From assembly GCF_003116135.1 (NCBI RefSeq), contig NZ_PDOA01000016.1:1-64000 (forward strand): 64,000 nucleotides of DNA. Reading direction: 5' to 3'. The notes under the pieces were generated by a model. It saw nothing but the letters and a program-made list of their open reading frames with translations, did no database searches and was not told the DNA's origin. This document shows, piece after piece, positions 1 to 64,000 of the stretch. The position numbers and the translations under genes are program-made. Each line of letters starts with the position of its first letter. The first letter of the stretch is position 1. Source of the stretch: Teichococcus aestuarii. Its GTDB lineage: Bacteria > Pseudomonadota > Alphaproteobacteria > Acetobacterales > Acetobacteraceae.

Positions 1-87
1 ACCGTGAGGCCTGGCCGCCTCGATCAGCGGCTCCCACACCGCCCAGGTCGCATCCGTGAGAAGCTGCTCGTCCTTGCCCTTCGCCAT
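1..87 (-). CDS. IS5-type transposase, N-terminal fragment
   Basis: The first 29 codons of a minus-strand gene are visible, starting at the ATG complementary to 85-87 and running off the window. The motif TDATWAVWEPLIEAARP is typical of the N-terminal helical domain (DUF4096-like) of IS5-family transposases, in which a Trp-rich helix precedes the DDE catalytic domain. The catalytic part lies outside the window, so intactness cannot be judged. Confidence 0.7.
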   Translation of the reverse strand, partial: MAKGKDEQLLTDATWAVWEPLIEAARPHG

Positions 88-117
88 ACCCAAAACATGG
101 GAGTAGCATTCAAGCTC
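1..117 (-). mobile_element. End of an IS5-like insertion sequence (truncated by the window edge)
   Basis: The transposase start lies just inside this stretch, and an apparent element end lies at about 117. Read on the minus strand, a TTA triplet at 118-120 precedes the sequence GAGCTTGAATGC, which fits IS5-family (IS1031-like) elements that duplicate a TNA target. The other end is outside the window, so the terminal inverted repeat could not be verified. The boundary is an inference. Confidence 0.5.
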
Positions 118-144
118 TAACAGGCCTTAGGTTGCGTGGGCCTC

Positions 145-1485
145 TCAGGCAATGCCCCGTGCCCGCCACACTCCGCGCCGTACCGAGGCGGCGGTGACGG
201 CGCCATAGGCGGTGATGCCCAGCGCCACGCCGAGGAAATGCCCCTCCATGCCCAGCCCCAGCGGGCCTGCCAGCAGCGCGCCGCCACCCACCGCCACGCC
301 GATGCGTGAAAGTGCCGCCAGCACCGGCCCCTTCATCCGGCCCGCCCCCATGGAGGCGAAGTAGAGCGCCATGCCCAGCCCGAAGCCGCCGAAGGCCGGG
401 CCGGTGAAGGAGAGCGCCGCGGCAGCCACCGCCACCACGGCGGGGTCGGCGGTGAAGGCACGGGCGAAGCCGCCGGGCCAGATCCCCACCGAGAGCCCCG
501 CCGCGCCTGTCACCAGCAGCGCCATGCCGGCCCCCACCCAGGCGGTGCGGCGGGCCAGCGCCCACTCCCCCGCCCCCGCGGCGCGCCCCACCAGCGCCGT
601 CAGCGCCGAGCCGACGCCGAAGGCCAGCGGCACGGTCAGGAACTCCAGCCGGGCCGAGATGCCATAGGCGGCCACCGCCACCGGGCCGTAGCCGGCGAGC
701 TGGCCCGTCACCAGGATGGTGGTGGCATTGGCGATGGTGGCCAGCGCGCAGGCCACCAGCCCCACCGACAGGATGCGGTGGAACAGCATGGCCGAGGGCC
801 GCGCCCGCAGCCTCGGCAGGAAGCCGGCGCCGCCGCGCGCCACCACCGCCGCCATGGCCAGCGCCGCCACCCAGAACACCAGCGCGAAGGCCGCGCCGAG
901 GCCGGCCAGCCCCATGCCCAGCGGCTCGGCCAGCAGCCAGCCCAGCGGCGGATAGCCGCACCAGGCCAGCGCCAGCACCCGCGCCGCCAGCGCGTGCCGG
1001 CCGCCGCCGCGCAGCACGGAGGCGAGGGTGTTGGCCAGCCAGACCGGCACCGCCCCGGCGCCGAACAGCCAGGCGGCATAGGCCGCCGCCGCCTCCGCCG
1101 CGGCCGGGCCGCCGATCAGGGCCAGCAGCGCATGGGGAAAGACCGCCAGCAGCAGGGCGAAGAGCAGCCCGCCCCCCAGCGCGATCAGCACCGCGTGCAG
1201 CACGAGGTCCGCCGCCTCGGCCGGGCGGCCGGCGCCCAGGGCGCGGGCGATGGCGGAGACCACCCCGCCCCCCATGGCGCCCGCCGACATCTGCTGCAGC
1301 AGGAGGGCGAAGGGCAGCACCACCGCCCAGCCCGCCAACGCCGCCGTGCCCTGGCGGGCGGCCAGCCAGGTCTCCAGCAGCTGCGCCGCCGCCTGCAGCA
1401 GCGCGATCAGGCTGGTGGGCGCCGCCAGGGCGGCGATCCGCCGCAGCAATGCCGCCATGCCCGGCGGCGTGGTTCCTGCTTCCAC
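145..1485 (-). CDS. MATE-family multidrug/cation efflux transporter
   Basis: A 446-residue, highly hydrophobic protein with about twelve membrane segments, the usual size for MATE exporters. The N-terminus (APTSLIALLQAAAQLLETWL, residues about 23-42) followed by a Gly-rich second helix matches the start of a MATE repeat, and a second similar half begins near residue 240. MATE proteins expel cationic drugs or metabolites in exchange for H+ or Na+; the substrate here is not predictable. It lies between the IS end and a second transporter on the same strand, about 90 nt downstream of it. The first in-frame ATG is taken as the start. Confidence 0.85.
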   Translation of the reverse strand: MEAGTTPPGMAALLRRIAALAAPTSLIALLQAAAQLLETWLAARQGTAALAGWAVVLPFALLLQQMSAGAMGGGVVSAIARALGAGRPAEAADLVLHAVLIALGGGLLFALLLAVFPHALLALIGGPAAAEAAAAYAAWLFGAGAVPVWLANTLASVLRGGGRHALAARVLALAWCGYPPLGWLLAEPLGMGLAGLGAAFALVFWVAALAMAAVVARGGAGFLPRLRARPSAMLFHRILSVGLVACALATIANATTILVTGQLAGYGPVAVAAYGISARLEFLTVPLAFGVGSALTALVGRAAGAGEWALARRTAWVGAGMALLVTGAAGLSVGIWPGGFARAFTADPAVVAVAAAALSFTGPAFGGFGLGMALYFASMGAGRMKGPVLAALSRIGVAVGGGALLAGPLGLGMEGHFLGVALGITAYGAVTAASVRRGVWRARGIA

Positions 1486-1573
1486 CCTGCTCTCTCCCCT
1501 GCGGGCGGCAGGATGGCGGGAATATCGCGGGTGGAAAAGCCGGCGGCGCGCGTTCTCCGGCGCGCCGCGCCGC

Positions 1574-3349
1574 TCAGCTCCAGAACAGCAGGATCAGCGG
1601 GGTGCCGACCAGCAGGCAGAGCAGCGCCAGCGGCGTGCCCAGGCGCGCGTAATCTTGGAAGCGGTAGCCGCCCGGCTCCATCACCAGCGTGTTGGACTGG
1701 TGGCCGATCGGGCTGAGGAAGGTGCAGGAGGTGCCGATGCACACCGCCATCAGCATCCCGTCCTGCGACACCCCGGCCACCTCGGCCAGGCCGAGCGCGA
1801 TGGGTGCCATCAGCAGCACCGTGGCGTTGTTCGCCATCACCTCGGAGAGCAGCATGCAGACCAGCAGGATGCCGCCCACCACCGCCCAGCCCGGCAGCGC
1901 CGCCGCCGGTCCGGCCAAGCTCTCCACCAGCAGGGTGATGGTGCCGCTGCGCTCCATCGCCTCGCCCAGCGGGAACAGCGCGCCGAGCAGCACGATCACC
2001 GGCCAGTCCACCGCCGCATAGGCCTCGTCCGGCTTCAGCACGCGGCACAGGATCATCGCCGCCACCACGGCGGTGAAGGCGATGTGGGCCGGCGCCAGCT
2101 CGAACAGCACGGCCAGGATGCCGGCCAGGAACATGCCGCCCGCCAGGATGGCGTGCTGCGGCCGGCCCAGCGTCACGCTGCGCTCGGCCAGGGGCAGCAG
2201 GGAGAGGGCCTGGAAGGCGTCGGCCCGCTTGTCGCGCTGGGCCTGCAGCAGCACCACGTCGCCGCTGCGCAGGACGATCTCGTTCATCCGGTCCGTCACG
2301 CGCCGGCCCTGGCGGGAGACGGCCAGCAGGTTGATGCCGTGCTGGCTGCGCAGCCGCAGCGCCGAAGGCGAGCGGCCGATCAGCGGCGAGCCGGGGCGGA
2401 GGATGGCCTCCACCGCGTCCACCTCGTCGGCCACCAGGGCCTTCAGCCCGTCGCGCGGCTTGCCGCCATCCGGCTCGGTCAGGGACAGGCCGGCCATCTC
2501 CACCAGGGCGCGCAGCGAATCGGCGCTGCCTTCCAGCAGCAGCACGTCCTCCGCCCGCAGCCGCGCCTCGCCCGGCGGGGCCAGGGTGCGGTTGGGGCCG
2601 CGGAACAGGCCGACCACCGTCACATCGCCATCCGCCATGCTCTCCAGCGTGCGGATGGAGAGGCCGATGGCGGCGCTCTTCGGCCCCAGCCGTGCCTCGG
2701 CCACGTAGTCCCCGGCATCGACCTCGACCTTGCCGCCGCGCTTGTCGCCCAGCAGGCGGTTGGCCAGCACCAGATAGGCCACGCCCAGCACGGCGAGCGG
2801 CAGGCCGACCCAGGCGAAGTCGAACAAGGCATAGGGGCCGAGCTCCGTCCGTTCCTGCCGGATGGCGGAGATGATCAGGTTGGGGGGCGTGCCGATCAGC
2901 GTGATCAGTCCGCCCAGCACCGAGCCGAAGGCCAGCGGCATCAGCGCGCGGGAGGGGGCGTAGCCCTCGCGGTAGGCGTTGCGCAGCGCCACCGGCATGA
3001 ACAGCGCCAGCGCGCCCACATTGTTCATGAAGCCCGAGAAGCCGGCGCAGAGGCCGGTCTGCGCCGCCACCTGCAGCCGGGGCCGGCCGCGCATGCCGCC
3101 CAGGCGGCGCAGCAGCAGGTCCACCGTGCCGGCCGCCTGCAGCCCCTTGCTGATGGCCAGCACGGCCACCACCGTCGTCACCGCCGGCTCGGCGAAGCCG
3201 AGGAAGGCCTCCGCCGGCGCCACCTGCCCCGTCAGCACCAGGGCCAGCAGCAGCAGCAGGGCCACCACGTCGTAGCGCACGGGCTGCAGCACGAAGCCCG
3301 CCAGCGCCAGCAGCGCCAGGGCGGAGACGGTCATCTGGTCGGCGGTCAT
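1574..3349 (-). CDS. SLC13/DASS-type permease with two RCK_C (TrkA-C) domains
   Basis: About 591 residues from the chosen ATG (MTADQMTV), which begins directly before the first membrane helix; an upstream in-frame ATG would add 35 non-conserved residues. Membrane helices fill residues about 5-190. Two soluble RCK_C-like domains follow (about 195-380, with segments such as LRAEDVLLLEGS and LRSGDVVLLQAQRD), and then a second membrane half. This is the layout of bacterial SLC13-family anion permeases (sulfate, dicarboxylate) in which RCK_C domains sit between the two transport halves. The segment FLSPIGHQSNTLVMEPGGY resembles the second conserved SLC13 hairpin. The substrate cannot be assigned from the sequence. 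Confidence 0.85.
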   Translation of the reverse strand: MTADQMTVSALALLALAGFVLQPVRYDVVALLLLLALVLTGQVAPAEAFLGFAEPAVTTVVAVLAISKGLQAAGTVDLLLRRLGGMRGRPRLQVAAQTGLCAGFSGFMNNVGALALFMPVALRNAYREGYAPSRALMPLAFGSVLGGLITLIGTPPNLIISAIRQERTELGPYALFDFAWVGLPLAVLGVAYLVLANRLLGDKRGGKVEVDAGDYVAEARLGPKSAAIGLSIRTLESMADGDVTVVGLFRGPNRTLAPPGEARLRAEDVLLLEGSADSLRALVEMAGLSLTEPDGGKPRDGLKALVADEVDAVEAILRPGSPLIGRSPSALRLRSQHGINLLAVSRQGRRVTDRMNEIVLRSGDVVLLQAQRDKRADAFQALSLLPLAERSVTLGRPQHAILAGGMFLAGILAVLFELAPAHIAFTAVVAAMILCRVLKPDEAYAAVDWPVIVLLGALFPLGEAMERSGTITLLVESLAGPAAALPGWAVVGGILLVCMLLSEVMANNATVLLMAPIALGLAEVAGVSQDGMLMAVCIGTSCTFLSPIGHQSNTLVMEPGGYRFQDYARLGTPLALLCLLVGTPLILLFWS

Positions 3350-3455
3350 GCGGGGTTCCGAGAGGAGAGGCCGGCAGAACCGCGTGGCGACGGCCGGGTT
3401 GCCCGGCCAGGCCATGGCCCGCCGGCCGCGCGGCGCGGCCCAGGCATCGGGCATG

Positions 3456-3487
3456 AAAAAGGCCGGGGGCGCAAGGCGCCTCCGGCC
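3456..3487 (-). terminator. Rho-independent terminator of rpsD
   Basis: A 12-bp stem with one G-T wobble (3461-3472 with 3476-3487, 3-nt loop) is followed on the minus strand by five U residues (A run at 3456-3460). It lies about 45 nt past the rpsD stop. A second hairpin (3501-3518, perfect 7-bp stem) precedes it. Confidence 0.7.
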
Positions 3488-3530
3488 GGATGCGGCCAGC
3501 GGGAGCCTCGCGGCTCCCGTCGGCGCTGGA

Positions 3531-4148
3531 TCAGCGCGAGTAGAACTCGATGACCAGGTTCGGCTCCATCTGCACCGGGTAGGGCACGTCGGAGAGCTTG
3601 GGGGCGCGCAGGAAGCGGCCCTTCATCTGGCGGTGGTCGATCTCGAGATACTCGGGCACGTCGCGCTCGCCGGACTGGGCGGCGTCGAGCACGGCGACGA
3701 GCTGCTTCGACTTCTCCTTGACCTCGACGACGTCATTGTCGCGCACGAGGTAGGAGGGGATGTTCACGCGCTTGCCATTGACCGTAATGTGGCCATGGTT
3801 GACGAACTGGCGGGCGGCGAAGGGGGTCACGGCCAACTTCAGGCGGTAGACCACCGCGTCCAGACGGCGCTCCAGCAGCTCGATCAGGTTCTCGGAGGTG
3901 TCGCCCTTGCGGCGCACGGCCTCCTGATAATACTTGCGGAACTGCTTCTCGCCGATGTTGCCGTAGTAGCCCTTGAGCTTCTGCTTGGCCATCAGCTGCA
4001 CGCCGAAGTCGGTCGGCTTCTGCTTGCGGCGCTGGCCGTGCTGGCCGGGGCCGTACTCGCGCTTGGCGACCGGGGACTTGGCGCGGCCCCACAGGTTGAC
4101 GCCGAGGCGGCGATTGATCTTGTACTTGCTTTCCGCGCGCTTCGTCAT
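3531..4148 (-). CDS. rpsD: 30S ribosomal protein S4
   Basis: 205 residues, the standard S4 length. It starts [14 protein letters not shown] and contains the [17 protein letters not shown] region, the helical domain and an S4 RNA-binding fold (about residues 95-160, including [18 protein letters not shown]). S4 binds 16S rRNA early in 30S assembly and in many bacteria represses its own operon. The start is decided by an AAGGAG ribosome-binding site 9-10 nt upstream; longer in-frame readings add only non-conserved sequence. It appears to be a single-gene unit outside the alpha operon, with its own promoter, a leader of about 135 nt and a terminator. Confidence 0.98.
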
Positions 4149-4289
4149 GCGGCGGGCTCCTTCTTGTTGTGCGTACCGTTCGGGTATCGCTGATGTCCCG
4201 GTAGTCCCGAGGCGGCCATGCCGGAGGGGCACGCGCCAGGGGCGGGACGCAGGACAAGCCTGCATCCGCTTTCCCGGAAGGGAGCGCGC

Positions 4290-4318
4290 CTTTAGCGCCG
4301 CGCCGCGCCGCTTGTCAA
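4290..4318 (-). promoter_or_regulatory. Candidate sigma-70 promoter of rpsD
   Basis: On the minus strand a perfect -35 TTGACA (4313-4318) is followed after about 17 nt by CTAAAG/TAAAGG (4289-4295) as the -10. The predicted start near 4283 leaves an untranslated leader of about 135 nt before rpsD. Confidence 0.5.
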
Positions 4319-4349
4319 ACCATGTCTCCGGCGCCTACTGCGCATCCTC

Positions 4350-4556
4350 ATGGTGACACGCGCGGAGATCCTGATCCTGGGGCTGAAGGCCGGGGTGACG
4401 GGCAGTCTGGTGGGCGGGCTGATGCTGGGCATCGGCCTCGGCCTCGTCGTCAACAACGTGCATGCGGGCTGGGTGCTGGTGCTGCCGGCGGCGCCGCTCA
4501 GCGGCATGCTCGGCTACTGGCTGGCCAGGCGGCTGGCCCGGCAACTGCCGCCCTGA
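4350..4556 (+). CDS. Small two-helix membrane protein, function unknown
   Basis: 68 residues starting MVTRAEILILGLKAG. Two hydrophobic segments (about 7-32 and 38-57) are separated by a short NNVHAGW turn, and the tail is basic (RRLARQLPP). The positive-inside rule suggests a hairpin with the C-terminus in the cytoplasm. The pattern resembles tiny DUF2798-like membrane proteins, but the match is loose. It diverges from rpsD. No clear ribosome-binding site is visible, so it could be leaderless, and the start is uncertain. Confidence 0.55.
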   Translation: MVTRAEILILGLKAGVTGSLVGGLMLGIGLGLVVNNVHAGWVLVLPAAPLSGMLGYWLARRLARQLPP

Positions 4557-4812
4557 GCCGCGGGCGGCGCGCCGCCGCCCCTCCCCCGCTCCCCCTGCCG
4601 CGCCGGGCCCTGGTGCGGCGCGCTCCCGCACATGCCCTTCATGCCGCCGGCGGCATGGACCCCGCAGAGGGATGCGGCCCCGCAAAGCCCGTGCGGACGG
4701 CGCAGGTCACGCCGTATTGTTTCGCATTTAGAATGTAATCCACAAATGCTTCCCTGCTTTCGGGGCCGCGCGTGGCGTTGCGGTTTCCAAACCAAAGGGA
4801 GGGAATAGAGAT

Positions 4813-5751
4813 ATGGCGAGAGAGCAATCCTCATCCGCCGCCGTGGCGGATGCCGGCGCCGCGTCCCGGATGCGGTTCTTCGACGACGGCATCACGATCG
4901 ATCTCGACGCCGAGCTGCGGAAGAAGCACGGCTCCGACATCAGCATACCGGTGTTCCGCGTCGATGCCGACGCTGTCGAGGGCTTCAACATCGACAAGGA
5001 CGCCTACTACGCCAGCAGCGCCAGCAAGCTGATGACCGGCTTCTTCGCGGAGCTGCTGTCCACCGCGCTGGGCTCGCGGAACGGCGGCGACGTCAGCCGC
5101 TTCGAGACGAAGTATGCGCTGGGCGGCAAGGAGATGATTCTCCACATCGGCGACGACGTCTTCGTCTATGCGCCCGACAACCACCGCACCATCAACGTCA
5201 GCGCGCGCGACGACGTCTTCGTCTACGCGCCCGGCAATGACGGCAACATCATCGCGCGCGGCGACGACGTCTTCATCTTCGCGCCGGACAATGATGGCGG
5301 GCTGAACGCCTTCGCGCGCTCCGTGGCCGATGCGGCGGCGAAGGCCAAGGGCACGTCGCCGCAATCGAGCGACATCGTCGGCGCCGCCCGGGCGAAGGCG
5401 GAAGCCGACGCCTACACCTTCATCTATGCCAAGGACAACCAGGGCAACGTCCACGCCGCGGCCGATGCCGACGCCACGGCGAAGGCGGAGGCCGACATCT
5501 TCGCCCTGCGCGGCGACGCCAAGGCGGTGGCGGTGGCCCTGGCCGATGCTGAGTCCAAAATCCTGGTCTACGCGCCAGGCGGCGGCAAGGTGAGCACGAA
5601 CGGAGACGCGGATGCCGTGGCCATGGCCAGCGCCGTGGCGGAAAGCCGCCAGGGCGACGCGACGGCGCTGAGCGACACCACGGCGGTCGCCTCCGTGGAG
5701 ACCGACGTCATCCTGTGGCAGGGCGGCTACGACCACTACTTCTTCGCCTGA
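4813..5751 (+). CDS. Ala/Asp-rich repeat protein with DDVFVYAPDN-type beta repeats, function unknown
   Basis: 312 residues, acidic, no cysteine and no signal peptide, preceded by a strong GGGAGGGAA ribosome-binding site. After a non-repetitive N-terminal part (1-112) come diverged repeats built on a short beta strand plus a turn: DDVFVYAPDN, DDVFVYAPGN, DDVFIFAPDN, TFIYAKDNQGN, KILVYAPGGG. Later copies are separated by long Ala-rich alternating stretches (ADADATAKAEAD, DAVAMASAVAES). The chain ends VILWQGGYDHYFFA. The regular hydrophobic-x-hydrophobic strands with Asn/Gly turns suggest a beta-solenoid or amyloid-like fold; that is inference. I recognise no named family. Several neighbouring genes encode Ser/Ala-rich proteins with a similar strand motif. 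Confidence 0.8.
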   Translation: MAREQSSSAAVADAGAASRMRFFDDGITIDLDAELRKKHGSDISIPVFRVDADAVEGFNIDKDAYYASSASKLMTGFFAELLSTALGSRNGGDVSRFETKYALGGKEMILHIGDDVFVYAPDNHRTINVSARDDVFVYAPGNDGNIIARGDDVFIFAPDNDGGLNAFARSVADAAAKAKGTSPQSSDIVGAARAKAEADAYTFIYAKDNQGNVHAAADADATAKAEADIFALRGDAKAVAVALADAESKILVYAPGGGKVSTNGDADAVAMASAVAESRQGDATALSDTTAVASVETDVILWQGGYDHYFFA

Positions 5752-5758
5752 CCCTTCC

Positions 5759-5781
5759 GGGCCGGGGCGGCGCCCCGGCCC
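5759..5781. terminator. Bidirectional terminator hairpin between converging genes
   Basis: A perfect 10-bp GC stem (5759-5768 with 5772-5781, loop GGC) lies between the stops of the repeat protein and the TAXI-like gene. No U tract follows on either strand, so Rho-independent activity is uncertain. Confidence 0.45.
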
Positions 5782-5799
5782 TCCGGCACGCCCTTGCCT

Positions 5800-6768
5800 T
5801 CAGCGCTCCGGCACGGCGAAGCGGGTCCAGCCCGGCAGCGCCGCCGCCATGTCGAACTCGCGCCATTTCGGGTGGCGCGGCGGCCGCCGCAGCGCCCCGG
5901 CATGCGCCAGCAGGCTCTGCCCGAAGCGGACCAGCCGCGCATGCCGCTCGCTGCCCGCCGGCCAGGCATAGACCGCGAGGACGGCACCGAGCGACAGCGT
6001 CTCCACCGCCTCGCCGCCGCCGATCAGCCGCGGATAGTCGGCCGCCGACAGCCGGGCGCGCTGGTAGGTCTGCAGCATGGCCGGGGTGGCGGGCAGCGGC
6101 AGGAAGCGCAGCCCCGCGCCGGTCTCCAGCCCCGAGAAGAGGCGCGCCGGCTTGCCCGCGACATAGATCATGGCGGCGATCTCGCCGCGCCGCAGATGCT
6201 CCAGCGCCACGTCCTGCGGCGCATGCGCCAGGCGCGCGCCGACGCCCAGCAGGTCCAGCAGCACCGAGGCCGTCATCGCGGTGCCGCTGCCGCGCACATC
6301 CACATTGACGGCGCGGCCCTCAAGCTGCCCGATCTCCGTCACGTCGCCGGTGGCGAGGAGGTGGATCTCCTCGTCGTAGAGCTTCGCGATGTAGTGGATG
6401 CGCTGCGCGATGTTCGGGTAGAGCCGCTGGCGCAGGGCGAAGGCCAGCACGTCGGACTGGACGATCGCCATGTCCACGCCGCGCAGATACATCAGGTCGG
6501 CGATGTTCTGCAGCGAGCCCTTGCCGAGGATGGGCAGCAGGCGGAGCCGGTCGCCATCGTCCAGCTCCGCCGCGAGGTCGGAGGCGATGCGGATATAGGT
6601 GCCGTCGATGCCGCCGGCGATGAGCCCGAGCACGCCGCCATTGGCCACATCGGCGGGGTTGCGGCGCGCGCCCGGCGCGGGGGCTTCCTGGGCATGGGCC
6701 CCGGCGGCGGGCGCCAGGGCCGCCAGCAGGGCGAGGCCGCGCCGCGTCGGCCCCGTATCTGCCGTCAC
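5800..6768 (-). CDS. TAXI-type TRAP solute receptor (orphan)
   Basis: 322 residues from a GTG that overlaps the stop of the upstream gene (GTGA). An upstream in-frame reading would run far into that gene and lacks a good start. A signal-peptide-like N-terminus (LALLAALAPAAGAHAQ, about residues 9-24) precedes a TAXI-like fold: GGIDGTYIRIASDLA, a Q-S-D triplet after VDMAIV, and GRAVNVDVRGSGTAMTAS resemble the receptor family that feeds TRAP permeases. No TRAP permease is adjacent; the nearest is 42 kb away with its own receptor. Translational coupling to a Cys-rich exported protein suggests a local role, perhaps not transport. The ligand is unknown. Confidence 0.75.
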   Translation of the reverse strand: MTADTGPTRRGLALLAALAPAAGAHAQEAPAPGARRNPADVANGGVLGLIAGGIDGTYIRIASDLAAELDDGDRLRLLPILGKGSLQNIADLMYLRGVDMAIVQSDVLAFALRQRLYPNIAQRIHYIAKLYDEEIHLLATGDVTEIGQLEGRAVNVDVRGSGTAMTASVLLDLLGVGARLAHAPQDVALEHLRRGEIAAMIYVAGKPARLFSGLETGAGLRFLPLPATPAMLQTYQRARLSAADYPRLIGGGEAVETLSLGAVLAVYAWPAGSERHARLVRFGQSLLAHAGALRRPPRHPKWREFDMAAALPGWTRFAVPER

Positions 6769-7757
6769 CGCGTCGCCAGGCGGGAGGTGGAGGGGGCGGA
6801 GGGGCGGGCGGGCGCCTCGCGGCCGGCCTCCGCCATGGCCCGCTGCCGCTCCGCGGCGGCGCATTCGGCGAACAGGGCGCGTATGGCGGAGGGCGTGCTG
6901 TCGCAGCCGGCGGGATTGCCGTCGGCGCGGCCGAGCACCGCGGCGGAGGGGGCCGGGGCATTCTGGGATGGCGCGGCGGGGAGCGCGGCGCGCGTCTGGG
7001 TCGGCCTGGCGGGTTCGGGCGTGCCGGCGCGGACGCGCAGGGCGCCGCGGGCCGGCTCCTCCTCCTGCCGCGCCACCGGGGGCGGTGCGGCCGCGGCGCT
7101 GCATTCGGGGTAGAGGGCGGTGTTCAGGCCGGGCACCTCGCAGAAGGCCGGGCGGGGCGCGAGGCGGGCGCCGCGGAAGCCGCCGGGGGCCGGGTTGCCG
7201 TTGACAGGTGGCGCGGGCTGCGCCGGGGGCACCGGCGGCAGGGCGCTGGGCGGCAGGCCGGAGCTGGGCACCGGCATGAGCTGCGAGGCGGTGGCGGTCT
7301 CCGGATTGGTGCCGTGGCTCAGCGCGATCGGCACGCCGCCATCCTTGATGCAGGGGCGGCCGATGCGGATGGCTGCCGCGCGGAAGCTCTCGACGCTGCA
7401 CATGATCTCGCGCGCCAGCACCTCGTCCTTCAGGGCGGAGACGGTGAGGGCCACGTTGTTGCGGATCTGGCATTCCTCGTCGATGGTGCTGAAGGCGCCG
7501 CCGATGCCGAAGAGCGGCATGGTGGCCCCCAGCGAGACGCCGGTGGCGCAGGGGTTCAGCCCGTAGATGCTGCCGAGGCCGATGGACGGCGCCTGGTGGT
7601 GGTTGCGCGGCAGGCCGTAATTGTAGACGTCGCTGCGCTGGTAGAATTCCTGGCGCTGCACCTCCTGCGCCGCGGCGGGGGAGGAAGCGAGGGCGGCCAA
7701 GGCCGCCCCCACCACCAGGAAGACGCGGAAGCGTCGGATCATGCGGCTCATGGTCAT
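6765..7757 (-). CDS. Exported Pro-rich protein with paired cysteines, function unknown
   Basis: 330 residues. A clear signal peptide (hydrophobic about 12-25, AAA-Q cleavage near 30) is followed by a domain with four cysteines (NPCATG, EECQIR, IMCSVE, RPCIKD; about 69-136). A Pro/Ala-rich linker follows (about 160-200). Two copies of a Cys-pair motif come next: FCEVPGLNTALYPECSAAA and GCDSTPSAIRALFAECAAAE, both C-x(n)-AL-aromatic-x-E-C. The even cysteine spacing suggests periplasmic disulfides. Its stop overlaps the TAXI-type gene start, so the two are translationally coupled. I recognise no family. Confidence 0.75.
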   Translation of the reverse strand: MTMSRMIRRFRVFLVVGAALAALASSPAAAQEVQRQEFYQRSDVYNYGLPRNHHQAPSIGLGSIYGLNPCATGVSLGATMPLFGIGGAFSTIDEECQIRNNVALTVSALKDEVLAREIMCSVESFRAAAIRIGRPCIKDGGVPIALSHGTNPETATASQLMPVPSSGLPPSALPPVPPAQPAPPVNGNPAPGGFRGARLAPRPAFCEVPGLNTALYPECSAAAAPPPVARQEEEPARGALRVRAGTPEPARPTQTRAALPAAPSQNAPAPSAAVLGRADGNPAGCDSTPSAIRALFAECAAAERQRAMAEAGREAPARPSAPSTSRLATR

Positions 7758-7781
7758 GGCTCCCGCGTCTCCCTGTTCAGA

Positions 7782-8105
7782 TCAGCGCCAGCCGCCGTAG
7801 CTGTTGCTCTTGGAGAAGGCGCCGCCGCTGGTGGTGCTGCCGATGAAGCCGTTGGAGGTCTTGCCGACCGCACCGCTCGCGCTCGTGCTGCTCGTGCCGG
7901 AGCCGGCGCCATGGCCGGTGCCCGACCAGGCGCTGTTGCTGGAGAAGGCGCCGGTCGCGCCGGCAGCGTAGCCGAACTTGCCGCTCTCGATCGAGGAAGT
8001 GGCCGAGCTGCCCGAACCGGCGACGGAGGAGCTGCCCGACGGGCCAGCGAGCACGGGAGCGCTGAGGCCGACGACGGCAATGGTGGCGAGCAGGATCTTG
8101 CGCAT
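7782..8105 (-). CDS. Small exported Ser/Gly-rich protein, function unknown
   Basis: 107 residues. A textbook signal peptide (MRKILLATIAVVGLSAPVLA, cleavage after residue 20) is followed by about 85 residues made almost entirely of Ser, Gly, Ala and Thr with spaced aromatics (KFGYAAG, SNSAWSG, SNGFIGS, SNSYGG). The quasi-repeat of about 13-20 residues (S-x-aromatic-G) suggests an extended or fibre-forming surface protein; this is inference. A ribosome-binding site (AGAGGGAAC) lies 5-6 nt before the ATG. It sits about 25 nt upstream of the Cys/Pro-rich exported protein, so the three minus-strand genes at 5.8-8.1 kb may form one operon. Confidence 0.75.
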   Translation of the reverse strand: MRKILLATIAVVGLSAPVLAGPSGSSSVAGSGSSATSSIESGKFGYAAGATGAFSSNSAWSGTGHGAGSGTSSTSASGAVGKTSNGFIGSTTSGGAFSKSNSYGGWR

Positions 8106-8305
8106 GATATGTTCCCTCTGTTCTAGTTTGCGCTCCGCAAAGCGAAGCTAGGATGGGGCTTTCGCCCCGGCGTAAGCGGCTGGCCGTCAACGTGACAGCG
8201 CCTGGCGGTCAGCCGCCCACCTCGTGCCGCATCCTGGCCTGGCCAGGAGCGGAAACCGGCATGGGGATGCAGGGCGCGGCCGTGCCGCGCGTCGCTCGCT
8301 TCCCG

Positions 8306-8518
8306 CTACGTCCTGAAAATCGTCGCGAAGGCGCTCAGCCCGGCCTTGCTTCCGGCGCCCGGCCCCGCGGCCGCCGACCCGCGCAGCACCAGCACCTTCC
8401 GTGTGCCGTCGCTGGCGGCCAGGGCGCTGGCCTGGCTGGTGGCGGCGCCCATCTGGCGCCCGGCGCAGGATGAGACACTTGCCGTGCCGCTGCTGGCGGC
8501 CGCTTCGCTCCACCGCAT
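8306..8518 (-). CDS. Small Ser/Ala-rich protein, function unknown
   Basis: 70 residues, starting MRWSEAAASSGTASV after a very strong ribosome-binding site (AAGGAGGAAAAAG), which is the main evidence that it is real. No signal peptide. An Ala/Ser-alternating stretch (about 12-36) leads into the strand RKVLVLRGSAA and a Gly/Ala tail ending AFATIFRT. The layout of alternating Ala/Ser, strand and Gly parallels the 117-aa protein at 8.7-9.0 kb and the late repeats of the 312-aa protein at 4.8 kb. An inverted repeat lies just upstream. No known family. Confidence 0.65.
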   Translation of the reverse strand: MRWSEAAASSGTASVSSCAGRQMGAATSQASALAASDGTRKVLVLRGSAAAGPGAGSKAGLSAFATIFRT

Positions 8519-8553
8519 CTTTTTCCTCCTTCACCCTCTTTTTTGAGAGGGTC

Positions 8554-8595
8554 GCACATCCCGCTCCAGGCATTCTGCCACTTCACGGGATGTGC
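8554..8595. promoter_or_regulatory. Perfect 10-bp inverted repeat upstream of the 70-aa gene
   Basis: GCACATCCCG (8554-8563) and its complement (8586-8595) are separated by 22 nt, in an AT-richer gap and 36-77 nt before the start codon at 8518. It could be an operator or an mRNA stem; no regulator is identified. Confidence 0.35.
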
Positions 8596-8690
8596 ATTTC
8601 TATTTTTATACTGAAACGGTATTTCGAGGCGGACGGTTTGGGAAGCTCATATTTCGCCGTCGTAATCACAAGAAGGGGATGACCCGGCGC

Positions 8691-9044
8691 TCAGGCGAAG
8701 CCGAACTCCTGCGCGAAGGGTGGCGAGGGCAGGCCGGAGCCCGGCAATTCTTCGGCGGGCAGCGCGTGAAGGAAGGGGTCGTGCGGGTCTTCCGGGGCGA
8801 TCTCCGGCGGGATCTCCGGGAGCGTGCCCGTGCCGCCTCCCTCCGGAAGGAAGCCGGCATGGGCCTCGGCCTGCTGATGGACCCCCTCCCCGGCAGGGCT
8901 GCCACCGATCGACACGGTGGCGGAGGAATAGGCGAAGCTGCTGCCTTCGCCTTCCACCCAGATTTGGGCCTCGGAGCGGGCTGATGCGGCGGCCTCTCCG
9001 GACTCGCTGGCACTTTCGGAACTGGCGGTGCTGTGACTGGCCAT
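8691..9044 (-). CDS. Small Ser/Ala/Glu-rich acidic protein ending in Phe-Ala, function unknown
   Basis: 117 residues from the ATG at 9044, chosen because GGAGG lies 7 nt upstream; an in-frame ATG 7 codons earlier has no such site. The N-terminus is strongly alternating (SSESASESGEAAASARSEAQ, residues about 8-27), then strand-like QIWVEGEGSSFAYSSATVSI, then an acidic Pro-rich tail ending FAQEFGFA. No signal peptide and no cysteine. The alternating-then-strand layout and the aromatic Phe-Ala terminus recall the 312-aa repeat protein (ends HYFFA). No known family; a surface or secreted role is speculative. Confidence 0.7.
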   Translation of the reverse strand: MASHSTASSESASESGEAAASARSEAQIWVEGEGSSFAYSSATVSIGGSPAGEGVHQQAEAHAGFLPEGGGTGTLPEIPPEIAPEDPHDPFLHALPAEELPGSGLPSPPFAQEFGFA

Positions 9045-9172
9045 GAGACGTCCTCCGGTGTTCATTTTTGTATCGTATCTATACCGGCAGGCCCCCGCCC
9101 CTCAATCACAATTCTTTACATTCCGGGCCGGCCCGATGGCACAGGCCCGTGATACCGGAAGGAACCTCGCCC

Positions 9173-9493
9173 ATGCCGCGGGTCCATCTCAGGCTTGCCG
9201 TGCTGCCCGTGCTGGCAGGCCTTTTCCTGCCGGGCATGGCCCTGGCTGCGGGAAGCGGCTGGCAGCTCTGCCAGGGGGGCGGCGCGGCGCGCGCCACCTG
9301 CAGCGTGAGTTGCAATGGCGAGAGCCGCCGCCAGAGCTGCGGCACGGGGGAGATGTGCGAGTGCCAGTGCGCGCCTCGGCCGCAATGCCGCTGCCGGGCG
9401 ATGGAGCAGGAAACACGCTCGCCCGGGGCGCCCGGCGGCCGGCTGGCACCGGCCGGGCCGGCAGGGCCGGCAGGGCTGAGCCGGCAGGGCTGA
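9173..9493 (+). CDS. Small exported Cys-rich protein, function unknown
   Basis: 106 residues from the ATG at 9173, which has GGAAGGAA 8 nt upstream and begins a good signal peptide (hydrophobic 7-22, cleavage after ALA near 24). The mature part has nine cysteines within about 45 residues, in patterns such as CSVSC and CECQC, then a Pro/Gly/Ala tail with repeated GPA triplets. Such a small, Cys-dense exported protein suggests disulfide stabilisation or metal binding. It diverges from the 117-aa protein across an AT-richer gap and converges with an ABC transporter gene. No family recognised. Confidence 0.65.
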   Translation: MPRVHLRLAVLPVLAGLFLPGMALAAGSGWQLCQGGGAARATCSVSCNGESRRQSCGTGEMCECQCAPRPQCRCRAMEQETRSPGAPGGRLAPAGPAGPAGLSRQG

Positions 9494-9530
9494 GAAGGTG
9501 GGTGGTCCGCCCCCGGCCCGGGGGCGGCGG

Positions 9531-11327
9531 TCAGGCCGCGACCTGCAGTGCCTCGGACTGGCGGCGCACCATCTCCTGGTAGGGGCCGGGGCGGCGCATC
9601 AGCAGGTCCGGCGCGCCGTCCTGCACCACCTGCCCGCCCTCCATCACCACGATGCGGTCGAAATTGGTCAGAGTCGCCAGCCGGTGCGCCACGGCGATGA
9701 CGGTGCGGCCCTGCATCAGCCCGTCCAGCGCCTTCTGCACCTCGGCCTCGGACTCCGAGTCGAGGGCGGAGGTGGCCTCGTCCAGCAGCAGGATCGGCGC
9801 GTCCTTCAGCAGCGCGCGGGCGATGGCGAGGCGCTGGCGCTGGCCGCCCGAGAGCTTGGCGCCGCGGTCGCCCACGATGGTGTCGAAGCCTTCCGGCAGC
9901 GCCTCGATGAAGTCGCGGCAGCGGGCGGCCTCGGCGGCGGCCAGCACCTCGGCGTCGGTGGCGTCCGGCCGGGCGTAGCGGATGTTCTCCAGCACGGTGC
10001 GGTGGAACAGCGAGACGTCCTGCGGCACGACGGCGATCATGTCGGCCAGGCTCTCGCGGGTGGCCTGGGCGATGTCCTGCCCGTCGATCAGCACGGCGCC
10101 TTCCTGCGGCGCGGTGTGGCGCTGCAGCAGGGTCAGCAGGGTGGACTTGCCGGCGCCGGAGCGGCCGACCACGCCGACCTTCTGGCCGGGCTGGATGGCC
10201 AGCTCCAGGCTGCGCAGCACCGGCGCGCTGCCCTCGGGGGCCGAGGGGTAGCGGAAGGTGACGTTGTGGAACACCACCTCGCCGCCGCGCGCGGCCAGGC
10301 CATGGGCGTTCTCGACATCCGGCATGTCGTGCGGCACCAGCAGGGCGGCCAGCGCCTCGCGCATCCGCGCCACGTACTGGGTCAGGTCCACCAGCGCCAT
10401 GGCGAGGTCGCGGCTGGCGTGCAGGATGGTGAAGCCGAGGGTGCAGACCAGCACGATGTCGCCCGTGGTGGCACGGCCGAGCTGCCAGAGATGCACCACC
10501 CAGCCCAGCAGCATGGCGGTGAGCACGGCGGTGGCGGCGCCATGCACCAGGCGCAGCTTCTCCAGATAGCGCAGGCTGGCGCGGCGGGCGGCGCTTTCCT
10601 CGGCCAGGGCGGTGTCGAGGCGGGCCGATTCGCGGCCGAAGGCGCCGAAGGCGCGCACCAGGGAGAAGTTCTGCACCACATCGACCAGCTGGCCATCGAC
10701 GGTCGCGGCGCGGCCGGCGAAGCGGTCGTGCAGCGCCTCGCCCTTCTGGCCCAGCCAGGCGACGCCGGCGGCCAGGGCCGCGGCCACCACCACGAGGCAG
10801 CCGGCCATGATCGGGTCGACCGTGGCGAGGAAGACGATGGACAGGGTGACGGCCACCGCCGGCGGCACGGTGTGCCAGGTGAAGTTCTGCAGCACGGTGA
10901 AGGCCGCCGTGCCGGTGGCGCTGATGCGCGCCGCCAGCGTGCCGGCCGAGCGGTTGGCGAAGTAGCCCGGCGAGTGGCCGGCGAGGTGGCGGAACAGCTC
11001 GGCCCGCATCGAGGCGGTGGCGCGCGGGAAGCGGTCCGCCGCGATCCAGCCGCCGACCCGCCAGAGCATGTTGTCGGCCGTGATGATGCCGGCGAGGATG
11101 GCGAAGGCCACCCACACCGCCGCCGCGCCCGCCTGAGACGGGCCGCCCGAGAGCGTGTCGATCAGGTTCTTAACCGCGTAGTTCGCCCCTACGGAGCAGC
11201 CCACCGCACCCAGCACCGCCAGCATGATGGCGACGTGGCTGCCCGCCTGCGGCCGCAGGTGGCGCAGCAGGAAGCCAACGGGGCGCCGGGCGAGGCGCAA
11301 CAGGTCGCTGTCGTCGGCACGGGACAT
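9531..11327 (-). CDS. ABC exporter, fused membrane and ATPase domains (MsbA/AtmA-like)
   Basis: 598 residues from the ATG at 11327 (GAGAGG upstream; an earlier in-frame ATG lacks support). Six membrane helices (about 30-320) are followed by a nucleotide-binding domain with Walker A GRSGAGKST, signature LSGGQRQRLAIARALL, Walker B ILLLDEATSALD and the switch VAHRLAT. It is a half-transporter that dimerises to export lipids, drugs or peptides; the substrate is not predictable. No HlyD-like adaptor or peptidase domain is present, so it is not an obvious type I secretion ABC protein for the adjacent repeat proteins. A glycosyltransferase diverges from it. Confidence 0.9.
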   Translation of the reverse strand: MSRADDSDLLRLARRPVGFLLRHLRPQAGSHVAIMLAVLGAVGCSVGANYAVKNLIDTLSGGPSQAGAAAVWVAFAILAGIITADNMLWRVGGWIAADRFPRATASMRAELFRHLAGHSPGYFANRSAGTLAARISATGTAAFTVLQNFTWHTVPPAVAVTLSIVFLATVDPIMAGCLVVVAAALAAGVAWLGQKGEALHDRFAGRAATVDGQLVDVVQNFSLVRAFGAFGRESARLDTALAEESAARRASLRYLEKLRLVHGAATAVLTAMLLGWVVHLWQLGRATTGDIVLVCTLGFTILHASRDLAMALVDLTQYVARMREALAALLVPHDMPDVENAHGLAARGGEVVFHNVTFRYPSAPEGSAPVLRSLELAIQPGQKVGVVGRSGAGKSTLLTLLQRHTAPQEGAVLIDGQDIAQATRESLADMIAVVPQDVSLFHRTVLENIRYARPDATDAEVLAAAEAARCRDFIEALPEGFDTIVGDRGAKLSGGQRQRLAIARALLKDAPILLLDEATSALDSESEAEVQKALDGLMQGRTVIAVAHRLATLTNFDRIVVMEGGQVVQDGAPDLLMRRPGPYQEMVRRQSEALQVAA

Positions 11328-11493
11328 GGCGGGTGGCCTCTCACTTCCGGAGCACATGACCGTGAGTGCACGGCGCATCTGCGTTCATGCGGAGGGAACG
11401 CCAGCAACAAGACGAAATCGTGGCGAAGGTTGCCGAATCTGGACCGCATTCAGGTGCCAGAAGAGGCTCGAGAGACAACGGAGATCGGACCCA

Positions 11494-12552
11494 ATGCGTA
11501 TCGCGCAGATCGCTCCCCTGACGGAAGCCGTTCCGCCGAAGCTGTATGGCGGCACCGAGCGGATCGTGTCCTACCTGACCGAGGAGCTGGTGGAGCTCGG
11601 GCACGAGGTGACGCTGTTCGCCAGCGGCGACTCGATCACCAAGGCGAAGCTCGCGCCGATGTGCCGCAAGGCGCTGCGCCTCGACCCCTCGGTGCGCGAC
11701 GCCAACGCGCCGCTGACGCTGATGCTGGAGCAGGTCTACCGCCGCCGGCACGAGTTCGACCTGCTGCACTTCCACCTGGACTACCTGCCCTTCCCGCTGT
11801 TCTCGCGGCAGAGCGTGCCCTTCGTGACCACCCTGCACGGCCGGCTGGACCTGCCGGAGCTGCAGCCGGTGTTCGACACCTTCAACGAGGTGCCGGTGGT
11901 CTCGATCTCGGACAACCAGCGCCTGCCGCTGCCGCAGGCGCGCTTCGCCGGCACGATCTACCACGGCCTGCCCGAGAAGCTGCTGACGCCGCTGCCGGGC
12001 GTCACGCCGGGCTACCTGGCCTTCCTCGGCCGCATCGCCCCCGAGAAGCGCTGCGACCGGGCGATCGAGATCGCCATCGCCACCAACACGCCGCTGAAGA
12101 TCGCGGCCAAGGTGGACCGCGTGGACGTCGACTACTTCGAGACCAAGATCAAGCCGATGCTGGCGCATCCGCTGATCGAGTTCATCGGCGAGATCGACGA
12201 GACGCAGAAGCCGGGCTTCCTCTCGGGCGCCATCGGCCTGCTGACGCCGATCGACTGGCCGGAGCCCTTCGGCCTGGTGATGATCGAGGCGATGGCCTGC
12301 GGCACGCCCGTCATCGCCTTCCGCCACGGCTCGGTGCCCGAGGTGATCGACGAGGGCGTGACCGGCTTCGCGGTGAACAGCATGGCCGAGGCGATCAGCG
12401 CCGTCGGCCGGCTGAAGGCGCTGCCCCGCGCCGCCGTGCGCGCCCGCTTCGAGCAGCGCTACACCGCCCGCCGCATGGCGGAGGACTATGTGTCCCTCTA
12501 CGAGGGGCTGTGCCGCCGCGAGCCCTCCTCCGTGCTCGCCGCCGCCGAGTGA
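11494..12552 (+). CDS. GT4-family glycosyltransferase
   Basis: 352 residues with a GT-B fold. The N-terminal acceptor domain begins MRIAQIAPLTEAVPPKLYGG, whose GGTER loop is typical of GT4 enzymes. The C-terminal donor domain has FLGRIAPEKRCDRAIEIA and the nucleotide-sugar signature PEPFGLVMIEAMACGTPVIA (E-x7-E). The start has GGAG 11 nt upstream. It resembles glycosyltransferases found in alphaproteobacterial stress or glycan loci; neither sugar nor acceptor can be named. It stands alone between an ABC exporter (divergent) and lepA. Confidence 0.9.
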   Translation: MRIAQIAPLTEAVPPKLYGGTERIVSYLTEELVELGHEVTLFASGDSITKAKLAPMCRKALRLDPSVRDANAPLTLMLEQVYRRRHEFDLLHFHLDYLPFPLFSRQSVPFVTTLHGRLDLPELQPVFDTFNEVPVVSISDNQRLPLPQARFAGTIYHGLPEKLLTPLPGVTPGYLAFLGRIAPEKRCDRAIEIAIATNTPLKIAAKVDRVDVDYFETKIKPMLAHPLIEFIGEIDETQKPGFLSGAIGLLTPIDWPEPFGLVMIEAMACGTPVIAFRHGSVPEVIDEGVTGFAVNSMAEAISAVGRLKALPRAAVRARFEQRYTARRMAEDYVSLYEGLCRREPSSVLAAAE

Positions 12553-12720
12553 GGCGGGCGCCCCGGCGCCCCCTTCCCTTCCGCCTCGAACCAGGGCGCG
12601 CCGGTGGCGCGCCCTGCTGCGTTCCGGGGCCGCCACCCGGGGCCGCCACCCAGGGTCGCCACAAGGCCGCCGCCCGGCCGCGGCGGCGGCGCCAAACCGC
12701 ATCCGGCACGCCCCGCCCGC

Positions 12721-12749
12721 TTTGAATCCGGCGCCGCTTGCCCTATTGG
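12721..12749 (+). promoter_or_regulatory. Candidate promoter of lepA
   Basis: TTTGAA (12721-12726), a 17-nt spacer and TATTGG (12744-12749) precede lepA. The predicted start is near 12756, about 50 nt before the ATG. Confidence 0.35.
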
Positions 12750-12803
12750 CAGGGGTCAAATCCACGGCGGGTACCCCACCGCCCCGATCGCCGCCGGAAG
12801 CCC

Positions 12804-14609
12804 ATGACCAATACCCCCCTGTCGCGCATCCGCAACTTCTCGATCATCGCCCATATCGACCACGGCAAATCCACCCTGGCCGACCGCCTGATCCAGGCCA
12901 CTGGCTCCGTCGCGCTGCGCGACATGAAGGAGCAGATGCTCGACAGCATGGAGCTGGAGCAGGAGCGCGGCATCACCATCAAGGCCGCCTCCGTTCGGCT
13001 CGACTACAAGGCCAAGGACGGCAACGACTACGTCCTGAACCTGATGGACACCCCAGGCCATGTGGACTTCGCCTACGAGGTGAGCCGCAGCCTGGCCGCC
13101 TGCGAGGGGTCGCTGCTGGTGGTCGACGCCTCCCAGGGCGTCGAGGCGCAGACGCTGGCCAATGTCTACCAGGCGATCGACGCCAACCACGAGATCGTGC
13201 CGGTCCTCAACAAGATCGACCTCCCCGCGGCGGAGCCGGAGCGGGTGAAGCAGCAGATCGAGGACGTGATCGGCCTCGACGCCTCGGAGGCGGTGGAGAT
13301 CTCCGCCAAGTCCGGCCTGAACATCGAGGGCGTGCTGGAGGCCATCGTCCACCGCCTGCCCGCGCCCCAGGGCGACCCGGACGCGCCGCTGAAGGCGCTG
13401 CTGGTCGATAGCTGGTACGACCCCTATCTCGGCGTCATCATCCTGATCCGGGTGAAGGACGGCACCATCCGCAAGGGCCAGAAGATCCGCTTCATGGCCG
13501 AGGGCACCACCCAGACGGTGGACAGCGTCGGCGTCTTCCGCCCCAAGATGACGCCTGTGGACTACCTCGGGCCGGGCGAGATGGGCTACCTCAACGCCGC
13601 CATCAAGACGGTGGCCGAGACCAATGTCGGCGACACCATCACCGACGACCGCAACCCGGCGGCCGAGCCGCTGGCGGGCTTCAAGCCCTCCATCCCGGTG
13701 GTCTGGTGCGGCCTCTACCCGGTGGACGCGGACGATTTCGAGAAGCTGCGCGATTCGCTCGGCAAGCTGCGGCTGAACGACGCCTCCTTCCACTTCGAGG
13801 CGGAAAGCTCGGCGGCGCTGGGCTTCGGCTTCCGCTGCGGCTTCCTCGGGCTGCTGCACCTGGAGATCATCCAGGAGCGGCTCTCGCGCGAGTTCGACCT
13901 CGACCTGATCGCGACCGCCCCCTCGGTGGTCTACAAGCTGACGACGAACAAGGGCGAGGCGATCGACCTGCACAACCCGGCCGACATGCCGGACCCGACG
14001 CTGATCGAGAAGATCGAGGAGCCCTGGATCAAGGCCACCATCATGGTGCCGGACGAGCATCTGGGCAGCATCCTGACGCTCTGCTCCGAGCGGCGCGGCC
14101 AGCAGGTGGAGCTGACCTATGTCGGCAACCGCGCCATGGCGGTCTACCGCCTGCCGCTGAACGAGGTGGTGTTCGACTTCTACGACCGCCTCAAGAGCGT
14201 CAGCCGCGGCTACGCCTCCTTCGACTACGTGATGGACGGCTATGACGAGGGCGACCTCGTGAAGATCTCCATCCTGGTCAACAACGAGCCGGTGGATGCC
14301 CTCTCCTTCATGGCGCACCGCACCCAGGCGGAGCGGCGCGGCCGCTCCATCTGCGAGAAGCTGAAGGAGCTGATCCCCCGCCAGCTCTTCAAGATCCCGA
14401 TCCAGGCGGCGATCGGCGGCCGCGTCATCGCCCGCGAGACGATCTCGGCGATGTCGAAGGACGTCACCGCCAAGTGCTATGGCGGCGACATCTCCCGCAA
14501 GCGCAAGCTCCTCGAGAAGCAGAAGGAGGGCAAGAAGCGCATGCGGCAGTTCGGCAAGGTCGAGATCCCGCAATCGGCCTTCATCGCCGCCCTCAAGATG
14601 GACAGCTGA
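12804..14609 (+). CDS. lepA: Elongation factor 4 (LepA), ribosome back-translocase GTPase
   Basis: 601 residues, the usual EF4 length. G1 is AHIDHGKST (residues 16-24), switch ERGITIK, G3 DTPGH, G4 NKIDLP, then domains II and III, the EF-G-like domain and the EF4-specific C-terminal domain ending in a basic segment ([17 protein letters not shown]). It acts on stalled or mis-translocated ribosomes and supports biogenesis. The start at [17 protein letters not shown] matches the family; an upstream in-frame ATG adds 22 non-conserved residues. Confidence 0.97.
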
Positions 14610-14758
14610 GGGCACGCCAAGCCGCTGCTTTTTGGCTGACCTTGCGGGAAGGAAACGCTAATCGGGGAGGATCGGCGCGCCGCGGCCGGGTTGGGCCGGG
14701 CATGACGATTCGCCCCGCCTCCACGTCCGGGGCGGCCTAGACGGGAGAGAATATCCAT

Positions 14759-15769
14759 ATGATCCGCCGCCATCTGCTGGCCGCGCTGCCGGCCCTCGCC
14801 GCCGGCCTCGGCACCCTGGGCACCGCCCTGCTGGGCGCCGCCCCCGCCGCGCAGGCCCAGGCGAACTATCCGAGCCGCACGATCTCCATCATCGTGCCCT
14901 TCGCCGCCGGCGGGCCGACCGACACCGTCACCCGCCTGGTGGCGGAGGTGATGGCGCGCGACCTCGGGCAGTCCGTCGTGGTGGAGAATGTCGGCGGCGC
15001 CGGCGGCACGCTGGGCGCGGGCCGCGTCGCCCAGGCCCGGCCGGACGGCTACACCCTGCTGCTGCACCACATCGGCATGGGCACCACCCCCACCCTCTAC
15101 CGCCGCCTGCCCTACGACCCGGTGGGCGGCTTCGAGCCGATCGGCCTCGTCACCGAGGTGCCGATGACGGTGATCGCCCGCAAGGACCTGCCGGCCAGCA
15201 ACCTGGCCGAGCTGGTGGCGCTGGTGCGCAAGGAGAAGACCGGCATCAACTACGCCAATGCCGGCATCGGCGCCGCCAGCCATCTCTGCGGCCTGCTGCT
15301 GCAGAAGGCGATCGACGCGCCGATGACCACCGTGCCCTACCGCGGCACCGGCCCGGCCATGACCGACCTGATCGCCGGCACGGTGGACGTGATGTGCGAC
15401 CAGACCACCAACACCACCAGCCACATCCGCGCCGGCGCGGTGAAGGCGTACTCGGTCACCACGCCGCAGCGCCTGGCCTCCCTCCCCGACGTGCCGACCG
15501 GCGCCGAGGCCGGGCTGCCGGGCATGGAGGTGACCATCTGGCACGGCCTCTACGCGCCGAAGGGCACGCCGGTCGAGATCCAGGAGCGGCTCTCCAAGGC
15601 GCTGCAGGCGGCGCTGCGCGACGAGCGGCTGGTCCAGCGCTTCGCCGATCTCGGCACCGAGCCGGTGTCGCAGGACCGCGCCACCCCGGCCGCGCACAAG
15701 GCCTTCTGGGCAGCCGACATCGCCAAGTGGCGCCCGGTGATCCAGGCCGCCGGCCAGTACGCCGACTGA
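14759..15769 (+). CDS. Bug/TctC-family periplasmic substrate-binding protein
   Basis: 336 residues. A signal peptide (about 1-37, cleavage AQAQ-A) precedes the Bug fold, whose hallmark is YPSRTISIIVPFAAGGPTD (about 39-57) with the PDGYTLL turn further on. These proteins capture carboxylates or aromatic acids for tripartite tricarboxylate transporters, but no TctA/TctB membrane genes are nearby. Orphan receptors of this kind are numerous in Acetobacteraceae and Burkholderiales. GGGAGA about 10 nt upstream supports the start. Ligand unknown. Confidence 0.9.
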   Translation: MIRRHLLAALPALAAGLGTLGTALLGAAPAAQAQANYPSRTISIIVPFAAGGPTDTVTRLVAEVMARDLGQSVVVENVGGAGGTLGAGRVAQARPDGYTLLLHHIGMGTTPTLYRRLPYDPVGGFEPIGLVTEVPMTVIARKDLPASNLAELVALVRKEKTGINYANAGIGAASHLCGLLLQKAIDAPMTTVPYRGTGPAMTDLIAGTVDVMCDQTTNTTSHIRAGAVKAYSVTTPQRLASLPDVPTGAEAGLPGMEVTIWHGLYAPKGTPVEIQERLSKALQAALRDERLVQRFADLGTEPVSQDRATPAAHKAFWAADIAKWRPVIQAAGQYAD

Positions 15770-15989
15770 GGGCAGAGGCCGGCTGAGGGCACGCCGGCCG
15801 GGGCCATGCAGGGCCGCGCCGGCACCCCTGGCGCGGCACGCGGCCAGAGAGGCGCCGCCCGGAGAGGCGCGGGGGAGGCTGAACACCCGCGGTGAAATCG
15901 CGCAGGCGATGGAGTGGGCCTTGTGCGCCAGCCATGGGCGGCGCATGGAACCTTAGCATGGATCGACCCCGGCCACCGCGAGGAGCAGC

Positions 15990-18900
15990 ATGACCGGACC
16001 GGTTCCGGACCGGAACCCCACCGTTCGCCTGCACCTGTTGCTAATCGCCCTGGCCGCGCTGCTGCCGGTCTGGGGCCTGGCCGGGCATGTCGCCGGGCGG
16101 ATGGCCGATGCGGAGCGCACGCGGATCGTCACCGCCGCGCAGGGCCGCAGCCGCGAGCTGGCCTTCATGCTGGAGCGCGACCTGCTCAGCCTGCAGGCGG
16201 AGCTGGCGGCGCTCGGCACCTCGCCCAGCCTGCTGGAGGGCAACCTGGCCGCCTTCCGGGCCCAGGCTCTCGCCCTGCCGCTGCGGCAGAAGGCGCGGCT
16301 GCGGCTGACCGACGCCGATGGGCGCGTGCTGATCGACACCGCCGGAACCCCGGAGACCGGAACCCCGGAGGCCGGAGCTCCGGAGACCGGAGCCCCGAAG
16401 GCCGGCGCGGCGGCGCTGGACGCGCCGCCCCAGCGCGGCATTTCCGGCCTGCAGCCCCCCGAGCGGCCGGGCGCGCCCCAGGGCGTCGACATCACCCAGC
16501 CCGTCCCGCAGGCCGAGGGGGGCCCGCCCGAATACTTCCTGGTGGCCACCATCGACCCGGCCTGGCTGTGGGGCCAGCACCTGGAATGGGCCCAGCTGCC
16601 GCCCCGCTGGTCGGCGGCGGTGGCCGATGCCGCCGGCAACATCGTCGCCCGCCGGCCGCGGAAGCCGGAGGATGGCGGTGCCCCCGCGCCCTACGCCGGC
16701 GCGGCGCGGAATGCCCTGCAGGAAGGCCGGCCGCTCGGCTGGGCGCGGGACAATGCGGCGGATGGCCGCCCCCTCTACGTCGCCTGGCACCGGGTCGACA
16801 GCGCGCCCTGGATGGTGCTGGTCAGCCTCCCCAGCCAGATGGTGGATGGCGCGCTGCTGCGGCTGCTCTCGCCCGTGCTGCTGGTGGGCGGCCTGATGCT
16901 GCTGCTGTTCACCGGCGCCCTGGCCTTCTGGGTGGACCGGCGCATGGCGATGCCGCTGGAGCGGCTGGGGCGCATGGCCGCCAGCTTCGGCCGCGGCGTG
17001 GCGCTGCCCCCCTTCCCGCCCACCGGCCTGCGCGAGATCGACAGCGCCGCCGCCGCCCTGGCCAGCGCCGCCACCGAGCGCGACGCGCTGGAGGCCGAGC
17101 GCATCGCCCTCAACGTCCGGCTGCAGACCGTGCTGGAGAGCACGCATGACAGCGTGCTGGTGCTCGACCGCGACGGCACCGTCCTCTACATGAACGGCCG
17201 CGCCCGGGCGCAGATGGGGCCGCAATGCCCCGGCATCGGCCGCCCGCTGCATGAGAGCTTCCCCGGCTGGGAGGCCGGCCCCTTCGGCGCCGCCTGCCAG
17301 CGCGCCGTGGCCGAGGGCACGCCGCAGAGCGCCACCGCCTTCCACCCCGCGCTCGGCCGCTGGATCGCGGCCGACATCTATCCCTCCACCGAGGGGATGT
17401 CCCTGTTCTTCCGCGATGTCAGCGATGAGCGCGCCGCCCAGGCGGCGCTGCGCGAGAGCGAGGCGCGGCTGAAGGCGGTGCTGGAGAACGTCTCCGTCGG
17501 CATGTTGCTGGCCGAGGCGCCGGGCGGGCGCATCCTGCTCGGCAACCGGCGCATGGAGGAGATCCTGCGCCGGCCCGTCCCCCTCTCCGCCGCCGTCGAG
17601 GCCTACCGGGAGGACTGGGAGTGCTACCATGCCGATGGGCGGCGGGTGGACGGCATGGAGTTCCCGCTCGGCCGCGCGCTGCTGACGGGGCTGCCGGCCA
17701 ATGGCGAGTTCCAGCTCCGCCGCGGCGACGGCTCCATGGTCTGGCTGCGCGCCGCCGCCGCGCCGGTGCGCGACGCGCAGGGGCGCGTCACCGGGGCGGT
17801 GGTCGCCCTGTCGGACATCGACGCCGAGCGCCGCGCCGCCGAGGCGCTGCGCGAGAGCGAGCTGCGCTTCCGCACCCTCGCCGAGGCGATCCCGCAGATC
17901 GTCTGGTCCACCCTGCCGGACGGGCGGATCGACTATGTCAATCCGCGCCTGCAGGATTTCACCGGCCTGCCGCCCGGCCTCGCCATGGAGTCGCTGGCCC
18001 GCATCGTCCACCCGCGCGACCAGGGGCGGGCCGAGCGCGCCTGGCAGCGGGCGCTGCGGCGGGGCGAGGCCTTCTCGGCCGAGCTGCGGCTGCTGCGCGC
18101 CGAGGGCGGCTGGCGCTGGTGCGTGGTGCGCGCCCTGCCGGTGCGCGGCAGCGAGGGCACCATCCTGCGCTGGATCGGCGCCGTCACCGACGTGTCGGAA
18201 CTGGCCGAGGCGCGCGAGGAGCTGGCGCGCCAGGTGGCGGCCCAGACCGCCTCGCGCGAGGCGGCGGTGCGCTCCGCGGCGGCGCTGGCGGCCTCGGAAA
18301 GCCGCTTCCGCCGCTTCGCCGAGGCCAGCCCGGACGTGATGTGGATGACCAATGCGGACGGCACGCAGGTGGAGTTCATCAGCCCCGCCTTCGAGCAGAT
18401 CTGGGGCATCCCGCAGGAGCGCCTGCTGGCCGACAAGGTCGTCTGGGCCGATTCGATCCACGCGTCCGACCGCGACCGCGTGCTGGAGGACTGGCGCGGC
18501 TCGCTGCAATCCGGCCGGTTCGACGCCGAATACCGCATCCTGCGGCCGGATGGCGGCATGCGCTGGATCCGCGACATCGGCTTCCCCATCCTCGACGCGC
18601 GGGGGGTGATGACGCGGCGCGGCGGGCTGGCGCGCGACGTGACGGCGGCCAAGGCGGCCGAGGCGCGGCAGATCCTGCTGCTCGGCGAGCTGAACCACCG
18701 GGTCAAGAACACCCTGGCCACGGTGCATTCCCTGGCGTTGCAGACGGCCCGCACCGCCGGCGAGAGCCCGGACGCGATGCCGCGCTTCCTGAAGGACTTC
18801 CAGGCGCGCCTGCTGACGCTGGCGCGCGCGCACGACCTGCTGACGGCCCGCACCTGGCGCGGCGCCACGCTGGAGGACACGGCGCGCGCCGCCCTCGCAC

Positions 18901-19301
18901 CCTGGCAGGCGGCGGCCGAGAACGGCGAGGAGAGGCTGGCCATCAGCGGACCCGCGGTGTGGCTGGCCCCCCGCCAGACGCTGGGCCTGGCGCTGGCCTT
19001 GCATGAACTGGCCACCAATGCCACGAAGCATGGTGCCCTGACCCGTGCCGAGGGGCGCATTCTGGTACGCTGGCAGGGCCTGCCGGACGGAATGGTGCAG
19101 CTGGACTGGCAGGAGCGGAATGGCCCGCCGGCCCGGCAGCCCCTCCGCCGCGGCTTTGGCAGCCGCATGCTTGAAAGGGGCTTGCCAGCGGAGCTGGGTC
19201 TGGGTTCCTCCGTCACCTTGACCTATGCCGAGACTGGCTTCGAGGCAGCGATTCGCTTTCGTCCCGTGAATGGGCCCCAAGTTGAAGAGGAAACCGCATG
19301 A
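15990..19301 (+). CDS. HWE-family sensor histidine kinase with extracytoplasmic sensor and PAS domains
   Basis: 1103 residues. Membrane helix about 14-30, a periplasmic Cache-like sensor (about 31-288), a second helix (about 290-313), a HAMP-like linker, then four PAS-like domains (about 370-890). The kinase core has the HWE H-box LNHRVKN (His near 903), the N-box HELATNATKHG (near 1005) and W-x-E (WQE, near 1040). It should autophosphorylate and pass phosphate to a receiver; the next gene, overlapping by ATGA, is a lone receiver. Unusually, the periplasmic sensor carries four tandem 15-nt units at 16344-16403 that encode a TPETG/APETG-like stretch. Confidence 0.93.
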   Translation: MTGPVPDRNPTVRLHLLLIALAALLPVWGLAGHVAGRMADAERTRIVTAAQGRSRELAFMLERDLLSLQAELAALGTSPSLLEGNLAAFRAQALALPLRQKARLRLTDADGRVLIDTAGTPETGTPEAGAPETGAPKAGAAALDAPPQRGISGLQPPERPGAPQGVDITQPVPQAEGGPPEYFLVATIDPAWLWGQHLEWAQLPPRWSAAVADAAGNIVARRPRKPEDGGAPAPYAGAARNALQEGRPLGWARDNAADGRPLYVAWHRVDSAPWMVLVSLPSQMVDGALLRLLSPVLLVGGLMLLLFTGALAFWVDRRMAMPLERLGRMAASFGRGVALPPFPPTGLREIDSAAAALASAATERDALEAERIALNVRLQTVLESTHDSVLVLDRDGTVLYMNGRARAQMGPQCPGIGRPLHESFPGWEAGPFGAACQRAVAEGTPQSATAFHPALGRWIAADIYPSTEGMSLFFRDVSDERAAQAALRESEARLKAVLENVSVGMLLAEAPGGRILLGNRRMEEILRRPVPLSAAVEAYREDWECYHADGRRVDGMEFPLGRALLTGLPANGEFQLRRGDGSMVWLRAAAAPVRDAQGRVTGAVVALSDIDAERRAAEALRESELRFRTLAEAIPQIVWSTLPDGRIDYVNPRLQDFTGLPPGLAMESLARIVHPRDQGRAERAWQRALRRGEAFSAELRLLRAEGGWRWCVVRALPVRGSEGTILRWIGAVTDVSELAEAREELARQVAAQTASREAAVRSAAALAASESRFRRFAEASPDVMWMTNADGTQVEFISPAFEQIWGIPQERLLADKVVWADSIHASDRDRVLEDWRGSLQSGRFDAEYRILRPDGGMRWIRDIGFPILDARGVMTRRGGLARDVTAAKAAEARQILLLGELNHRVKNTLATVHSLALQTARTAGESPDAMPRFLKDFQARLLTLARAHDLLTARTWRGATLEDTARAALAPWQAAAENGEERLAISGPAVWLAPRQTLGLALALHELATNATKHGALTRAEGRILVRWQGLPDGMVQLDWQERNGPPARQPLRRGFGSRMLERGLPAELGLGSSVTLTYAETGFEAAIRFRPVNGPQVEEETA
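16344..16403 (+). repeat. Four in-frame 15-nt tandem repeats within the kinase sensor domain
   Basis: Units at 16344, 16359, 16374 and 16389 follow GGAACCCCGGAGACC with a few substitutions and encode GTPET, GTPEA, GAPET and GAPKA. The length keeps the reading frame, so copy number could vary without breaking the gene. Confidence 0.8.
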
Positions 19302-19657
19302 GCGGACTGAACGGCCGCCGCATTCTGGTCGTCGAGGATGAGGCGCTGATTGCGATGCTGGTCGAGGATGCGCTGCTGGAGGCCGGAGCCCACGTTCTTG
19401 GTCCGGCCGCGACGGTGGAGGAGGCCATGGCGCTGTTCGATTCGGAGCATCCGGAAGCCGCCGTGCTCGATATCAACCTCGCCGGCCAGGCTTCCATCCC
19501 CGTGGCGGACCGGCTGGTGGCGCACGCCATTCCCTTCGTCGTCGCCACCGGCTACGGCGCGGCGGGGCTGCCGGAACGGCACCGCAACGTGCCGGTCCTG
19601 GCCAAGCCCTACGACCCGCACGACCTCATCGCCGCGCTGGAGCGGGTCTGCCGCTGA
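19298..19657 (+). CDS. Single-domain response regulator
   Basis: 119 residues forming only a receiver domain. Acidic pocket E13-D14, phosphoacceptor D58 (VLDINLAG), T84 and K103 (LAKPYD) are all present. Its ATG overlaps the stop of the HWE kinase (ATGA), so the two are made together and the kinase is the likely phosphodonor. It has no output domain, so it may work by protein binding or as a phosphate sink, as in alphaproteobacterial stress or light pathways. Confidence 0.93.
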   Translation: MSGLNGRRILVVEDEALIAMLVEDALLEAGAHVLGPAATVEEAMALFDSEHPEAAVLDINLAGQASIPVADRLVAHAIPFVVATGYGAAGLPERHRNVPVLAKPYDPHDLIAALERVCR

Positions 19658-19660
19658 CGG

Positions 19661-19690
19661 AAAAGGCCGGGGAAGCGGACCTCCCCGGCC
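19661..19690. terminator. Terminator between the receiver gene and mtnP
   Basis: A 9-bp perfect stem (19665-19673 with 19682-19690) lies between converging genes. The A run at 19661-19664 gives a U tract for the minus-strand (mtnP) transcript. Confidence 0.65.
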
Positions 19691-19720
19691 CCTGCCCCGG
19701 CCTGCGCGGGCGTGGCGCCC

Positions 19721-20620
<900 letters not shown>

Positions 20621-20674
20621 CGGATGTCCCTCCGGTGGGTGTCGGCCGGGGCGCGCGCGTGGCGCCGGGCGTGG

Positions 20675-20700
20675 AAAAGGGCCGCCCGGGCGGGCGGCCC
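20675..20700 (-). terminator. Rho-independent terminator of the petABC operon
   Basis: A GC-rich palindrome (about 10-bp arms, 20679-20688 with 20691-20700) is followed on the minus strand by UUUU (A run 20675-20678). It lies about 60 nt past the cytochrome c1 stop. Confidence 0.7.
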
Positions 20701-20758
20701 CTGATTCGCTCAAGATCTCTGCGGCAGGGACCGCTCCCGGTGGGCGATCCCGTGCAGG

Positions 20759-21574
20759 TTACGTGACCGGGTCGCCGCCGACGCGGGCCCAGATCTTCCG
20801 CTTCACGGCATAGGTCAGGCCGCCCAGGATGATCAGGAACAGGATGATGCGCACGCCCATGGCGCGGCGGGTCTCCAGCTCCGGCTCGGCCGCCCAGGCC
20901 AGGAAGGCCGAGACGTCGCGCGTCATCTGGTCCACCGTGGCGCGGGTGCCGTCGGCGTACTGGATCTGGCCGTCGCTGTTGATCGGCGGCGCCATGCCGA
21001 TCTGATGACCGGGGAAGTACTTGTTGTAGTACATCCCCTCCATGACGGTGACGCCGGCGGGCGGCGGGTCCTCGTAGCCGGTCAGCAGCGCATGGATGTA
21101 GTCCGCGCCGCCGACACGGGCCTTGACGATCACCGACAGGTCGGGCGGCAGGGCGCCGTTGTTCGCCGCGCGCGCCGCCGCGTCATTGGGGAAGGGACGG
21201 CGGAAGCGGTCGGAGGCGCGGCCGGGGCGCTCGAACATCTCGCCATCGTCGTTCGGGCCGTCCTGGATCTGGTAGCTGGCCGCGACGGCCGCCACCTGCT
21301 CGGCGGAGAGCCCGATGTCGCGCAGGTTGCGGTAGGAGAGCAGCCGCATCGAGTGGCAGGCCGCGCAGACCTCCTTGTAGACCTGGAAGCCGCGCTGCAG
21401 CTCGCCCCGGTCGAAGGTGCCGAACAGCCCGTCGAAGGAGTAGCGGGTGTCGGGGATCTCGATGTTCCCTTCCGCCGCCTGAGCGCCGGGTGCGGCCATC
21501 AGCCCGAGGGAGAGAGCGGCGGCGAGGGCCGCCGCCTTCAGTTTCAGGGCGGGGAGTTTACGCACCGGCATCAT
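20759..21574 (-). CDS. petC: Cytochrome c1 of the bc1 complex
   Basis: 271 residues. Signal peptide (about 1-33), one heme-c site CAACH (Cys70, Cys73, His74), the [10 protein letters not shown] region that includes a probable Met ligand segment, and a C-terminal membrane anchor (about 241-258) ending in a basic tail. It passes electrons from the Rieske protein to soluble cytochrome c. The first of two adjacent ATGs overlaps the cytochrome b stop (ATGA), with GGAG upstream inside petB. Third gene of the operon. Confidence 0.97.
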
Positions 21575-22842
21575 GCCTTCTCCATGGGCTTGGCCACGGC
21601 GGCGCCGGGCAGGGGGCCGCCGCCACGCAGCACGGCCTTGGCAATGCTCTCAGGCAGCGGGAGCGGCCGCTCGATCTTCGCCAGCAGGGGGAGGATCACC
21701 AGGAAGTAGGCGAAGTAGTAGGCCGTGGAGAGACGGGCGATCAGCACGTAGACGCCCTCGGCCGGCATGCCGCCCGCCCACATCAGGACGAAGAAGTTCA
21801 CGCCCCACAGCATCAGGAACCACTTGGCGATCGGGCGGAAGCGCATGGAGCGCACCGGCGAGCGGTCCAGCCAGGGCAGCACGAACAGGATGGCGATGGC
21901 GCCGAACATCATCAGCACGCCGCCGAGCTTGTTCGGCACCGCGCGGAGGATGGCGTAGAAGGGCAGGAAGTACCACTCGGGCACGATGTGCGCCGGCGTC
22001 ACCAGCGGGTTGGCCGGGATGTAGTTGTCCGGGTGGCCCAGGTAGTTCGGGCTGAAGAACACCAGGAAGGCGAAGACGATCAGGTAGACGATGATCCCGA
22101 CGCTGTCCTTGATGGTGTAGTAGGGGTGGAAGGGCAGCGTGTCCTGCGGACCCTTCGGCTCGATGCCCAGCGGGTTGTTGGAGCCGGTGATGTGCAGCGC
22201 GGCGATGTGCAGGAACACCACGCCGGCGATCACGAAGGGCAGCAGGTAGTGCAGGCTGAAGAAGCGGTTCAGCGTCGGATTGTCGACCGAGAAGCCGCCC
22301 CACAGCAGGGTCACGATGGCGTCGCCCACCAGCGGGATGGCGGAGAACAGGTTGGTGATGACGGTGGCGCCCCAGAAGGACATCTGGCCCCAGGGCAGCA
22401 CGTAGCCCATGAAGGCGGTGGCCATCATCAGCAGGAAGATGGTGACGCCGAGCATCCAGAGCAGCTCACGCGGCGCCTTGTAGGAGCCGTAGTAGAGGTT
22501 GCGCCAGATGTGCACGATCACCACGATGAAGAACATGCTGGCGCCGTTCATGTGAACGTAGCGGATCAGCCAGCCGTAGTTCACGTCGCGCATGATGCGC
22601 TCCACGCTCTCGAAGGCGAGCGAGGTGTGCGCGGTGTAGTTCATGGCCAGGAAGATGCCGGTGGCGATCATGATCATCAGGTTGATCATCGCCAGCGCGC
22701 CGAAATTCCAGAAGTAGTTGAAATTCCGGGGAGTCGGGAAGGTCCCGTACTCCTTTTGCATCATGGTGAACACCGGCATGCGCTGGTCGATCCAGCGCAC
22801 CACCGGGTTTGTGAAGCTGCTCTCGTGCAGGCCGGATGCCAT
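21571..22842 (-). CDS. petB: Cytochrome b of the bc1 complex
   Basis: 423 residues with eight membrane helices. The N-terminal half carries the heme-b histidines in helices II and IV ([12 protein letters not shown] is part of this region), and the second half has the quinol-site stretch [13 protein letters not shown] (PEWY motif), diagnostic for cytochrome b. It oxidises ubiquinol at Qo and reduces quinone at Qi. Located 12 nt after petA and overlapping petC. Confidence 0.98.
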
Positions 22843-22854
22843 GGGGTGCGGTCC

Positions 22855-23442
22855 TCAGCCGATGCGGATCTGGGTATCGGAGGTAAAGCTGTATTCCGGA
22901 ACCGCAAGGTTCGTCGGCGCCGGGCCGCGGCGGATACGGCCGGAGGTGTCGTAGTGGCTGCCATGGCAGGGGCAGAACCAGCCGCCGAAATCGCCGCGGG
23001 CGTCGGTCGGCCGCTGGCCCAGCGGCACGCAGCCCAGGTGGGTGCAGACGCCCAGCACCACCAGCCAGGGCTTGCGCTCCACGCGGGCGCTGTCCGGCTG
23101 CGGGTCGCGCAGCTCGCCCAGCGGCACGGTCTCGGCCTCCTGGATCTCCTGCGCCGTGCGGTGGCGCACGAAGACCGGCTTGCCGCGCCACATCACGGTC
23201 ACGGCCTGGCCCTCAGTGATGTGGGCGAGGTTCACATCGGTGCTGGCCAGCGCCAGCACGTCCTTGGCGGGGTTCATCGAGTGGATGAACGGCCAGACGA
23301 TGGCGCCCACGCCGACCGCCGCGAAGGAGCCCGCCGCCAGTTTTAGGAAGTCCCGTTTGGTGCCCTGGTCGGGGCCATGGGCACCTTCCCCATGGGCGCC
23401 ACCCATTTCGGGGGAGCTGCTCGGCGCAAGCGTATCGGCCAT
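22855..23442 (-). CDS. petA: Rieske iron-sulfur subunit of the bc1 complex
   Basis: 195 residues. A Tat-type N-terminus with KRDFLK (a Lys-Arg variant of the twin arginine, about 29-34) and a membrane helix (35-53) lead to the Rieske domain. Cluster ligands are C133-T-H135 and C157-P-C-H160, with the disulfide pair C138/C159. The N-terminal extension is rich in Gly/His (HGEGAHGP). First gene of petABC; a good promoter lies about 130 nt upstream. Confidence 0.98.
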
Positions 23443-23745
23443 GCCTCATCGTCCCTTTTGGCGGCCGCCCCGATATCCTGGCAGGCGGGCCGACCGCTAA
23501 TCCCTGTCCGCAGAACTGCGGCAGCGACGGCCACGCGCGAAGCCGCGCTGCAACACCGTGCGCCGGCGCCATATAAAGGCAGGCGTAGCAGGGTGGCAAT
23601 TGCTGCGGGCGCTGCCGTGCGACATGCGGCACGCTTCCGGCCCTTCCTGCCGCGCCCACGCCACACCGGTTGCGGCCGGCCGGACGCCGCGCTAGCGCCG
23701 CCCCGCGCCCCGCCGACCGGGCCGCCGCAGGAGTTCCGCCCCGCC
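23443..23745. other. Divergent intergenic region between petA and hemF
   Basis: About 300 nt with no convincing gene. It holds the petA promoter candidate at 23570-23599, in the most AT-rich part. No terminator, repeat or FNR/Fur-type box was seen. The remainder appears to be untranslated leader of petA and GC-rich upstream sequence of hemF. Confidence 0.6.
23570..23599 (-). promoter_or_regulatory. Candidate sigma-70 promoter of petABC
   Basis: On the minus strand TTGCCA (-35, 23594-23599), an 18-nt spacer and TATATG (-10, 23570-23575). The predicted start is near 23563, giving a leader of about 120 nt. Confidence 0.5.
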
Positions 23746-24660
23746 ATGCCCGACACCCCGCCCCTCCCCGCCCACGGCGCCCATCCGCTGGCCGAGCCCG
23801 CCCGGGCCTGGTTCGAGTCGCTGCGCGACCGGCTCTGCGCCGCCTTCGAGGCGATCGAGGACGAGCTGGAGAGCGGGCCGCATGCCGGGCTGGCCCCTGG
23901 CCGCTTCCAGCGCAGCGCCTGGGAGCGGACGGATGGCGACAGGCCGGGCGGCGGCGGCGTCATGTCTGTCATGAAGGGGCGGGTGTTCGAGAAGGTGGGG
24001 GTGAACGTCTCCACCGTCTGGGGCGAGTTCAGCCCGGAATTCCGCAAGCAGATTCCCGGCGCCGAGGAGGACCCGCGCTTCCTGGCCACCGGCGTCTCGC
24101 TGGTGGCGCACATGCGCTCCCCCCGCGTGCCGGCGGCGCACATGAACACCCGCTTCATCACCACCCGCCGCACCTGGTTCGGCGGCGGCGGCGACCTGAC
24201 GCCGATGGACATGCAGGCGCCCGAGTCGCTGGCGGACGGCGCCAGCTTCCACGCCGCCTTCCAGGCCGCCTGCGACCGGCACGACCCCGCCTACTACCCG
24301 CGCTTCAAGGCCTGGTGCGACGAGTACTTCTTCCTCCCCCACCGCAACGAGCCACGCGGCCTGGGCGGCATCTTCTACGACTGGCTGGGGCGGGACGAGC
24401 CGGAGGGCGAGAACCTCGCCGCGCATTTCGCCTTCACCCGCGACGTGGGCGAGGCCTTCCTCGCCGCCTACCCCGCCATCATCCGCCGCCGCATGCACGA
24501 GCCCTGGACCGGGGCGGAGCGCGAGCACCAGCTCATCCGCCGCGGCCGCTACGTCGAGTTCAACCTGCTGCACGACCGCGGCACGCTGTTCGGCCTGCGC
24601 ACCGGCGGCAACACCGAGGCCATCCTGATGTCCATGCCGCCCGAGGTGCGCTGGCCCTGA
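23746..24660 (+). CDS. hemF: Oxygen-dependent coproporphyrinogen III oxidase
   Basis: 304 residues, typical for HemF. The signature [16 protein letters not shown] and the C-terminal [15 protein letters not shown] and [16 protein letters not shown] motifs are all present. It decarboxylates two propionates of coproporphyrinogen III using O2, a late step of heme synthesis. The start is preceded by AGGAG 12 nt upstream. Divergent from the bc1 operon, whose cytochromes need heme. Confidence 0.97.
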
Positions 24661-24768
24661 GGGGCGGCCCGGAGCGGCGATGAAAGGCGGCGGGGAGGGG
24701 TGGCGCGGACGCGCCGCTTTCCGGCATCTTGCCCCGGTCCAAGAGAACGAGACCGGAGGATTCGCCCG

Positions 24769-25767
24769 ATGACCACCCGCCGCACCCTGCTGGGCGCCGC
24801 CCTGGCCCTGCCCAGCTTGGCCCTGCCCACCCTCGCCACCCAGGCCCGCGCCCAGGGCGCCGGCAACTGGCCGGACCGCCCGGTGCGCATGGTCGTGCCC
24901 TACCCGCCCGGCGGCTCCACCGACCTGCTGACCCGCCTGCTCTGCGAGCGGCTGTCGCAGAAGCTCGGCCAGAACTTCGTGGTGGAGAACCGCCCCGGCG
25001 CCGGCGGCAACATCGGCATGGACGCCGTGGCCAAGGCCACGCCCGACGGCTACACCTTCGGCGCCGCCACGATCGGGCATTTCTCGATCAACCAGTATCT
25101 CTACAGCCGCATGCCGTGGGACATCGACCGGGACTTCATCCCCGTCTCCCTCACCTGGGAATTCCCCAACGTGGTGGTGGTCTCCAGCCAGCACGTGCCG
25201 GCGAAGACGCTGCAGGAATTCATCGACTGGGTGCGCAAGCAGCCCAACGGCGTCTCCTACGGCTCGCCCGGCGTCGGCACCACGCCGCACCTCTCGGGCG
25301 AGATCTTCCGCAACCGGCTGAAGCTGGATGCCACCCACGTCCCCTTCCGCGGCGCGGCGCAGACCATCCCGGCCATGCTCTCGGGCGACGTCACCTTCGC
25401 CATCGACAACCTCGCCTCCTACGTGCCGGTGATCCAGGAGGGGCGGATGCGGGCGCTGGCCGTGACCGGCGCCCAGCGCTGGCCGACCCTGCCCGACGTG
25501 CCGACCATGGCCGAGGCGGGGATGGAGGATTTCGTCATCACCTCCTGGGGCGCCTTTGTGGCGCCCGCCGGCACGCCGCGCCCGATCGTCGACAAGATGA
25601 ACGCGGCGCTGCGCGAGATCGCCGCCGACGAGGCGCTGAAGCAGCGCTTCCTGCAGGCCGGCGGCACGCCGCTCTGGTCCACGCCGGAGGACGCCATCGC
25701 CCGCGGCAAGGCGGAGCGGCCGATGTGGCAGGACGCCGTGAAGTCCTCCGGCGCCCGGGCGGACTGA
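24769..25767 (+). CDS. Bug/TctC-family periplasmic substrate-binding protein (second copy)
   Basis: 332 residues. Signal peptide with an MTTRRTLLGAAL start (twin Arg, possibly Tat) and cleavage after ARAQ (about 28). Bug hallmarks are WPDRPVRMVVPYPPGGSTD and PDGYTFG. It is related to the protein at 14.8 kb only at family level. No tripartite membrane genes are adjacent. CGGAGG lies 11 nt upstream of the start. Ligand unknown, probably a small carboxylate. Confidence 0.9.
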   Translation: MTTRRTLLGAALALPSLALPTLATQARAQGAGNWPDRPVRMVVPYPPGGSTDLLTRLLCERLSQKLGQNFVVENRPGAGGNIGMDAVAKATPDGYTFGAATIGHFSINQYLYSRMPWDIDRDFIPVSLTWEFPNVVVVSSQHVPAKTLQEFIDWVRKQPNGVSYGSPGVGTTPHLSGEIFRNRLKLDATHVPFRGAAQTIPAMLSGDVTFAIDNLASYVPVIQEGRMRALAVTGAQRWPTLPDVPTMAEAGMEDFVITSWGAFVAPAGTPRPIVDKMNAALREIAADEALKQRFLQAGGTPLWSTPEDAIARGKAERPMWQDAVKSSGARAD

Positions 25768-25867
25768 AGCGGCGCCCCGCCCCCGCCTCCTGGCGCGCCA
25801 TGCGCCGGGGGCGGGGCAGGAACATCCGGCCTTGGCGCGGGGCCGGCGCGGCGCCATACCCCGGGGC

Positions 25868-26536
25868 ATGGCGCAGGACCTCACCTCCCCCGCCGGGCGG
25901 CGCGCCGCCTGGCTCAACAGCCTGTTCGTCGACCACGCCGTGCTGCGGCTGGCCTGGCGCAACTGGGGCGTGGTGGCGCCCGGCCGCCTCTACCGCTCCA
26001 ACCACCCGAGCCCCTTCCAGATGCGGCTGGCGGTGAAGGGCACGGGCATCCGCAGCATCATCAACCTGCGCGGCCACCGGGAGAGCTGCGGCTCCGACGC
26101 GCTGGGCCGCGCCATGGCGGCGGAGCTCGGGCTGGAGCATGTGGACGCGCCACTGGAATCGCGCGGCGCCCCGCACAAGGACCGGATGCTGCGGCTGGCG
26201 GAGATCTTCACCCGCCTGCCGGAGCCGATCCTGATCCACTGCAAATCCGGCGCCGACCGCACCGGGCTGGCCGCCGGCCTCTGGCTGCTGCTGCAGGGGG
26301 AGAGCGTGGAGGTGGCGATGCGCCAGCTCTCCTGGCGGCACGGCCATGTCTCGGCCAGCAAGACCGGCATCCTCGATGCCTTCTTCCGCGAATACGCCCG
26401 CTTCCTGAGCGCCCACGGCCCCAAGCCCTTCCTGGACTGGGTGCGCGAGGATTACGACGAGGACGCGCTGCGCGCCGCCTTCCGCAGCCGCGCCTGGGCG
26501 GACCGGCTGGTGGACGGCATCCTGCGCCGGGAGTGA
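25868..26536 (+). CDS. Tyrosine/dual-specificity phosphatase-like protein
   Basis: 222 residues. The catalytic loop HCKSGADRTG (Cys-x5-Arg) is intact, and the upstream part (VAPGRLYRSNHPSP, IRSIINLRG) matches the bacterial tyrosine phosphatase-like family related to plant and fungal DSPs. It probably dephosphorylates a protein, phosphoinositide or nucleotide-like substrate in the cytoplasm; no signal peptide. Start chosen at MAQDLTSPAGR; an ATG 12 codons upstream is possible, and no clear ribosome-binding site separates them. Confidence 0.85.
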   Translation: MAQDLTSPAGRRAAWLNSLFVDHAVLRLAWRNWGVVAPGRLYRSNHPSPFQMRLAVKGTGIRSIINLRGHRESCGSDALGRAMAAELGLEHVDAPLESRGAPHKDRMLRLAEIFTRLPEPILIHCKSGADRTGLAAGLWLLLQGESVEVAMRQLSWRHGHVSASKTGILDAFFREYARFLSAHGPKPFLDWVREDYDEDALRAAFRSRAWADRLVDGILRRE

Positions 26537-26552
26537 GGCGGCCGGCCGCGGC

Positions 26553-26987
26553 TCAGCGGCCGGCGGGCGGCACCGGGCAGGCGAGGTCGCCTTCCCCGCA
26601 GTTCAGATAGGCCTGGAGCGCCTCCAGGCGCTGCCGCGTCAGCCCCAGCAGGCATCCGGACTGCGCCGCCGGGTGGAAGGAGCCGCCGCGCGAACCGGCG
26701 GTGGCGAAGGCGCATTCCGCGTCCCGGAAGCGGAGCCAGGCCCGCTGCGCCTCGGTCAGCGGGGCGCGCAGCGGCGAATCCTCGCCCAGCCGGGCGATGA
26801 GGGCGCGGTAGGCCGCGTTCAGCGCCAGGTCGGCCTCGCCGAGCTCCCGGGCGAGGCAGGCATTCATCCCCGCCTGCGTCTCCTCCGCGCCGCAGGCCGG
26901 CGCGGCGCGCGCCGGGCCGGGCACAGCCAGCGCCAGCAGCAGCGCCGCCAGCCCCGTGGCGGCCGGGATACGCCGGGCCCGCATCAT
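26553..26987 (-). CDS. LprI/DUF1311-type exported protein (lysozyme-inhibitor-like)
   Basis: 144 residues. Signal peptide to about residue 29, then a DUF1311-like helical domain with paired cysteines (C-x13-C: CGAEETQAGMNAC) and the family motif LTEAQRAWLRFRDAEC. Proteins of this family include the mycobacterial lysozyme inhibitor LprI, but most are uncharacterised. Its ATG overlaps the stop of the upstream ABC exporter (ATGA), so it is translated with it. Confidence 0.85.
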   Translation of the reverse strand: MMRARRIPAATGLAALLLALAVPGPARAAPACGAEETQAGMNACLARELGEADLALNAAYRALIARLGEDSPLRAPLTEAQRAWLRFRDAECAFATAGSRGGSFHPAAQSGCLLGLTRQRLEALQAYLNCGEGDLACPVPPAGR

Positions 26988-28756
26988 GCCGTCTCCACGC
27001 TGAAGGCCTGGGTGCGCACCATGCGGGCGTAGAGCCCGTCCCGCGCCATCAGCTCGGCATGGCGGCCCTGCTCCACGGCGCGGCCCTCCCGCATCACCAC
27101 GATGCGGTCCGCCTGCTGCACGGTGGAAAGGCGGTGCGCCACCACCAGCGTGGTGCGCCCGGCCCGCAGCCGCTCCAGCGCGCGGCCGATGGCGGCCTCG
27201 TTCTCGGCGTCCAGCGCGCTGGTGGCCTCGTCCAGCAGCAGCACGCGCGGGTTGCGCAGCAGGGCACGGGCCAGCGCGATGCGCTGCCGCTGCCCGCCCG
27301 AGAGGCGCGAGCCGCCCGGCCCCAGCACCGTGTCGTAGCCGCGCGGCAGGGCGGTGATGAAGTCGTGCGCCGCGGCGGCGCGGGCCGCCTCCTCCACCGC
27401 CGCGCGGCCGGCGCCGGGGTGGCCATAGGCGATGTTGGCCAGCGCCGTGTCGTCGAAGAGCACCGCCTCCTGCCCGACATAGGCGATGGCGGCGCGCAGC
27501 GAGGCCAGGGTGACGTCGCGGATGTCGGCGCCGTCTAGCAGGATGCGGCCCTCGGTCGCGTCGTAGAGGCGCGGCAGCAGGGTCAGCGCGGTGGACTTGC
27601 CGGCGCCGGAGGGGCCGACCAGCGCCACGGTCTGCCCCGGCTCGGCGGCGAAGCTGAGGCCGGAGAGCGCCGGCGGCCCCCCCTCCTCCCCCTCGTAGTG
27701 GAAGCCGACCGCCTCGAAGGCCAGCCGCCCCGCCCCCTCGGGCAGCGGCCGGGCGCCGGGCCGCTCGGTGATGCGCGGCGGGCGGTCCATCACGCCGAAG
27801 ACGCGGATCAGCCCGCCGAAGCCCTCCTGCAGGGCGGCGTTGAGCGAGCCGAGGGCGCGCATCGGCCGGGTGGCCAGCAGCAGCGCGGTGATGAAGCCGG
27901 TGAACTCGCCCACCGTGCCGCGGCCGGTGCTGACCTTCCAGCCGACGAAGGCGAGCACGCCGGCCACGGCGATGCCGCCCAGCGCCTCGAGGATCGGGTC
28001 CAGCTTGGCGCGGGTGCGGGCGATGGTGAGCAGCGCCTGGCGCAGATCGGCGAAGGCGCGGGCGGCGCGGCCCTCCTCCTGCGCCTCCAGCCCGTAGCTG
28101 CGCACCACGCGGGCGGCCGCGAAGCTCTCGGTCAGGATGGCCGCCGTCTCGCCCACCCGCTCCTGCATGCCGCCCGAGGCGCGGCGGATGCGCTTGCCGA
28201 GCCGCATCACCGGCACCACGGCGATCGGGTAGAGCACCACGAGGATCAGGCTCATGTGCCAGTCGAGCCAGATCATCGAGGCGACGAGGCCGACCACCGT
28301 CAGCCCGTCCGCCAGGCCGTTGATGGCCTTGGTCAGCGCCTCGCGGATGGCCTGGGCGTCGGCGGTGAAACGGGCGGCGTAGCGGGCCGGCGCCTCCCGC
28401 GCCACCAGCGCCAGGTCGGTGCGGGTGAGAGAGCGGAACAGGTCGTTCTGCAGCGACTCGATGACGCGCAGCACCACCGCCTGCACCGAGACCGCCTGCC
28501 CGTACTGCGCCAGCGACTTCAGCGCCGTGATGACGACAATGACCGGCGGCACCAGCCAGACGATGCGTCCGTCGCCCTCCGTGAACAGGTCGAAGGCCTG
28601 CTGGATGACCAGCGGGTAGAGCGCGGTGAAGCCGGCCAGCGCCGCCGTGCAGAGCAGCGCCAGCAGGATGCCCCCGCGGTGGTGCCGCACATAGTCGTGC
28701 CACAGGCGGGCGAGCAGGGCTTTGCTGGTCTCGGGCGGGGGCAGGGCTTTGGCCAT
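26984..28756 (-). CDS. ABC exporter, fused membrane and ATPase domains (lipid A/multidrug type)
   Basis: 590 residues. Six helices (about 27-320), then the ATPase domain: Walker A GPSGAGKST, signature LSGGQRQRIALARALL, Walker B VLLLDEATSALD, H-loop VAHRLST. It is MsbA-like in layout and functions as a homodimeric half-transporter. Only distantly like the exporter at 9.5 kb. Coupled to the LprI-like gene, it might be an envelope-lipid or drug exporter; no substrate can be named. A Fur-like double box lies about 100-135 nt upstream of its start and could control it. Confidence 0.92.
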   Translation of the reverse strand: MAKALPPPETSKALLARLWHDYVRHHRGGILLALLCTAALAGFTALYPLVIQQAFDLFTEGDGRIVWLVPPVIVVITALKSLAQYGQAVSVQAVVLRVIESLQNDLFRSLTRTDLALVAREAPARYAARFTADAQAIREALTKAINGLADGLTVVGLVASMIWLDWHMSLILVVLYPIAVVPVMRLGKRIRRASGGMQERVGETAAILTESFAAARVVRSYGLEAQEEGRAARAFADLRQALLTIARTRAKLDPILEALGGIAVAGVLAFVGWKVSTGRGTVGEFTGFITALLLATRPMRALGSLNAALQEGFGGLIRVFGVMDRPPRITERPGARPLPEGAGRLAFEAVGFHYEGEEGGPPALSGLSFAAEPGQTVALVGPSGAGKSTALTLLPRLYDATEGRILLDGADIRDVTLASLRAAIAYVGQEAVLFDDTALANIAYGHPGAGRAAVEEAARAAAAHDFITALPRGYDTVLGPGGSRLSGGQRQRIALARALLRNPRVLLLDEATSALDAENEAAIGRALERLRAGRTTLVVAHRLSTVQQADRIVVMREGRAVEQGRHAELMARDGLYARMVRTQAFSVETA

Positions 28757-28853
28757 GCGCGGCGCTTAAAGCGGATCGGCCCCGCGTGGAAGCGCCTTGC
28801 GGCGGCGCGGCCCCGGCCCACCAGGGCGAAGCGAACGGCGCGCTTTTCTTGCA

Positions 28854-28890
28854 AATGATTATCATGTCAAAGTACCTGACAATCATTCGC
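28854..28890. promoter_or_regulatory. Fur-like double box
   Basis: AATGATTATCATG (28854-28866) matches 11 of 13 positions of the Fur core, and TGACAATCATTCGC (28877-28890) is an inverted, slightly diverged second copy. Together they form an AATGATTxTCA inverted repeat across an AT-rich stretch between the divergent ABC exporter and the 71-aa gene. It suggests iron- or metal-dependent repression by Fur, Mur or Irr. Confidence 0.5.
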
Positions 28891-28987
28891 AGTAATGCTC
28901 GCGAAATCTCCATCCGGGTTACTGGAACGATCCGGCGCCTCGCGCACTATTCCCGTAATCCCTTTGATGGTTGAGGAGACCGCGACC

Positions 28988-29203
28988 ATGTCCTTCGCCG
29001 ACGCCACCGACGCCGCCTGCACCAAGTGCAAGTTCTTCGACAACCACACCGCCATGGCCGAGGCCGGGGAAGGGCTGTGCCGCTTCAACCCGCCGGTGAG
29101 CCAGCCCAGCGCCGAGGCGCATGGCCTCTGGCCGGTGGTTTCCTCGCAGGATTGGTGCGGCCATTTCAGCCAGGATGCGATGCGCTCCGGCGTGGCCGAC
29201 TGA
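28988..29203 (+). CDS. Small four-cysteine protein, probable metal or Fe-S binder, function unknown
   Basis: 71 residues. Cysteines at 11, 14, 31 and 57 (CTKC, GLCRF, DWCGHF) form a C-x2-C-x16-C-x25-C pattern that could bind zinc or an iron-sulfur cluster. No signal peptide. GAGGAG lies about 8 nt upstream of the ATG. Small proteins of this shape recur in alphaproteobacteria, but I know no function. The Fur-like box about 100 nt upstream makes iron regulation plausible. Confidence 0.75.
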   Translation: MSFADATDAACTKCKFFDNHTAMAEAGEGLCRFNPPVSQPSAEAHGLWPVVSSQDWCGHFSQDAMRSGVAD

Positions 29204-29292
29204 CACCGGCTCCTCCCCGGGAGGCGCCGGCGCCCGCGGGCGGACCGGCCCCGCTGCGCGGGAGCGGGTGACGCGCCGCAGCGCGGCATGGA

Positions 29293-29326
29293 AAAGGGCG
29301 CCGCCCCGGCCGGGGCGGCGCCCTTT
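29293..29326. terminator. Bidirectional terminator, perfect 34-nt palindrome
   Basis: Symmetric from AAAGGG to CCCTTT, it gives a U-ended hairpin on both strands. It lies between the converging 71-aa gene and the MFS gene. Confidence 0.8.
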
Positions 29327-29359
29327 CTCATGCCGCGGCCTCCGGAGCGGCGGGCAGCC

Positions 29360-30685
29360 TCAGCGCGCGGCGCCCACGGGGGCGGCGGGCATGTCCGCCT
29401 CCGGCGGCAGGGCGCGGCCATTCGCCACCAGCGTGGCGATGCCGACCAGCGACACGGCGCCCACGTAGTGCGCCGGCCCCAGCGGGTCGGCCGCCACCAG
29501 GGCGGAGACCAGCAGCGGGGTGAGGCCGCCGAACAGGGCATAGGCCAGGTTGTAGGCGAAGGAGACGCCGCTGAAGCGGATGGGCGGCGGGAAGGCGTGG
29601 ATCATCACATAGGGCACCACGGTGATGACGCCGATGGTGGCGCCGGCCAGCGCATAGAGCGGCACCAGCAGCTCCGGCCGCGCGGCGGCGCCGAGATACA
29701 GCGCGTAGGTCGCCGCGATCAGCGCCAGCGCGCCGGTGACGCCCACCTTCACGCTGCCGAAGCGGTCCAGCAGCGCGCCGCACAGCATGGCGGAGACGGT
29801 CAGCGCCAGCGTCGCCATCAGGTTGCCGCGCAGCGTCTCGGCGGGGGTGAAGCCGTGCAGGCGCTGCAGCAGCGTCGGCGTCATCAGGATCACCACGACG
29901 ATCGCCGCCGTCAGCATCCAGGTGACGAGCATGGAGACGGCCACGCCGCGGCGGTGGCCGCGCAGCACCTGCCGGATGGGCAGCCCCTGCGTCAGCGCGG
30001 CGCGTCGGCGCATCGCCTCGAACACCGGCGTCTCGTGCAGGAAGCGGCGCAGATACATGGCCAGGAAGCCGAACACGCCGCCCACCAGGAAGGCCAGGCG
30101 CCAGCCCCAGGCCGCCACCTCGGCCGGGGCGAGGGCGGTGTTGATGGCCGTGGCCATCAGCGAGCCGAGCAGGATGCCGCCCGTGAGGCCGCCCGTCAGC
30201 ATGCCCACCGCCAGCCCGACGCGGCCGGGCGGCACATGCTCGGAGACGAACACCCAGGCGCCCGGCCCCTCGCCGCCGATGGCCGCGCCCTGCATCATGC
30301 GGAAGATCAGCAGCAGGATCGGCGCGGCGTAGCCCAGCGTGGCGTAGGTGGGCGTCAGGCCGATCAGCAGCGTCGGCACCGCCATCAGGAAGATGGAGAA
30401 GGTGAACATGCGCTTGCGGCCGAGCTTGTCGCCGAAATGCGCCATGACCAGCCCGCCGAGCGGCCGGGCCAGGTAGCCGGCGGCGAAGATGCCGAAGGTC
30501 TGCAGCTGCTGCAGCCAGTCCGGCATGCCGGGCGGGAAGAAGAGGTGGCTGATGGCGGCCGCGAAGAAGACGAAGATGATGAAGTCGTAGAATTCCAGCG
30601 CGCCGCCCAGCGAGGCGAGGAGGAGGGTGCGCAGGTCCCGCCGGCTCAGGGGTGCTCTCGCGTCGGGGGGGCTGTGCTCGCTCAT
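29360..30685 (-). CDS. MFS transporter, metabolite:H+ symporter (ProP/KgtP-like)
   Basis: 441 residues with twelve helices. N-terminal GALEFYDFIIFVFFAAA and the loop FGDKLGRKRMF after helix 2 identify the MHS group (proline/betaine, alpha-ketoglutarate, shikimate carriers), as does the LHETPVF motif after helix 6. It probably imports a small organic acid or osmolyte with protons; substrate unassigned. It lies between a palindromic terminator and metX. Confidence 0.88.
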   Translation of the reverse strand: MSEHSPPDARAPLSRRDLRTLLLASLGGALEFYDFIIFVFFAAAISHLFFPPGMPDWLQQLQTFGIFAAGYLARPLGGLVMAHFGDKLGRKRMFTFSIFLMAVPTLLIGLTPTYATLGYAAPILLLIFRMMQGAAIGGEGPGAWVFVSEHVPPGRVGLAVGMLTGGLTGGILLGSLMATAINTALAPAEVAAWGWRLAFLVGGVFGFLAMYLRRFLHETPVFEAMRRRAALTQGLPIRQVLRGHRRGVAVSMLVTWMLTAAIVVVILMTPTLLQRLHGFTPAETLRGNLMATLALTVSAMLCGALLDRFGSVKVGVTGALALIAATYALYLGAAARPELLVPLYALAGATIGVITVVPYVMIHAFPPPIRFSGVSFAYNLAYALFGGLTPLLVSALVAADPLGPAHYVGAVSLVGIATLVANGRALPPEADMPAAPVGAAR

Positions 30686-30820
30686 GTTCCGCCTGTCTCG
30701 TCGGGCTGCGGCGCTTCGTTGCGCGGCATGGCCGGTCCAGGGTTATCTTGCGTCTCGGGGTGGCCTTGTCGCGGCGTGTTTGCTGGATGCTGCGTTGCAC
30801 AAGGGGCGGGGCTGCGGCGC

Positions 30821-30898
30821 CGCGCTCAGACCCCGAGGCGCTCCGCCGCGCTCAGACTCCCAGGCGCTCCGCCGCACTCAGACTCCCAGGCGCTCCGC
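30821..30898. repeat. Three 26-nt tandem copies at the metX 3' end
   Basis: Copies start at 30821, 30847 and 30873. The third includes the last codons and the stop of metX (stop at 30878-30880); the other two lie beyond the stop and repeat the same terminal coding sequence. Confidence 0.75.
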
Positions 30899-32044
30899 GG
30901 CTCCGCGCAGGAAGCCGCCGAGCGCCGCGTGGAACTCCGGCTCGTCCAGCAGGAAGGCGTCGTGCCCCTTGTCGGACTTGATCTCGACGAAGGAGACACT
31001 GGCCGCCGCCGCGTTCAGCGCGCGCACCAGGGCGCGGCTCTCGCTGGTGGGGAACAGCCAGTCCGAGCTGAAGCTGGCCACGAAGAAGCGCGTGGCCGTG
31101 CCGCGGAAGGCCGCCGCCAGCTCCCCCCCATGCTCCGCCGCCAGGTCGAAGTAATCCATGGCGCGGGTGATGGTGAGGTAGGAATTGGCGTCGAAGCGGC
31201 GGACGAAGGTGCTGCCCTGGTGGCGCAGGTAGCTCTCCACCTCGAACACGTCCTCGAGGAAGGTGAGCGCCGAGGCGCCGCGCAGCCGGCGGCCGAACTT
31301 GCGCGCCAGCGCCTCCTCCGAGAGGTAGGTGATGTGCGCCACCATGCGCGCCACCGACAGCCCCTTGGCCGGCACCAGCCCCTCCTCCGCCCAGTAGCGC
31401 CCGCCGCGCCAGTCCGGGTCGGAATGGATGGCGGCGCGGCCGACCTCGTGGAAGGCGATGTTCTGCGCGCTGTGGTGCGCGGCCGTGGCGATCGGCGCGC
31501 AGGCATGCACCATGCGCGGGAAGGTGGCGGCCCATTCCAGCGCCTGCATCCCCCCCATCGAGCCGCCGACCACGGCCAGCAGCCGGTCGATGCCAAGATG
31601 GCGGACCAGCTTCTCCTGCGCCCGCACCATGTCGCGGATGGTGATGTTGGGGAAATCCGTGCCCCAGGGGCGGGTATGGCCGTCGCTGTCGGTCATCGGC
31701 GCGCGCGGGCCGGTGCTGCCCATGCAGCCGCCCAGCACGTTGGCGCAGATGACGAAGAAGCGGCTGGTATCGATCGGCTTGCCGGGGCCGACGATCGCCT
31801 CCCACCAGCCGGGCCGGCCGGTGACGGGGTGGCGCTCGGCCAGGTACTGGTCGCCGGTGAGGGCGTGGCAGACCAGCACGGCGTTGCTGCGCGCCGCGTT
31901 CAGCGTGCCGTAGGTGCGGTAGGCGACGTCGAGCGGCGCCACCCAGGCGCCGCAATCCAGCGCCATGCCCTCGGGGAAATGCGCCCGCTGGTGCTCCACC
32001 GGGGCGGCGGGATCGGCGGGGGAGGAAGGAAGCGGCTCGGTCAT
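30878..32044 (-). CDS. metX: Homoserine O-acetyltransferase family acyltransferase
   Basis: 388 residues with an alpha/beta-hydrolase fold. The nucleophile is S162 in GGSMGG, with D328 and H361 (KGHDAF) completing the triad; [20 protein letters not shown] and [12 protein letters not shown] are MetX signatures. It activates homoserine by acyl transfer for methionine synthesis. Acetyl versus succinyl specificity cannot be fixed by eye. Often paired with metW, which is not present here. Divergent from the aromatic operon. Confidence 0.93.
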
Positions 32045-32131
32045 CGCGCCCGCAGCAATAGGGGCGCCGCCGCCGCAGGTCCACCGCCGCCTTGCCGGCG
32101 GGCGGGCGGATTCGGGCGGCCCGGTTGTGCC

Positions 32132-32160
32132 TTGGCGGAATGGCGGGGGCGCTCTATTGC
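32132..32160 (+). promoter_or_regulatory. Candidate promoter of the aromatic operon
   Basis: TTGGCG (32132-32137), a 17-nt spacer and TATTGC (32155-32160). The predicted start is near 32167, only 6 nt before the chorismate mutase ATG, so the message may have a very short leader. Confidence 0.35.
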
Positions 32161-32172
32161 TGAGGCGCCGCC

Positions 32173-33024
32173 ATGCCCGACCTTGCCCCCCCCGACCTGG
32201 CCTCCCTGCGCACCGAGATCGACCGGATCGACGACGCGTTGCACGACCTGCTGATGCGCCGGGCCGACCTCGTCGCCCACATGGCCGCGAGCCGGGTGAA
32301 GCAGGGCGGCCCCACCTTCCGCCCCGGGCGCGAGGCCGTGATCCTGCGCCGCCTGCTGGAGCGCAACCGGGGGGCGCTGGCCCGCCCGGCCGTGGTGCGC
32401 TTCTGGCGCGAGATCATCGCCTCCTCCCTGGCGCAGCAGGGCGGCTTCTCGGTGGCAACGCAGGGCGAGGCGGGCGTCGAGTCGCCCCTGGCGCGGCTGG
32501 CCCGCGCGCATTTCGGCCTGCTGACGCCGCTGCGCCTGCACCCCACCCCCACCCGCGTGCTGGCCAGCCTGGCCAGCGGCGAGGCCGCCGTGGCCGTGCT
32601 GCCCGCGCCGCAGGAGGGCGAGCGCCCCGAGGCGGCGTGGTGGACGCAGATGGAATCGCCGCGGCTGCACATCGTCGCCGCCCTGCCCTTCCTGGCGCCG
32701 TTGGAAGCCGCGCGGGATGGCGGGCGCGAGAAGGCGCCGCCCCAGGCCTTCGCCATCTCCCCCCTGGCGCCGGACGCCACGGGGCGGGACCGCAGCCTGC
32801 TGCGCTTCGAGCCGCTGCCGGAGCATTCCCGCGCCCGCATCCTCTCCCTCCTGAACACCGCCGGCCTGGCGCCGCGCTGGCTGCTGCGCCGCGAATCGCC
32901 GACGCCGATGGCGCTGGCCGAGATCGAGGGCTTCCTGGCCGAGGGCGACCCGCGCCTCGGCGCCCTGCCCTTCCCCCGCCTGCAGATCCTCGGCGCCTAT
33001 GCCGAGCCCGAGCCGGAAGAATGA
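32173..33024 (+). CDS. Chorismate mutase (AroQ type) with PheA-like C-terminal extension
   Basis: 283 residues. Residues 1-90 form an AroQ chorismate mutase ([32 protein letters not shown]). The rest resembles a shrunken prephenate dehydratase with an ACT-like tail ([19 protein letters not shown] then LQILGAYAE), but no TRF catalytic triplet of dehydratases is visible. It would convert chorismate to prephenate; the C-terminal part may be regulatory. First gene of an operon with an aminotransferase and prephenate dehydrogenase. Confidence 0.85.
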
Positions 33025-34118
33025 CGCCGATGACCGTGCCGCCGCGCCCCTCCATCCTGTCGATCGATCCGTATGTCGGGGGCGAGTCGAAGATCCCGGG
33101 CGTCAACCGGATCATCAAGCTCTCCTCCAACGAGGGCGCCTTCGGCCCGCCGCCGGCGGCCATCGAGGCCATCGTGCAGGCGGCGCGCGAGGCGCACCGC
33201 TACCCGGACGGCAACGCAAAGGCGCTGCGCGAGGCGATCGGCGCCCGCTTCGGCCTCGACCCCGCGCGCATCATCTGCGGCAACGGCTCGGACGAGCTGA
33301 TCACCCTGCTCTGCACGGCCTATGCCGGCGAGGGCAGCGAGGTCATCATGTCGGCCTACGGCTTCATGATGTACGACATCACCGGCCGCGCCTCCGGCGC
33401 GCGGGTGCTGAAGGTGGCCGAGGTGCCGGCGCCGGGCGGCGGCATGCAGGCCGATATCGACGGGATGCTGGCGGCCGTCGGCCCGCGCACCCGCATCGTC
33501 TTCCTCACCAACCCCAACAACCCGACCGGCACGCTGCTGCCGAACGCCGAGCTGGCGCGCCTCCGCGCCGGCCTGCGCGACGACATCCTGCTGGTGCTGG
33601 ACAGCGCCTATGCCGAATACGTCACCGCCCCCGGCTACGACCCCGGCGAGGCGCTGGTCGATGCCGCCGGCAACACCATCATGCTGCGCACCTTCAGCAA
33701 GATCTTCGGCCTGGGCGGCATGCGGGTGGGCTGGGGCTACGCGGCCCCCGACATCATCGACGTGCTGAACCGCGTGCGCGGGCCGTTCAACGTGGCCGGC
33801 GCCTCCCAGGCCGCCGCCGTGGCGGCGCTGGCCGAGCCGGGCTGGGTGGAGAAATCCGTCGCGCACAACACCGAGTGGCGCGGCAAGGTGGCGGCGGCGC
33901 TGACCGCCGCCGGCCACACCGTCTGGCCGAGCGAGACCAACTTCCTGCTGATCGATTTCGGCTCGCCGGAGGGGGCGAAGGCGGCGGACGCGAAGCTCAA
34001 GGCGCGCGGGCTGATCGTGCGCGGCATGGGCGGCTACGGGCTGCCGGGGTGCCTGCGCATCACCATCGGCACCGCCGAGGAATGCCAGATGGTGATCGAC
34101 AGCTTCGCCCATGGCTGA
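33021..34118 (+). CDS. hisC: Histidinol-phosphate/aromatic aminotransferase (HisC family)
   Basis: 365 residues from the ATG overlapping the upstream stop (ATGA); an ATG three codons later is equally possible. Class I/II PLP fold with [15 protein letters not shown] and the PLP lysine K227 in [14 protein letters not shown]. HisC proteins transaminate histidinol phosphate and, in many alphaproteobacteria, prephenate or phenylpyruvate. Lying between chorismate mutase and prephenate dehydrogenase, it probably acts as the aromatic aminotransferase here. Confidence 0.9.
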
Positions 34119-35016
34119 GGAAACCTCCGGGGCCGAGCCGGTCTTCCAGCGCCTCTGCATCATCGGGCTCGGGCTGATCGGCTCCTCCCTCGCGCGGCTG
34201 GCGCGCGAGCGGGGGGACATCGCCGCCACGCTGGTCGCCTGCGACAGCGGCCCGGGCGTTGCCGAGCGCGTGCGGGAGCTGGGCCTCGCCGATGTGGTGG
34301 AGACCGACCCGGCCCGCGCCGTGGAGGGCTGCGACGGCGTCATCCTCTGCACCCCCGTCGGCACCTTCGCGGCCCTGATGGCGGCGATCGCCCCCCACCT
34401 CGCCCCGGGCGCCGTGCTGACCGACACCGGCTCCACCAAGGGCTCCGTGCTGCGCGACCTGCTGCCGCTGCTGCCCGAGGGCGTGCACCTGGTGCCCGGC
34501 CACCCGATGGCCGGCACCGAGCATTCCGGCCCCGATGCCGGCTTCGCCACGCTGTTCCAGGGCCGCTACGTCATCCTGACGCCGCTGGAGGGCACCGACC
34601 CCGCGGCACGGGCGAAGGTGGAGGCGCTGTGGCAGCGCGCCGGCGCCATGATCGAGGCGATGGACGCCACGACGCACGACAAGGTGGTGGCCATCGTCTC
34701 CCACCTGCCGCACCTGATCGCCTTCACCATCTGCTCCACCGCCGACGATCTGGCGCAGGAGACGCGGGAGCAGGTGCTGAAATTCGCCGCCTCCGGCTTC
34801 CGCGACTTCACCCGCATCGCCTCCAGCGACGTGGACATGTGGCGCGACGTCTTCCTCAACAACCGCGAGGCGCTGCTGGAGATGCTGGCGCGCTTCTCGG
34901 AGGACGCCCACGCCCTCGGCCGCGCCGTGCGCTGGGGGGAGGCCGGCTTCATCGAGGACCGCATCCGGCGCGGGCGGAAGATCCGGCGGACGCTGATCGA
35001 GCTGAAGCAGGCGTAA
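34111..35016 (+). CDS. Prephenate/arogenate dehydrogenase
   Basis: 301 residues. Rossmann start [26 protein letters not shown] and the catalytic [12 protein letters not shown] (His after VPG) fit the TyrA dehydrogenase domain; no mutase or ACT domain is attached. It oxidatively decarboxylates prephenate (or arogenate) toward tyrosine. Overlaps hisC by 8 nt. The operon ends in the AT-rich palindrome at 35018. Confidence 0.93.
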
Positions 35017-35017
35017 G

Positions 35018-35114
35018 GGTTCTTTTTTGGAAAAAAGAACCAAAAAACTTTTGTCAGTTGGCGCGACGCCCAACTAACAAAGTCTTTTTGCTTCTTTTTC
35101 TTCAGAAAAAGAAG
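35018..35114. repeat. 97-nt AT-rich imperfect palindrome (cruciform-like element)
   Basis: It contains a perfect 11-bp hairpin at 35018-35041, a central GTTGGCG/CGCCCAAC hairpin near 35057-35074 and a perfect 10-bp hairpin at 35091-35114. The whole left arm also pairs imperfectly with the right arm. It lies between converging genes, is far lower in GC than its surroundings and could terminate both transcripts. Confidence 0.8.
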
Positions 35115-35125
35115 ATGACTTCCCC

Positions 35126-35908
35126 TTACCGCCCCTCGAACACCGGCGCACGCTTCGCCAGGAACGCCTTCACCGCGTTCTGGAAATCCTGCGTCTCGGC
35201 GTAGCGGCCGGCGGCCTCGATCTCCTCGGGCGGGATGGGCATCGGCCCGCGCAGCTGCCGCAGCGCGCGCTTGTGGAAGCGGTTGGAGAGCGGCGCGCCC
35301 TCCGCGATGCGTGCGGCCAGCGCCCCGGCCTCCTCGAACACCGCGCCATCCGGCACGCAGCGCGTCAGCAGGCCGCGCGAGAGGGCCTCGGGGCCGTCCA
35401 GCACCCGCCCCTCGATCATCAGCTCGCAAGCCACGGCGTAGCCCACCACGGCCTGAAGCGCCTCCAGCGCCACATAGGGGTACCAGATGCCGAGCTTGCG
35501 GGCGGGGATGCCGAAGCGCATCCCCTCGCCGCCCACCCGGAAGTCGCACACCGTGGCCAGGCCGGCGCCGCCGCCCATGCACCAGCCGGAGATGGCCGCC
35601 ACCACCGGGTGCGTGCAGTCGCGGATGTTGACCAGCGCCGAATCCAGCCCGGCGGCGTAGCGGCGGTCCTTCTCCCGCCCGCCGTAATCCTCGCCGAAGC
35701 CGCCGATATCGGCGCCGGCGCAGAAGGCGGCCTCGCCCGCCCCGCGCAGGATGACGCAGCGCAGGCTCTCATCGGCGGAGAGGGCGGCGAAGGTGGTGCC
35801 CATCGCCTCCCACATCGGCAGGTCGAGGCAGTTGCGCTTCTCGGGGCGGTCGATCAGCACCGTGGCGATCGGGCCGTCGCGGCTGACGCGGAGGTTCGGG
35901 TGGATCAT
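35126..35908 (-). CDS. Enoyl-CoA hydratase/isomerase (crotonase) family protein
   Basis: 260 residues. The oxyanion-hole segments AAFCAGADIGGF and ISGWCMGGGAGLATVCDFR are present, as in crotonases. The reaction is hydration or isomerisation of an acyl-CoA; the exact substrate is not predictable because the usual catalytic Glu positions cannot be placed with confidence. The ATG at 35908 is chosen because upstream in-frame sequence is a 15-nt repeat coding for a low-complexity AGVDR series. No clear ribosome-binding site. Confidence 0.85.
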   Translation of the reverse strand: MIHPNLRVSRDGPIATVLIDRPEKRNCLDLPMWEAMGTTFAALSADESLRCVILRGAGEAAFCAGADIGGFGEDYGGREKDRRYAAGLDSALVNIRDCTHPVVAAISGWCMGGGAGLATVCDFRVGGEGMRFGIPARKLGIWYPYVALEALQAVVGYAVACELMIEGRVLDGPEALSRGLLTRCVPDGAVFEEAGALAARIAEGAPLSNRFHKRALRQLRGPMPIPPEEIEAAGRYAETQDFQNAVKAFLAKRAPVFEGR

Positions 35909-35940
35909 GGTGGCGGAACGGTGCGGGCAGGCGGCGGCCC

Positions 35941-36075
35941 TGTCAACGCCAGCCCCGCCAACGCCGGCCTCGTCAACACCAGCCCTGTCAACGCCAGCCC
36001 TGTCAACGCCAGCCCTGTCAACGCCAGCCCTGTCAACGCCAGCCCTGTCAACGCCAGCCCTGGCAACACCGGCCT
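35941..36075. repeat. Nine-copy 15-bp tandem repeat between divergent genes
   Basis: Consensus TGTCAACGCCAGCCC. Five perfect consecutive copies occupy 35986-36060; one further perfect copy (35941-35955) and three diverged ones make up the rest. It lies between the crotonase-like gene (starts 35908, minus) and the PNPOx-like gene (starts 36144, plus), in their shared upstream region. Confidence 0.9.
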
Positions 36076-36143
36076 GGGCGCGCCGGGCAACCCTTCCCCG
36101 GCCCCCGGGGTTTGGACCGGCAGGACGACGACGGGAGAAACCC

Positions 36144-36653
36144 ATGCACACGGACCGCAACGACGACGAGATGCGCATGAAGGTGCGCGAGATGATCGGC
36201 GAGATCGGCACCGCGATCTTCACCACCATCGACCAGCAGGGCCGCCTGCGCGGGCGGCCGATGCGCACCCAGAAACCCGACCCCGACGGCCGCACCCTGT
36301 GGTTCTTCACCCGCGCCGACAGCCCGAAGATCGCCGAGCTGGAAGGCGATTCCCGGGTGCTGCTGGGCTATGCCGACACGCGCAGCCAGGACTACGTCTC
36401 CATCTTCGGCCGCGGCCGGGTGGTGCGGGACGTGGCGAAGAAGCGCGCCGTCTGGACCGAGGGCGTGCGCACCTGGCTGCCCGAGGGGCCGGAGAGCGAC
36501 AAGGTGGCGCTGATCGGCGTCGAGATCGAGGGCGCCGAATACTGGGACGGCATCTCCTCCAGCCTCCGCTTCGCCTTCGGCTATGCCCAGTCGCTGGTCA
36601 GCGGCAAGCCGGACACCAGCGGCGAAAACGCCAAGGTCAGCTTCAGCGGCTGA
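36144..36653 (+). CDS. PNPOx-like split-barrel flavin-binding protein (general-stress type)
   Basis: 169 residues with a split-barrel fold: GTAIFTTIDQQGRLRGRPM at the start, LWFFTRADSPKI and ALIGVEIEGAEYWDG follow the pattern of general-stress proteins of the pyridoxamine-phosphate-oxidase superfamily. These bind FMN, FAD or F420 and act on unknown substrates; it is not the vitamin B6 enzyme PdxH. Start supported by GGGAGA 8 nt upstream. Its upstream region holds the 15-bp tandem repeat. Confidence 0.85.
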   Translation: MHTDRNDDEMRMKVREMIGEIGTAIFTTIDQQGRLRGRPMRTQKPDPDGRTLWFFTRADSPKIAELEGDSRVLLGYADTRSQDYVSIFGRGRVVRDVAKKRAVWTEGVRTWLPEGPESDKVALIGVEIEGAEYWDGISSSLRFAFGYAQSLVSGKPDTSGENAKVSFSG

Positions 36654-36764
36654 GAGCCTTCATCGCAGCCGATTCACGAAAATTTGAACCAAAAGGTTGA
36701 ACTTCTCCTCTCCTGTGATGAAAATGCCCCTCGCCGCCAGGAGGCGGAAGATGGAGAGGCCGCG

Positions 36765-37628
36765 ATGTCAGCATGGCTTTCCAGTGCCCAGGGCCAGAAT
36801 GGCGCGGGGCGGGACCAACCCCCTTCCCGCCCCCCGGGCTTCGCCGAGGCGCCGCTGCGGCTGGACGAGGCCACCCTGCCCCGGGCGGAGGATCTGGGCT
36901 ACGAGCTGCGCCCGCCCCGCCCGGATGCTCCGCCCGCACCTGCCACGCCCTTCCAGGGCACCGGCCCGCAGGGCCATCGCGGGCGGATGCGCGAGAAGCT
37001 GCTGGAACGCGGCCCGGACGCGCTGGCGGATTACGAGCTGCTGGAGATGCTGCTCTTCTTCGCCTTCAAGCAGGGCGACACCAAGCCGCTGGCCAAGGCG
37101 CTGATCAACCGCTTCGGCAGCTTCGCCGCCGTGCTCGCCGCGCCGCAGCAGGTGCTGATGGAGACGCGCGGCCTCGGGCCGCACAGCGTGGCGGCCCTCA
37201 AGCTGGTGCAGGCCGCCGCGCTGCGGCTGGCCAAGGCCGAGGTGATGGAGGCGCCCGTCCTGAACAACTGGGACCGGCTGATCACCTACCTCAACGCCGC
37301 CATCAGCCGCGAGAAGATCAAGCAGTTCCGCATCCTCTTCCTCGACAGCAAGAACCGCCTGATCGCCGACGAGGCGCAGGCCAAGGGGACGGTGAACCAC
37401 ACGCCCGTCTACCCGCGGGAGGTGATGAAGCGGGCGCTGGAGCTGCACGCCACGGCGCTGATCCTCGTCCACAACCACCCGAGCGGCGACCCGACGCCGA
37501 GCCGCGCCGATATCGAGATGACGGCCGAGATCAAGCAGGCGGGGCAGTTCTTCGCCGTGGTGGTGCATGACCACCTGATCGTCGGCAATGGGCGCTACCT
37601 GAGCTTCCGGCGTGAGGGGCTGCTCTAG
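36765..37628 (+). CDS. radC: RadC family JAMM-domain protein
   Basis: 287 residues. A helix-hairpin-helix-like N-terminal part (EMLLFFAFKQGDTKPLAKAL) precedes a JAB/MPN domain with metal ligands H236, H238 and D249 in HNHPSGDPTPSRAD. Despite the name, its role in repair is doubtful; the JAMM fold suggests a metallo-hydrolase. Start at MSAWLSSAQ, with GGAGAGG 6 nt upstream. Its stop shares the CTAG tetranucleotide with the stop of the converging gene. Confidence 0.93.
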   Translation: MSAWLSSAQGQNGAGRDQPPSRPPGFAEAPLRLDEATLPRAEDLGYELRPPRPDAPPAPATPFQGTGPQGHRGRMREKLLERGPDALADYELLEMLLFFAFKQGDTKPLAKALINRFGSFAAVLAAPQQVLMETRGLGPHSVAALKLVQAAALRLAKAEVMEAPVLNNWDRLITYLNAAISREKIKQFRILFLDSKNRLIADEAQAKGTVNHTPVYPREVMKRALELHATALILVHNHPSGDPTPSRADIEMTAEIKQAGQFFAVVVHDHLIVGNGRYLSFRREGLL

Positions 37629-39081
37629 CGGGACAGCGCCCGCGCGGCGCGGATCTCCATGTCGGAGCGCTCGTCGGTGAGCGGGGCGTGGCCGGCGGCG
37701 AGCGGCGCGCCCTCCTCCAGCGTGCGCGACAGGCGCAGCGCGGCGCGGCGCGCGGCCTCCGGCGCGGCGCGCAGCCGGGCCTCGGCCGTGGCCACCGCCA
37801 TCGGCTCGCCCCAGGCGAGGAGCAGCGTGTTGCCGCTGGCCGAGCGCGCCGCCATCAGGCCGGGAAAGACCCGCCCGAGGCTCGCCGCCAGCGGCCCCAC
37901 GATGCTCTCCGGGTCGCCCCCGCCATAGACGTTCATCGCCACCACCCCGCCGGGCGCGAGGCGCCGCGCCAGGGATTCGAAGAACTCCACCGTGGCGACA
38001 TGCGCCGGGATCTGCCCGGTGGCGTAGAGATCCACCATGATGACGGCGTAGCGGCCCGTATCCTTCGCCACAAAGCGCCGCGCATCGTCATGCGCCACGG
38101 GGATGGACAGGGAGAAATGCGCGCGCGCCAGGGCGGTCACGCCAGGGTCGATCTCCACGCCCTGCGGGCGCAGCGCCGGCCAGGCGGCCTGGGTGGCGGA
38201 GATGGCCGCGCCCCCCGCCACGCCGAGGTAGAGCGCGCTTCCGCCCTCCGCCTGCCCGGGCCGGGCCAGCGCCGGCACGGCGGACAGCAATTCCCAGTAG
38301 GAGCCGGTCTCCCGCCCGTCATGCCAGCGGACGGATTGCGCCACGCGGGTGGTGTTCAGCAGCAGCGAGGTGGCCTGCGCGTCGCGCCAGACCATCGCCG
38401 TGTTGTAGGGCGTCTCCACATAGGCGGCGAAGAGGCGCTGCCGGGCCTGCTCGGCCAGGTATCCGGGCACAGGGGCAGCAGGGCCAGGGCGGCCGGCAGC
38501 GGGCGCAGCCCCGTGGCCAGCGCCGCCAGGGCGGCGACCAGCGCGGCCAGGGCGTAGCCGCCGGTGAGGCCGAGATAGGGGATGGCCAGGAAGGCCGCGA
38601 AGAAGGTGCCGCCGATGCTGCCCAGCGCCTGGCAGGCCGAGACCAGCCCCGAGGCCCGCGCCGCGCCGATATCGGGCGCCAGCCGCGCCACGCAGAGCGG
38701 CGAGGCGGCGGCGAGGACGAAGGCCGGCGGCCCGATCAGCAGCATCGAGGCGCCGATCGCGCCCGGCAGCGGCCCGAGCCATGCCTCGGCGCCGGCGGCG
38801 ATGCCGCGGCCGAGCCAGGGCACCAGCGCCGCGAACAGCGCCGCCGCGCCGAGCAGCCAGGGCAGCGCGCGCGCTCCATCCGGCCGGGCGCCGAGCCGCC
38901 CGCCCAGCGCATAGCCCAGCGCCATGAAGGCCAGCGCCGTGCCGATGATGGCGCCCCACTGGTGGATGGTCTGCCCGAAGACCGGCGCCATCAGCCGGCC
39001 GTCGAGCATCTCCAGCGCCATCACGCTCCAGCCGGCGGCGAAGGCCGCGAAGCCGGTGGCGAGGCGCCCGGCCAGCGTCAA
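37625..39081 (-). pseudogene. Fused MFS/spermidine-synthase-like protein, interrupted by a frameshift
   Basis: The N-terminal membrane half (TTG start at 39081, overlapping the hbd stop as TTGA) and the C-terminal spermidine-synthase-like half (YLGVAGGAAISATQAA, GVEIDPGV, VDLYATG) lie in different frames. They meet near 38467-38480, in the CCCCTGTGCCC context. One extra G there would join LLPL to VPGYLAEQ. Each half is otherwise intact and well conserved. Either a sequencing error or a recent inactivating mutation is likely. Such fusions are thought to be membrane-linked SAM-dependent enzymes; substrate unknown. Confidence 0.8.
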
Positions 39082-39962
39082 CGGGACGGCTTCGGCGGGT
39101 CCTGGCTGTAGTCGTAGAAGCCCTTGCCCGACTTCCGGCCGAGCCAGCCGGCCTCGACATACTTCACCAGCAGCGGCGAGGGGCGGTACTTGCCGTCCCC
39201 CATTCCCTCATGCAGCACGCGCATGATGGCAAGGCAGGTGTCCAGCCCGATGAAGTCGGCCAGTTCCAGCGGCCCCATCGGGTGGTTGGCGCCGAGCTTC
39301 ATCGCCGCGTCGATGGAGCGGACATCGCCCACCCCCTCGTGCAGGGCGGTGGCCGCCTCGTTCAGCATCGGGATCAGGATGCGGTTGACCAGGAAGCCGG
39401 GGAAGTCCTCCGACACCGCCGTGGTCTTGCCGAGCCGCTTCGCCAGCGCCGAGACGGCCCCGAAGGTCGCGTCCGAGGTGGCGAAGCCGCGGATCACCTC
39501 CACCAGCTTCATCACCGGCACCGGGTTGAAGAAGTGCATGCCGATGAAGCGGTCCGGCCGGTCGGTCGCCGCCGCCAGCCGGGTGATGGGGATGGAGGAG
39601 GTGTTGGAGGCGAGGATGGCCTCCGGCTTCAGCAGCGGGCAGACGGCGCGGAAGATGGAGAGCTTGAGGTCCTCCCGCTCCGTCGCCGCCTCGATGACGA
39701 TGTCGCTCTGCGCGAGCGCCGCCATCTCGGTGCCGGTGGCGATGCGCGCCAGGGCGGCGTCGCGCGCCCCGGCCTCCAGCGCGCCCTTCTGCACCTGCCG
39801 CTCCATGTTGCGGCCGATGGTGGCCAGCGCCTTCTCCAGCGCCTCCGCCTTCACATCCACCAGCGCGACGGAGAGCCCCGCCAGCGCCGCCACATGGGCG
39901 ATGCCATTGCCCATCTGCCCGGCGCCGATGACGCCGACCGAGGCGATCTCCGTCACGCCCAT
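39078..39962 (-). CDS. hbd: 3-hydroxybutyryl-CoA dehydrogenase
   Basis: 294 residues. NAD-binding [20 protein letters not shown] (10-29), catalytic His143 in [12 protein letters not shown] with Glu155, and the C-terminal helical domain ending [12 protein letters not shown]. It interconverts acetoacetyl-CoA and 3-hydroxybutyryl-CoA. Just 4 nt after etfA, in the common alphaproteobacterial order etfB-etfA-hbd, which links fatty-acyl-CoA oxidation to electron transfer. Confidence 0.95.
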
Positions 39963-39966
39963 GGCC

Positions 39967-40893
39967 TCAGCCCAGCTCCTGCTCGAGCTCGGGCAGGATC
40001 TTGAACAGGTCGCCCACCAGGCCGTAATCGGCCACCTGGAAGATCGGCGCCTCCTCGTCCTTGTTGATGGCGACGATCACCTTGCTGTCCTTCATGCCGG
40101 CCAGGTGCTGGATGGCGCCCGAGATGCCCACCGCGATGTAGAGCTCCGGCGCCACGATCTTGCCGGTCTGCCCCACCTGATGGTCGTTCGGCGCGTAGCC
40201 GGCATCGACCGCCGCGCGGGAGGCGCCGATGGCGGCCCCCAGCTTGTCCGCGATGCCCTCCAGCAGATGGAAATTCTCGGCCGAGCCCATGGCGCGGCCG
40301 CCGGAGACGACGACGCGAGCGGCGGTCAGCTCCGGCCGCTCGCTCTGCGCGATCTCGGCGCCGACGAAGCTGGAGACGGCCGGGTCCTCGGCGGAGGGGG
40401 CCGCCTCGACGGCGGCGGAGCCGCCCTCGGCCGGGGCCGGGTCGAAGGAGGCGGCGCGGACGGTCAGCACCTTCTTCGCGTCGGCCGTCTTCACCGTGGC
40501 CAGCGCGTTGCCGGCGTAGATGAAGCGGCGGAAGGTGTCCGCGCCCTCCACGGCGGCGATGTCGGTGATGATCTGCACATCGAGCAGCGCGGCGACGCGC
40601 GGCATGATGTTCTTGCCCATGGCGCTGCCGGGGGCCAGCAGGTGGCTGTAGTTCGGGGCCAGCGCCACCAGCAGGGCGGCGGCGGGCTCGGCCAGGCCAT
40701 GCTCGTAGGCCGGGCCGTCCGCCTGGATCACCTTGGTGACGCCGGCGAGCTTGGCCGCGGCCTGCGCCGCCTCGGCGCCGCCGAGGACGAGCACATGCAC
40801 GTCGCCATCGATCTGGGAGGCCGCGGCCACCGCGCTGCGGGTGGGCTGGCTGACGGTCGCGCCGCTGCGGTCGGCAAGGACGAGAACGGCCAT
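39967..40893 (-). CDS. etfA: Electron transfer flavoprotein, alpha subunit
   Basis: 308 residues. The C-terminal FAD-binding segment ([19 protein letters not shown], then [20 protein letters not shown] and [11 protein letters not shown]) is the ETF-alpha signature. With EtfB it carries electrons from acyl-CoA and other dehydrogenases to ETF-ubiquinone oxidoreductase and so to the bc1 complex encoded at 20.8-23.4 kb. 2 nt after etfB. Confidence 0.97.
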
Positions 40894-40895
40894 GG

Positions 40896-41642
<747 letters not shown>

Positions 41643-41845
41643 CGCCGGGCCGTGTCCTGCTTTCTGGGTTTCAACCTGAGTGCCGGGCGGCGCCGCACCC
41701 CCCTCCGGCCGTGCCAGGCGGGGCGCGCATGCCACCCGCCCCCCTTCCGGGAGGCTTTGTGCAGTTGCGGCACGGAGCCTAGGCGCCAGCGCCGGCCGAG
41801 GCAAGGTGACCCCCGGCCCGCCCCGCCCGGCTCCGCCGGCCGGCG

Positions 41846-42040
41846 TCAGCCACGCATGGTGAGCATCAGCAGCACGAACAATGCCAGGGAGACGCCCTGG
41901 AGGGTGACCCGCCAGCGCATCAACCGGTTGGAGCGGGCGCCGTTCCCTTCGCCCTGGGCAAGGCCGAGCATGCCGGCGAACATGACGCCCAGCGTGGCGA
42001 ACATGGCGACGCCGAGCAGGATGGAGAGGACGATTTGCAT
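41846..42040 (-). CDS. Small twin-transmembrane protein (HIG1-like)
   Basis: 64 residues from [20 protein letters not shown]. Two helices (about 3-25 and 45-62) flank a basic turn ([12 protein letters not shown]). The pattern resembles the small HIG1/twin-transmembrane proteins commonly found beside etf genes in alphaproteobacteria, which may associate with respiratory complexes. About 200 nt upstream of etfB, same strand. Confidence 0.8.
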
Positions 42041-42149
42041 GGATCGCACATAGCGCCGTTTCGCAGGCGTGCAAGCCGGCCCGGGGGCGTGCATGGCGGC
42101 GCCGGCCGCAGGGCAGACCGGCGGCGGCGGCGGGGATCGTTCCGGCGCC

Positions 42150-43340
42150 TCAGCGCCCGCCGCGCACCCAGAAGGCGCCCGCCAGCGCGCAGGCGGCGCA
42201 GAGAAGGAAGCCGCCCAGATAGGCCCCCGTACCCGCCACCAGCGCGGTGAAGGCCACCGGCATCACCACCTGCACCACCCCGAACACCACGCCAAGCGCC
42301 GCCGTGGCGCCGCCCACCCGGCCCTGGGGCGCGATTCGCGCCACCTCGCCCAGCAGCACGCCGTTCCAGCCGATGCCGGTGGCGCCCAGCACCATGCCGG
42401 CCAGCGTCACCGCCAGCCCCGGCCAGGCAGGGCCGGCGAAGGCCAGCGCCACGCAGCCCAGCACCGCGCCGGCGCCGATCGCCACCAGCACCGGCACCGG
42501 CCCCACCCGGTCGGCCAGCAGGCCCCAGAAGACGCGCCCGGCCACCCCCGCCCCCTGCGCCAGCGCCATGCGCAGCCCGGCCTCGGTGAGCGGGGTGCCC
42601 AGAACCTCCACCTGCCAGGCGACGAAGAAGGCGGCGAAGCAGAATTGCGAGACGCCGAAGCAGGCGGCGGCGCAGGTCAGCGACCGCAGCCGGCTGTCCC
42701 GCCGCACCAGGCCGAGGCTGCCCACCGCGTCGCGCCAGGCGGCGCGGGGGCCGCCGGCGGCGGTGGGGTCGCGGTCGGCGTCCAGCGCGGCGCGCAGCGG
42801 CTGCAGGGCCAGCGCGGCCAGCAGCGCCAGCGCCGCCATGGTCAGTGCCCCCGCCCGCCAGCCGAACGCCACCCCCACCGCCGGCGCCAGCGCCGCCGTC
42901 AGCATCGAGCCCGCTGGCACGCCGCACTGTTTGAGGCTGAAGATCAGGCTGCGCTGCCGCGGCGGCACCCGCCCCGCCAGCAGGTGGCTGCCCGAGGGCG
43001 TGACCGGCCCGTGCCCCAGCCCGGCCAGCAGCGCCGAGGCGGCCAGCGCCAGCGGATGGCCGAGCACGGCGAGGGCGATGCCGCAGCCGATCAGCACCAG
43101 CGCCCCCTGGCAGACGCGGATGCCGCCATGCCGGCGCAGCAGCAGCCCGGTGAAGGGGCCGGAGACCAGCGCCCCAGCATAGACCAGCCCGGTGTGCAGC
43201 CCGACCAGGCTCGGCGGCAGGTCCAGCTCGCGCGCGATCAGCGGCGCCAGCACGGGCAGGGTGAGGAAGGCCCCCATCCCGGCGAGGTGCACGCCGAGCA
43301 GGGCGACCATGACGGTCCAGACGGTGGGGGCTGCAAACAT
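42150..43340 (-). CDS. MFS transporter
   Basis: 396 residues, twelve helices. Loop motif GLLLRRHGGIRV after helix 2 and FWGLLADRVGPVPVL in the second half are typical of MFS. The closing part (GGATAALGVVFGVVQVVMPV) resembles cyanate/nitrate-type or general MFS carriers; substrate unassignable. Start at MFAAPTVWTVMV, immediately before helix 1. Confidence 0.83.
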   Translation of the reverse strand: MFAAPTVWTVMVALLGVHLAGMGAFLTLPVLAPLIARELDLPPSLVGLHTGLVYAGALVSGPFTGLLLRRHGGIRVCQGALVLIGCGIALAVLGHPLALAASALLAGLGHGPVTPSGSHLLAGRVPPRQRSLIFSLKQCGVPAGSMLTAALAPAVGVAFGWRAGALTMAALALLAALALQPLRAALDADRDPTAAGGPRAAWRDAVGSLGLVRRDSRLRSLTCAAACFGVSQFCFAAFFVAWQVEVLGTPLTEAGLRMALAQGAGVAGRVFWGLLADRVGPVPVLVAIGAGAVLGCVALAFAGPAWPGLAVTLAGMVLGATGIGWNGVLLGEVARIAPQGRVGGATAALGVVFGVVQVVMPVAFTALVAGTGAYLGGFLLCAACALAGAFWVRGGR

Positions 43341-43442
43341 TCCGCCGCCATCCTGGACGGCGCGGCCGGCGCCGTCCATGGGGGCAGGAAAGCCCAAAGC
43401 AAGGCTTGACCCGGGCCGGGGCTTCGGCTTCCGGTGCGCGCC

Positions 43443-45812
43443 ATGCGCACCCTGCACGTCCTGCTGCTGTTGCTGTGCGCCTGGGCCGCCCCGGCCCTGG
43501 CGCAGAACGCCGCCCCGCCCGCCGCCGCTCCGCCCGCCGCCGCCCCACCCGGCGCCGCCGTGCCGGCGGGCGAGGCCGCGCGCCTGCTGGGCCTGCTGCG
43601 CGACGACGCCCGGCGGGCCGAGCTGATTCGCACGCTGGAGGCCCTGGCCGCCGCCGAGCGGCAGGCCGCCGCCACGCGCGGCCCCGCTCCGGCCGCCGCG
43701 CCCGCCGCCGCTCCGGCCACAGCTCCGGCCGCGCCATCCGCCGCGCCGGCCTCCCCGGCCCCCGAGCAGCCCGCCGCCGCCGCCCCCGGCCAGGCGGTGG
43801 AGCAGCTCCTGGCGCCCAACACGCTGGGCGGCCAGCTGCTGATCGGCGCCTCGCAGCGGCTGGAATGGCTCTCCACCCAGATCGTCAGCACGGCCGAGGC
43901 GGTCACCGACCTGCCGGGGTTGCTCGGCTGGTTCTCCTCCCTGGCGCGCGACCCGGTGACCCAGGCGCGGGTGGCCGATGCCTCCTGGAAGCTGGCGCTG
44001 CTGCTCGGCCTCGGCGTGCTGGCAGAGTGGCTGGCGCACCGTGCCCTGCACCGCCCGCGCGAGCGGCTGGACGCGCTGGCGCCCGAGGCCGGCAATGCCT
44101 GGACCTGGCTGCGCCGGGTGCCGCTGGTGCTGGCGCGGCTGCTGCTGGACCTGCTGCCGATCGCCGCCTTCGCCGTCATCTCCTACGGGCTGATCGGCGC
44201 GGTGCAGCCGCTGCCCACCACCCAGCTCGTGCTGCTGACGGCCAACAACGCCTACATCGTCGCCCGGCTGATCATGGCGCTGAGCCGGATGCTGTTCTCC
44301 CCCGCCTCCGCCCATCTGCGGCTGCTGCCCTGCGCCGACCTCACGGCCGCCTATGTCACGGTCTGGCTGCGGCGCATCGTGGTGGTGATGATCACCGGCG
44401 GCGCGGTGGCGGAGGCGGGGCTGCTGTTCGGCCTGCCCTGGGGCGCCTACGACGCCATCCTGCGCCTGGTGCTGCTGATCGCCTCGGTGTTCCTCGGCAT
44501 CATCGTGCTGCAGAACCGGGTGGCGGTGGCGCAGAAGCTGCGCGCGCCCCCGCTGAAGCCGGGCGACGTGCCGAACCGCTCCCGCGCCGCGCTGCGCCGC
44601 TTCCGCGACTGGCTGGCCGAGGTGTGGCACGTGCTCGCCATCCTCTACCTGCTGGCGCTCTGGGGCGTCTGGGCGCTCGAGATCCGCGACGGCTTCACCC
44701 GCCTGCTGCGCGCCAGCCTGCTCACCGTGCTGGTGCTCTCGCTCGCCAAGGGGCTCGACGTGCTGCTGCGCCGGGCGCTGGCGGGCAGCTTCCGCATCGC
44801 CCCCGACCTCGCCGGCCGCTACCCGGCGCTGGAGGCGCGCGCCAACCGCTACGTGCCGCTGCTGAAGGGCGGCATCTCCGGCTTCCTGACGGTGCTGACG
44901 GTGCTCACCCTGCTGGAGGTGTGGGGCATCGATTCCTTCGCCTGGTTCGCGCCGGGCGAGCTGGGCAGCCGGGTGCTGCGCTCGGCCCTCTCGGTCGGCT
45001 TCACCGCGGTGGTGGCGGTGGTGGTGTGGGAGGCGGTGAACGCCGCCATCCAGCGCCACCTCGACCGCCTCTCGCGCGATGCCGAGGCCGCCCGCAGCGC
45101 CCGCGTCCGCACCCTGGTGCCGATGCTGCGCACCACGCTGTTCGTCGTCATCCTGCTGTTCGTGGCCTTCAACCTGCTCACCGAGCTGGGCGTGAACGTG
45201 GCGCCGCTGCTGGCCGGCGCCGGCGTCATCGGCCTGGCGCTGGGCTTCGGCTCGCAGAAGCTGGTGCAGGACGTCATCACCGGCGTCTTCCTGCTGTTCG
45301 AGGACGCCATGGCGGTGGGCGACGTGGTCAATCTCGGCGGCAAGGGCGGCGTGGTGGAGAAGCTCTCCATCCGCTCCATCACGCTGCGCGACCTCGACGG
45401 CAGCGTGCACATCATCCCGTTCAGCACCGTCACCGCCGTCACCAACATGACGCGGGACTTCTCCTTCGCCCTGCTCGACGTGCAGGTGGCCTACCGCGAG
45501 AGCACCGACAAGGTGGTGGAGCTGCTGCAGGCGCTCTGCCAGGAGATGCGCGCGGAGGCCAAGTGGGGCCTCGTCATCCGCGACGAGATGGAGGTGCTGG
45601 GCGTGGACCGGCTGCCGCCGGACGGGCCGGTGATCCGCGTGCGGATCAAGACCGAGCCGATCCAGCGCTGGAACGTGATGCGCGAGATGAACCGCCGCAT
45701 CAAGCAGCGCTTCGACGAGCTGGGCATCGAGATCCCGGCGCAGCGGCAGAAGCTGATGTTCGAGGGCACGCCCCCGTCGGGCTTCCCGCCGGTGGCGGCG
45801 CCGCAGCCGTGA
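43443..45812 (+). CDS. MscS-family mechanosensitive channel (large, YbdG/MscK type)
   Basis: 789 residues. Signal peptide (to about 21), a long Ala/Pro-rich periplasmic stretch, about ten membrane helices, and the MscS core with pore helix AGVIGLALGFGSQKLVQDVI and a beta domain DVVNLGGKGGVVEKLSIRS. It is a stretch-gated release valve of the inner membrane. Start at the ATG; an in-frame GTG 3 codons upstream is less likely. The core shares the same pattern as the 840-aa channel at 61-63.7 kb. Confidence 0.93.
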   Translation: MRTLHVLLLLLCAWAAPALAQNAAPPAAAPPAAAPPGAAVPAGEAARLLGLLRDDARRAELIRTLEALAAAERQAAATRGPAPAAAPAAAPATAPAAPSAAPASPAPEQPAAAAPGQAVEQLLAPNTLGGQLLIGASQRLEWLSTQIVSTAEAVTDLPGLLGWFSSLARDPVTQARVADASWKLALLLGLGVLAEWLAHRALHRPRERLDALAPEAGNAWTWLRRVPLVLARLLLDLLPIAAFAVISYGLIGAVQPLPTTQLVLLTANNAYIVARLIMALSRMLFSPASAHLRLLPCADLTAAYVTVWLRRIVVVMITGGAVAEAGLLFGLPWGAYDAILRLVLLIASVFLGIIVLQNRVAVAQKLRAPPLKPGDVPNRSRAALRRFRDWLAEVWHVLAILYLLALWGVWALEIRDGFTRLLRASLLTVLVLSLAKGLDVLLRRALAGSFRIAPDLAGRYPALEARANRYVPLLKGGISGFLTVLTVLTLLEVWGIDSFAWFAPGELGSRVLRSALSVGFTAVVAVVVWEAVNAAIQRHLDRLSRDAEAARSARVRTLVPMLRTTLFVVILLFVAFNLLTELGVNVAPLLAGAGVIGLALGFGSQKLVQDVITGVFLLFEDAMAVGDVVNLGGKGGVVEKLSIRSITLRDLDGSVHIIPFSTVTAVTNMTRDFSFALLDVQVAYRESTDKVVELLQALCQEMRAEAKWGLVIRDEMEVLGVDRLPPDGPVIRVRIKTEPIQRWNVMREMNRRIKQRFDELGIEIPAQRQKLMFEGTPPSGFPPVAAPQP

Positions 45813-45844
45813 GGAAGGCGGGCGCGGGAGGCGCAGGAACGGGC

Positions 45845-45874
45845 TTGCCTCGCGGCGCGGGGCGGGCTTATCGT
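45845..45874 (+). promoter_or_regulatory. Candidate promoter for the leader peptide and ACT gene
   Basis: TTGCCT (45845-45850), an 18-nt spacer and TATCGT (45869-45874). A start 7 nt after the -10 falls on the A of the leader ATG (45881), so the leader may be translated leaderless. Confidence 0.45.
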
Positions 45875-45880
45875 GCGGCC

Positions 45881-45931
45881 ATGCGCCGTATTCGGAACAT
45901 CGGGATCGTCATTAGCGGCCCGGCCGCCTGA
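45881..45931 (+). CDS. Candidate 16-codon Ile-rich leader peptide (attenuator)
   Basis: MRRIRNIGIVISGPAA. Four Ile codons and one Val fall within residues 4-11, as in ilv-type leader peptides. It precedes an ACT-like gene by 75 nt. The CCCGGCCGC at its 3' end (45919-45927) can pair with GCGGCCGGG (45949-45957) or with the upstream GCGGCC (45915-45920), so two exclusive hairpins exist. There is no U tract, so Rho-independent attenuation is not demonstrated. Confidence 0.5.
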   Translation: MRRIRNIGIVISGPAA

Positions 45932-46006
45932 GCGCCCTGCGGGGGGCAGCGGCCGGGATCAACCCCGCGCGACCATCCCCACCGAATGATCCGGAAGCTT
46001 CTCCCC

Positions 46007-46285
46007 ATGTCCGACCATCCCTGCGCCCTTACGGCCGCCCGCTTCACCGTCCTCGCCGAGGCCTATCCCGGCCTGCTCTCCCGCGTGCTGGAGCCCTTCG
46101 CCAAGCGCGACCTGACGCCCGACCGCGTCCGCTCGCAGCGCGAGGGCGAGCTGCTGCGCACCGAGATCGCGCTCGACGCCATGCCGGTGGAGATGCTGCA
46201 CCTGGTGGCCGGCAATCTGGGCCAGATCGTCGGCGTGCTGCGGGTGGAGGCCATGGAGGGCCGCCACATCCGCCTGGCGGCGTGA
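46007..46285 (+). CDS. Small ACT-like protein, possible acetolactate-synthase regulator
   Basis: 92 residues from the ATG with GGAAG about 9 nt upstream. The pattern ARFTVLAEAYPGLLSRVLEP then LRTEIALDAMPVEMLHLVAG resembles the small ACT/IlvM-type regulatory subunit fold; membership is an inference. No catalytic acetolactate synthase is nearby, which is unusual. The upstream Ile-rich leader supports a branched-chain amino-acid link. Confidence 0.65.
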   Translation: MSDHPCALTAARFTVLAEAYPGLLSRVLEPFAKRDLTPDRVRSQREGELLRTEIALDAMPVEMLHLVAGNLGQIVGVLRVEAMEGRHIRLAA

Positions 46286-46306
46286 GCCGAGCCGCCTGAA
46301 CGCAGA

Positions 46307-46342
46307 GGGGCGCCGCCCGGCCTGCCCGCCGGGCGGCGCCCC
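46307..46342. terminator. Hairpin terminator between the ACT gene and CBS gene
   Basis: A perfect 15-bp GC stem (46307-46321 with 46328-46342, 6-nt loop) lies between converging genes. No U tract. Confidence 0.55.
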
Positions 46343-46360
46343 GCGCCTCGGCCGCCCCCT

Positions 46361-47059
46361 TCAGGCAGCGGCGAAGAGCTGGGCCGGCATGGGCTGGGTG
46401 TTGTCCACCACCGCCTTCACGCCAGGCACCTGCGCGGCCAGCACCTTGAGCCCGCGCAGCACGGCCGCGCTGTTGCTGAAGCCGTGCAGCTCCACCACCC
46501 CGTCCTTCACGTCGACCAGGGTGAAGAAGGTGTCCGCCCAGGGCTCGCGCCGCATCGCCGCCAGCACGGCGCGGCGCAGCCGCTCGTCGGAATACTCGCC
46601 CGTCTCGGCCGGCGGCTCGACCAGCGCGCGCAGCAGGTCGGCGCGGCTGACGAGGCCGAGCAGCCGCTTCTCATGCGTCACCAGCACGCGGCGGATGCCC
46701 TTCTCCTCCATCATCGCCGCGATCTCGGAGACCGGCGTGGTGGGGGCGACGGTGACGACGTCGCGCGTCATCACGTCGGCGGCGGTGGCGCCGTGGCTGG
46801 CGGCGTAGCGGTCGGCCAGCCGGTCCATGTCGGTGAAGAGCTGGCGCAGCAGGCCCATCGGCTTGCCGTCGCCGCCCGTCAGGCGGCGGATCAGGTCCGC
46901 CTCGGTGACGATGCCGAGCAGCTTGCCATCGGCGCCCAGCACCGGCACGGCGGAGATGCCGCGCTCGGAGAGCAGGCGGGCGATGGCCAGCACCGGCGTC
47001 TCCGGCGGCACCGTCACCACATTCTCGGTCATCAGGTCCTTGGCGTTCAGCACGGTCAT
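46361..47059 (-). CDS. CBS-domain pair plus BON domain protein
   Basis: 232 residues. Two CBS repeats (about 7-60 and 92-147, each with the DLMTxNVVTV/ADVMTRDVVTV pattern) are followed by a BON-like segment (FFTLVDVKDGVVELHGFSNS, VPGVKAVVDN; about 180-222). It probably binds adenosine nucleotides and membrane or ligand through BON; such proteins are often induced under stress or low oxygen. A perfect FNR-type box lies 55 nt upstream. Confidence 0.9.
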   Translation of the reverse strand: MTVLNAKDLMTENVVTVPPETPVLAIARLLSERGISAVPVLGADGKLLGIVTEADLIRRLTGGDGKPMGLLRQLFTDMDRLADRYAASHGATAADVMTRDVVTVAPTTPVSEIAAMMEEKGIRRVLVTHEKRLLGLVSRADLLRALVEPPAETGEYSDERLRRAVLAAMRREPWADTFFTLVDVKDGVVELHGFSNSAAVLRGLKVLAAQVPGVKAVVDNTQPMPAQLFAAA

Positions 47060-47113
47060 GGCGGCTGCTCCTATCCGATGCGCCCATCATGCGCCCCGCC
47101 GGCCCGGCACGCC

Positions 47114-47127
47114 TTGATGCGCATCAA
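47114..47127. promoter_or_regulatory. FNR/Anr-type box, perfect TTGAT-N4-ATCAA palindrome
   Basis: TTGATGCGCATCAA is the FNR/FnrL consensus. It is 55 nt upstream of the CBS-BON start and 111 nt upstream of the divergent TAXI receptor. Activation of the CBS-BON gene at low oxygen is likely; effect on the other gene unclear. Confidence 0.6.
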
Positions 47128-47237
47128 TCGCGGCGCGGCCTTGGCATCCACCCTGGCGGATGCCCTGGATGAAGCTTCCACCGGGCCGCGCGGGCAGGAT
47201 AGGGTGCGGATACAGAACAAAATCAGGGAGGATTCCA

Positions 47238-48221
47238 ATGCCGAGGCTCGCACGCCGCAGCATCCTGGCCGGGCTGGCCGCCACCGGCGGCATGGCCGCC
47301 TTCGGGCGCGCCCGGGCGCAGGGCAGCCAGCAGCTCTCCATCGCCACCGGCACCACGGGCGGCGTCTACTACCCGCTGGGGGGCGGGCTGGCCAACCTGC
47401 TCTCGCGCTCCATCCCCGGCCTCTCCGCCACGGTGGAGGTGACGGGCGGCTCGGTGGCCAACCTGCAATTGCTGGGCGCGGGCCGCGCCGACCTCGTCTT
47501 CACTCAGGTGGATGCCGCGGTGGACGCGGTGCGCGGCAATGAGCGCTTCAAGGGCCGGCCCGTGGCGGCGCGCGCCATCGCGGTGCTCTACACCAACCGC
47601 ATGCAGGTGGTGACCACGGCGGCCAGCGGCATCACCAGCCTGGAGGGGATGAAGGGCAAGCGCATCTCCACCGGCGCCCCCGGCTCGGCCACCGAGGTGA
47701 TGGCCTTCCGCCTGCTGGAGGCCGCCGGGCTGGACCGCGACAAGGATTTCCGCGCCCGCGAGCGCCTCTCGCCCGCCGAGAGCACCAACGCGGTGAAGGA
47801 CGGCAAGCTCGACGCCTATTTCTTCGTCTCCGGCGTGCCGACCAGCGCCATCACCGACCTTGGCGCCTCGCCCGGCGTGCAGCTCGTGCTGATCGACCAC
47901 GACCAGTACGTGCCGCGCATCGTCGAGAAGCACGGGCCGGTCTATTTCCCCGAGGTGATCCCGGCCGGCACCTATCCGGGGCAGGCCACGGACAACCGGC
48001 AGATGTCGGTGGCCAACATCCTGGCGGTGCGCGAGGACATGCCGGAGGCGCAGGTCGCCGCCCTGCTCAAGGCCGCCTGGGAAGGGCGCGAGGAGCTGGG
48101 CCGGGTGCACGCCGAGGGCCGCAACTTCGCGCTCGCCGCGCAGAAGAGCGCCGCCGCCGGCATCCCCTGGCACAAGGCGGCCGAGGCCTTCTGGACGGCG
48201 CAGGGCGCGAAGCTGGCATGA
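47238..48221 (+). CDS. TAXI-family TRAP transporter solute receptor
   Basis: 327 residues. Signal peptide (to about 34) and the TAXI fold: SIATGTTGGVYYPLGGGLA, a Q-V-D segment after DLVFT, GKRISTGAPGSATEVMA. AGGGAGG 9-10 nt upstream fixes the start. 41 nt before a fused TRAP permease, so receptor and permease form a complete importer. TAXI receptors bind small organic acids or amino acids. Confidence 0.92.
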   Translation: MPRLARRSILAGLAATGGMAAFGRARAQGSQQLSIATGTTGGVYYPLGGGLANLLSRSIPGLSATVEVTGGSVANLQLLGAGRADLVFTQVDAAVDAVRGNERFKGRPVAARAIAVLYTNRMQVVTTAASGITSLEGMKGKRISTGAPGSATEVMAFRLLEAAGLDRDKDFRARERLSPAESTNAVKDGKLDAYFFVSGVPTSAITDLGASPGVQLVLIDHDQYVPRIVEKHGPVYFPEVIPAGTYPGQATDNRQMSVANILAVREDMPEAQVAALLKAAWEGREELGRVHAEGRNFALAAQKSAAAGIPWHKAAEAFWTAQGAKLA

Positions 48222-48262
48222 GGCCCCGCCTCCCTCCCGCGCCGGGCGGAGGCCGCGGCTGA

Positions 48263-50272
48263 ATGCAGCCCCCGCGCAACCCGCCGCTCCACAACCTGCC
48301 GCCGGAGATCGACCCCGCGTCGCTCGACCAGGGCACCGCCGCCCGGGTGGAGCGGCTGATCGAGGAGGAGGAGGGCGTGCAGAACCGCTTCGGCGGGCTG
48401 CTCGGCCACGCGGCCACCCTCCTCGCCGTGGCGATGAGCCTGTTCCACCTCTGGGCCGCCTGGGACATCGTGCCCACCACCACGCTGCGCTTCGTGCATG
48501 TGGGCTTCGCGCTGGCCATCGGCTTCTTCCTGTTCCCCCTCTCCCGCCGCTTCCGCGACCGGCTGATGCTGTGGGACCTGGCGCTGATCGGCCTCGGCCT
48601 GTTCTGCACCTGGTACCTGATCGCTGGCGGCGACGACCTGCTCGACCGCTACGTCTTCCCCGAGCCGATGGACCTGGTGGTGGGCTGGCTGCTGGTGGCG
48701 CTGGTGCTGGAGGCCACGCGCCGCACCACGGGCTGGATCATGCCCGCCGTGGCCATCGCCTTCATGCTCTATGCCTTCTGGGGCAACCACCTGCCCGCGC
48801 CCTGGACCCACCGGGGCTACGACACCACCCGCCTGATCCCGCACCTGACCATCACGCTGGACGGCATCTTCGGCACGGCGGTGGATGTCTCGGCCACGCT
48901 GATCATCCTGTTCACCATCTACGGCGCCATCCTGCAGGGCAGCGGGGCGGGCAAGTTCTTCGTCGATTTCAGCTTCGCGCTCACGGGGGGCAAGCCGACC
49001 AGCGCCGGGCGCACGGTGGTGCTCTCCTCCTTCCTGCTGGGCGGCCCCTCGGGCTCGGGCGTCGCCACCACCGTGACGCTCGGCACCGTGGCCTGGCCGA
49101 TGATGAAGCGCGTCGGCTACCGCCCCGACGATGCCGGCGGGCTGCTGGCGGCGGGCGGGCTGGGGGCCATCATCTCGCCGCCCGTGCTGGGCGCGGCGGC
49201 CTTCCTGATCGCGGAATACCTCAAGCTCGGCTATCTCGACGTGCTGCGCATGGCGGCGATCCCGACCGTGCTCTACTACGCCTCCCTCCTGTTCATGGTG
49301 GAGCTGGACCAGCGCCGCCTCGGCGCCGTGCCGCCGCTGGAGGCCATGGCGGTGACGCCGGCCGGAGAGCTGGCGCGGCGCTACGGCTTCCACTTCTCCT
49401 CGCTCGTCGCCATCGTGGTGTTCATGGCGCTGGGCTACAGCGCGACGCTGGCCGTGCTCTACGCCATGGGGGTGGCGGTGGTGCTCTCCTTCCTGCGGGC
49501 GGAGACGGCGATGGTGCCGCGCCGGCTGGTCACGGCGCTGGCCTCGGGCGCCATCCAGGCGGTGGGCATCGCCGCCACCTGCGCCTGCGCCGGCATCATC
49601 GTGGGCTGCATCACCCTCACCGGGCTGGGGCTGAAATTCTCCGAGATCGCCATCCAGGCGGCGGGCGGCTCCCTGGTGGTCACGGCGCTCTACACGGCGC
49701 TGATCGTCTGGATCGTCGGCCTCGCGGTGCCGGTGACGGCCAGCTACATCATCTCGGCCGTGGTGGCGGCGCCGGCGCTGATGAAGCTCGGCGTGCCGGA
49801 CTACGCGGCGCACATGTTCGTCTTCTACTACGCCGTGCTGTCCGAGGTCTCGCCGCCCACCGCGCTCTCGCCCTTCGCCGCCGCCGCCATCACCGGCGCC
49901 GGCCCCTACCGCACCACCTTGCAGGCCTGGAAATACACCCTGCCCGCCTTCGTGCTGCCCTTCGTCTTCGTCACCGACCCGGAGGGGGTGGGGCTGCTGC
50001 TCTCGCTCACCCCGCAGATGACATGGGCGGACGTGGCGTGGCAGGTGGTGCTGGCGGCGCTCGGCCTCGCCGCGCTGGCGGCCGGCTGCCAGGGCCAGGC
50101 GCGCCGGCCGCTCGGCCTGCCGGAGCGGCTGGGCTTCGTCGCGGCGGGTCTGCTGCTGGTGTTCCCGGCGCTGCTGGACGGGCTGCTACCCGCGCCGCAC
50201 TGGCTGGGCCTCGGCCTCGCCGGCGCGCTGCTGCTGCCGCAGTTCCGCGTGCCCGCCCGCCCCGTGCTGTAG
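48263..50272 (+). CDS. TRAP transporter permease, fused small (Q) and large (M) subunits
   Basis: 669 residues with roughly 16-18 membrane helices. The first four correspond to the small subunit and the rest to the large DctM-like subunit (LLGGPSGSGVATTVTLGTVA, PPVLGAAAFLIAEYL). Such 4TM+12TM fusions always pair with TAXI receptors, as here. A Na+ gradient drives uptake. A terminator follows at 50286. Confidence 0.93.
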   Translation: MQPPRNPPLHNLPPEIDPASLDQGTAARVERLIEEEEGVQNRFGGLLGHAATLLAVAMSLFHLWAAWDIVPTTTLRFVHVGFALAIGFFLFPLSRRFRDRLMLWDLALIGLGLFCTWYLIAGGDDLLDRYVFPEPMDLVVGWLLVALVLEATRRTTGWIMPAVAIAFMLYAFWGNHLPAPWTHRGYDTTRLIPHLTITLDGIFGTAVDVSATLIILFTIYGAILQGSGAGKFFVDFSFALTGGKPTSAGRTVVLSSFLLGGPSGSGVATTVTLGTVAWPMMKRVGYRPDDAGGLLAAGGLGAIISPPVLGAAAFLIAEYLKLGYLDVLRMAAIPTVLYYASLLFMVELDQRRLGAVPPLEAMAVTPAGELARRYGFHFSSLVAIVVFMALGYSATLAVLYAMGVAVVLSFLRAETAMVPRRLVTALASGAIQAVGIAATCACAGIIVGCITLTGLGLKFSEIAIQAAGGSLVVTALYTALIVWIVGLAVPVTASYIISAVVAAPALMKLGVPDYAAHMFVFYYAVLSEVSPPTALSPFAAAAITGAGPYRTTLQAWKYTLPAFVLPFVFVTDPEGVGLLLSLTPQMTWADVAWQVVLAALGLAALAAGCQGQARRPLGLPERLGFVAAGLLLVFPALLDGLLPAPHWLGLGLAGALLLPQFRVPARPVL

Positions 50273-50285
50273 CCGGGCGCCGAAG

Positions 50286-50321
50286 GGGCCCGGGGAATTC
50301 CTCTCCCCGGGTCCCGCTTTT
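50286..50321 (+). terminator. Rho-independent terminator after the TRAP permease
   Basis: Hairpin of about 11 bp with one mismatch (50286-50296 with 50304-50314), then a GCTTTTC run at 50316-50322. Confidence 0.6.
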
Positions 50322-50379
50322 CCTGGCGGCCTGGCGCCTTAACCATTATCACGTTCCCGTGATTGTTGAGGCGATCGGC

Positions 50380-51003
50380 ATGCGCGCCCTGCTCGGCCTT
50401 CTCCTGCTGCTGCCCGGCTGTGCCCTGCCCGGCTTCGTCGGCGACGCCCTGGGGCTGGGTCGCGAGCCCCTGCCGCCCCTGGCGGAGGCGGACACCACCC
50501 TGCCCGCCCCGCCCGACGGCACGCCCGCGCTGCGGCTGCAATGGGCCGGGGGGCAGGCGCTGGCGGTGCTGGTCGAGCAGCATGGCGAGCGGCGGATGTG
50601 GCGCAGCGCCGGCGGGCTGGTGGTGGCCACCGAGGGGGGGCGCATCACCGCCACCGCCGGGCTGCGGGAATGGATCGCCGGCAGCCGCCTGGACGGGGCG
50701 GACCCGCTGGAGGAACCGCTGGAGCTCGCCGCCCGCCCCGCCACGCTGCGCCGGCAGCTGGACCTGATGCGGGCGGACCGGGCGCCGCAGGGCATGCGCT
50801 TCGGCCTCTCCCTCACCTGCCGGCTGGGCGCCGCCCGGCGGGAGGCGGTGCTGCTGGTGAGCGAACAGTGCCGCGGCGGCGGCGCCGCCTTCACCAACCG
50901 CTACTGGGCGGACCCGGCCACGGGCGGCATCTGGCGCTCCGAGCAATGGGTGGGCGAGGCCGGCATGCTGCGGCTGGAGGTGGTCACGCCGCCTTCCAGC
51001 TGA
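50380..51003 (+). CDS. YjbF/GfcB-like lipoprotein
   Basis: 207 residues. Lipobox LLPGC at about 11-15, so a signal-peptidase-II lipoprotein. The pattern ALAVLVEQHGERRMWRSAGGLVVATEGGRI and the GLREWIAGSRLDGADPL region resemble the YjbF/GfcB family linked to exopolysaccharide export. Family assignment is tentative. Its 3' end overlaps that of the converging WecA-like gene by 20 nt. Confidence 0.7.
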   Translation: MRALLGLLLLLPGCALPGFVGDALGLGREPLPPLAEADTTLPAPPDGTPALRLQWAGGQALAVLVEQHGERRMWRSAGGLVVATEGGRITATAGLREWIAGSRLDGADPLEEPLELAARPATLRRQLDLMRADRAPQGMRFGLSLTCRLGAARREAVLLVSEQCRGGGAAFTNRYWADPATGGIWRSEQWVGEAGMLRLEVVTPPSS

Positions 51004-52042
51004 GGCCGGCGCGGCGCGCCCGCGCCACCACATAGGCCAGCCACAGCAGTTGCACCGCCAGCGGCGGCAGGATGATGAGCGGCTTCAGGCCCGGCGCCAG
51101 CCGCAGGAAGAGCAGCGCCAGCGCCACGTGGAAGGCGGCGAAGCCCCAGTGCAGCGCCGCGACGGCGCGCACGGAAAGCCCGCTGCGCTGCGCCATCTGG
51201 AACAGGTGGGTGCGGTGCGGGGCGCTGACGCGCTCGCCCATCCAGGCACGGCGCAGCAGGGTGAAGCCGGTGTCGAACAGCACGGCGAAGAGCAGCAGCG
51301 GCACCAGCAGGAAGGAGAGCTGCGCCACGTCCAGCCGCGCCGCCGCCACCCCCAGCACCGCCAGCATGAAGCCCAGGAACTGGCTGCCGACATCGCCCAT
51401 GAAGATGCGCGCCGGGTGCAGGTTGAAGGGCAGGAAGCCCAGCACCCCCGCGCCCAGGATCAGGCAGGCGGCGTAGATGAACCAGGCGCCCTGCAGCACC
51501 CCGATCAGGCCGAGCCCGGCGCAGACCACCAGCACCGTGCCGCCCACCAGCCCGTCCAGCCCGTCCATGAAGTTGAGGGCGTTGGTGCAGGCGATGATCC
51601 AGAACAGCGTGGCCAGCGTGCCGAGCGGCCCCAGCTCCACCACGCCGTACCAGGGGATGGCGAACTGCGTCATGACCAGTCCGCTGGCCACCGCCACCAG
51701 CGCCGCCAGCCCCTGCGCCGCCAGCTTCACGACGAAGCGGAAATCCCGCATGTCGTCCAGCAGCGCCACCACCCCGATCGCCACCGCCGCCAGGATGACG
51801 CCGATGAAGCGGTCATCGGCCATGCGGGCGAAGTCGGCCACGCGGTAGAGCACCAGCATGCCCACCACGAAGGCGCAGACGATGCCGACGCCGCCGCCCT
51901 TCGGCGTGGGGCGGCTGTGCGCCTTGCGGTGGTCCGGGTGGTCGAGGATCGGCCGCGCGATCATCAGCCGCACCAGCAGCGCCGAGATGACGGCGAGGCC
52001 GGCGCCGAAGGCGAGATGTTGCAGGAAGGCGTGGAGGGTCAT
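50984..52042 (-). CDS. Undecaprenyl-phosphate sugar-phosphate transferase (WecA/MraY type)
   Basis: 352 residues with about eleven helices. Metal-binding D-D in VVALLDDMRDFRF, then NALNFMDGLDGL and IFMGDVGS, and the PHRTHLFQ loop, are conserved across the MraY/WecA family. It transfers a sugar-1-phosphate to undecaprenyl phosphate and starts an O-antigen or exopolysaccharide unit; which sugar is unclear. Overlaps the 3' end of the YjbF-like gene. Confidence 0.9.
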   Translation of the reverse strand: MTLHAFLQHLAFGAGLAVISALLVRLMIARPILDHPDHRKAHSRPTPKGGGVGIVCAFVVGMLVLYRVADFARMADDRFIGVILAAVAIGVVALLDDMRDFRFVVKLAAQGLAALVAVASGLVMTQFAIPWYGVVELGPLGTLATLFWIIACTNALNFMDGLDGLVGGTVLVVCAGLGLIGVLQGAWFIYAACLILGAGVLGFLPFNLHPARIFMGDVGSQFLGFMLAVLGVAAARLDVAQLSFLLVPLLLFAVLFDTGFTLLRRAWMGERVSAPHRTHLFQMAQRSGLSVRAVAALHWGFAAFHVALALLFLRLAPGLKPLIILPPLAVQLLWLAYVVARARRAGLSWKAA

Positions 52043-52102
52043 TCACGGGTGCCCGGGCTGTCGCGGGGGGCCTCGTGCGGGCGGTGGAAGGCTGGGTCAA
52101 GG

Positions 52103-52140
52103 CCAGGGGAAGGAATTCCCCTGGACCCCTTCTTTTTTTT
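52103..52140. repeat. Palindrome followed by a T run
   Basis: CCAGGGGAA/TTCCCCTGG stem (52103-52111 with 52116-52124) is followed by TTC and an eight-T run (52133-52140). It lies between two minus-strand genes. Its U tract faces the plus strand, where no gene ends. Confidence 0.55.
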
Positions 52141-52149
52141 GATCCGTTT

Positions 52150-52911
52150 TCAGGCGCGCAGGCGGCCGGGGTCCAGCGTGGCGTAGATGTCGCCGGAATT
52201 GGCCGAATCGGGCAGCGCCTCCAGCCAGCGCGCCAGGGTGCCGGCATGCACCGGGCCGGGCAGCACGAAGGCGGCCTCCTCGCCCAGGCAGGCGTTGAAG
52301 TGGTAGTCGCCCAGACCTTCCACCGCCTCCAGCGCCTCCAGCGCCACGCGCCGCTGGTGGGTGGTGAACTCGAAGGAGAGGCTGCGCACCGGCGCGGAGA
52401 GGCCAGCGAGCGCGCTGGCCTCGTAGCCCTCCACGTCGATCTTGATGAAGTGCGGCGTGCCATGCGCCGCGATCAGCGCATCCAGCGTGGTGACGGGCAG
52501 GCTGATGGCGCCGTCCCACACCTGGCCCCGCCAGCCCTCCGCCCCCTCGGCGGCGGCGATGAAGGCTTCCGAGGCGGTGGCCACGGTGGGGTTGGCGCTG
52601 TTCAGGTGCAGCCGCCCGCTGCCCGGCTGGCTGCCCACCAGGGACTGCACCAGCGCCACCTTCCCGTCCCGCCCGAACAGGCGGCGCAGCAGGCGGGCCA
52701 GCCCCGGCTGCGGCTCCACCGCCACGGCGGCGGCGCCGAGCCGGCGGAAGCTCGCCGTGCGGTCGCCCACATGGGCGCCGATGTCGAAGCCCAGCTCCCC
52801 CGCGCCCAGGAAGCGGCCGAGGAAGCCGTCCAGCACCGCCGCCCGGCCGGGGGCGTAGTAGGTGCGCAGCGAGCGGCCGATGGCGCGCGCCCGGGGGGCC
52901 AGCGTGCTCAT
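52150..52911 (-). CDS. FkbM-family methyltransferase
   Basis: 253 residues. SAM-binding FDIGAHVGDRTASFRRLGA (about 42-60) and the FkbM hallmark HFIKIDVEGYE are present. FkbM enzymes O-methylate sugars or other metabolites; the acceptor is unknown. Overlaps the preceding VOC gene (ATGA). Third gene of a GST-VOC-FkbM operon and next to a polysaccharide-initiating transferase, so a glycan role is possible. Confidence 0.88.
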   Translation of the reverse strand: MSTLAPRARAIGRSLRTYYAPGRAAVLDGFLGRFLGAGELGFDIGAHVGDRTASFRRLGAAAVAVEPQPGLARLLRRLFGRDGKVALVQSLVGSQPGSGRLHLNSANPTVATASEAFIAAAEGAEGWRGQVWDGAISLPVTTLDALIAAHGTPHFIKIDVEGYEASALAGLSAPVRSLSFEFTTHQRRVALEALEAVEGLGDYHFNACLGEEAAFVLPGPVHAGTLARWLEALPDSANSGDIYATLDPGRLRA

Positions 52912-53804
52912 GCGGCGAAGACCAGGGCGGTGCCGCCGGCCAAGTCCGGAGGCACCATCAGCCCGCCCGGAACCGGGCGCAGCGCGTCGCCGGCGATGCG
53001 GCGGATGGCGGCGTTGCCGTCATCGGTGCGCAGCACGCAGCCGGCCAGGAAGGGCAGCGCCGGGGCCTTCACCCCTGGCAGCACCTGCCCCAGCGCCTCG
53101 GGCGGCAGGATGCGCAGCCGCCCCTGCGGCAGCGGCAGGGCATAGCCGCCGGCCGGGTCCGGCTCCAGCGGGTGGCCGGTGAGGCGCGAGAGGGCGGCGG
53201 CACTCACCGCCGGCACCTCCGCCACCAGGATGGCGGCCTCCAGCGCCACGGCGCGGTTGGGGTGTTCCAGCCAGCGCGGCTGCCAGAGCAGCTCCGGCGT
53301 CAGGTGCTGGATCAGTTGCAGCCGGCCTTCCGGCGCGTCCGGCAGCGGCAGGCGGGCGAAGCGGGCGCGCGGCCCCTTGGGGTCGTCCACCGGCCGCTCC
53401 AGATGCGCCACGCCGGGGATGTCGAGCCCCGCGCGGCGCAGGCGCTCCAGCTCGGCCTCCGCGTCCCCGATGCCGAAGGCGACGATGTGCATCCCGGTGT
53501 AGCGGGCCAGGAACGCGCCGATGCGGTTGTCGAACCGCTCTGGCTCCAGGATGGCCAGCAGCTCCAGATAGCCCTGGCGCAGCATGGCGCAGCGGTTGCC
53601 GGTGGCGAAGGGCTCCACCGGATCGCCCGGATGGCGGCGGCCGGATTGCCGCGCGACAGGGGTGAGGTGGAAGCCCAGCGCCTCATAGGCCGCCCAGAGC
53701 CCCGGGCCGTCGCGCGTGCAGACGCCGATGTGGTCGAGCGTCGCGGCGCCAGAGGGGACGCCAGAGGGGGCGCCGGAGGGGGGGGCGGAGGGGGCGCCGC
53801 TCAT
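52908..53804 (-). CDS. VOC/glyoxalase-like protein
   Basis: 298 residues. A glyoxalase-like fold (LDHIGVCTRDGPGLWAAYEA; HIVAFGIGDAEAEL) of the larger Glyoxalase_3 type. The first 20 residues are a 12-nt-periodic SGAP repeat (SGAP-SAPP-SGAP-SGVP). Start at the ATG overlapping the GST stop. Metal-dependent activity is expected but the substrate is unknown. Second gene of the GST-VOC-FkbM operon. Confidence 0.85.
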   Translation of the reverse strand: MSGAPSAPPSGAPSGVPSGAATLDHIGVCTRDGPGLWAAYEALGFHLTPVARQSGRRHPGDPVEPFATGNRCAMLRQGYLELLAILEPERFDNRIGAFLARYTGMHIVAFGIGDAEAELERLRRAGLDIPGVAHLERPVDDPKGPRARFARLPLPDAPEGRLQLIQHLTPELLWQPRWLEHPNRAVALEAAILVAEVPAVSAAALSRLTGHPLEPDPAGGYALPLPQGRLRILPPEALGQVLPGVKAPALPFLAGCVLRTDDGNAAIRRIAGDALRPVPGGLMVPPDLAGGTALVFAA

Positions 53805-54460
53805 GCGGAAGGTGCCTGCTCGTATTTCGGCAGGCGCCAGGCCGCGGGCTCGGCGGCGGCCTCGTCGTACCAGCGGCGCATCAGCGGGTGGTTGCGCACG
53901 GCCTGCACATAGGCGCGGCTGGTCTCGGAAAGCTCCGGCTCCCAGGTGAGGAAGCGGCAGGCGACGGGGGCGAACATCGCGTCCACCGCGCCGAACTTCT
54001 CGCCGAACAGGAAGGGCCCGCCCGAATCGAGCAGCGCCTCGCGCCAGATCGCCTCGATGCGGGCGATGTCGGCCAGCGCCTCGGGTGTCCGGCCCTGGCC
54101 GGGGAAGCGGTTGAGGATGCTCATCGGCATGGCCATGCGCAGGCCACGGAAGCCGGCATGCATCTCGGCGGCGATGCTGCGGGCCTGGGCGCGCGCGGCG
54201 CGATCGGCGGGCCAGAGGCCGGGCGCCAGCTCGGCGCAGTACTCGACGATGGCCAGGCTTTCCCACACCCGGCAGCCGCGATGCTCCAGATAGGGTACCA
54301 TCCCGGCGGGGGTGGCCTGCTTCACCGCCTCGGTGGCGCCGCCGGCGAGCGGGATCACCACCTCCGTCACGTCGAGCGCGGCCAGCCGCACGGCCAGCCA
54401 GCCGCGCAGCGACCAGGAGGAATACATCTTGGTGCCGATGACGAGACGGCCTTCCGCCAT
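53801..54460 (-). CDS. Glutathione S-transferase family protein
   Basis: 219 residues. Thioredoxin-like N-terminal domain (LVIGTKMYSSWSLRGWLAVR, TPAGMVPYLEH, ESLAIVEY) and an all-helical C-terminal domain. Conjugates or isomerises with glutathione; resembles maleylacetoacetate-isomerase-like or Zeta/Omega bacterial GSTs only loosely. First gene of an operon, overlapping the VOC gene. Confidence 0.9.
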   Translation of the reverse strand: MAEGRLVIGTKMYSSWSLRGWLAVRLAALDVTEVVIPLAGGATEAVKQATPAGMVPYLEHRGCRVWESLAIVEYCAELAPGLWPADRAARAQARSIAAEMHAGFRGLRMAMPMSILNRFPGQGRTPEALADIARIEAIWREALLDSGGPFLFGEKFGAVDAMFAPVACRFLTWEPELSETSRAYVQAVRNHPLMRRWYDEAAAEPAAWRLPKYEQAPSA

Positions 54461-54544
54461 GAACCGCGCCCCTTGTTCTCTGGAAACCGGACGCAGCCTA
54501 GGCCGGGGCGGGGGCGCGGTGAAGCCGCCCCCGCGTCCGCGGGC

Positions 54545-54943
54545 TCAGGCCAGGGCGGCGGGGCCGCGGCAGACGAAGGCGAGCTTGTTGCCGTCCGGGT
54601 CCCGCGCATAGGCCCCGTAGAAATCGGGCGCGTAGCGGGGGCGCAGCCCGGGCGCGCCCTCATCCGTGCCGCCCAGCGCCAGCGCCAGGCGGTGCAGCTC
54701 CCGCACCAGCGCCGTGCTGGGCGCGCGGAAGGCCAGCATGGCGCCGTTGCCCCGCGTGGCCGGGCCGCCATCGAAGGGCTTGCCGACATAGAGGAAGGGC
54801 GCGGCGGGGTCCTGCGGCACGGCCCAGGAGGCGCCGTCCTCCCCCGTCCAGCGCCGCACATGGCCGAGCGGGGCCAGCAGCGCGTCGTAGAAGCGGAGGG
54901 CGCGGGCGAGGTCGCTCGTCCCCAGCGTGGCGTAGTCGAACAT
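54545..54943 (-). CDS. VOC/glyoxalase-bleomycin-resistance protein
   Basis: 132 residues, a single VOC module: MFDYATLGTSDLARALRFYDAL at the start and YGAYARDPDGNKLAFVCRG at the end, where metal ligands normally lie. It may isomerise, cleave or bind small molecules; no substrate can be named. Stands between the FNR-like reductase and the GST operon, same strand. Confidence 0.88.
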   Translation of the reverse strand: MFDYATLGTSDLARALRFYDALLAPLGHVRRWTGEDGASWAVPQDPAAPFLYVGKPFDGGPATRGNGAMLAFRAPSTALVRELHRLALALGGTDEGAPGLRPRYAPDFYGAYARDPDGNKLAFVCRGPAALA

Positions 54944-54993
54944 CGGCCGGTCTCCCTGTCCGTGCATTCCTGGCCCCGCGGCGCGCCCGGCCC

Positions 54994-56040
54994 CTACTCG
55001 GCGGGCACGCCCTTCGAGGTGCTGTACTCGAAATGCAGCGCCTCGCCGGGGAAGATCCGCGGGTGGATGGCGTGCGCCGCCATCGCCGCCTCGGAGAAGC
55101 CCTGCAGGATCAGCTTCAGCTTGCCCGGATAGGTGGCGATGTCGCCGATGGCGTGGATGCCCGGGGTGCTGGTCTCCAGCGTCGCCGGGTTGACGGTGAT
55201 GTGGCTGCGCTCCAGCCCCAGCCCCCACTCGGCGATCGGGCCAAGCTCCATGGAGAGGCCGAAGAAGGCCAGCAGGTGGTCGGCCGGCACCGCGCGCTCC
55301 TCGCCCTTCAGCGTGGCCAGCACCACCTCGGACAGCTCGCCGCCCGCGCCGCGCAGCCCGTGCAGCTGGTAGGGGATGGCGAGGTCGATCTCGCCGCGCG
55401 CGGCGGCGGCCTCCATCTGCGCCACGCTCTCCGGCGCGGCGCGGAACTTGGGGCGGCGGTGCACCACCGTCACGCGGGCGGCGATGTCCTTGAGGCTCAG
55501 CGCCCAGTCCACCGCCGAATCGCCGCCGCCGGCGATGACCACGCGCTTGCCGCGCAGCTCCTCGCGCCGGGCCACCATGTAGCGCACGGCGCCGCTCGCC
55601 TCGTAGGCGGCCAGGTCGTTCAGCGGCGGGCGGTTGGGGCCGAAGGCGCCGGCGCCGGCGGCGATGATCACCGCGCGGGCGCGCACCACCTCGCCCTTGC
55701 TGGTGCGCAGCGCGAAGCCGCCCTCCTGCGGGGTCAGCGCCTCGACCCGGCGGCCCAGAAGGTGGATGGGGGAGAAGGGCGCCGCCTGCTCCTGCAGCCG
55801 CTCGATCAGCGCGCCGCCCGAGATGGCCGGGTGGGCCGGGATGTCGTAGATCGGCTTCTCCGGGTAGAGCGCGGCGCATTGCCCGCCGATCGCCTCCAGC
55901 GTGTCGATCACCACGCATTTCATCCGCAGCATGCCGCATTCGAACACCGCGAACAGCCCGGTCGGGCCGGCGCCGATGATGGCGACATCGGTCTCCACCG
56001 CGACATGGGGGGCGGCATCATGGGGCGTGGCGTCGGCCAT
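54994..56040 (-). CDS. Ferredoxin/flavodoxin-NADP+ reductase (thioredoxin-reductase-like)
   Basis: 348 residues. FAD-binding VAIIGAGPTGLFAVFECGM (19-37), NADPH-binding VVIAGGGDSAVDWALS, and GIHAIGDIATYPGKLKLI. The CxxC of true thioredoxin reductases is absent, which assigns it to the TrxR-like FNR group. It delivers electrons from NADPH to ferredoxin. GGAG about 10 nt upstream of the start; the longer in-frame reading adds over 100 unrelated residues. Confidence 0.93.
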   Translation of the reverse strand: MADATPHDAAPHVAVETDVAIIGAGPTGLFAVFECGMLRMKCVVIDTLEAIGGQCAALYPEKPIYDIPAHPAISGGALIERLQEQAAPFSPIHLLGRRVEALTPQEGGFALRTSKGEVVRARAVIIAAGAGAFGPNRPPLNDLAAYEASGAVRYMVARREELRGKRVVIAGGGDSAVDWALSLKDIAARVTVVHRRPKFRAAPESVAQMEAAAARGEIDLAIPYQLHGLRGAGGELSEVVLATLKGEERAVPADHLLAFFGLSMELGPIAEWGLGLERSHITVNPATLETSTPGIHAIGDIATYPGKLKLILQGFSEAAMAAHAIHPRIFPGEALHFEYSTSKGVPAE

Positions 56041-56209
56041 GGGGCGTGATCTCCGCAGAGGGGGCGGGCAGGCATAGAGGCTTTGCCGCCGAGGGGCAAA
56101 GGGCAGGAAGGCAAAGGGCGGGGAGGGCAAAGGGTGCATCCCGCGTGCACGGCCCTGTTGTGCGGCGCACCCCGGCGCGGGCACATTGCCCGTCGGAACA
56201 CCCGAGATC

Positions 56210-56668
56210 ATGCCCGAGACACTGACCCTCCGCCTGCCCGACCTCGCCGCCACCGAGGCGCTCGCCGCCCGCGCCGCCGCCCTGGCCCGGCCGGGCGACG
56301 CGCTGCTGCTGGAAGGGCCGCTCGGCGCCGGCAAGTCGGCCTTCTGCCGCGCCTTCCTGCGCGCGGCGGCGGGCGACCCGGCGCTGGAGGTGCCCTCCCC
56401 CAGCTTCACCCTGGTGCAGGGCTACGAACTGCCGCACGGCCCGGCGCATCACTACGACCTCTACCGCCTCTCCGGCCCCGAGGAGCTGGAGGAGCTGGGA
56501 TGGGAGGAGGCGCGCGAGGGCATCGTGCTGGTGGAATGGCCGGACCGGCTGGGCTGGCTGATGCCGGAGGACGCGCTGCGCATCGCCCTCGTTCCGCTGG
56601 AAGGGGGCGATGCGCGCGCGGCGCGGCTCTCCGGCTGGGGCGCGCGGCTGGCCGGGCTGGCCGGCTGA
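56210..56668 (+). CDS. tsaE: tRNA t6A37 synthesis ATPase TsaE
   Basis: 152 residues. Walker A GPLGAGKS (37-43 region), SPSFTLVQGY and VEWPDRLGWLMPED are TsaE signatures. With TsaB, TsaC and TsaD it makes N6-threonylcarbamoyladenosine in tRNAs that read ANN codons. The ATG at 56210 is taken; a TTG 8 codons upstream is unlikely. First gene of tsaE-amgK-murU. Confidence 0.95.
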   Translation: MPETLTLRLPDLAATEALAARAAALARPGDALLLEGPLGAGKSAFCRAFLRAAAGDPALEVPSPSFTLVQGYELPHGPAHHYDLYRLSGPEELEELGWEEAREGIVLVEWPDRLGWLMPEDALRIALVPLEGGDARAARLSGWGARLAGLAG

Positions 56669-56697
56669 GCGGGCGGGGCATGGGCACGGCGCCGCAC

Positions 56698-56742
56698 CGC
56701 CCCTGGCCACCGCCGCCCCTGGCCACCGCCGCCCCTGGCCCC
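56698..56742. repeat. Three 16-nt tandem copies between tsaE and amgK
   Basis: CGCCGCCCCTGGCCAC repeats: one shortened and two full copies, in the 155-nt gap. The cause is unclear; it may be simple slippage. Confidence 0.65.
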
Positions 56743-56823
56743 CTCCTCCGGCCGTGCCGCAACCGAGACGGGCGCAATCGGCGCTTGGCAAGCGGCGCCG
56801 GCTGCGTCACCACCTGCCCCGAC

Positions 56824-57855
56824 ATGACCCCCGTGGATTCCTTCCTCGCCGCCCAGGGCTACGCGCAGGCCGAACGCCTGGCGCTGCCGCAGGATGCCGG
56901 CCACCGCCGCTACACCCGCCTGCGCGGCGGGCCGCGCCCCGCCCTGCTGATGGACTGCGCCGACGCCCCGCGCGTCGGGCTGACGCCGGAGGAGGATCTG
57001 CTGCCCTTCCTGCGGCTGGCGCGGCACATCGGCGGCATCGGCCTCTCCGCGCCCGCGGTGCTGGCCGAGGACACGGCGCATGGCCTGCTGCTGGTGGAGG
57101 ACCTCGGCGAGGACACCCACGCCGCCCTGCTCGACCGCGGCGCCGACCCGCTGCCCCTCTACGCCGAGGCGGCCGAGGCGCTGGCCGCCCTGCACGCCGC
57201 CCCGCCGCCGCCCGGCCTGCCGCTTTGGGAGACGGAGCGGATGGCCGCCACCGCCGCCGCCACCTTCCTCGACTGGTGGTGGCCCGCCACCTTCGGCGCG
57301 GCGCCCGCCGATGCGGTGCGCGCCGAGTTCGCCGGCGCGCTGCGCGCCATGCTGGCCCCCTTCGCCGGCGCCGGCTGCCTGGTGCACCGCGACTACTTCC
57401 CCGCCAACCTGATGCGCCTGGAAGACCGCGACGGCCCGCGCCGCACCGGCATCCTCGATTTCCAGGACGCGGCGCTCGGCCACCCGGCCTACGACCTTGT
57501 CAGCCTTGTCGAGGACGCCCGGCGGGACGTGGCGCCGGCGGTGCGGGAGGCCACGCTGGCCCGCTACCTGGCGCTGCGGCCGGAGCTGGACGCGGCGGAT
57601 TTCCACGCCGCCCTGGCGGCGATGGCGGCGCAGCGCCACCTGCGGGTGGCCGCCCTCTGGGTGCGGCTCGACCGGCGCGACGGCAAGCCGCGCTACCTGG
57701 CGCACGGGCCGCGCTGCTGGGCGCTGCTGGCGCGCGCGCTGCGCCACCCCGCCACCGCCCCCCTCGCCCGCTTCCTCGACCGGCACGTGCCGCCCGCGCT
57801 CCGGCGCAACCCGGACGCAACGCCCGCCAGCCCCACCAAGGACCCCGCCGCGTGA
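56824..57855 (+). CDS. amgK: N-acetylmuramate/N-acetylglucosamine kinase AmgK
   Basis: 343 residues, aminoglycoside-phosphotransferase fold. Catalytic loop LVHRDYFPANLM (D190) and metal site DFQDAALGHPAYDL (D212). In alphaproteobacteria and Pseudomonas AmgK phosphorylates cell-wall sugars at C1 so that MurU can make UDP-MurNAc, bypassing de novo synthesis. Overlaps murU by GTGA. Confidence 0.9.
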   Translation: MTPVDSFLAAQGYAQAERLALPQDAGHRRYTRLRGGPRPALLMDCADAPRVGLTPEEDLLPFLRLARHIGGIGLSAPAVLAEDTAHGLLLVEDLGEDTHAALLDRGADPLPLYAEAAEALAALHAAPPPPGLPLWETERMAATAAATFLDWWWPATFGAAPADAVRAEFAGALRAMLAPFAGAGCLVHRDYFPANLMRLEDRDGPRRTGILDFQDAALGHPAYDLVSLVEDARRDVAPAVREATLARYLALRPELDAADFHAALAAMAAQRHLRVAALWVRLDRRDGKPRYLAHGPRCWALLARALRHPATAPLARFLDRHVPPALRRNPDATPASPTKDPAA

Positions 57856-58577
57856 TCACCCTGAACTCCGCCATGGTGCTGGCGGCCGGCCTCGGCACCC
57901 GCATGCGGCCGCTGACCGAGGCGACGCCGAAGCCGCTGCTGAAGCTGGCCGGCCGCACCCTGCTCGACCACGCGCTGGACCGCATCGACGCCGCCGGCAT
58001 CGGCACGGTGGTGGTCAACGCCCACTGGTTCCCCGAGCAGGTGGAGGCGGTCTGCGCCGCCCGGCCCAACCCGCCGCGCGTGCTGCGCGAGGAGCCCATC
58101 CAGGAGACCGGCGGCGGCATGCGCGACGCCCTGCCGCATCTGGGCGGCGCGCCCTTCCTGGCGGTGAATGGCGACGCCTTCTGGCTGGACGGCCCGACGC
58201 CCACCATCGAGCGCCTGGCCGCCACCTTCCGCGCCGGGGAGATGGACGCGCTGCTGCTGCTGGTGCGCGCCGCCACGGTGGAGGGCGAGGTGGGCCGCGG
58301 CGACTTCCTGCTCGACCCGCTCGGCCGGGTGCGGCTGCCGAAGGAGCGCGAGATCTCGCCCTATGTCTATGCGGGGGTGCAGATCGTGCATCCGCGCCTG
58401 CTGGAGGGCGCGCCGGACGGGCCGTTCGGCACCATGCTGCTGTGGAAGCGCGCCATCGAGGCCGGGCGGCTGTTCGGGCTGGTGCATGACGGGGCGTGGT
58501 TCCACCTCTCCCGCCCGATCGACCTGCGCAAGGCGGAGACGGCGCTGGCGACGGGGTTGCAGCGGGTGCTGTTCTGA
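57852..58577 (+). CDS. murU: N-acetylmuramate-1-phosphate uridylyltransferase MurU
   Basis: 241 residues. AMVLAAGLGTRMRPLTEATP at the start and PKPLLKLAGR are the sugar-nucleotidyltransferase signature, with NGDAFW. GTG start overlaps the amgK stop; an in-frame ATG 7 codons later lies inside the conserved motif. Makes UDP-MurNAc from MurNAc-1-phosphate and UTP. Confidence 0.92.
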   Translation: MITLNSAMVLAAGLGTRMRPLTEATPKPLLKLAGRTLLDHALDRIDAAGIGTVVVNAHWFPEQVEAVCAARPNPPRVLREEPIQETGGGMRDALPHLGGAPFLAVNGDAFWLDGPTPTIERLAATFRAGEMDALLLLVRAATVEGEVGRGDFLLDPLGRVRLPKEREISPYVYAGVQIVHPRLLEGAPDGPFGTMLLWKRAIEAGRLFGLVHDGAWFHLSRPIDLRKAETALATGLQRVLF

Positions 58578-58611
58578 GCGCCGGCCCGGCGCGGCTTCCC
58601 CGCCTGGGCGG

Positions 58612-59301
58612 CTACTCCGCGCAGGCCAGCAGCGGGCCGAGCTGCCCCATGCGGCGGCGCACCGTGGCGGCCCGCTCGCGCAGGTAGGGCGTGGGCGCCG
58701 CCGCCGACCATTGCAGCGGCGCGGGCAGCACCACCGCCAGCTGCGCCGCCTGCTGCGCCGTGAGATCGGCGGCGGGGCGGTTGAAGAAGGCCCGCGCCGC
58801 GGCCTCGGCGCCATACACGCCGGGGCCGAACTCGACGATGTTGAGATACACCTCCAGCACCCGCCGCTTCGGCCAGAGCAGCGCCACCTGCGGCGTCAGC
58901 CAGGCCTCCAGCACCTTGCGCAAGGGGTCGCGCCCCGGCCAGAGGAACAGGTTCTTGGCCACCTGCATGGTGATGGTGCTGGCGCCGCGCGGCCGCTCCC
59001 CCTCCAGCGCCGCCGCCACCTGGCCGCGCAGCGCGTCGAAATCGAAGCCCAGCATCTGCTCGCAGAACAGGTTGTCCTCGGCGGCGATGACGGCGCGCGG
59101 CAGGGCGCGGTCGATCCGCCCGTAATCCACCCAGTCCTTCGCCAGGCCGTGGCCCTGCACGGCGCGGATCAGCATCAGCGGCGTCGCCGGCGGCGGCACG
59201 AAGCGGAACAGCAGGATCAGCAGCGGCGGGCCCAGCAGCAGCAGCAGCAGCGCCGCGCGGAGCAGCCAGCGGCGCCATCCTCCGCGCCCGGCGCCGCGCA
59301 T
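58612..59301 (-). CDS. mtgA: Monofunctional peptidoglycan glycosyltransferase
   Basis: 229 residues. N-terminal membrane anchor (about 13-32), then a GT51 domain: catalytic Glu75 in AEDNLFCEQMLGFD, GASTITMQVAKNLFL and KRRVLEVYLNIVEFG. It polymerises lipid II glycan strands without transpeptidase activity. Converges with murU. Confidence 0.95.
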   Translation of the reverse strand: MRGAGRGGWRRWLLRAALLLLLLGPPLLILLFRFVPPPATPLMLIRAVQGHGLAKDWVDYGRIDRALPRAVIAAEDNLFCEQMLGFDFDALRGQVAAALEGERPRGASTITMQVAKNLFLWPGRDPLRKVLEAWLTPQVALLWPKRRVLEVYLNIVEFGPGVYGAEAAARAFFNRPAADLTAQQAAQLAVVLPAPLQWSAAAPTPYLRERAATVRRRMGQLGPLLACAE

Positions 59302-59306
59302 GCCGC

Positions 59307-59936
59307 TCAGCGCCCGCAGGCGCCGGCCCGGTCGCGGTGCGACCAGGGGTAGGTGAAGCGCCCGGCCCAGGCGCCGGCCTTCTCCGCCTTGGCCGCCGCC
59401 TCCTCCTCCGCGTAGCGGCCCTTGGAGTAGCGCGTGCAGTCGAAGGCATAGCCGGAGCGCACCATGGCGGCGTTCAGGTCGATCTCCCGCCCGCCCTGCG
59501 ACACGGTGCAGACGGCCACGCTGCGGCCATAGGTCGAGCTGCCATCCGGCGTGCAGGTGATGTCGCGCCCGTCGATCAGCGCCGCCAGCTGGTCACGCGC
59601 CGCGCGGCCGCAGGCGTAGCGGCCGCCGGGGCGGTTGCATTGCTGGTCGCCCTCCAGCGCGTCGATCCCCTGCATGCGGACGCGGATGCCGGCGATGTCG
59701 AGCGTGTCGCCATCGAGCACCCGGGCCTGGCCGGAGAAGGGCGCGGTGGGCAGCTCCGCCTCGCCGCGCGGTGCGCGGCGGCGCGGCGCCTCCTCCTCCT
59801 GCGTGGTGACGACGCGCCACAGCGCGCGGCCGAGGCGCATCCAGTCCGCCTCGGTGATCTGCGAGGCGCCGAGCAGGCCGGCGATGGCAGCGGCGAGCGC
59901 CACCCAGGGGGCCGCGGTGCGGCGTTGGCGACTCAT
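59307..59936 (-). CDS. Thermonuclease (SNase)-like exported or anchored protein
   Basis: 209 residues. An N-terminal hydrophobic segment (about 10-26) precedes an SNase fold (RVLDGDTLDIAGIRVRMQGID, SVAVCTV, YSKGRYAEEEAAAKAEKAG). The aspartates of the calcium site (DGDT, D near 82) are present. Five cysteines may form disulfides. Nucleic-acid cleavage is probable but not certain. Start at MSRQRRTAAP; upstream reading adds 12 residues. Confidence 0.85.
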   Translation of the reverse strand: MSRQRRTAAPWVALAAAIAGLLGASQITEADWMRLGRALWRVVTTQEEEAPRRRAPRGEAELPTAPFSGQARVLDGDTLDIAGIRVRMQGIDALEGDQQCNRPGGRYACGRAARDQLAALIDGRDITCTPDGSSTYGRSVAVCTVSQGGREIDLNAAMVRSGYAFDCTRYSKGRYAEEEAAAKAEKAGAWAGRFTYPWSHRDRAGACGR

Positions 59937-60006
59937 CGGCCGGCATCCAGCGGAAGCGTGGTCATGCCGCATGCCCTATCGGGCCGGCCGCCGGATGAAA
60001 AGGGGT

Positions 60007-60993
60007 TCAGGCGACGGGCGGCAGGTTGATGGGCGGGCGCTCGGGAATCTCGCAGGGCTCCTCCGCCGGCGCCTCGCCCTTCTCCGCCCGCTCGGCGGCC
60101 ACCTCTGCCGCCGCGGCGGCCTCCGGCGCGGTGGGCGGGCGGCCGCGCGCGTGCCAGGCCTCGGCGTCGCGGCGGATGGCGTAGGCCTTGGTGAACTCCG
60201 CCCCCAGCAGGAAGATCTGCGCCGAATAGTAGATCCACAGCAGCACGATTACCGCCGAGCCGGCCGCGCCGTAGGTGGAGCCGATGGCGCTGCTGCCGAG
60301 GTAGAGGCCGATCAGCGTCTTGCCCACGTTGAACAGCAGGGTGGTGACGACGGCGCCCACCAGCACGTCGCGCCATTCCAGCCGGCGGTCGGGCAGGAAC
60401 TTGTAGATGGCGGCGAACAGCGCGCAGATCAGCGCGAAGGAGATGACGGCGTTGGCCAGCCGCACCAGCACCGCCACCGCCGGCAGGCTCTGGTCCAGCA
60501 GGCTGCCCAGCGCCGTCAGCGCGGCGCTGACCACCAGCGAGACCATCAGCAGGAAGCCCAGCGTCGCCACCAGCCCGAGGCTCGCCGCGCGCGCCCGCAG
60601 CAGGCGGGAGACGGTGTCGCCCTTCAGCTCGGCGCGCCAGATCATGTTGAGGCTGGCCTGGATCTCGCCGAACACGCCGCTGGCGGTGATGAACAGCGTC
60701 AGCACGCCGAACACGCTGGCCAGCATGCCGGAGGTGGGGTTGGAGGCGCTGAGGATGATGCTCTGCACCATCTCCGCGCCGCCCGGCCCCATCAGCCCCT
60801 GCAGCTGCGCGACGATGGCGCCGCGCGCCGCATCCTCGCCGAAGGCGAGGCCGGCGATGGCAATGGCGATGAGCAGCACCGGCGCCAGCGAGGTGACGGT
60901 GTAGAAGGCGATGGCCGCGCCACGGCTCAGCGCCTCGTCCTCGATGAATCCCAGCACGCTCTGCCGCGCCAGCCACCAGGCCTTGCGCATCAT
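60007..60993 (-). CDS. YihY/BrkB family inner-membrane protein
   Basis: 328 residues. About six helices, with the family motif ALSRGAAIAFYTVTSLAPVL (22-41) and a segment SFALICALFAAIYKFLPDRR. The tail is charged and Pro-rich. Function of YihY proteins is unsettled (once called RNase BN). Ribosome-binding site GGGGAGGGGCGGG immediately upstream of an ATG-ATG start. Confidence 0.9.
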   Translation of the reverse strand: MMRKAWWLARQSVLGFIEDEALSRGAAIAFYTVTSLAPVLLIAIAIAGLAFGEDAARGAIVAQLQGLMGPGGAEMVQSIILSASNPTSGMLASVFGVLTLFITASGVFGEIQASLNMIWRAELKGDTVSRLLRARAASLGLVATLGFLLMVSLVVSAALTALGSLLDQSLPAVAVLVRLANAVISFALICALFAAIYKFLPDRRLEWRDVLVGAVVTTLLFNVGKTLIGLYLGSSAIGSTYGAAGSAVIVLLWIYYSAQIFLLGAEFTKAYAIRRDAEAWHARGRPPTAPEAAAAAEVAAERAEKGEAPAEEPCEIPERPPINLPPVA

Positions 60994-61145
60994 CCCGCCC
61001 CTCCCCTGGAACCCACTGGCCAAGGAACGGCTCCGGCCAAGGCGGGGTTGCCGGCAGGAGAGCCTTGGCCGGTCCGCGTGGCGCTTTCGCCACACCTCTC
61101 CGGGTGCCACCGCCCGGCGGCTACCGGGCCGGGGTGGTCCTGCCC

Positions 61146-63668
61146 TCAGTCACGCCGGGTCCTGGCCCGCCAGGCCATGGCGCGGCGCAGCCAGGTGGGT
61201 CTGCCGGCCGCCGCGGCGGGCTCCGGGCCGGAGGAGGCCGGGCCGGACGGGGATGGGCCGGGGCGTGGGGCGGCGGCCGGCGGGGTGTCGGGCGGGTCTC
61301 CGTCCGCAGGAGCAGCGGCAGGCCCGGGAGCGGAGGGCGCCGGGGCCGAGGACGCCGGGGCGGCGGGGGCCGTGGCAGGCGCCGGCGGGCCGGCGGCGGG
61401 CGGCTCGGCCCGCCCCCCCGTCGCCTTGGCCTCCGTCACCTTGGCCTCGATCACCCTGGGCGCGGGCACCGGCGCGGCCGGCGCCGGGCGGGCGGGCTGC
61501 CGCGCCAGGTGCAGCGGCGGCGCGTTCCCCTGCTTGTCCTCGCCCATGTAGAGGGTGATGTGCGGGAAGGGGATCTCGATGCCCCGCGCGTCGAACACCT
61601 CCTTCAGGATCTCGTTGTAGGCACGGCCCGCGCCCCAGTGCTTGCCGGCGACGGTCTTGATGCGGGCGCGCACCATCACCGCCGAATCGGCGAAGGCGGT
61701 GACGCCCTGCATGTCCAGCGGGCCGATGATGGAGGGGCCGTGCTCGGTCTTCTGCAGCCGCTCGAAGGCCTCCTGCATGGCCGCCTTCACCTCCGGGATG
61801 CTCTCGCGGTAGGCGACGCCGATCTCGGCCACGTGGAAGGCGAAGTCCTTCATCATGTTGGAGACGGTGTCGACCGAGGAGAAGGGCACGAGGTGCAGCG
61901 TGCCGTTCAGGTCGCGGATCGAGAGGGAGCGGATGGTCAGCTTCTCCACCACGCCCGAGACGCCGCCGGCGGCCACCACGTCGCCCTCGTTCATGGCGTT
62001 CTCGAACTGGATGAAGGCGCCGGTGATGATGTCCTGCACCAGCTTCTGCGCGCCGAAGCCGATGGCCAGGCCGATGACGCCGGCACCCGCCAGCAGCGGG
62101 CCGATGTTCACCCCCAGCTCGCTCAGCGCCAGCATCGCCACCAGGATGAAGAGCGCCACCGTGGCGGCGTTGCGGAACAGCGACAGCAGGGTGCGCTCCC
62201 GCGGGGTCGGCACCGTGCCGTAGTTGGGGTTGAGCCGGTACTCCACCCAGGAGGAGAGCGCGACATAGACCGCCATGCCCACCAGCACGATCAGCGAGGC
62301 GGAGACGAGGGCGGCGACGAAGCGGTGCCCCGCCTCGGTGGAGAGCCAGCCCAGCACGTCCAGCACGCCCCAGGCCTGCGCCACCGCCAGCAGGATGGCC
62401 ACCCCGACCAGGCCGCGCACCACCCGCAGGATGGCGGGGATGAAGGTGTTCAGCCGGCGCTGCAGCAGCGGCAGGCGCTCCTGCACCGTCTCCGGCACAT
62501 GCACGCCGCCGGCGAAGAGGCGGCGCGTCAGGTGCAGCACCACCGCGCCCGCCACCACCGCCGCCACCGACTGCCAGGTGGCGGAGAGCATGAAGCCCAG
62601 CGCATGGCGCGGATTGGCGACCCAGGCCAGGAACAGCGCCAGCAGGTAGAGGATGGCCAGCACGTGCCAGGCATGGCCGAGCGCCGTCCAGCCGCGGCCG
62701 AAGGCGCGCAGCCCCCGCACATCCTGCCGCTGCGCGATCCAGCGCTGCCCGGCGCGGCGGTGCCGCAGCACGGCGAAGATGCCCATCAGCAGCGCCGCCA
62801 GCATCACCACCAGCCGCAGCGACTGCGCGGCGGCAACCGAGGCGTTGCTGTTCAGCAGCGGCGCCAGCAGCATGAAGGTGTAGCCGATCAGCGAGGCGGC
62901 GCGGCTGAGCCAGAAGGACCAGGCGCGGGCGCCCTCGTCGCCCAGCGGCAGCAGGCGCAGCGCCGGGTAGCGCGGCATCAGCGCCGCGCGCACCAGCGCC
63001 TTACCGCCCTCCACCACCAGGAAGGCGTTCAGCAGCAGCGTCTGCTGCACGGCGATGACGCCGGTGGTGCCGTAGTTCAGCGCGAAGAGGTAGCCGGCGC
63101 CCCAGGCCAGCAGCACCGTCATCGCCTCCACCAGCAGAGCGCTGAGCAGGATGGCGGCGCGCACCAGCGGGCTGCGCCCGGCGGCGCGGCGGGCGATACC
63201 GGCCAGCAGCGGCGCCGCCAGCAGCCGCAGCGCGTAGAAGCCGCCCAGCACCACCGCCACCAGCAGCAGCAGGGTGGCGGCGCCGCTCCACAGCGCCGCG
63301 CGGTCCGCCTCCGCCAGCTCCCCGACCAGCTGCCTGAAGCCGCGCGCCAGGGAGACGGTGTGCTGCACCAGCCCGGCCGCCTGCTCCGCGACGTCGCGCG
63401 AGTATTCGGCGAGCTGGCGGGCGAAGGTGGGCTCCGGCTCCGGGGCGAGCAGGGCGGGCATCTCCGGCGTGGCGCTGCCCGTCGTGGCGCCGGCCGCGCG
63501 CAGCCGGGCGATCAGCGCGGCGCGGCTGGCGTCGTCCTCCAGCAGCCTGGCCAGCGCCTCGGGCGAAAGCTCCGCCGCCGTGCCGGCGGGGGGTGGGCTT
63601 GCCGTCTGGGCGCGGAGCGGGCCGAGGCCCAGCCAAAGGCCAAGCAGGACGAGGAGGAACAATCGCAT
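61146..63668 (-). CDS. MscS-family mechanosensitive channel with long Pro/Ala-rich tail
   Basis: 840 residues. Signal peptide (to about 21), periplasmic helical part, about ten membrane helices, and MscS core with the pore helix AGVIGLAIGFGAQKLVQDII and beta domain GVVEKLTIRSLSIRDLNG. After about residue 715 the chain becomes a Pro/Ala-rich, low-complexity tail ending in an Arg-rich RRAMAWRARTRRD. It is a paralog of the channel at 43.4-45.8 kb. Confidence 0.92.
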   Translation of the reverse strand: MRLFLLVLLGLWLGLGPLRAQTASPPPAGTAAELSPEALARLLEDDASRAALIARLRAAGATTGSATPEMPALLAPEPEPTFARQLAEYSRDVAEQAAGLVQHTVSLARGFRQLVGELAEADRAALWSGAATLLLLVAVVLGGFYALRLLAAPLLAGIARRAAGRSPLVRAAILLSALLVEAMTVLLAWGAGYLFALNYGTTGVIAVQQTLLLNAFLVVEGGKALVRAALMPRYPALRLLPLGDEGARAWSFWLSRAASLIGYTFMLLAPLLNSNASVAAAQSLRLVVMLAALLMGIFAVLRHRRAGQRWIAQRQDVRGLRAFGRGWTALGHAWHVLAILYLLALFLAWVANPRHALGFMLSATWQSVAAVVAGAVVLHLTRRLFAGGVHVPETVQERLPLLQRRLNTFIPAILRVVRGLVGVAILLAVAQAWGVLDVLGWLSTEAGHRFVAALVSASLIVLVGMAVYVALSSWVEYRLNPNYGTVPTPRERTLLSLFRNAATVALFILVAMLALSELGVNIGPLLAGAGVIGLAIGFGAQKLVQDIITGAFIQFENAMNEGDVVAAGGVSGVVEKLTIRSLSIRDLNGTLHLVPFSSVDTVSNMMKDFAFHVAEIGVAYRESIPEVKAAMQEAFERLQKTEHGPSIIGPLDMQGVTAFADSAVMVRARIKTVAGKHWGAGRAYNEILKEVFDARGIEIPFPHITLYMGEDKQGNAPPLHLARQPARPAPAAPVPAPRVIEAKVTEAKATGGRAEPPAAGPPAPATAPAAPASSAPAPSAPGPAAAPADGDPPDTPPAAAPRPGPSPSGPASSGPEPAAAAGRPTWLRRAMAWRARTRRD

Positions 63669-63847
63669 CGGGCGGGGATATCTCCGGTCGGAGGCGGGAA
63701 AGGGACCGCCATCCTAGGAACCGGGTCCGCCAAGTCCACCCGCGGGCCGATCAGAGCCTCATGAGGTGCCTTGCCTGCGGTTGACCGCAACGCCCACGCA
63801 TGGGGCCCCTTCGCCGCGATTCCAGGACTTTGGCGGCCGGCGCGGAC

Positions 63848-64000
63848 TCATTCCCGGATCGTCTGGTCGAGCAGGCAGAACATCAGCTCGTGCTTGTTGT
63901 GGGCGCCGTGGAAGAGCTGCGCGCCGGGGATGGCGGCGAACTCGGCCGCCGTGTCGTGGTCCGTCCCGCCCTGGAACTTCAGGGTGCAGACGAAGTGCCG
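63848..64000 (-). CDS. C-terminal fragment of an unknown protein (runs off the window)
   Basis: The last 50 codons of a minus-strand gene (stop at 63848-63850), ending HGAHNKHELMFCLLDQTIRE. The codon use is like that of neighbouring genes. The start is outside the window. I do not recognise the family; the Cys-, His- and aromatic-rich tail may be a short enzyme-like domain. Confidence 0.6.
   Translation of the reverse strand, partial: RHFVCTLKFQGGTDHDTAAEFAAIPGAQLFHGAHNKHELMFCLLDQTIRE

What the first reader, a model, noticed from the sequence alone, without database searches (positions are those of the whole stretch)
4813..9493. Locus of Ser/Ala/Gly-rich proteins of unknown function sharing a short strand module
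Six adjacent small or mid-size genes have no recognisable family. In three of them (312 aa, 117 aa, 70 aa) an Ala/Ser-alternating stretch leads into a short strand-turn: KILVYAPGGG, QIWVEGEGSS, KVLVLRGSAA. The others are exported: a Ser/Gly-rich protein, a Cys/Pro-rich protein and a Cys-rich protein. An orphan TAXI-type receptor is embedded. Shared sequence style plus co-location suggests one undescribed surface, fibre or coat-like system.
Basis: partly seen in the sequence, partly recalled or inferred. Interest (0 to 1): 0.7.

Follow-up and report, generated by a model that had tools for sequence, protein, structure and literature searches.

The report
Undescribed secreted-protein gene cluster in Acetobacteraceae
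A block of fast-evolving bacterial genes is gained or lost together and pairs a small Ser/Gly-rich exported protein with a cysteine-patterned exported protein and, here, an alanine-lined beta-sheet protein; it looks like an undescribed cell-surface or matrix system, but no function has been shown.

Summary
The genes are real, but the reason given for grouping them is not: the "shared strand module" of the 312-, 117- and 70-aa proteins is at chance level. Better evidence came from relatives. The block sits between rpsD/a 68-aa gene and an MsbA-like ABC gene in 3 of 16 assessable same-genus genomes; the other 13 intervals have none of it. In a fourth genome (Roseomonas sp. E05) the 312-aa, Cys/Pro-rich and Ser/Gly-rich genes lie together at another site. 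The widest link is a pair: a small exported Ser/Gly-rich protein upstream of an exported protein with a Cys4 domain (also phrog_20531). A fixed rule finds it at 14 of 18 loci plus 3 of 4 checked later, against 2 of 171 control genes, both inside this cluster. The 312-aa protein has a real internal repeat; AlphaFold2 gives it 18-20-residue strands with alanine on one face, without significant fold match. TAXI is not core: broken in one relative, absent in E05. Best reading, inferred: an undescribed envelope/matrix system, analogous to curli or RTX matrix systems but no tested member. A pile-up in an insertion hot spot is the main rival.

The parts
4813..5751 (+). p312: 312-aa protein, no N-terminal signal peptide by eye; Ala-alternating repeat protein, residues ~107-303 predicted all-beta
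   Evidence: homologs 78, 69 and 37% identical (41% over 228 residues); Ala lag-2 count 30 vs 12.0+-2.8 in 1000 shuffles, strand-turn starts at 116/135/153/202/250/299; AF2
4705..4749 (+). block upstream of p312 conserved in three species; promoter-like by eye only
   Evidence: 3 of 3 syntenic species; not recognisable in E05; no consensus sigma-70 match in 4100-9600
5800..6768 (-). orphan TAXI-type solute-binding protein, GTG start overlapping the Cys/Pro stop by 4 nt; passenger, not core
   Evidence: PF16868 48.4 bits, over cut-off; TIGR02122 68 bits, below cut-off 84.35; remnant only in P. deserti, no orthologue in the E05 locus
6765..7757 (-). Cys/Pro-rich exported protein (330 aa) with a Cys4 domain at residues ~51-150
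   Evidence: (phrog_20531 E 1.8e-6)
7782..8105 (-). Ser/Gly-rich exported protein (107 aa), 24 bp upstream of the Cys/Pro gene
8174..8203 (-). block upstream of the Ser/Gly gene, with TGTCAC...TGACG, conserved in three species
8306..8518 (-). p70: small protein, no signal peptide by eye, weakly constrained; may not be a gene
   Evidence: dN/dS 0.68 and 0.66
8691..9044 (-). p117: small acidic protein, no signal peptide by eye, weakly constrained
   Evidence: dN/dS 0.65 and 0.74
9063..9090 (.). AT-rich conserved element between the divergent p117 and Cys-rich genes
   Evidence: GTATCGTATCTATAC here; recognisable by eye in P. rhizosphaerae and P. deserti
9173..9493 (+). Cys-rich exported protein (106 aa, 9 Cys)
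   Evidence: also in P. rhizosphaerae and P. deserti; E05 no match

Best explanation
The core of the block is a cell-envelope or extracellular-matrix system. SHOWN: (1) a small Ser/Gly-rich protein with a signal-like N-terminus is encoded a short way upstream of a signal-bearing protein with a conserved four-Cys domain in most relatives examined; (2) in this genus a third gene, p312, is with them in 4 of 4 genomes that have it, at two different chromosomal sites; (3) p312 is an internally repeated protein with alanine at every second position over long stretches. PREDICTED: p312 residues ~107-303 are all-beta, ending in six 18-20-residue strands with one alanine face, which would suit a flat, tightly packed solenoid-like sheet. 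INFERRED: the Ser/Gly protein is Sec-exported and forms or fills an extracellular coat; the Cys4 protein is a disulphide-bonded envelope partner that holds or guides it (one Novosphingobium relative fuses the domain to an OmpA-like domain); p312 is the matrix or coat component and leaves the cell by type I secretion, since it has no signal peptide by eye, an RTX protein gene lies between the Cys4 gene and p312 in E05, and the window's genome has an unlinked PrtD/HlyD-type exporter. p70, p117 and the Cys-rich protein are lineage-specific accessories; the TAXI gene is a passenger.
For: Block present between rpsD/68-aa and ABC in 3 of 16 assessable genomes; 13 of 13 other intervals fetched carry none of it (also without low-complexity masking). 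In E05 the order Ser/Gly - Cys/Pro - RTX - p312 is kept at another site, while its rpsD-ABC interval has no cluster gene. Ser/Gly-rich exported ORF within 1.5 kb upstream on the same strand at 14 of 18 Cys4-domain loci (18-153 bp away in 10, 399-812 bp in 4) vs 2 of 171 control genes, both the TAXI genes of this cluster; later 3 of 4 more, from two genera already in the set. Three such small exported ORFs by eye in L056, two plus another exported ORF in L058. In L056, L057 and L058 a different 276-296-aa family without signal peptide by eye follows the Cys4 gene. An N-terminal p312 fragment (44.6% over 65 aa, E 8e-12) lies upstream of the pair in Paeniroseomonas aquatica. p312 repeat and alternation; AF2 pLDDT 77-91 in every 10-residue block from 121 to 300. 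OmpA-like fusion in L042 (best NCBIfam match E 1.3e-28 but 100.1 bits, below its cut-off 175). RTX repeats in the E05 gene, E 6.3e-8, 32.9 vs cut-off 23 bits. PrtD over cut-off (685.5 vs 510.15 bits) with an HlyD-like neighbour by eye.
Against: No experiment or curated family shows surface location or function. p312 is rare: 4 of 397 family genomes, one genus (with about 5 candidates per genome scored; a single-sequence search of 120 genomes gave only the own genome and one weak hit). Foldseek gives nothing at E<=0.001 in PDB or BFVD (best 0.043 and 0.030, probabilities at most 0.16). AF2 of the Cys/Pro protein is poor (mean pLDDT 48.4, pTM 0.19). p312 residues 1-106 and 304-312 are below pLDDT 50 and the alignment had 4 sequences. 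The pair fails the rule in 4 of 18 loci (L036, L037, L039, phage L044) and in L050; L036 and L039 look Ser/Gly-rich by eye, L037 shows none. The rule was written after I had seen most of these loci, and the loci are not independent. The Ser/Gly proteins of different loci may be alike in composition only. The T1SS is unlinked and no secretion signal was tested. Ser/Gly dN/dS is 1.05 against P. deserti and, against E05, p312 0.92 and Ser/Gly 0.86.
Confidence: 0.45

Rival explanations
1. Hot-spot pile-up: unrelated, fast-evolving orphan genes accumulated in a permissive site between rpsD/68-aa and the ABC gene. Only the Ser/Gly + Cys4 pair is a functional unit; p312, p70, p117, TAXI and the Cys-rich gene are neighbours by chance.
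For: The same interval holds unrelated genes in 6 of the 13 other genomes and, among scored ORFs of 50 aa or more, only the 68-aa gene in 7 (contents judged by eye); TAXI is broken in P. deserti and absent from the E05 locus; p70, p117 and the Cys-rich gene were not found in the E05 locus; p70 and p117 are weakly constrained; no shared module.
Against: p312 remains beside the pair in E05 at another site and as a fragment upstream of the pair in Paeniroseomonas; in the 4 genomes where p312 was found the pair was there too.
Confidence: 0.33
2. Phage-related cargo: the Cys4 domain comes from phages and the block is a remnant or moron-like insertion.
For: Cys4 domain matches phrog_20531 and EBPR podovirus 1 gp21, in a region with a stabilization-protein gene and a holin-like gene by eye.
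Against: No other PHROGs match among the 10 proteins scanned; only 1 of 50,697 phage records matched the one Cys4 protein used as query, and one IMG/VR scan confirmed none; p312 had no relative in the phage records or in one IMG/VR scan; 17 of the 22 Cys4 loci examined are bacterial with a Ser/Gly neighbour.
Confidence: 0.07
3. Envelope metal- or redox-sensing unit: the Cys4 and Cys-rich proteins bind metal or sense redox in the periplasm, and the Ser/Gly protein is a spacer.
For: Cysteine content (8 in 330 aa, 9 in 106 aa).
Against: No metal-binding family hit; no regulator gene recognised by eye in the block; does not explain the repeated p312.
Confidence: 0.08
4. Defence or toxin cluster.
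For: Block-wise gain and loss at a variable site.
Against: PADLOC: 0 of 7 proteins hit at E<=0.01; no toxin or catalytic family over a cut-off.
Confidence: 0.03

Closest known systems
Curli (CsgA/B with CsgEFG) and Fap (FapA-F)
   Same: Small exported repetitive subunits, accessory envelope proteins, beta-solenoid subunits (PMC12822426, search passages seen). Here: a small exported Ser/Gly-rich protein next to an envelope-type partner.
   Different: No curlin or CsgG-type hit among the window proteins; no outer-membrane pore recognised in the block; p312 has no signal peptide by eye; Foldseek rows for FapC and CsgA are not significant (E 0.47 and 0.85).
Caulobacter holdfast anchor HfaA/HfaB/HfaD
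   Same: Alphaproteobacterial surface system with a curlin-like small protein (HfaA) and an adhesin-like partner (HfaD) (PMC6707917, search passages seen).
   Different: No NCBIfam hit for these proteins (not checked whether Hfa models are in the library); no HfaB-like pore gene recognised in the block.
RTX biofilm-matrix systems such as Vibrio vulnificus CabABC
   Same: Extracellular matrix protein with its own type I secretion system (PMC6978666, abstract start in a search listing; RTX nature of CabA recalled). E05 carries an RTX protein gene between the Cys4 gene and p312.
   Different: p312 has no RTX repeats by Pfam; the T1SS genes found lie on another contig.
phrog_20531 proteins
   Same: Share the Cys4 domain.
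   Different: Phage family of unknown function; no Ser/Gly-rich partner by the rule in the one phage locus examined.
Flat silk-like beta-solenoids with a small-residue core (e.g. RiAFP; recalled, no call)
   Same: Small residues at alternating positions of flat sheets.

Membership tests
Curli | CsgA/B curlin repeats | tested here: not met
   No curlin family hit in Pfam or NCBIfam for the seven window proteins at E<=1; none in Pfam at E<=0.1 for nine small neighbour ORFs of L034, L035, L038, L056 and L058
Curli | CsgG-type outer-membrane pore | tested here: inconclusive
   Not among the seven proteins; no genome-wide search was run
Fap | fapABCDEF operon with FapF pore | tested here: inconclusive
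   No such hit among the seven proteins; presence of Fap models in the libraries not checked
Functional amyloid (by behaviour) | self-assembly into cross-beta fibres | not testable with these tools
   needs purified protein
RTX proteins | HemolysinCabind nonapeptide repeats | tested here: not met
   p312, p117 and p70 not hit; met only by the 187-aa neighbour in E05
T1SS substrates | C-terminal signal and export by ABC/HlyD/TolC | not tested
   an exporter is present elsewhere in the genome; no signal test available
phrog_20531 / Cys4-domain family | profile match with the conserved Cys pattern | tested here: met
   E 1.8e-6, residues 70-150; 14-sequence alignment with P7, C20, G34, D43, C46, C70 invariant and C86 nearly so
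TAXI solute-binding proteins | PF16868 / TIGR02122 profile | tested here: inconclusive
   PF16868 48.4 bits over its cut-off 27; TIGR02122 68 bits under its cut-off 84.35
TAXI-TRAP transporter | adjacent DctQM-type permease | tested here: inconclusive
   none recognised by eye among the called neighbours; no family scan of all neighbours was run
Holdfast anchor Hfa | HfaA/HfaB/HfaD homologs | tested here: inconclusive
   no NCBIfam hit, but presence of the models in the library not checked

The most novel reading that the evidence does not exclude
An undescribed proteobacterial envelope/matrix system whose core is one or more Ser/Gly-rich exported subunits plus a Cys4-domain envelope protein, with an exchangeable third component without signal peptide: here a flat, alanine-cored beta-solenoid (p312), elsewhere a separate 276-296-aa family; the set can sit at different chromosomal sites as a unit.
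Probability: 0.35. Interest if true: 0.75.

Novelty: new variant of a known kind. Interest (0 to 1): 0.5.

Why it matters
If right, a recurring gene pair that Pfam and NCBIfam do not name marks a surface or matrix system in several genera of Alpha- and Betaproteobacteria, and gives a concrete target (the pair plus p312) for testing how such bacteria build coats without recognised curli or Fap genes in the locus. The alanine-faced long-strand repeat of p312 would be an unusual protein architecture. If wrong, it is a clear example of orphan genes accumulating at a hot spot beside rpsD.

Tried and rejected
Shared strand module as a family link: rejected. An own-genome second p312 hit (C30, E 0.003) and weak hits in G120, G132 and G107 (E 0.13-0.48): by eye chance frames of other genes. 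A G002 hit (E 9e-4) did not recur with the profile. p312 relatives in plasmids, phage records and IMG/VR (one scan each): none. A Cys4 scan of IMG/VR with one query: 25 pattern matches, none confirmed. A plasmid search with the E05 second Cys4 protein: none. Class-level search with the Cys4 profile: own genome plus 2 of 289, but at most 17 candidates per genome were scored in the rows shown, so it is insensitive; of the two, L051 looks like carbamoyl-phosphate synthase by eye, a false match, and L050 is a plausible relative without Ser/Gly neighbour by the rule. Search for the 276-296-aa family: 0 of 397, with no positive control in the set, so uninformative. Solved-structure sequence searches for p312 and Cys/Pro: best E 0.096 and 0.6. 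Rfam, 3000-13000: none. Promoter scan, 4100-9600: no consensus match. Literature: seven searches listed nothing whose title or abstract start names this cluster; a claim of absence rests on these alone. Homology of p117 with the E05 RTX protein is not shown (no tblastn hit at 1e-4). p312 to the 276-296-aa family: 21% in a forced alignment and no tblastn hit, so not claimed.
Full report
WHAT IS THERE. The window lies in a high-GC genome (G000, 5.2 Mb; GC ~0.68-0.78 per 2 kb). All seven genes of the finding are present. Five run on the minus strand (p117, p70, Ser/Gly-rich, Cys/Pro-rich, TAXI); p312 and the Cys-rich gene flank them on the plus strand. TAXI overlaps the Cys/Pro gene by 4 nt. Pfam names only TAXI over a cut-off; NCBIfam names it below its cut-off; PADLOC names none; PHROGs adds phrog_20531 for the Cys/Pro protein (p117, p70 and TAXI were not sent to PHROGs).

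ARE THE GENES REAL? Against P. rhizosphaerae and P. deserti, dN/dS is 0.39 and 0.43 for p312, 0.43 and 0.52 for Cys/Pro, 0.41 for TAXI (one relative), 0.52 and 0.47 for Cys-rich, 0.38 and 1.05 for Ser/Gly, 0.68 and 0.66 for p70, 0.65 and 0.74 for p117, against 0.17 for the flanking ABC gene and 0.04 for rpsD. Against the more distant E05 the values are 0.92 (p312), 0.47 (Cys/Pro) and 0.86 (Ser/Gly), where divergence and alignment make them weak. The block evolves fast, and p70 and p117 are only loosely constrained.

THE SHARED MODULE IS NOT SUPPORTED. Three of three profile-profile comparisons are at noise level, as are the two BLASTP comparisons made. Smith-Waterman scores were reached by 69, 115 and 21 of 500 shuffles for p312-p117, p312-p70 and p117-p70; the last is the only hint. 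A rule imitating the module fires in most shuffles of each protein (486, 367 and 308 of 500). What is real is internal to p312: alanines two positions apart 30 times against 12.0+-2.8 in 1000 shuffles (z 6.4), and strand-turn starts at residues 116, 135, 153, 202, 250 and 299, spacings 19, 18, 49, 48, 49. p117 has a weaker Ala/Ser alternation (z 2.8), p70 less (z 1.9).

THE BLOCK AS A UNIT. rpsD and the ABC gene are in 17 of 17 same-genus genomes; in 16 they lie on one contig (not G107). In 3 of these 16 (window, P. rhizosphaerae, P. deserti) the cluster lies between them: all seven genes in the window and P. rhizosphaerae; in P. deserti p312, Cys/Pro, Ser/Gly and Cys-rich by tblastn, a TAXI remnant, and p70 and p117 by position only. 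I fetched the interval from the other 13: none had a tblastn hit to a cluster gene, with or without low-complexity masking, nor a Ser/Gly-rich ORF by the rule, while ends of rpsD and the ABC gene and the 68-aa gene were found in 13 of 13. Six of the 13 hold other genes and seven show only the 68-aa gene among scored ORFs of 50 aa or more, so the site is a hot spot; what those genes are was judged by eye. In E05 the rpsD-ABC interval lacks the cluster, and p312 (40% over 243 aa), the Cys/Pro gene (46%) and the Ser/Gly gene (34%) lie together elsewhere, with a second Ser/Gly gene and an RTX protein gene and without detected TAXI, p70 or Cys-rich orthologues.

HOW WIDE. p312 was found in 4 of 397 family genomes, one genus, and Cys/Pro in 10 of 397; both scored only about 5 candidates per genome, so these are lower bounds. 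In Paeniroseomonas aquatica a 65-aa p312 N-terminal fragment (44.6%, E 8e-12) lies upstream of two Ser/Gly-rich ORFs and the Cys/Pro gene. The Cys4 domain was aligned for 14 sequences including Burkholderia, Novosphingobium (fused to an OmpA-like domain, below the NCBIfam cut-offs), Variovorax and EBPR podovirus 1. The Cys-rich protein rang in 4 of 299 family genomes, two of them weakly, with up to 16 candidates scored; P. deserti has it too.

THE PAIR. I applied one fixed rule (signal-like N-terminus, 80-260 aa, Ser+Gly+Thr+Asn+Ala at least 60%, few charges) to the 1.5 kb upstream of each Cys4 gene. It was met at 14 of 18 loci, 18-153 bp away in 10 and 399-812 bp in 4, and at 2 of 171 control genes; both of these are the TAXI genes of this cluster and its P. 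rhizosphaerae copy. The misses are L036, L039, L037 and the phage. L036 and L039 carry Ser/Gly/Asn-rich frames by eye; L037 has none. Five further hits not in that set were checked afterwards: two Burkholderia and one Novosphingobium meet the rule, L050 does not (1275 bp available), and L051 is a false match of the profile. That makes 17 of 22 Cys4 loci. The rule was written after I had looked at most of these loci, the loci are not phylogenetically independent, and the signal test is crude. By eye, three such ORFs precede the Cys4 gene in L056, and two plus a Pro/Val-rich exported one in L058. In L056, L057 and L058 a second family of 276-296 aa without signal by eye follows it; its similarity to p312 (21% in a forced alignment) is not evidence of homology.

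STRUCTURE. AlphaFold2 of p312 with four sequences has mean pLDDT 62.7 and pTM 0.61; residues 1-106 and 304-312 are below 50; every 10-residue block from 121 to 300 is 77-91. Six strands of 18-20 residues (163-182, 188-205, 212-231, 236-253, 259-278, 283-300) have mostly alanine or other small residues on one face. Foldseek lists entries that I know as beta-helices or fibrils (SufB/D, FHA secretion domain, FapC, CsgA), but none at E<=0.001; BFVD likewise. The Cys/Pro model is poor.

SECRETION. p312, p117 and p70 lack a signal peptide by eye. Among the matches listed, the genome has one PrtD-type exporter over the cut-off, on another contig, with an HlyD-like gene beside it by eye. The neighbouring ABC gene is MsbA-like and below the cut-off of each of the 25 best of 194 NCBIfam matches; it is in all 17 genomes whether or not the cluster is there, so it is not specific to it. 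Export of p312 by T1SS is inference.

WHAT IT WORKS LIKE. The arrangement recalls curli, Fap, the holdfast anchor and RTX matrix systems (PMC12822426 and PMC6707917, search passages seen; PMC6978666, abstract start in a listing), but no defining domain of these was found in the block, and genome-wide tests for CsgG or FapF were not made. I therefore do not file it as a member. Most likely it is an undescribed envelope/matrix system (0.45); a pile-up around a real Ser/Gly + Cys4 pair is the main rival (0.33).

Noticed in passing
window 4149-9533 and the homologous intervals L067-L079: The interval between rpsD/68-aa gene and the MsbA-like ABC gene is a hot spot: 6 of 13 other genomes hold unrelated genes there (by eye: HxlR-like regulator plus oxidoreductase, acyltransferase-like, patatin-like, one other).
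   Followed up: partly
window 4350-4556: A 68-aa conserved small membrane-like protein next to rpsD, found in 13 of 13 fetched intervals, has no NCBIfam family at E<=0.01.
   Followed up: no
window 9063-9090, 8174-8203, 4705-4749, ~8600-8627: Conserved AT-rich or dyad-like blocks upstream of p117/Cys-rich, Ser/Gly and p312 (three species by eye) and of p70 (window and P. rhizosphaerae only); possible co-regulation, regulator unknown.
   Followed up: no
L056:5283-6134, L057:11298-12125, L058:11209-12096: A 276-296-aa protein family without Pfam hit (one member also without NCBIfam hit) and no signal peptide by eye follows the Cys4 gene in three loci.
   Followed up: partly
L035:6179-7226 (G131:C10): Roseomonas sp. 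E05 has a second, diverged Cys4 gene with its own small exported Ser/Gly-rich neighbour.
   Followed up: partly
L042:5620-6744: Novosphingobium humi Cys4 domain fused to an OmpA-like domain (below the equivalog cut-offs).
   Followed up: no
L084:3646-4449 and L019:10696-11448: Similar glycerophosphodiesterase-like genes (by eye) lie near the PrtD/HlyD genes in the window's genome and next to p312 in E05; may be coincidence.
   Followed up: no
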